A stretch of DNA of 22,576 nt, from NCBI RefSeq assembly GCF_000003605.2, contig NW_003118947.1:18346-40921 (forward strand), in the 5' to 3' direction. The notes under the pieces are model-generated. The model was given only the letters and a program-made list of their open reading frames with translations, did no database searches and was not told where the DNA came from. This document shows, piece by piece, positions 1 through 22,576 of this stretch. Both the position numbers and the translations under genes were made by a program. Each line of letters opens with the position of its first letter. Position 1 is the first letter of the stretch. Origin of the DNA: Saccoglossus kowalevskii (lineage: Eukaryota > Hemichordata > Enteropneusta > Harrimaniidae).

Positions 1-1648
1 ATACGTTGGCATCTGGGATTTTAGTGGTGCTGGCGGTATATGCGCTTATATCACAGAGATTGAATTAACTGAGAGGATTACACATTTTATAATATGATTA
101 ATTTAATCATGTAACAATCCAACTTATGTTGTTTTTCTGGGGAAGCCGCTTCAGGCAGCCGATAGAGAACACATTCTAGTAATAAATATCCATTGTCTAA
201 TTGTCGATGTCACGTATATTGACTATCCAGCATACGGCACGGCAATAACAATATAGCTAATATAGATAAATAGGGACGAATTCAACATACAGCATACGCT
301 GTAATGACACAGACAAGTCTGGTTAATCTAATTACGCAAATTTTATAAGGAATACATGTATAGAGTAAATATTAACTATCGAAGTATTTCTGTTATACAG
401 TAGTCAAACCCACGTCATAGCAAACACGTTGTATATGTATAAATACAATCAGTGCTCACACACGTACTTCGAAACGAATAACTGGAAATGAACAAATGTG
501 TTACCGTATTCACTAGATAGACAATCGATAGATCAAATGACGTATATAAATTAAAAATAAATGCTAATTACTTAATTAATTGAACACTAGATATGAATTG
601 TCTCGGTATGGTACACTGGTAATGATTTCCTTCAAACTCTTCATCCCGCAAATTGCAGGATATTCCCACCAGAGTGTTAATTTCACTTGCGCACAGAGAC
701 GCCACAATATATATGTCTGTTCGCATGTATGTATGTCTGTCTGTTGTGATTCTAAAAATATATTCTTCCAGTTGATTAAGTATGGACTCATTCATCCATT
801 GGTTTGTAGAATTTATCGCTATCGGTATATATCTGAATACCAACTATTTGGACAAAATTATACATCGCTGGGGCTCTATAATTATATACTAGTATTCCTT
901 ATTGACTTTTGAACAAAGTCATTACATTTGGCCCGAACGATGATAGTCTTAAGTATAAATGAACGTTGGTGTGTCTTCTCATCACATTTTCAAAAAACAC
1001 TCAAGCATAGACACCAAATAGAAAATTCGGAAACAAATTGAAATTGGATATTCATTAACTTCTACTACACTGCAGTTTGATCAGTCATCTGATTTACGTA
1101 AGTGATAAACCTTCCCATTAAATTGAATTGGATATTCCAACATCCGTATATTGATCGCAGTCATTGGTTTTGTAATTAAATTCATCTGTAGTAGGCGACT
1201 AATTCTCGTATTACCTGACTTAGTAGACATCTTCAGCGGCTAAGGATATGAGTTACAAGGAAGACACAATACCTCAATCCACAGGAAGGAGACACTCGAT
1301 TAATAAACCTTCGGAATGACTATTCAGTTTCACTTCCACGCGTAGGCTGACACAATCATTGTGTATTTGTTGGGTTCAGTTTATTCAGCCATTGAAATGA
1401 AAATACAGGAGCAACCATGTGTATATTCCCGCTACTGTGCCGCACCCTACACGCGTACATCCCGGGCCATATTCTGCTATAGTACTCTACCCCACATGAG
1501 TAGTAAGTAAAATCCCAGCATTTGGTAGTTCTTTTAAATAAATCAAATAATAACCTATTTCCTTTTACGAAGATTTCGAAATGGTAAACAAGTAGATATG
1601 TTTTAAGACTCATCCCAAATGAGTTCATAAAGACAGAACAAGATATCG
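1..1648. other. AT-rich non-coding stretch
   Basis: No supported gene. The open frames around 568-912 overlap one another on both strands, have no recognisable motif, and lie in low-complexity AT-rich sequence. A short ATGT/CTGT microsatellite sits near 725-742. Two short related pieces (ttgaaattggatattc near 1038 and ttgaattggatattcc near 1120) form a weak direct repeat. Confidence 0.6.
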
Positions 1649-1678
1649 CAACAACAACAACAACAACAACAACAACAA
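1649..1678. repeat. (CAA)10 microsatellite
   Basis: Ten uninterrupted CAA copies in non-coding sequence. It is a simple trinucleotide repeat and is probably length-polymorphic. Confidence 0.97.
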
Positions 1679-1679
1679 G

Positions 1680-3590
1680 TTCAAAAACAAGCTAAGAACT
1701 GTATACCTCTAAACTTTATAGTGATGTGAGATTTTCGTATTGACGTATTGTCCAATTATGATAAAATTGACTCCCATAAAGTACAACTCACATTTTGCTT
1801 CACCTATCGGGATAAAATATCTCATCCCGCGAGAGCATTGGTGCAGCCACGACTCTAATGTATATTGGCATGGTAATGACATAAAGATGTATAATTCAGA
1901 ATGCTGTTTCTAGAACTGTGGTATGTTCCTGAGGCCACACGAATACATTTAGAACACGTTATGGACATATTGTTTGGCACCTTCACCATCGAGTTATGCT
2001 GTCTGTTCGAATACCATGTAATGAATGTGAGAATAAACGATACTCAATAGAAAATAAATATGTATACACTATGTAAATCAGACAACGACGTAAATCAGCA
2101 CTTTTGACTTCATTTGGTGCGGAGTATGATTGGACTGAGTTTAAAACGAATTGTAACTGATAATGATTCTATCAAAAATAATGTTTACAGTGAAATACAA
2201 TACTGTCTATAACAGAGCACTAATGATTGATTTCGGTTCATTCGGCAATTGCCGAATTACACGAGCAGTTGCTTTTAATTATCATAGAATACTGTTTTTT
2301 TATGTTTATCGATGCTGAAAGAACCGAGATCTCTATACCTAAAATAACATCCGCGTCATCGTTATAGTGTTTGCCACATATTCTTTTAATGCTGACGTTG
2401 TACGAAGTGAACGACTTAAACATGGTATGTGAATGTATCTGCAACCAATGTCACGTGGTTTGTAGTCTTAATCCATAATTCATTGACCGGATGAACTCCC
2501 AACATGGGAGGATGCATATATCTCCGGAAGCAAGTTTTAACAAGTATTAGCCAGGGATATTAAGCTACTCGTTTTGTGCTTCTTGATTACATTAGATCTA
2601 ATAGACCATAGTGATACTGACTATACCGAGCACGAACTCTACACGACCAACACTCGTTATACTTTCACAGTGACAAGTTCGTTTAAACTGAAAGCATTTA
2701 TGGATTGAAATGGATGAAACAAAAAAAAATATCGTAATACCAAATGTACGTCCATGTATATAACAAAAGAGCTTGTTCGACATCATTATTTCGTCAAATC
2801 GAATTTGTGTGATATGTGCAATTATAAAATTCCGATAGTAACCATGACAGTTTCATCGGAAAATGGTAAATCGTGCATGACTATCGACTCGTTCATTAAC
2901 AGTCACGATCTGCGCTTTATTGTGAAAAGGCTTCCGTGGAAACCATCATAGGCTATGCATTCACAAGAAGGAAAACACAATTATCTGTCGACAAGTGACT
3001 ATAAAAGAACTGAATATTCCATTACTAAGACTCAGATCCGTCATTTGGGATTGCATAACAATGGAAATTTATTGCGACGAAAGGTACGACATGTAGTTGG
3101 TATTAGGTTCGCGATAAACACGTAAAATCAATTGAAATTCGTGACCGAAGTTTGTAAAATAGAGAATTTATCTCTACATATCATTATTCAGTTTTACACA
3201 TACTCTATTATAGATCAATTATTGACTGTACAATGCAACAATTCATGCAACAAGTCTCATATGGTAAATGAGGTGTAAAATATGTCATTTCATAATCTAT
3301 TAATCGACCGATCGATTGTGCCATTTGGTATGAAACCCGTACCATTTGCCGTGAAACTCAATACAGGAAAAAGTATTGATTGCAAACATAAAAACAATAA
3401 ACCAAACAAAAGAAGAAAATTGAAAACAGCTAAAACACTGAAATTGCTTTCTGTGGAGTACATACCTGTGAGAAATATTATGCTGGACTTCATAGCGAGA
3501 ACCTTGTTCTGAAGATGCCTATCACGTATCACGATAACTTCTCTATGTGATCTGTGCCTGTGTAAGTCCTTTTTTATAATCTTTTCCTCT
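1680..3590. other. non-coding stretch, no gene recognised
   Basis: Short open frames (for example 2754-2951 and 3282-3512 on the plus strand) show no domain, signal peptide or coding-like pattern. The 3282-3512 frame is lysine-rich only because the DNA is A-rich. A single CACGTG lies at 2452-2457. Nothing else is supported. Confidence 0.5.
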
Positions 3591-3592
3591 CC

Positions 3593-3634
3593 CACGTGAT
3601 TGGTAAATGACGTCAGGTGGCGTCATATGCATAA
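3593..3634. promoter_or_regulatory. compact E-box / CCAAT / CRE cluster
   Basis: Within about 40 bp there is an E-box CACGTG (3593-3598), an inverted CCAAT box (ATTGG, 3599-3603), a perfect cAMP-response-element palindrome TGACGTCA (3608-3615), a CRE half-site-like GCGTCA (3620-3625) and a second E-box CATATG (3624-3629). Another CACGTG lies at 3679-3684. Such dense packing of bZIP, bHLH and NF-Y type motifs is typical of promoters or enhancers. No downstream gene could be identified, so the regulatory role is inferred from motifs alone. Confidence 0.35.
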
Positions 3635-3689
3635 GTAATGACAAGTGTTGCAAATGCTCTATATCGTGTATTTTTATTCACGTGTGTGT

Positions 3690-6318
3690 GGATTACAATA
3701 ATAATTAGACATTGTGAGTAAGGCTTGGTACATGTACGCCAATTCGTGGTGAAGATTGTGCGTGTTCTATAATGTAGTTGAAGACGTTTACGTAACCTTC
3801 CCTGTTTTTGGCAAAACTGCAAACTGCATGTAAACGGAGAATGTCACATTTATTAACCCAAATATAAGTGATGAATACACTGTAAAGTATATGTATGGAT
3901 ACTATATAATGGTTTATTAACTACAATATATTGGATGGTCAATTGTACAATATAATTTCATGATAACTGTATGGACGAAAATGAATAATTTTTTGGATTA
4001 TTAACCCAAATATATAAGACAGTAAGATGGAACACACTGTATATATATAAATCAGTAACAGTAAAAACAAATACAGTTGAGTGGTAGAGAAATATGTGCA
4101 GTTTGATACAACAATCTATGATTTGAGTTTCTATATCGATATATGTATATGTGCATCTCGTTTTAATATTTGGATACATAAGTACGGGCATAGTATTTGC
4201 TATGACATTTCTGATGTCCATTGCTCTTAAAATAGTGATAATAAATAAATGTATCCCAGTTGTCAGGTAAGTCGACAATTCCACACATATATTCATTGTA
4301 ATATGAATGATCACATCGAGTGTGCCCACAAATTGTGCCCAGTCTGTATTTATTGGATTTCTATTAATATTATGTTCATATTAAAGTAAATGCACTTAAA
4401 TGAATTTGTTTTGTTTAGTTTTGTTTGTTATATGAGCCATGCATCGATCTACAATAATCCATAATCCACTCTGTCCAGACAGACATGCATTTCAGATTAT
4501 GTTTAGTTGCAGTGCGTGTAATCGTATATTATTCTGACTGTTCTTGTTGTAATGTATACAGTTCCTTTACCCCAATATATATATATATATATATTCATGT
4601 AGATATAGTTAAAACATGTATACTCAACATACAACATGTTAGCGTACATTTGGTTTACTGAAAACAGCTCCACAGTTTTCACCATTTCGTTAATATCCAA
4701 GCTTGGTTGAGGGATGGATTTATTTATCTAATAGACACCAAGCCAAAACTAGTATCACAATCGTTAATTTGGGTTAGCGTGTGTGTACAAATATTCAGGC
4801 CGTATACGTGAATTATAATTATCTAAACTTTGCAAAAGTATCTATATATATCAAATAATTAATAATTTGATTAAATAAATGAATAAATGAAGATGATCGC
4901 CTAACTATTCTGTCCAGGCCGCAAGGCATATAAAGTACATAGATGCAATTATAAATGTGTATTGCGGTTATTTATCACGTTCACGTATAAAAACACAATT
5001 ATGCACGAATAACGTGTCTGTGTATAGAACAGATAATGTACACTAATGTTGTATCACACTGTACTCAAAATGTCAAAGAGACAGAACAATCCTGGCAACA
5101 ATTATTACGTTACTCACGATGACGAGCAATTTACCACTTATTTATCACATTTTAAGTCGGAAATATTTTAATGCTTGTTGACAATAAGAATAAGTATTGA
5201 ATTGAACAGAATCAACTTCAACTCCAATGTTTGATAAAAGCTTGATGAAATTTGTTTACATAATTCATTATGAAGTCATATTTCACTCAACTTGTACATT
5301 TCAAATGATATTGTTTCACATTGTTGATTCTATTTACTGATTAAGTACCTAATCACACGTAAATCCGGACGTTGTTATGACGGGTGTGTGTCTTTCCGTT
5401 CAATCACGTGCTCTGAATGAAACCTAATTCCGTGTTTAGTGGACTGAATGCAAATCATACTGCTGTCAGATACACGCCTCCTGGTGTGAAGCAAATACGA
5501 TAATCGCTACGCTCCTCCCCGCCCAGGTAATTACACCATTGAATATATATACTACATAAGTGTAGAAGTAAATCACTGTAATAAGATTTAGTTAAGAAGA
5601 GAAGATAATTATTGAATTAAACTCAATCAGAATCTTTTTACCATGGTGTAGCCATTTTAGCTATTAACCTTCAAAGATCAGTTGGATCTTGCATAATTGT
5701 AATTTTTGAAGGATCTGATTGACCTCTAGTTTAGTTTGATTGTTGTGGTGTGTTAACACGTACTCACAGTCAGCTGACAAACAAGTGATAATTCATTAAA
5801 TCAGATTGATTTGTCGATATTAAATCTCGTCGAAATCATACTTTAGAAAAGACGCTTTTCAATAATTTTCCAAAATTTAAAATGACGCCATAATAATTTT
5901 GGGTTGTAAGATACTAATGCCAAAATAGCCACAATTGGGCTAAAATGCATGAGATGATCCTTTGTCGAAAAATATCAAATAGCTTGGAGATTGGCTAAAT
6001 ATAATGCTCTCAAAAATTCGAAATAGGTCAAAGCTACTAAATAGGATAGTGTTTGATGCCTCACAAAGCAACACAAGGTTGTTATGTTCATACATAGATC
6101 ACTGTTAACAAAACAGTGACCATCATGAACAACTGATGTCTCAGTGGTGGTATCAGGTATTCGGAGTGAGTACGTATACCTTGCTGACTAGTCACACCCA
6201 TTGTGATTGGTCTCATATTGTAAAAGATGTCAAGTAATAGGGATATTAGCCTGATTTATATAGTAATTAGGAACGCTGTCTCGCATATTTCTCTTGACAG
6301 ACATGCCATATTCGGTAA
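3690..6318. other. AT-rich non-coding stretch with small repeats
   Basis: There is a pure AT dinucleotide run at 4575-4594. The phrase tattaacccaaatat occurs at 3851 and again at 3999, each followed by similar AT-rich sequence with cactgta, which suggests an old 148-bp duplication. GTTTT-type low complexity lies near 4407-4430. A short hairpin (tcactgtt, loop, aacagtga) lies near 6100-6120. The 123-codon minus frame at 3958-4329 has no domain and is dominated by AT-rich codons, so I read it as chance. Confidence 0.55.
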
Positions 6319-6702
6319 TTATCTATTCATGTCGTTTGAAAACCCTTTGAAGGTCTTAGCCTTTGTATCTATTGAGCTACATGCTCCACAATATCTTAAA
6401 AGTTGACATGTATACAAATAAGCTGGAGCTGAGGGAAGGTTAATTGAAGGATATGAGAAATCAAAAATATTAAAATTGAAATCATACCACTTATCAAACA
6501 CTTTAGTGTGTAAACCATTAGGGTTTTTTTGGAAGAACAGATCAAGGTAAGAATGTAATCCAAGCTCTGTGTTGTGTTCTTGATGTTTCATAAATCAAGT
6601 GAAGATAACTGAAGAGATCGTCAATGTTTCTGTACGTTTTGTTCAAGAATTTAGTAAGCTTAATGGGTACAGCGACGTTGTTTGGAGTTTGGGTATCCAA
6701 TA
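6319..6702 (-). pseudogene. deleted reverse-transcriptase fragment (possibly Penelope-like)
   Basis: The minus-strand 90-codon frame contains a conserved retroelement-like run: FDKWYDFNFNIFDFSYPSIN, then LPSAPAYLYTCQLLRYC. From memory this matches the region after the catalytic motif in a reverse-transcriptase clade where the phrase reads roughly YDKRDDFNF, INFPF, IP, AYGVYISQLIRYAR. Upstream in another frame is YRNIDDLFS (6609-6635), which looks like the motif-C aspartate pair of that clade. Further upstream is YWIPKL (6685-6702), like its early PKL motif. Only about 20 codons separate PKL and IDD, where intact enzymes have well over a hundred, so most of the palm domain is deleted. At least one frameshift and one stop (TGA after LLNS) also break it. 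The assignment to reverse transcriptase is fairly sure. The Penelope-like label is tentative. Confidence 0.65.
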
Positions 6703-9700
6703 CAAACTACGTAGAGAAACGTTAAATGGAATACATGGGTGACACGAAGGAATAAGTGTTGCAGAATTTGTCACCATTGTTTTTACCTGAATGAAGTTGT
6801 AATTTAGGCACTGAATGCAATAGTGTTTACAGACACAAATAATGTTGTTGAAGCCTAGTCTGTTGGAACGACGACATAACTGTTATGCAAGGTGTCCAAA
6901 CAAATAGGACTGATGAATCATCTAAAACAGATGACTAATGAAACGAATCCGTGTTGTGTGAGATTTTATTGTATCCATGAATGTACGTAGAAAATTAGAT
7001 AAACATTCCACGTCAGTGTCTTCTTTTTAGCCAATATTTTAGCATAAACTACATAAATAGCTTCCATGATAGTTTTAAAAATGTAATTTCAATTTATCCA
7101 CGATATTTGTTTAAGTTTATTGCATATTATGTCAAGTGGCATATAAGACAGCAACGAAGGGTCTCTACTTCTGTCTGTTTTGTGCTGTTTTCTGGAAACC
7201 CCAGGTCATCGCTCTCATTTCGCTCTCTACTGTTCGACGCCAGGTAGTTTTGTATATGTAATGAATGGCTCTAGTATTTCAAATTAGTACTTCCTCTAAC
7301 ACTCGTTTATTATTACTGATGTTAATTTTGTAAATCTTTGGTAAATTTCAGGGATAAAAATATTCAGTTCTCACTATTCGGCCTTGCAGGCTTGAAAAGA
7401 TGAAAAGTCTAAGACGATAGAAGAAAATGGATATACAGTATTTGTAAATGACGTAACAAGATGCCAAACAACGCAGTTCTAATTTTATGAAGACCTAGCG
7501 GTTGACCAAGCATAGCTAACAGATCGTTGAAGTGAAGTGAGCTTGAACAAACCCATTGACAGTACTTCCTCTAGGGCTGGATAAATCAACGTCAACAAGA
7601 TTGTCATTATTCATTCAGTGATCCACTGAAGTTCTCGTTGTTTACAGATAAATCTGCTACGTTTGGAACTATTGGAGCTATGGTATATTTTCCCTATAAT
7701 TCGCACCATACTGACATGTGTTGGTGTTGTTATTGATGCCTGATCTGTGGTCAAATACTCTCTTATATTAATATGCTTATCTCCAGTCTCACCAGCATAA
7801 ACCACACAACGTGCATGCCATGTCATAAACAATAAAGTTTCGAATGAATGTGTGGTATTGTTTTCTTGACAGGTACCATAGTATCACCAATAAGAATTGC
7901 ACATGTTTTTATAATTCCTTGCAAGACAATGTGAATCAGTGAAGTTTTATATTATAAAAAACATGGGTAGCGGGTTATCTTAATCTTCAGATATGAATCA
8001 GTATAACCAGACATTTCGAAATGGTCCTTTCCCAGTAGTAGTTAAATAAAAATGAACTGATGGTGGTATATAGAGCAATAATGCCTAAAAAGATGCGTGC
8101 TGTTGGTAGCAATATGTAGGGTAGTTCAGATATTGATGAGTTGAAATATGATTTTTATTGGTGGACATAATTAAATAGGCGAAGATATTGTTTTTTCAGG
8201 GTCGCCATTCACTTTTAATTCATTATCCCTTAAGTACGGGATATCTGCCACTACACATAAAACATTTTATTATGACTTAGCTTTGCCTCATATCAAGTAT
8301 TGCACTCAATAGGTGATATTGACACCTGGTAACCTTTGGTAAATAACAGACGTCTAGAACAATAATTCAAATAATAAAAATATTCAAATTGTTATGTTTT
8401 ATTCAATTATATTATTGAAGTTTAAATGATGTATGTGCTGTGCTCTATGGTGAATGGAAGGTGCGCTTCACAGATAGTGAGTACATAGTCTCCAAGACAG
8501 TAGCAGCAGATATTTGGTCTTGCAATTTCGGAGCTGAAGATGTCTCCTTTTATTGGGATATGGCAATTGCAGCATCAGTCTTACAACAACTCTGCATTGT
8601 AAAGAATAGGGGTAAATCATGGATACAACAGTAGTCAATTACAGCATGGTAAACACATTTTTTCTTTCTCGCAGCCTTCCTTTGAAGTACACTATCTGTA
8701 GTTTGTGACACTAAACACACTTGATCAAAGGTTTGAGCGGCCAGAAGTATACTGGGAATGACTCGGTGTAACTGTGTGTGATGGTTACATGTTCCTTTTT
8801 AGTAGTATCATGGGTCTACGCAGTACGGTGAGTTGCTGGTAAATGCGTTGCGTTCTCATGTGACTAAATGTACCTTTGAATTTAGCTGCATCAGTGGTTA
8901 CTTGGACTAATACCTCATGTAGTAGTAGGTAACGTTCTTTTGTGTCATCCAAAGTTGAGGCTTGTACGAAGGCTAGTTTACTGACATATACATATAATGG
9001 AATGTTGGTTACAGTGTTCAGGTATCCAGTCATTGTAGGGACACTTACCAAATTGAAAGTAAAAGCATAATTCAAACATATACAAAATAACAACAATGAA
9101 TTTTAAACATATTTCAAACATGATTTTCGATATGAGGAATGCCACCTATCCATCAACTACTGAGATAACTATAGTAATTACATCACTATAACCATTGTCA
9201 TTATGTCCTATTGTCTATTTCATTGCCAAGCAGTGAAGGGTATAAATACACTATTTTCACAGTGTTTGTATCAACAGCAACTGAACAATTTGTCAATGAA
9301 TATTCTCATCAAAGTAAACAATAGCTTAATCTAGTTGAAGGTATTCATGTCGAACAGATTTGTTGTACACTCTTCACTGTAGTATTGTTTCTTTGAACAA
9401 AGTGTGTATTGGCATGATTAGCACTAGTATATCTCTTCCTCAGATCCAAGTATATTCTATAAAAAAATAAAGCAATCAGCTAGATCCTTGGTTTGCACTA
9501 TGAACACTATGTCACCTGTGTTAAGACTTGGTAAAGTGCATCTAAATGATTTTTCAGCTAGCAATGTGTGGGTATATCATCTGACACTCATTATAACCTT
9601 GAAACTGATCAAACATAGGTGGGATAGCAGAGAGCAAGAATTATCAGAGGCTAGCATCACGTATTACTTGGTGCTAATTTGTGCAGTACAACAATAAGGC

Positions 9701-10400
9701 ATAATTTAGCGAAAATAAAAAAAAACATTACTGTGTAAGAAAACACATATTTGCTGCTCTCTATTGATGAGTTTCAGCTTTTTTCAAGCATGTGTTATTG
9801 TCCATGTTATCCATCGTCGCAAACGGTTTAAAACGTGGACTTATGGGTTTAGGTTCCGTCCCTTCGTCGACTGGCATCAATTTTGTTAAAATATGGTAGA
9901 AAGACAAGCCATAATGGCCTACATATGCACGTTGATTTGTTTCACTTTGTTGACCAAAACACCAAAAATATACATTTGGACAAGTCAACAATAGTATCTC
10001 ATTTATGCCTCGGCCAATTTTTTTCAAACTTGGTATATATATGAGTCCTGGTGGGTTACTGTTCTACGTCATATTATAAAATAAGTGGAAATTAACTATA
10101 TACTCGTAAAATATACATTAAAATTGAAACAATATGATATATGTACTATGAAAGCTATACCGAAATGTTACCTGGACGACATTACTTTAATTTCAGAGTA
10201 AAACAACAGGCAGTTAAATACTATAGAGAATCCTGTTTAAATTGGAATTTATTCTAGAAACAAAAAGTCGTCAATGAAAATTATGCGGTAGCCGACCATC
10301 TATGGCCGTCTCAACGAACCTGTGAATTTCAAAATTAATCAATAGATTCTGCCTCATGGCGTCATAGCGTAACTGAAAAATTACGCGACTTCGTGTTCCA
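6703..10400. other. non-coding stretch, no firm gene
   Basis: Two open frames were examined. One is a 64-codon plus frame at 8440-8634. The other is a 103-codon minus frame at 8785-9096 that looks more protein-like (phrases such as TLDDTKERYLLLHEVLV) and has a GTAAGT donor-like site just inside it near 9045. Neither has a domain I recognise, so both are left unannotated. Near 10016-10040 is a ttcaaacttggt phrase, the reverse complement of a phrase found in the 301-bp repeats at 20605-21260. Nothing else stands out. Confidence 0.45.
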
Positions 10401-10414
10401 TTTACCATGGAAAC
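10401..10414. promoter_or_regulatory. RFX X-box-like palindrome
   Basis: The sequence TTTACCATGGAAAC matches the RFX-family X-box consensus GTTNCCATGGNAAC at every fixed position except the first base. X-boxes often mark ciliary or RFX-regulated genes, but no neighbouring gene is visible here. The match is seen directly. A function is speculative. Confidence 0.3.
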
Positions 10415-10509
10415 GCACGAGATCACGCGCAGTTGTATTTGGTAGTGGCCGAATGAATAAACCTTGGCTGGTGATGATGGCGTCCTCAATATTAGGTATA
10501 ACTGAACTA

Positions 10510-11150
10510 TCCAGGGCTATGCAGCCAGTGCTATAACGAAGGTTGCAGACAAAATATATGACAATTATATGAAACGACCATATAAGATCATGTGGTCCTA
10601 ATAGTATGCATAAATGAAATATCTCAAGCAATTGACAATGTATTGTCATGTGACCTCATTAATATGCCTACCTCACTGTTGCAGATAGGACACGATACCA
10701 GTTCTATAATGAAGGCACCGGAACTGATATCATGATGTGGTCATTAATTGTGCTATCTAATGTCCACATTTACTACAAACTGGATATTGTTCACATGAAT
10801 ATTTGAATAAACTATTCTTAAAATATTTGGATGAATATGTCATTATTTCTGTAGACAACTCATTCATATATAACTACTTTAGATACATATTTGCTATAAA
10901 CGGAACATTGTCTTCATATAGCTAAACTATTAGCTGGTCACGTGTCCTGATTAGTTATGTGCATATTTAACTCTAGATATATATTACAGATAACAATTTT
11001 GCTACTAGTTTGACGTTGTCTACATAGGTAAATAAACTACTAACTGTCACATGGCCTCATTAATTAACCTCATCTCTAATTTACTGATAACTATTGCAGA
11101 AACAGATTTACTACTAATCTAATATCATTCACATGGATCACGTGGTTGCG
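10510..11150. repeat. degenerate tandem repeat, about 110-bp unit
   Basis: A recurring phrase of the type tttRctactaa...attgt-tcacatg, followed by a CATGNCCTCATTAAT-like phrase and a gcaga/acaga phrase, starts at 10769, 10890, 10998 and 11107, giving spacings of 121, 108 and 109 bp. Related pieces (ctcattaat at about 10656; gtcattaattgtgctatctaatg at about 10740; CCAGTgCTATAAcGAAGG at about 10529 against CCAGTtCTATAAtGAAGG at about 10699) extend it leftwards. Units are only about 60-70 percent alike, so this is an old array. It is non-coding. Confidence 0.6.
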
Positions 11151-11154
11151 TGTA

Positions 11155-11172
11155 GCATTAGCATTAGCATTA
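11155..11172. repeat. (GCATTA)3 short hexamer repeat
   Basis: Three perfect hexamer copies lie right at the edge of the degenerate 110-bp array. Confidence 0.9.
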
Positions 11173-11904
11173 ACCTGAACTTTTGATTGGGAAACAATCC
11201 GCGGCTTCGTGTTTACATTTTACAATTAAGGTCAGTTTCAAAATAAATAGTTTTCAATGATTTGTATTTAAAATATGAATAAAAAATACCTAACGTTATT
11301 TCTAGACTGCTATGGTTTCAAAATTGCAGACAGTTACCCTGATTGATGAGAGTAGAAGTCATGCGCGACGGAATTAGCGCATGTTCATTTTAGAAATGTA
11401 CACACTCGGTTAACACGCTCTCACATAGAACATATATGCAAAATAGCACAACTCACATTCGTCAATTTCAACCACTCGATCGTAAATCACGGGGGATGTT
11501 GTTACCTTGAAATTGTTTCGTTGATATTACCCCAAATATGTATACTTTCAAATTCGCCTGCTCTTTTTTGTGTCAACGCCGCCAACACTGTGCGTTAGCT
11601 TGTAATCCATGTGCACTTTTCACCTCTGGCAATGCAGATCCTGTGTTTTTCAAGTCCCGAACATATCGGCCTGTTGGGCTCCGACACACAAGCAAATTTT
11701 ATGAATTTAGTTCCAAATGACGTAACTACGCTCAGAACCGTCGATTTGAGCATCTAGTAAACAGCTAAATGAGTAAGTAAATAGCAGTAATTTAACATAT
11801 ATGGCTGGAAACAGCAGTTAGCTGAAGAAAAGATAGTCGACGCTATTTCCCTTTATTACTTAGTACACCTGCGATATTAGGGCGTCTGTATAAAAGTTAG
11901 AATT
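11173..11904. other. non-coding stretch before the LINE tail
   Basis: No gene recognised. A 60-codon plus frame at 11538-11720 contains several cysteines but has no motif or coding-like context. The sequence has somewhat more CpG than its neighbours (for example gcgcgacggaattagcgc near 11361). Confidence 0.45.
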
Positions 11905-11905
11905 A

Positions 11906-11968
<63 letters not shown>

Positions 11969-11993
11969 ACAAACAAACAAACAAATAAACAAA

Positions 11994-12072
<79 letters not shown>

Positions 12073-12073
12073 A
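11905..12073 (-). repeat. (TTTA)n tail of a LINE, with TTTG variants
   Basis: About 168 bp of AAAT tetranucleotide on the plus strand (TTTA on the minus strand) is interrupted once around 11967-11993 by AAAC copies. On the minus strand it follows the reverse-transcriptase frame directly, which is where a non-LTR retrotransposon carries its 3' simple-repeat tail. The FIYL-repeat open frames read through it are artefacts of the repeat. It was probably seeded by the retrotransposon and then expanded by slippage. Confidence 0.85.
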
Positions 12074-12660
12074 ACAGTCAAACCACCAATTAGTCAAACA
12101 ATCTTGGGGACAACTGTGATAGTTTATAATACATTTATAATGAGTGAGGGAATTTATCTTTGAATGAGATGAGGCGAACATTTTATTGTTGAAGTATATA
12201 GGATTAAGAGAGGAATGATAAGTGTTGATCCATACTTCTAAGCCATAAGATATATGAAGAAGTATTAGTGAATTGTAAAGAAGGACATAGGCAAATTTGG
12301 GAGGTGAATGCCGAAGTTTCGTAATCAAACCAATTAAGGAGGAAATTTTTCAGTACATGTTTATAGTGAGATTTCCAGGTAATATCAATTATTAACCCTA
12401 AATATTTGGTAGCTTTGACTTCCTGTAGAATATTGTCATCCATTTGCAGTTCTAGTGTTGAGATTGGTTTATTTTGGGCTGAGGAAAATAGCATGTAATT
12501 AGTCTTGTTAGCATTGATTGTTAATTTATTAGCACATCACCATGTGTGTACATTAGTGAGGTTAGGTGAGCTTTTATTAAGTGAGTGAAAAAGATTTTCA
12601 TCATTAGCGAATATTTTGTAGTTTAAAAACGAAGAAGTCGGGAAATCATTGATATATATA
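12074..12660 (-). pseudogene. 5'-truncated LINE reverse transcriptase (CR1/Jockey-like)
   Basis: Reading the minus strand from 12660 gives the typical order of a non-LTR reverse transcriptase: YINDFP, then KIFANDENLF in the place of the catalytic F/YADD box (12600-12611; first aspartate replaced by asparagine), KLTINANKTNYMLFS, KATKYLGLIIDITWKSH, and in a shifted frame IGLITKLRHSPPK, then LYNSLILLHISYGLEVW. Breaks include an in-frame TGA at 12537-12539 and a frameshift near 12335, beside a short A/T run. Sequence upstream of about 12660 no longer matches, so only the last third of the protein is present, as is usual for 5'-truncated LINE insertions. The TTTA tail follows. The element is clearly inactive. 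Clade is judged from motif style only. Confidence 0.85.
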
Positions 12661-12962
12661 TAAATATAATAAAAAACATTGATGTCTTAATATTGTGCTT
12701 TGAACAGACGTTTTTATCGCACAAACGATGATAAATAGTGAGCAGGTATTACACATGATTATTATTACGGTTATCACGTGATATAGTATACATCGCTGAT
12801 TGGTTTAAAGACGCATCGAGTCCAAGGGAAGATGGGGTTACTGCCGACAAACGTCCTTGTGTTCCACCATATTGTGAATTTGGTCAATTCAATCAATAGG
12901 GTAATTTGTGTTTATCCATTTACTACCATAGGTCTTATGTGACATCAGCTATAATCATATGG
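12661..12962. other. spacer between the LINE and the pseudogene
   Basis: No coding match. It contains a perfect 12-bp palindrome with an E-box core, TATCACGTGATA (12772-12783). It may be decayed 3' sequence of the neighbouring pseudogene, but nothing recognisable remains. Confidence 0.4.
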
Positions 12963-15741
12963 CTCATTCGTCATCTTCTGGCCTTTCTCTGCAAAGTGTA
13001 GAAGGTCGATCGTTGTACTTTCTGGTACAAGAGCTGATGAAGCCAGATTCTACAAAGGAGTCTTAACTGTGAATGGATTGCCTGTACAGTAATTCTCAAT
13101 TGAGTGTCTGATCTACAGAGCATTGTCTCTTACAGAAACATCCCCAGAAAGCATTCATTTGAGCAAGATGGATTGGCATTAGGCAAGCATAATTAAGGAG
13201 ATCATGTGCGAAAAAATACTTTATGAGATTATCTAATGCAGCCAAGTAACAGTCACTTGAGCGACAAGTGCTGATAAGAAGGAGAAGGCTTTCCACTTGC
13301 ATAAGGTACTGTGTGAGAAATTGAGCAAGTTGTCCACAATCTGTATCTTTTTCTCGTTGTTTGATATTTTCTGAATACCAGGACTGGATCAGGTCTACGT
13401 TGATGGAGTGCATTCTTAAAATCAGTACATGGGATATGGAGAGGTTTAAGTGGAATTACAGAGGAAATAGCATCAAACTTCATCATCAGGATTGCCAGAT
13501 AGGTTGTAATATGGTACTCCACACCTCGCTTGTAGGCCTTGCCACCATAGATCCCACGAAGAGCTGCAGAAGTGTATGTTCCGCTGTCTATGGTACATGT
13601 GTCAATGCCACTTCCATCAATTGTTTTACCGAGAGCATGAAGGGCAGCAAAGGCAATATGAAGAACACCTGCTCGGAGGATCCAGTTGATGTTATCCACT
13701 GACTGCTGAATTTTGAGTGCACGTTGGTAAGGATCCAAGTCTAGTGTTATGAGGGTTCTTCTCTCTGGACCAACAACAAAAGCAGAGATGCTCTGAGTCA
13801 ACATCAGAACAGTGTACAGAGTCGCATAATCTGTAGGTGATGTCTTAAATAGTGGAGCAAGCACCTCTGAGTTTGTGCGGTCTTGACTCTGAAAGGAATG
13901 TAATAACAGCAGAGATTTGTTACTAGCCCACGTTGGCATAATTTCTTCCTTTGCTAGTTTTACAGCCTTGTGGCTTCGTTCTTTCACTGAAAGAATAAAA
14001 TCATCACAATCATGGATGTCTTGTGATGTGGAAGACTCTTGCTGTTCTCCTAAACATTCATTTGTGTTTTCACTGTCGTTTGTCGTCAGCAGTGAGGTGG
14101 TTAGCAGGTGCCCAAATGTGAGTGTAATCATTTGAGGTAAGACACTTTCGCTTTCCCAGCTCATAGTCCTCAAATCGTATTGGCTTTGTTTGAATGATTG
14201 GCTCTTGCAAGTACTTTACTTCAAACTTAAGTGGTGCAAATGAGACAAGTTTCTCTGGGATGACAAGTGGTGGGTTGACATGTTCCCCATTTTACTACTA
14301 CTGTACCATGGAATGTGTTCTGTCCTGCTAGCATGTCTTCTAAGAGATCAATGTTATCAACAGCAAACCAGATGTTTACACCTTTCTTGACAAAATCAGG
14401 CAAACAAAACCCCCCAGTCTCCTTCATTCTTTGAAGAACACCTTGCTCCATACGCTTCTCAAGGTCAAGGATTCTGTGATAGTCACTGCCAATGTAGACT
14501 TCTGAGAGGTTAATAAAATAGCAAGGGGCAGACCGATTGAGAGTGGAGTCTCAACAGATTGCTGAAAACCATGGTTCTTCTGAGACTGATGTTTTACTTG
14601 ACCATCACTTCGAGTATTCTGGATAAGAAACTGGCAAGCAACATCAACTGTTTTGTCAACTTCTTCGTTGCGCATTCCAAAAACTGTATTTACATGGTTG
14701 CCAAAGAGTAGATGGGTGAGGAAAAACTGGAGTAGTGGGGGATTTTCAAAATCTTCAAAGCTTCCATTGAATGACCAGTTCTGATGTTGCATTATCACCT
14801 CTCGTAGAATGTTGACCATGTTCTTCAAGAGGCCAATTGTTTCATCATTATCTAGCCGAACAGATCGAATTTCCATTGCTTTGCTAACTGCTGTTGGGAG
14901 AACAATGCTGTCAGGTTCATTTCTGCGCAGTGATTTGACAAATTGAACATTTGGAAGGCGTTCACTTATGAGTTTTTTCAAATGTTTTCGGTAAATCTCA
15001 GAAATCTCTACCTGATACCTTTTCAAAATTAACATGTATGCAGCATTCACCTCAGCCATATTCAGAGTAATGCTGTATTTTGAATGAGTAATGAGTATTT
15101 TGAACACAGAGAAGTAACTGTTCGTCACAAAGAGAATGAATTAGCTGGTCATTACATCTATATGTTGAAGCAAATGTTCTTTGGGCAGACCGTAAACATT
15201 TTCTATGATAGTAATTTTCAAGGGCACTAGCATCTCCAACATCTTCTAAATCTGACACACAAATTTTGACAGAGTCGTGCTTTATCTCTAGTAAGTTTCC
15301 ACCCATCATGTCTGACAAAACTTGGTGGAGTGGTTCGGAAGTATCTTTGAGCAAAAGCTGCAGGACGAGAATATACAAACTTCTGCTTTGGGGGTGATTT
15401 TCTTCCTCTTAGGCAGGGCAGAGTCAGATGCACTAGATGGGCGTCCAGGTCCTCGTACAGAATACACAGACAAATCAGACAAGGTTTGCTTGCCCCTCAA
15501 CCTTTCTTCATGGTCTTGTTCACAACAGGTTTTCGACACTCGCTATGGTAACATGCAGATTTGCGTTCAGATTCACTGAGTGAATTTAAGTGATCAGTAA
15601 GTTTTTTGATATCAATTTGTCCCAAAGACTCTCGTTACAACACTTGATAAGTTCATCAATCACTTCTGGGTTATTTACCAGTCTCTTGGTTGAGTTGGCA
15701 CCCTCGTTGCAGATAATGCATATGCTGTTTTTCGCAAACAT
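12963..15741 (-). pseudogene. pseudogene of a large zinc-finger-like invertebrate protein family
   Basis: Ten consecutive minus-strand frames read as one protein broken by at least eight frameshifts (near 15622, 15512, 15350, 15080, 14515, 14280, 14100 and 13375), an in-frame TAG near 13053, and a deletion near 13130. The likely start is the ATG at 15741. The N-terminus carries two modules with metal-ligand spacing. The first has CIIC then CYHSEC. The second has a CIF...C cluster, then YYHRKC. Later landmarks are NMAEVNAAYMLILKRYQVEI, SWSF-like NWSFNGSFEDFENPPLLQFF, GGFCLPDFVKKGVNIWFAVD, SPTDYATLYTVLMLTQSISA, GIYGGKAYKRGVEYH, IHLAQMNAF and NLASSALVPEST. I recall this order from long uncharacterised multi-copy proteins in cnidarian, lancelet and mollusc gene models, some of which continue into a nuclease-like region. 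That region is absent here, and function is unknown. Confidence is high that this is a decayed gene and moderate on the family. Confidence 0.8.
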
Positions 15742-15784
15742 GACTGCCTATTTATCTTGTTTGTCTTGTCTCAGCTTGATGCTT

Positions 15785-16033
15785 TTATCTCAAACAGTTT
15801 ACAACATATAAATGATTGAATATTCTCCCAATACTCGTTTGAGTCTCCTTCAATATCTGTAGCAGGATATTTGAAAATAGATTGGACCAGTTGTGTTTCT
15901 GTGCCTGAAAACCAAAGAAAAAGTTGGTCACATCACTGAAATGACAGATGTGTTTAACCATGTTGAAAGTGTCATAAATGGAATCAGCATCATCAAAAAC
16001 CCCTAAATTGTCTCTAAGTACATAAAAATAGGT
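15785..16033 (-). other. open frame upstream of the pseudogene, unknown
   Basis: An 82-codon stretch without stops, with an internal ATG at 15961 (59 codons from there), lies directly upstream of the pseudogene start on the same strand. It reads phrases such as VFDDADSIYDTFNMVKHI. A TTTTCAG/G acceptor-like site lies inside it near 15907. It could be a 5' exon or flanking piece of the same decayed element, or chance. I do not recognise it. Confidence 0.2.
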
Positions 16034-16221
16034 TTACCGTTAATGAAAATAAGCGTGGGTTAGGTCGAGAAGGTCCGCAATTGAAACACACAAATTTTAG
16101 CACACAAAACCTACGGGATAACACTTCGTACCACACTATTTGCTTTGATTGCTGTCTCAGGTCTGGTCACCTGAATTATTGGCGATCGCTAGGATTGTCC
16201 TTATCACTTGTATCTCCCACT

Positions 16222-16478
16222 ATAAATCATGGAGTAAAAATGTTGGACATAACTCATTCTACTCAGCTTGAGTGTGGGCCCAAAGTTACCATTTTTTTTA
16301 ATATCTTGTTTCATTGCCAAGGAATTTGATTTTAAAGTTGGGGTAACTTTTCGTCAAGAACGGTTTATTAACTCTTTTGTGATTTTTGTTATCCTCGTAC
16401 AAATCTTTTTGTCAAAATCTCGGACACATCTCAATCTAGTTTGCTTGAGTGTGTGACTAAAGCTGCTATTTTGTTTTT
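16222..16478. repeat. direct repeat pair spaced 177 bp
   Basis: The segments 16222-16300 and 16399-16478 align at roughly 70 percent. Both have a gtNaaaat...ggaca...ctca...tcta core followed by gcttgagtgtg and an AAAG...T-rich stretch. They look like two units of an old tandem or dispersed repeat. Open frames across them have no coding features. Confidence 0.55.
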
Positions 16479-17763
16479 GAGTCTGTACCACCATTATCAT
16501 GGTAACCCGAAACAATATTTTTTTCAGCGGAGCAGATAGCCAGTCAGCCATCAAGTTTTTATGTTGAGTTCTTCGAATTCCGGCATTGGGTACGAAGGTG
16601 TCGAATACGAATACTAGCACGACACGTTATGTAAATATTTTGGATTTCATGGTCTAAGAATTTGCAAGCAGATATCTGGTTTGAACTGTCTTAAAATAGT
16701 TTAAATAACAAATATAATAATTTCGTATGTCGACTCTTCGTGTTAATTTCAGAAAACAGTCATTTTTACCCAGAATATTAGCCATTTTAATCAAATTAAT
16801 TCTGATAATAATGCATTGACCTTTTCAGTAGGTTGCAGCAATTTATACGTAATATTTGTCATATTTTATATAAGCCCTTTTGTATTGTTTATATTGGATT
16901 GTTTTGATGTAATTATTTGCATTCTGTCTTTTTACAAACTAAAACCAAATGCAGTTATTATACATTTATGGTACAACACGCCGGTTTCTTTCATCGTTAA
17001 TTTTAAAAAAGCAAAGGTAGGTATCAAGCCATTCAAACACCGAGCGCAGTGCGCAATGTGGTCAGTTGAAAAGGTTTCCATTTTATTCAGTCGGCTATTA
17101 GAAAGCTTGAAGTTAAATGATGATAGCAATAGGATAGCAACTCGATTGTCAGTCACAAATAGCGAGTTAATCGGGTAAAGCACCCATGAGAAACAAATTC
17201 CCGAAATTGTGAAAATTTTTGTTGTAAATCAAAGATGGCGGCCAACCCACGATATTGATCTGTAATAGTTTTTCTCATGAAAAAACTTAGACCTTACATG
17301 GTTCATGCTACATATCAAGTTGATCGGTTGAAGCATTAAAAATGGCGGCCAAACCACCTGACCAACCCCCAAAATAGATTTTTAAACGTAACGTGCTTTA
17401 CACCTATATGCTCGAAACCGAATTTCAAATCTATGTGTTCAGTGGTTTCGAAGAAGCAGATTTTCAAGTGACTTTCAGACCAGTGGACCAATTACAATTT
17501 CGAATGTCGTCACTACTTCACATTAACTCCAATTACATTTTACATTCAATCGAAAATGGGCAAAATGGATGATTTTGTGTGAACGTTAAGTTGTCCTAAA
17601 TTCACGTTATCTGACATTTCAGATACTCAATAGCTTTCTAAATACGTGATGATATTACAGACAACAGTTCCTGGGCTTTCATGTTACTTTTCAATTATCA
17701 GTCACACATTGTACAAATTAGAATTCGAGACAGTGTTCATCTTTTTTGGGCATTAGGATTTAT

Positions 17764-17784
17764 GTCACGTGCATTTCACGTGAC
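17764..17784. promoter_or_regulatory. paired inverted E-boxes (USF/CLEAR-type)
   Basis: GTCACGTG (17764-17771) and CACGTGAC (17777-17784) form a perfect 8-bp inverted repeat with a 5-bp spacer. Each half contains the CACGTG core with the GTC/GAC flank preferred by USF, MITF and TFE-type bHLH-zip factors. No gene is visible nearby, so a role is speculative. Confidence 0.35.
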
Positions 17785-18051
17785 CAAGAGACAACGACGT
17801 TTCTACTCATGATAAAAACATATTTTGCAATTACACAGTAAATTGAATACATAAATAAAAAGTTAATGTACGTGTTATTATATTTAAATGACAGATTCAG
17901 ACTTCTCTTATATAATACCTTTTTAGTTCCAAGTATTATTCCAGCACAGGATATTATGCATTTCATTCAAATAACTCATGGCTAACTTAATGGGAGCATT
18001 TGCCAAACACCGCCTGGCGACGCGATAGTATTTAGGCTAGGGGTACCTCAG

Positions 18052-18065
18052 AAGACCGCGGTCTT
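18052..18065. repeat. perfect 14-bp palindrome
   Basis: AAGACCGCGGTCTT is its own reverse complement and is GC-rich within AT-rich DNA. It could be a dimeric factor site or simply chance. Confidence 0.6.
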
Positions 18066-18818
18066 ATACTATGTGATCGTTCCAGGTAGATCACGTGTTC
18101 ATTTACTGCATTATTGATATAGTACCTTTGTGATCAGCTGACTCACAAGTAATGTGGTTTATTGCAATACGCGCAATGAAGTTCTAAGTAGCTTCGGGTC
18201 GGTTATGCTGCTCCCACCACTGGCGCTTGATGTAGAAATTCTGCGAAAATGTAATATGTTCAAATAAAATTAGTATATTGTACATTTGTTTTGTTTTTCT
18301 TCACCTGCTCCTTTCTTTCAAAATTATATTACTCTTAACCGTGAATTGAATGTGGTGTAACCCACTGTGTATGTCACTATGTAATTGAGTATGCAGCTTC
18401 CAATGGTATCGAAAGTTTCACATCATACAATTGTATTAAACATGCCCGTTATTTTCAAGCAATGAAGCACTTACTAAATTAATGGATTGTTACTTGAACA
18501 AATTACATTATTTTAACAGGTTAACCCCGAAGACGTATATTTGTCATTTACAATTCAAAAGTTGAGTGAACACGGTTTTGATTCAAGGGGTATATTTCTT
18601 TGTTATTTTGCATCACGAACGCTTGATTTTGTCCTAATTGACAACAATATGTACGGAGGCTCAATGACTGAAACCTAGACAAAAAGTGACACAAATAATA
18701 TGATTTATTTGTTAGTAAATTTACATTTGCCTGCTTTAATATTGTAAAACCTTTCAAACCATCAATATATATATCAAGTATGTGTGTGTGTTGCACAATT
18801 GTGTTTGGGGAACCAGTG

Positions 18819-18945
18819 AAGGGCGGTGGTTGTCGCGCAGCGCGTGTTCGAATTTCTTGTAAATAAACAATGTATTTTACACGCGTTGTATACGTAGCTA
18901 TGAGTCCCATATCGAACAGAACGCGACGCGACGACAGCCACCCTT
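18819..18945. repeat. small inverted-repeat unit, MITE-like
   Basis: The left end (18819-18851, starting AAGGGCGGTGG) and the reverse complement of the right end (18912-18945, starting AAGGGTGGCTG) align at roughly 75 percent with small gaps, and both end in GTTCGA. The 127-bp unit is richer in CpG than its surroundings. Short size and terminal inverted repeats suggest a miniature inverted-repeat element, but no clear target-site duplication is visible. Confidence 0.4.
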
Positions 18946-19059
18946 TAATCTTCTTGAAGTTTTATATATGAAAACAGCATTTTACTGTGCCCACCATCTT
19001 CGCCAGCCAAGGACCATTTATTCGGTCTAATCCTCAACATTATTAGATTTACTTCGGCT

Positions 19060-19077
19060 CATTTGCATCACCCAATC
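19060..19077 (+). promoter_or_regulatory. octamer plus CCAAT box upstream of the peptide gene
   Basis: A perfect octamer ATTTGCAT (19061-19068) is followed three bases later by CCAAT (19072-19076). They lie about 70-80 bp before the ATG at 19143, a plausible promoter position. POU-domain and NF-Y factors bind such sites in animals. No strong TATA box is seen between them and the ATG. Confidence 0.4.
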
Positions 19078-19142
19078 ACAACTCAGATAGAAACGACAAT
19101 TACTTAACAAAACAATTGAAATTAAAATGGTGGAATATAGAA

Positions 19143-19283
19143 ATGAACGTGTTGCTAGCTTTTTCTCTGTTAACGAGCTTACTGACCATAACAGCGCTTA
19201 ATGCTGTATGTGAGGGAAATGATATAGGGACTATGTTGCAGGAAGACTTACGGTGGCCCATATATACAATCGGCGAAGAATGA
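19143..19283 (+). pseudogene. 5' part of a small secreted-peptide gene, cut by a transposon
   Basis: The ATG at 19143 opens a frame with a textbook signal peptide: MNVLLAFSLL followed by TSLLTITALNA, with likely cleavage after Ala21 or Ala18, then VCEGNDIGTMLQED. From residue 36 the reading enters the inserted element and adds LRWPIYTIGEE before a TGA at 19281-19283, so the present product would be 46 residues with a foreign tail. The first 35 codons belong to the host gene. Beyond the element the frame resumes at 21361, which supports disruption of one coding exon. Octamer and CCAAT motifs lie just upstream. The mature peptide is not recognised. A signal peptide is an inference from hydrophobicity and small residues at the cleavage site. 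Confidence 0.65.
19233..19248 (+). repeat. left copy of 16-bp flanking direct repeat (putative TSD)
   Basis: ATGTTGCAGGAAGACT directly precedes the element and matches ATGTTGAAGGACGACT after it at 14 of 16 positions. The outermost A and T could instead belong to the inverted repeat (TTACGG...CCGTAA), in which case the duplication is 14 bp with 12 matches. Confidence 0.75.
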
Positions 19284-19348
19284 CCAAATTTCGGCGATCA
19301 ATGACGCATTGCGACGACCAATAACCAATTACGACGATCAATGACGCA
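19249..19348 (+). repeat. left terminal inverted repeat, 100 bp
   Basis: Compared with the reverse complement of 21261-21360, one mismatch was found (GACCAAT against GATCAAT, near 19316). Identity stops exactly after GACGCA, where the left arm runs on into more 20-bp units. Confidence 0.93.
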
Positions 19349-19556
19349 TTGCGGCGAACAATAACGCTTGCGGCGATCAATAACGCATTGCGACGATCAA
19401 TAAAGCATTGCGAAGATCAGTAACGCATTGCGACGATCAATAACCAATTTCAGCTATCAATAACGCATTGCGACGATCAATAACGCATTGCGACGATCAA
19501 TAACGCATTGCGACGACCAATAACGCATTGCGACGACCAATGACCAACTTCAGCGA
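19271..19556 (+). repeat. 20-bp minisatellite in the element's left arm
   Basis: About 14 copies of GCGACGATCAATAACGCATT, with one 19-bp unit and a partial last unit. Variation is mostly GACGATC against GGCGATC or GACGACC, and ACGCATT against ACCAATT. The first four units are shared with the right arm. The rest are left-arm expansion. Confidence 0.95.
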
Positions 19557-19573
19557 TTTAGTTTAAAGGATGG

Positions 19574-19611
19574 ACCCACAATGCTTTGCACACTTCAATG
19601 GCGTCCGCCAT
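19574..19611 (-). promoter_or_regulatory. ZNF143/Staf-like and YY1-like motif pair inside the element
   Basis: ACCCACAATGCTTTGCA (19574-19590) resembles the ZNF143/Staf site core CCCA..ATGC.TTGC. On the minus strand ATGGCGGAC (19603-19611) resembles YY1 sites that overlap translation starts in animal genes, and it opens a 17-codon frame. The patch is less AT-rich than the rest of the element. An internal promoter is possible but is inferred from motifs only. Confidence 0.3.
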
Positions 19612-19742
19612 GTAGTCAACTCCGTTCGTCCACGAACTACAGCTTGTGTAAGTATTCGTTATATGAATAAATCCAAAATGCTAGAATCCATTGCTATGGC
19701 AAGCCAAGTGTTGCAATATTATTAAAAACAATTTTTTTTTTT

Positions 19743-19945
19743 AAATCCATATTTTATTCCACAAAACGCGATTTACATTTGTAAAATCCATATTTCATTC
19801 CATAAAACGCAATTTATGTTTGTAAATTCTATTTTACATTTCATAAAATATTATTTTATTTTCTAAAATTCGTATTTGATTTCATCAAACGTATTTCTGT
19901 TCAAAGAATTCCTATTTAATTATTCAGATGCCATTTTGTTGTGTA
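19743..19945. repeat. degenerate 41-bp tandem repeat
   Basis: Units begin near 19743, 19784, 19824, 19866 and 19906 with AAATCCATATTT-like or AATTC-TATTT-like starts followed by TTCCANAAAACG-like phrases. The first two are close and later ones increasingly diverged. It lies after a 12-T run. Confidence 0.7.
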
Positions 19946-20143
19946 CAATTTATATTCCATTCAGTACACAAATTTATATGTTTAAAAAAAGGTTGTCATT
20001 TTGTGTCATTCATTTTACTTCTGATACACCGAATTGTGTTTAGGGTAAATATATGTTTCAGTTCTGAATCAAAATTATTTCATTCGTGATTCTATATTGA
20101 TTCATAAACCGTAACAAACTTAGGGGGCCTACAATTGTATGCC

Positions 20144-20345
20144 GTCATTTTTGGTAAAAAGTGATATTTTCAACTTCTTTGATACTATACATATATGTAC
20201 CTCAGGTAGACCTTTTTCAGATTTGTTTATTTCGTGATATCTTAATTCTCTAATTTTAATGAATATTTTTGTCATTTTTGGTAAAAAGTGACATTTTCGA
20301 ATTATTGTTGAAAACAGCAAGCCCGATTGCTTGGATACTATACAC
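20144..20345. repeat. 127-bp-spaced internal duplication
   Basis: GTCATTTTTGGTAAAAAGTG begins at 20144 and again at 20271. Both copies are later followed by TTGATACTATACA or TTGGATACTATACA. The second copy carries about 24 extra bases between the two phrases. Confidence 0.75.
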
Positions 20346-20604
20346 ATTGTTCATTTTCTAATGATATCTTCAGTTCTTGAAATGTGCATTGCTAACAGCG
20401 TAGATATCTCATATTATATATTGTTATATCGTTAGTTATATCGTTAGTTATCAAATTTAAGATATATAGTTTTGTTTATAGTAATATAGCTGGAATATAA
20501 CCATGTCAGGAATATGATTGTTAACATTAAAATGATTGACATTTGTATCTGATCGTCAAACAAGTACTTGTCCATATTGAGAGGATTATTGCTCTGGAAC
20601 AGCA

Positions 20605-21260
20605 TTCAAAATCAGCCATTTTGAATACATGTATATATATAACATGATGTATAATGAATATATAAAATGTGAATATAATCAGTCAAAGCATTTAAGAGAC
20701 ATGGCTCTAGAACCCCAATCATTAAAGCAAAATGGCCGTCAGTCAGCCATTTTGAATCCAATCTGAAAAATAAAATGACATGCATCAGGAACCCGTAATG
20801 TCTAATGTATGTACCAAGTTTGAACGAAATCCATTCATAAATGCCAGAAATGCTTGATATTTGATGATTTTTTAGCACAAAAATGACTACCATTCGGCCA
20901 TTTTGAATAGGATCGTCATACCAATATATCTGTTTATCTATGACATGATGTATAATGAATATTTAAAATTTGAATATAATCAGTCAAAACAAGTCGGAGA
21001 TATGGGTCTAGAAGCCCATTCATTAAAACAAAATGGCCGCCAGACAGCCATTTTGAATCCGATCTGAAAAATAAATGATGTGCATCAGGAACCTGTAATG
21101 TCTAACGTATGTACCAAGTTTGAACGAAATCCATCCATAAATGCTTGATATTTGATGATTTTTTAGCACAAAAATGACCACCATTTGGCCATTTTGAATA
21201 GGATCGTCAAACCAATATATCTGTCTATCTATGACATGATGTATAATGAATATTTAAAAT
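20605..21260. repeat. tandem repeat of about 301 bp with GCCATTTTGAA motifs
   Basis: ACATGATGTATAATGAATAT recurs at 20642, 20943 and 21234 (spacings 301 and 291). The two complete units are roughly 90 percent identical, and the shorter lacks about 9 bp near 21143. The third is cut by the right inverted repeat, and a partial unit end precedes 20642. Each unit carries CAAAATGGC...GCCATTTTG, an inverted pair with 9-bp arms (20728-20736 and 20746-20754; 21029-21037 and 21047-21055), plus a further GCCATTTTGAA copy. No coding frame is supported. Confidence 0.9.
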
Positions 21261-21360
21261 TGCGTCATTGATCGTCGTAATTGGTTATTGATCGTCGCAA
21301 TGCGTCATTGATCGCCGAAATTTGGTCATTCTTCGCCGATTGTATATATGGGCCACCGTA
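21261..21360 (-). repeat. right terminal inverted repeat, 100 bp
   Basis: Reverse complement of the left arm. Its inner edge abuts a truncated third copy of the 301-bp repeat, showing where the interior array ends. Confidence 0.93.
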
Positions 21361-21376
21361 ATGTTGAAGGACGACT
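21361..21376 (+). repeat. right copy of 16-bp flanking direct repeat (putative TSD)
   Basis: ATGTTGAAGGACGACT follows the right terminal inverted repeat without a gap. The two differences from the left copy suggest decay since insertion, although the terminal repeats themselves are nearly identical. Confidence 0.75.
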
Positions 21377-21504
21377 GGATCGGTTTCTACAGTTTTGTCA
21401 GGTTACTAAAACACCGTTTGTACAAATATTTAGACATTCCGTCGTCTTCATTCACTTGCTCACAGACAATTTTCAACGTTGGAATAAGAAATTTTGGAAT
21501 ATAA
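21361..21504 (+). pseudogene. 3' part of the disrupted secreted-peptide gene
   Basis: Immediately right of the element the sequence reads MLKDD, the counterpart of MLQED left of it, then continues WIGFYSFVRLLKH and on to a TAA at 21502-21504. The frame is preserved across the duplicated target. If the element and one target copy are removed on paper, the uninterrupted frame would be about 77 codons with a signal peptide, one cysteine early (residue 23) and one late (about residue 63). Alternatively the first exon ends at CAG/GTTACT (21399-21407), a weak donor. An AATAAA lies at 21951-21956. Function is unknown. Confidence 0.5.
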
Positions 21505-21637
21505 TATAGACCTTCTGTTCGCGACTCCGGGAGAATCAGCGAGGATTAGCGTGCATATCATTAGCGTTGTTTTTGACACTCTTGAGATGAATTGCCGTCA
21601 TGTTAATATTCCTAGAATGCAAAGCGCCTCCCTTTGA

Positions 21638-21756
21638 ACGCATGCGCATAGGGATTGTGACACCGCCATTGTTTTAATCTGTGATGAGCTCCCCGACCCT
21701 CATATTTATGGTACAGCAATGCTGATTGGTGGCACCAGCTAATTGGCGCGCCCAAT
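21638..21756. promoter_or_regulatory. promoter-like patch: NRF1-like site and CCAAT boxes
   Basis: ACGCATGCGCA (21638-21648) is close to the NRF1 consensus GCGCATGCGC. Three CCAAT boxes follow: two inverted (ATTGG at 21725-21729 and 21742-21746) and one direct (21752-21756). The last two flank a CGCGCC core in a near-palindrome. Local GC and CpG content is raised. A TATAAAT lies at 21918-21924. NF-Y boxes clustered with an NRF1 site are common in animal promoters, but no adjacent gene is recognised. Confidence 0.4.
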
Positions 21757-21807
21757 CAAAAGACTCAATTCAACTGCAGTGAAATGCAGCTTTTCCTAAC
21801 ACGATCA

Positions 21808-21859
21808 CACACGGGTTCGTGGGCCGGTTATGAAAGGCCGGCTTTAGCGAAACCGTGCG
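21808..21859 (+). other. GC-rich nested stem-loop
   Basis: CACACGGGTTCG (21808-21819) pairs with CGAAACCGTGCG (21848-21859) at 10 of 12 positions. An inner stem GCCGG (21823-21827) pairs with CCGGC (21838-21842). It could be a structured transcript segment or an inverted repeat in the DNA. There is no RNA family I recognise. Confidence 0.35.
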
Positions 21860-22220
21860 ATTCGGACGATGTGTGCCCACATATGCACAAATAACGCGTT
21901 TTTATTCAATTGACGGTATAAATGGTATTTAAATACCTTGAGGACCACCAAATAAATTTACAACGCAATTATTTTCAAATTGTAATCATCGATTCTGACC
22001 TAAATTTCAATGATATTGTCAACATCGAAGTCTAGTTCTGTCTTCAATGTTCTGTTAGTTCATTTGAGCTTCATGTGTATTTCTAAGTTACGTGTCCAAT
22101 AATTAAAAAAAAATGTTAATATAATATTAATGACAATTGTTCAATAGTTAGTTGATAACGCAAGGTTCAATGTTCAATCATTCATTCAAGCTGGACAACA
22201 GCCGATATGTCGTGATCTGT
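21860..22220. other. non-coding stretch, nothing recognised
   Basis: AT-rich sequence containing the TATAAAT and the AATAAA already noted for neighbouring entries. No gene or other repeat was seen before the terminal minisatellite. Confidence 0.5.
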
Positions 22221-22576
22221 CAAGGTGCCGAAAATTACCAACGTAATACCTCTCTACCAAGGTGCCGAAAATTACCGATGTAATTTCTGTCTATCAAGGT
22301 GCCAACTATTACCAACGTAATACTTCTATGTCAAGGTATCGAATATTACCAACGTAATTACAAACGTAATTCCTCATTACCAAGGTGCCGAATATTACCA
22401 ACGTAATTACAAACGTAATTCCTCACTACCAAGGTGCCGAATATTACCAACGTAATTACAAACGTAATTCCTCACTACCAAGGTGCCGAATATTACCAAC
22501 GTAATACTTCTCTGTCAAGGTGACAAATATTACCAACGTAATACTTCTCTGTCAAAATGCCAACTATTAGCGATGT
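22221..22576. repeat. minisatellite mixing 37-bp and 49-bp units
   Basis: Units starting CAAGGTGCCGA begin at 22221, 22258, 22295, 22332, 22381, 22430, 22479, 22516 and 22553, giving lengths 37, 37, 37, 49, 49, 49, 37, 37 and a partial unit cut by the window end. The 49-bp form has an extra ATTACAAACGTA beside ATTACCAACGTA, a 12-bp internal duplication, and a different unit end (CCTCACTAC against CTTCTCTGT). Confidence 0.93.

Follow-up and report, generated by a model that had tools for sequence, protein, structure and literature searches.

The feature analysed here is a 2112-bp inverted-repeat element nested in one copy of a high-copy, decayed dispersed element in the genome of Saccoglossus kowalevskii. 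In the window, by which the whole analysed stretch of 22,576 nucleotides is meant, this copy of the host element, referred to as family A, spans positions 18995-21871. It is bordered on each side by a perfect 9-bp direct repeat, TGTGCCCAC, at 18986-18994 and again at 21872-21880, which putatively arose as a target site duplication when the host element inserted. The left part of the host element (18995-19248) begins with CATCTTCGCCAGCCAAGG at a sharp family boundary in the copy-to-copy alignment, and the right part (21377-21871), delimited by the same alignment, ends with GTGCGATTCGGACGATG; all of these features are given on the plus strand. Between the two parts lies the nested element (19249-21360, without assigned strand), which is flanked by an imperfect 16-bp direct repeat on the plus strand. 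Its left copy, ATGTTGCAGGAAGACT (19233-19248), and its right copy, ATGTTGAAGGACGACT (21361-21376), agree at 14 of 16 positions. No known RNA family was detected in the window at its gathering score, and a Pfam search with 7 of the 23 frames that were listed for the window at a length of at least 80 residues gave no match above the cut-off. Other repeats in the window comprise an (ATAA)n microsatellite of 42 units at 11905-12073, tandem 37- and 49-bp repeats (ATTACCAACGTAATTACAAACGTAATTCC) near the contig end at 22216-22569, and another dispersed repeat at 18819-18948, just left of the host element, which also occurs at the family A loci L007, L010 and L012 with 82-92% identity.

The nested element begins with TACGGTGGCCC and ends with GGGCCACCGTA. 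Its inverted ends of about 100 bp are 98-99% identical, with 99% identity over 101 bases or, in another register, 99 matches in 101. Tandem Repeats Finder reported 12.4 copies of a 20-bp repeat in the left arm (19295-19541, plus strand) and 2.1 copies of a 301-bp repeat further inside (20630-21261, plus strand). Long inverted ends in combination with short tandem repeats are found in foldback-like elements such as FB, Galileo and Tetris, and the nested element resembles these in both respects. It differs from them in its imperfect 16-bp flanking repeat, and no transposase was seen in it. In the assembly, seven ends of this element were found with at most three mismatches, five of them exact to the 29-base pattern. 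These ends derive from five copies, and both ends were seen only in the window copy and in a copy on contig C3, as the other three copies, on contigs C182, C1169 and C3686, lack a second end owing to runs of N or a contig end.

The host element is widely dispersed. Its left half has at least 40 matches in the 572-Mb assembly (40 of 83 candidates scored) and its right half at least 41 (40 of 124 candidates scored). The left end of family A occurs 155 times with at most three mismatches, compared to no occurrence of a reversed control. Both ends are kept in 25 of the 57 family A loci examined, the window copy included and loci with identical first 200 bases counted once. Among these 25 two-ended copies, the flanking 9-bp repeat is perfect in 15, one of which (L002) sits in an AT repeat; it matches at eight of nine positions in four copies, at seven in two, and at five, four, one and one in the remainder. 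In a first set of 16 out of 37 loci, the mean flank match was 0.90 at a length of 9 bp, as opposed to 0.21-0.35 at 5-8 and 10-12 bp. As the perfect repeats are of distinct sequence, the family shows the fixed-length duplications at distinct sites and the sharp ends that characterize MITE-like elements. As an inverted repeat, the two ends have only a few bases in common, with a CATCxTCxG-like similarity and a best local score of 18 in the first 120 bases. Sharp ends, 9-bp repeats and 155 left ends together are the signature of a mobile element and not of a gene. Two variations within the family were also observed. About 25 extra bases lie beside the insertion site in part of the copies (L014, L015, L005 and others); by eye, these bases look palindromic in several copies, TGTTGCAA ACACAGTCCCTCGACTG TGTTGCAA. 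At L035 on contig C1506, part of the right half is tandemly duplicated with a spacing of about 240 bp.

The preliminary description of this locus had placed the insertion in the coding frame of a small secreted peptide. What it read from the letters is correct. The frame from 19143 reaches MLQED, the nested element follows, and MLKDD is read directly after it in a frame that stays open to 21504. The two halves, joined without one of the repeat copies, give 77 open codons, and reading through into the element yields the 46-residue product that had been claimed. The expectation of a transposon insertion with paralogous empty sites was also borne out by the assembly search, since both halves adjoin in many sister loci with a spacing of about 35-90 bases. 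The frame itself is not unusual. When the 756 joined bases, seven of them flank, were shuffled 1,000 times with dinucleotides preserved, the longest frame reached at least 77 codons in 234 cases, and a frame of this length is therefore expected by chance. Start codon and frame are not conserved among the homologs either: the ATG of 19143 is present at 6 of 53 other aligned loci, these being the loci out of 56 offered that passed the score limit, L050 (see below) among them. Read from the position of this ATG, 20 of the 53 loci meet a stop within nine codons and 20 stay open for at least 36 codons, and translation showed that the long-open copies enter an older helicase frame.

A genuine small secreted-peptide gene that was broken by a recent insertion is accordingly extremely improbable, despite the 77 open codons of the restored site and the hydrophobic stretch at its start. 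The locus proposed as a peptide gene belongs to a high-copy element flanked by 9-bp repeats, its ATG is rarely shared, and the older helicase frame overlaps the peptide frame with a shift of one base. The supposed signal-peptide frame (19143-19248, plus strand) is best regarded as an out-of-phase reading of this helicase relic. The hydrophobic N-terminus does not indicate a peptide gene, and a recent gene loss does not follow, because the interrupted sequence belongs to a high-copy element.

In the window, the older frame begins at 19127 and is offset by one base from the frame that starts at 19143. It probably corresponds to the decayed start of a RecQ-type helicase (MVEYRNERVASFFSVNELTDH, then broken), which covers 19127-19248 on the plus strand, with a few more bases from 21377 onwards. 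In the window copy, the relic frame is broken by small deletions, and one base off, the relic start reads as the hydrophobic 'signal peptide'. Across the sister copies, of which 62 out of 70 offered were scored, the majority reading of the older frame is MAEYRNKRVASFFSVNELTDHQKKALSAVSEGNDVFVATKTGSGKSICY. A frame-shifting indel was found in 54 of the 62 scored copies, and mismatch rates to L050, a copy with an open frame, are nearly even across codon positions (0.123/0.105/0.149). An open majority reading, frequent indels and evenly distributed mismatches point to an open ancestor that was followed by drift. Sister copies match the Pfam DEAD model (cut-off 26 bits), with 29.8 bits for L050 and 26.4 bits for L002. 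A further match is to the beginning of the RecQ family model TIGR00614 recQ_fam, at positions 5-45 of 470; its score is far below the cut-off set for the whole protein, which is what a fragment should give. A search against solved structures gave weak fragment matches, the best with E-values of 0.0012 for L050 and 0.0083 for L002. For L050, 42 distinct sequences were retrieved up to E = 1, and the best ten were nine RECQ5 proteins and one YprA helicase, all of them weak (E 0.0012-0.0023). The best explanation of the locus, held with considerable confidence, is a nested insertion into a likely non-autonomous transposon, the interior of which likely represents, in decayed form, the first segment of the coding sequence for a RecQ-type helicase.

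A diverged sister element provides further information on this segment. Element B, formed by the loci L090 and L089 on contig C2518 (6170-6655), is complete with 486 bp, has the left end CATCTTCGCTAGCCAAGG and the right end GTGCAATTCGGACAATG, both similar to those of family A, and is flanked by the perfect 9-bp repeat GACATTTTA. This is the one copy of family B that was read; about 18 protein matches with 46-51% identity, the C2518 copy among them, are candidate members. Beyond the first 60 bases or so, its similarity to family A is modest, with a whole local score of 94, whereas 100 shuffles reached 73 at most. The ATG lies 173 bases from the left end in element B and 180 bases in the family A consensus. 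The coding piece of element B matches the RecQ model with 22.4 bits (E 4.6e-05); taken alone, it remains under the Pfam cut-off with 19 of 26 bits. Over 44 aligned codons, the identity between L050 and element B is 0.68, 0.68 and 0.11 at the first, second and third codon positions, a pattern at least as extreme as which was obtained in none of 10,000 permutations; 23 residues are identical, or 23 of 46 in the protein comparison. This pattern implies that both pieces descend from helicase genes that were functional while they were diverging. Similar ends, a similar position and selected coding sequence are together most simply explained by helicases encoded by the elements themselves.

The 16-bp repeat at the ends of the nested element allows more than one reading. 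Among 69 uninterrupted host loci, the flanking motif, searched with up to four substitutions in the form found in the sister copies, which an indel separates from the form in the window, occurs once in 55, is absent in 10, and occurs two or three times in four. As the motif is single in most uninterrupted loci, the repeat looks like a target duplication in the window, and both window copies abut the nested element exactly. The two mismatches in 16 positions, set against one or two in the 101 positions of the inverted ends, speak against a clean target duplication. So does the only other two-ended copy, L049 on C3, which lacks the 16-bp repeat and shows only GGAGTTC/GTAGTTC, with six of seven positions matching by eye. 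The nested element could instead have arrived by recombination or conversion, or the true duplication could be shorter, but we consider it unlikely that the 16-bp repeat is anything other than a target site duplication. Variable duplication lengths within one family also have a precedent in IS481EU, for which the available part of the published description reports discrete lengths near 4, 15 and 25 bp (PMC10045372). Provided that the direct repeats of the host and nested elements are target site duplications, both elements would have been mobilized in trans by a transposase encoded elsewhere.

The helicase segment probably stems from an autonomous transposon with a RecQ-like helicase gene of its own near the left end, with families A and B as internally deleted derivatives of two diverged helicase-encoding transposons. 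We tentatively propose, with less than even confidence, that both families descend by deletion from an undescribed lineage of animal DNA transposons, with CATC...GATG ends, 9-bp target duplications and a RecQ-like helicase of its own; purifying selection would have acted on this helicase in at least two lineages, and the copies that survive would have decayed afterwards. The assembly yielded no full-length element in which the ends of family A or B are joined to a helicase or transposase. Of the 46 RecQ-family matches (46 of 247 candidates scored) and the 12 MULE transposase matches over the cut-off in the assembly (23 of 23 candidates scored), not one was located within 50 kb of any of the 100 left ends listed out of 155, a comparison made by eye and limited by contig ends.

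A less probable, and on balance unlikely, source of the segment is gene capture. Here, a transposon with these ends would have copied the 5' untranslated region and the first codons of a host RecQ-type gene, as Pack-TIR or Pack-MULE elements do, and then spread. The locus L050 on contig C3825 (about 41574-41756, minus strand) has the look of a captured donor, as it carries the helicase segment of about 180 bp between unique flanks without element ends. It is the only one of the 70 loci compared that is confined to the helicase segment (consensus positions 159-335), and when the genome was searched with its flanks included, 39 other matches out of the 40 listed stay inside query positions 84-265 (40 of 159 candidates scored). 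The frame of L050 is open; it continues with NLV, as in family B, and its end reads ICYQNLVLSGS. Pack-TIRs are known from animals (PMC8277862). Against a donor gene at this locus, a simple pattern scan of the 49.5-kb contig found no helicase motif beyond Walker A, by which C3825 was ruled out as an intact helicase gene. Moreover, family B carries its diverged RecQ start at a nearly equal position, so that two captures of one segment would be needed, and the RecQ locus on contig C1550, which is split into five or more pieces, shares only 40% identity with the segment. As a separate observation, RecQ-like helicase matches on contigs C1306, C3659 and C8 lie in long frames of few pieces, unlike the locus on C1550, and are possibly transposon-borne.

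With regard to known transposon systems, the element-encoded helicase finds partial parallels only. Academ target duplications are 3-4 bp long, and AcademH transposons have reportedly been described from animals and fungi. The 9-bp repeats of families A and B differ from the short duplication length of Academ. The parts of the literature available to us report a RecQ helicase in Academ and KolobokH transposons (PMC3627910, PMC9587614), and what families A and B carry is an N-terminal RecQ-type fragment; a full gene was not found in the neighbourhood of the listed ends. Reports of KolobokH are confined to fungi, whereas both families occur in an animal assembly, and no transposase was seen in them. 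They share 9-bp direct repeats with non-autonomous MULE elements, which have duplications of about this length, but family A has no long terminal inverted repeat, and no MULE match lies near the listed left ends. Family A resembles Pack-TIR and Pack-MULE elements in being short and non-autonomous and in bearing a piece of protein-coding sequence between its mobile ends; it differs from them in having a diverged sister, element B, that bears the same gene segment at nearly the same place. The available part of a survey of 100 animal genomes reports Pack-TIRs and no Pack-MULE (PMC8277862). The host element family was not met in a literature search, in which the sequence itself cannot be looked up.

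For the host element, the sharp ends, the 9-bp direct repeats, the dispersal and the interruption by a second element are direct observations. The nesting of one element in a decayed copy of another, high-copy one is ordinary in kind, and the helicase relic together with the sister element B is the part that can best be followed further. The analysis removes a false lead, as there is no lost peptide gene and no hybrid peptide left to explain. In exchange, the order of nesting becomes clear, and the relic in the high-copy family points to a transposon that carried a helicase and made 9-bp duplications. Should the helicase piece have been captured, this would be a case of high-copy gene-fragment capture in an animal, possibly by a MULE, a class absent from one survey of 100 animal genomes as far as its available part reports (PMC8277862). 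If an autonomous copy is found, it would become possible to ask what role a RecQ helicase plays in DNA transposition.
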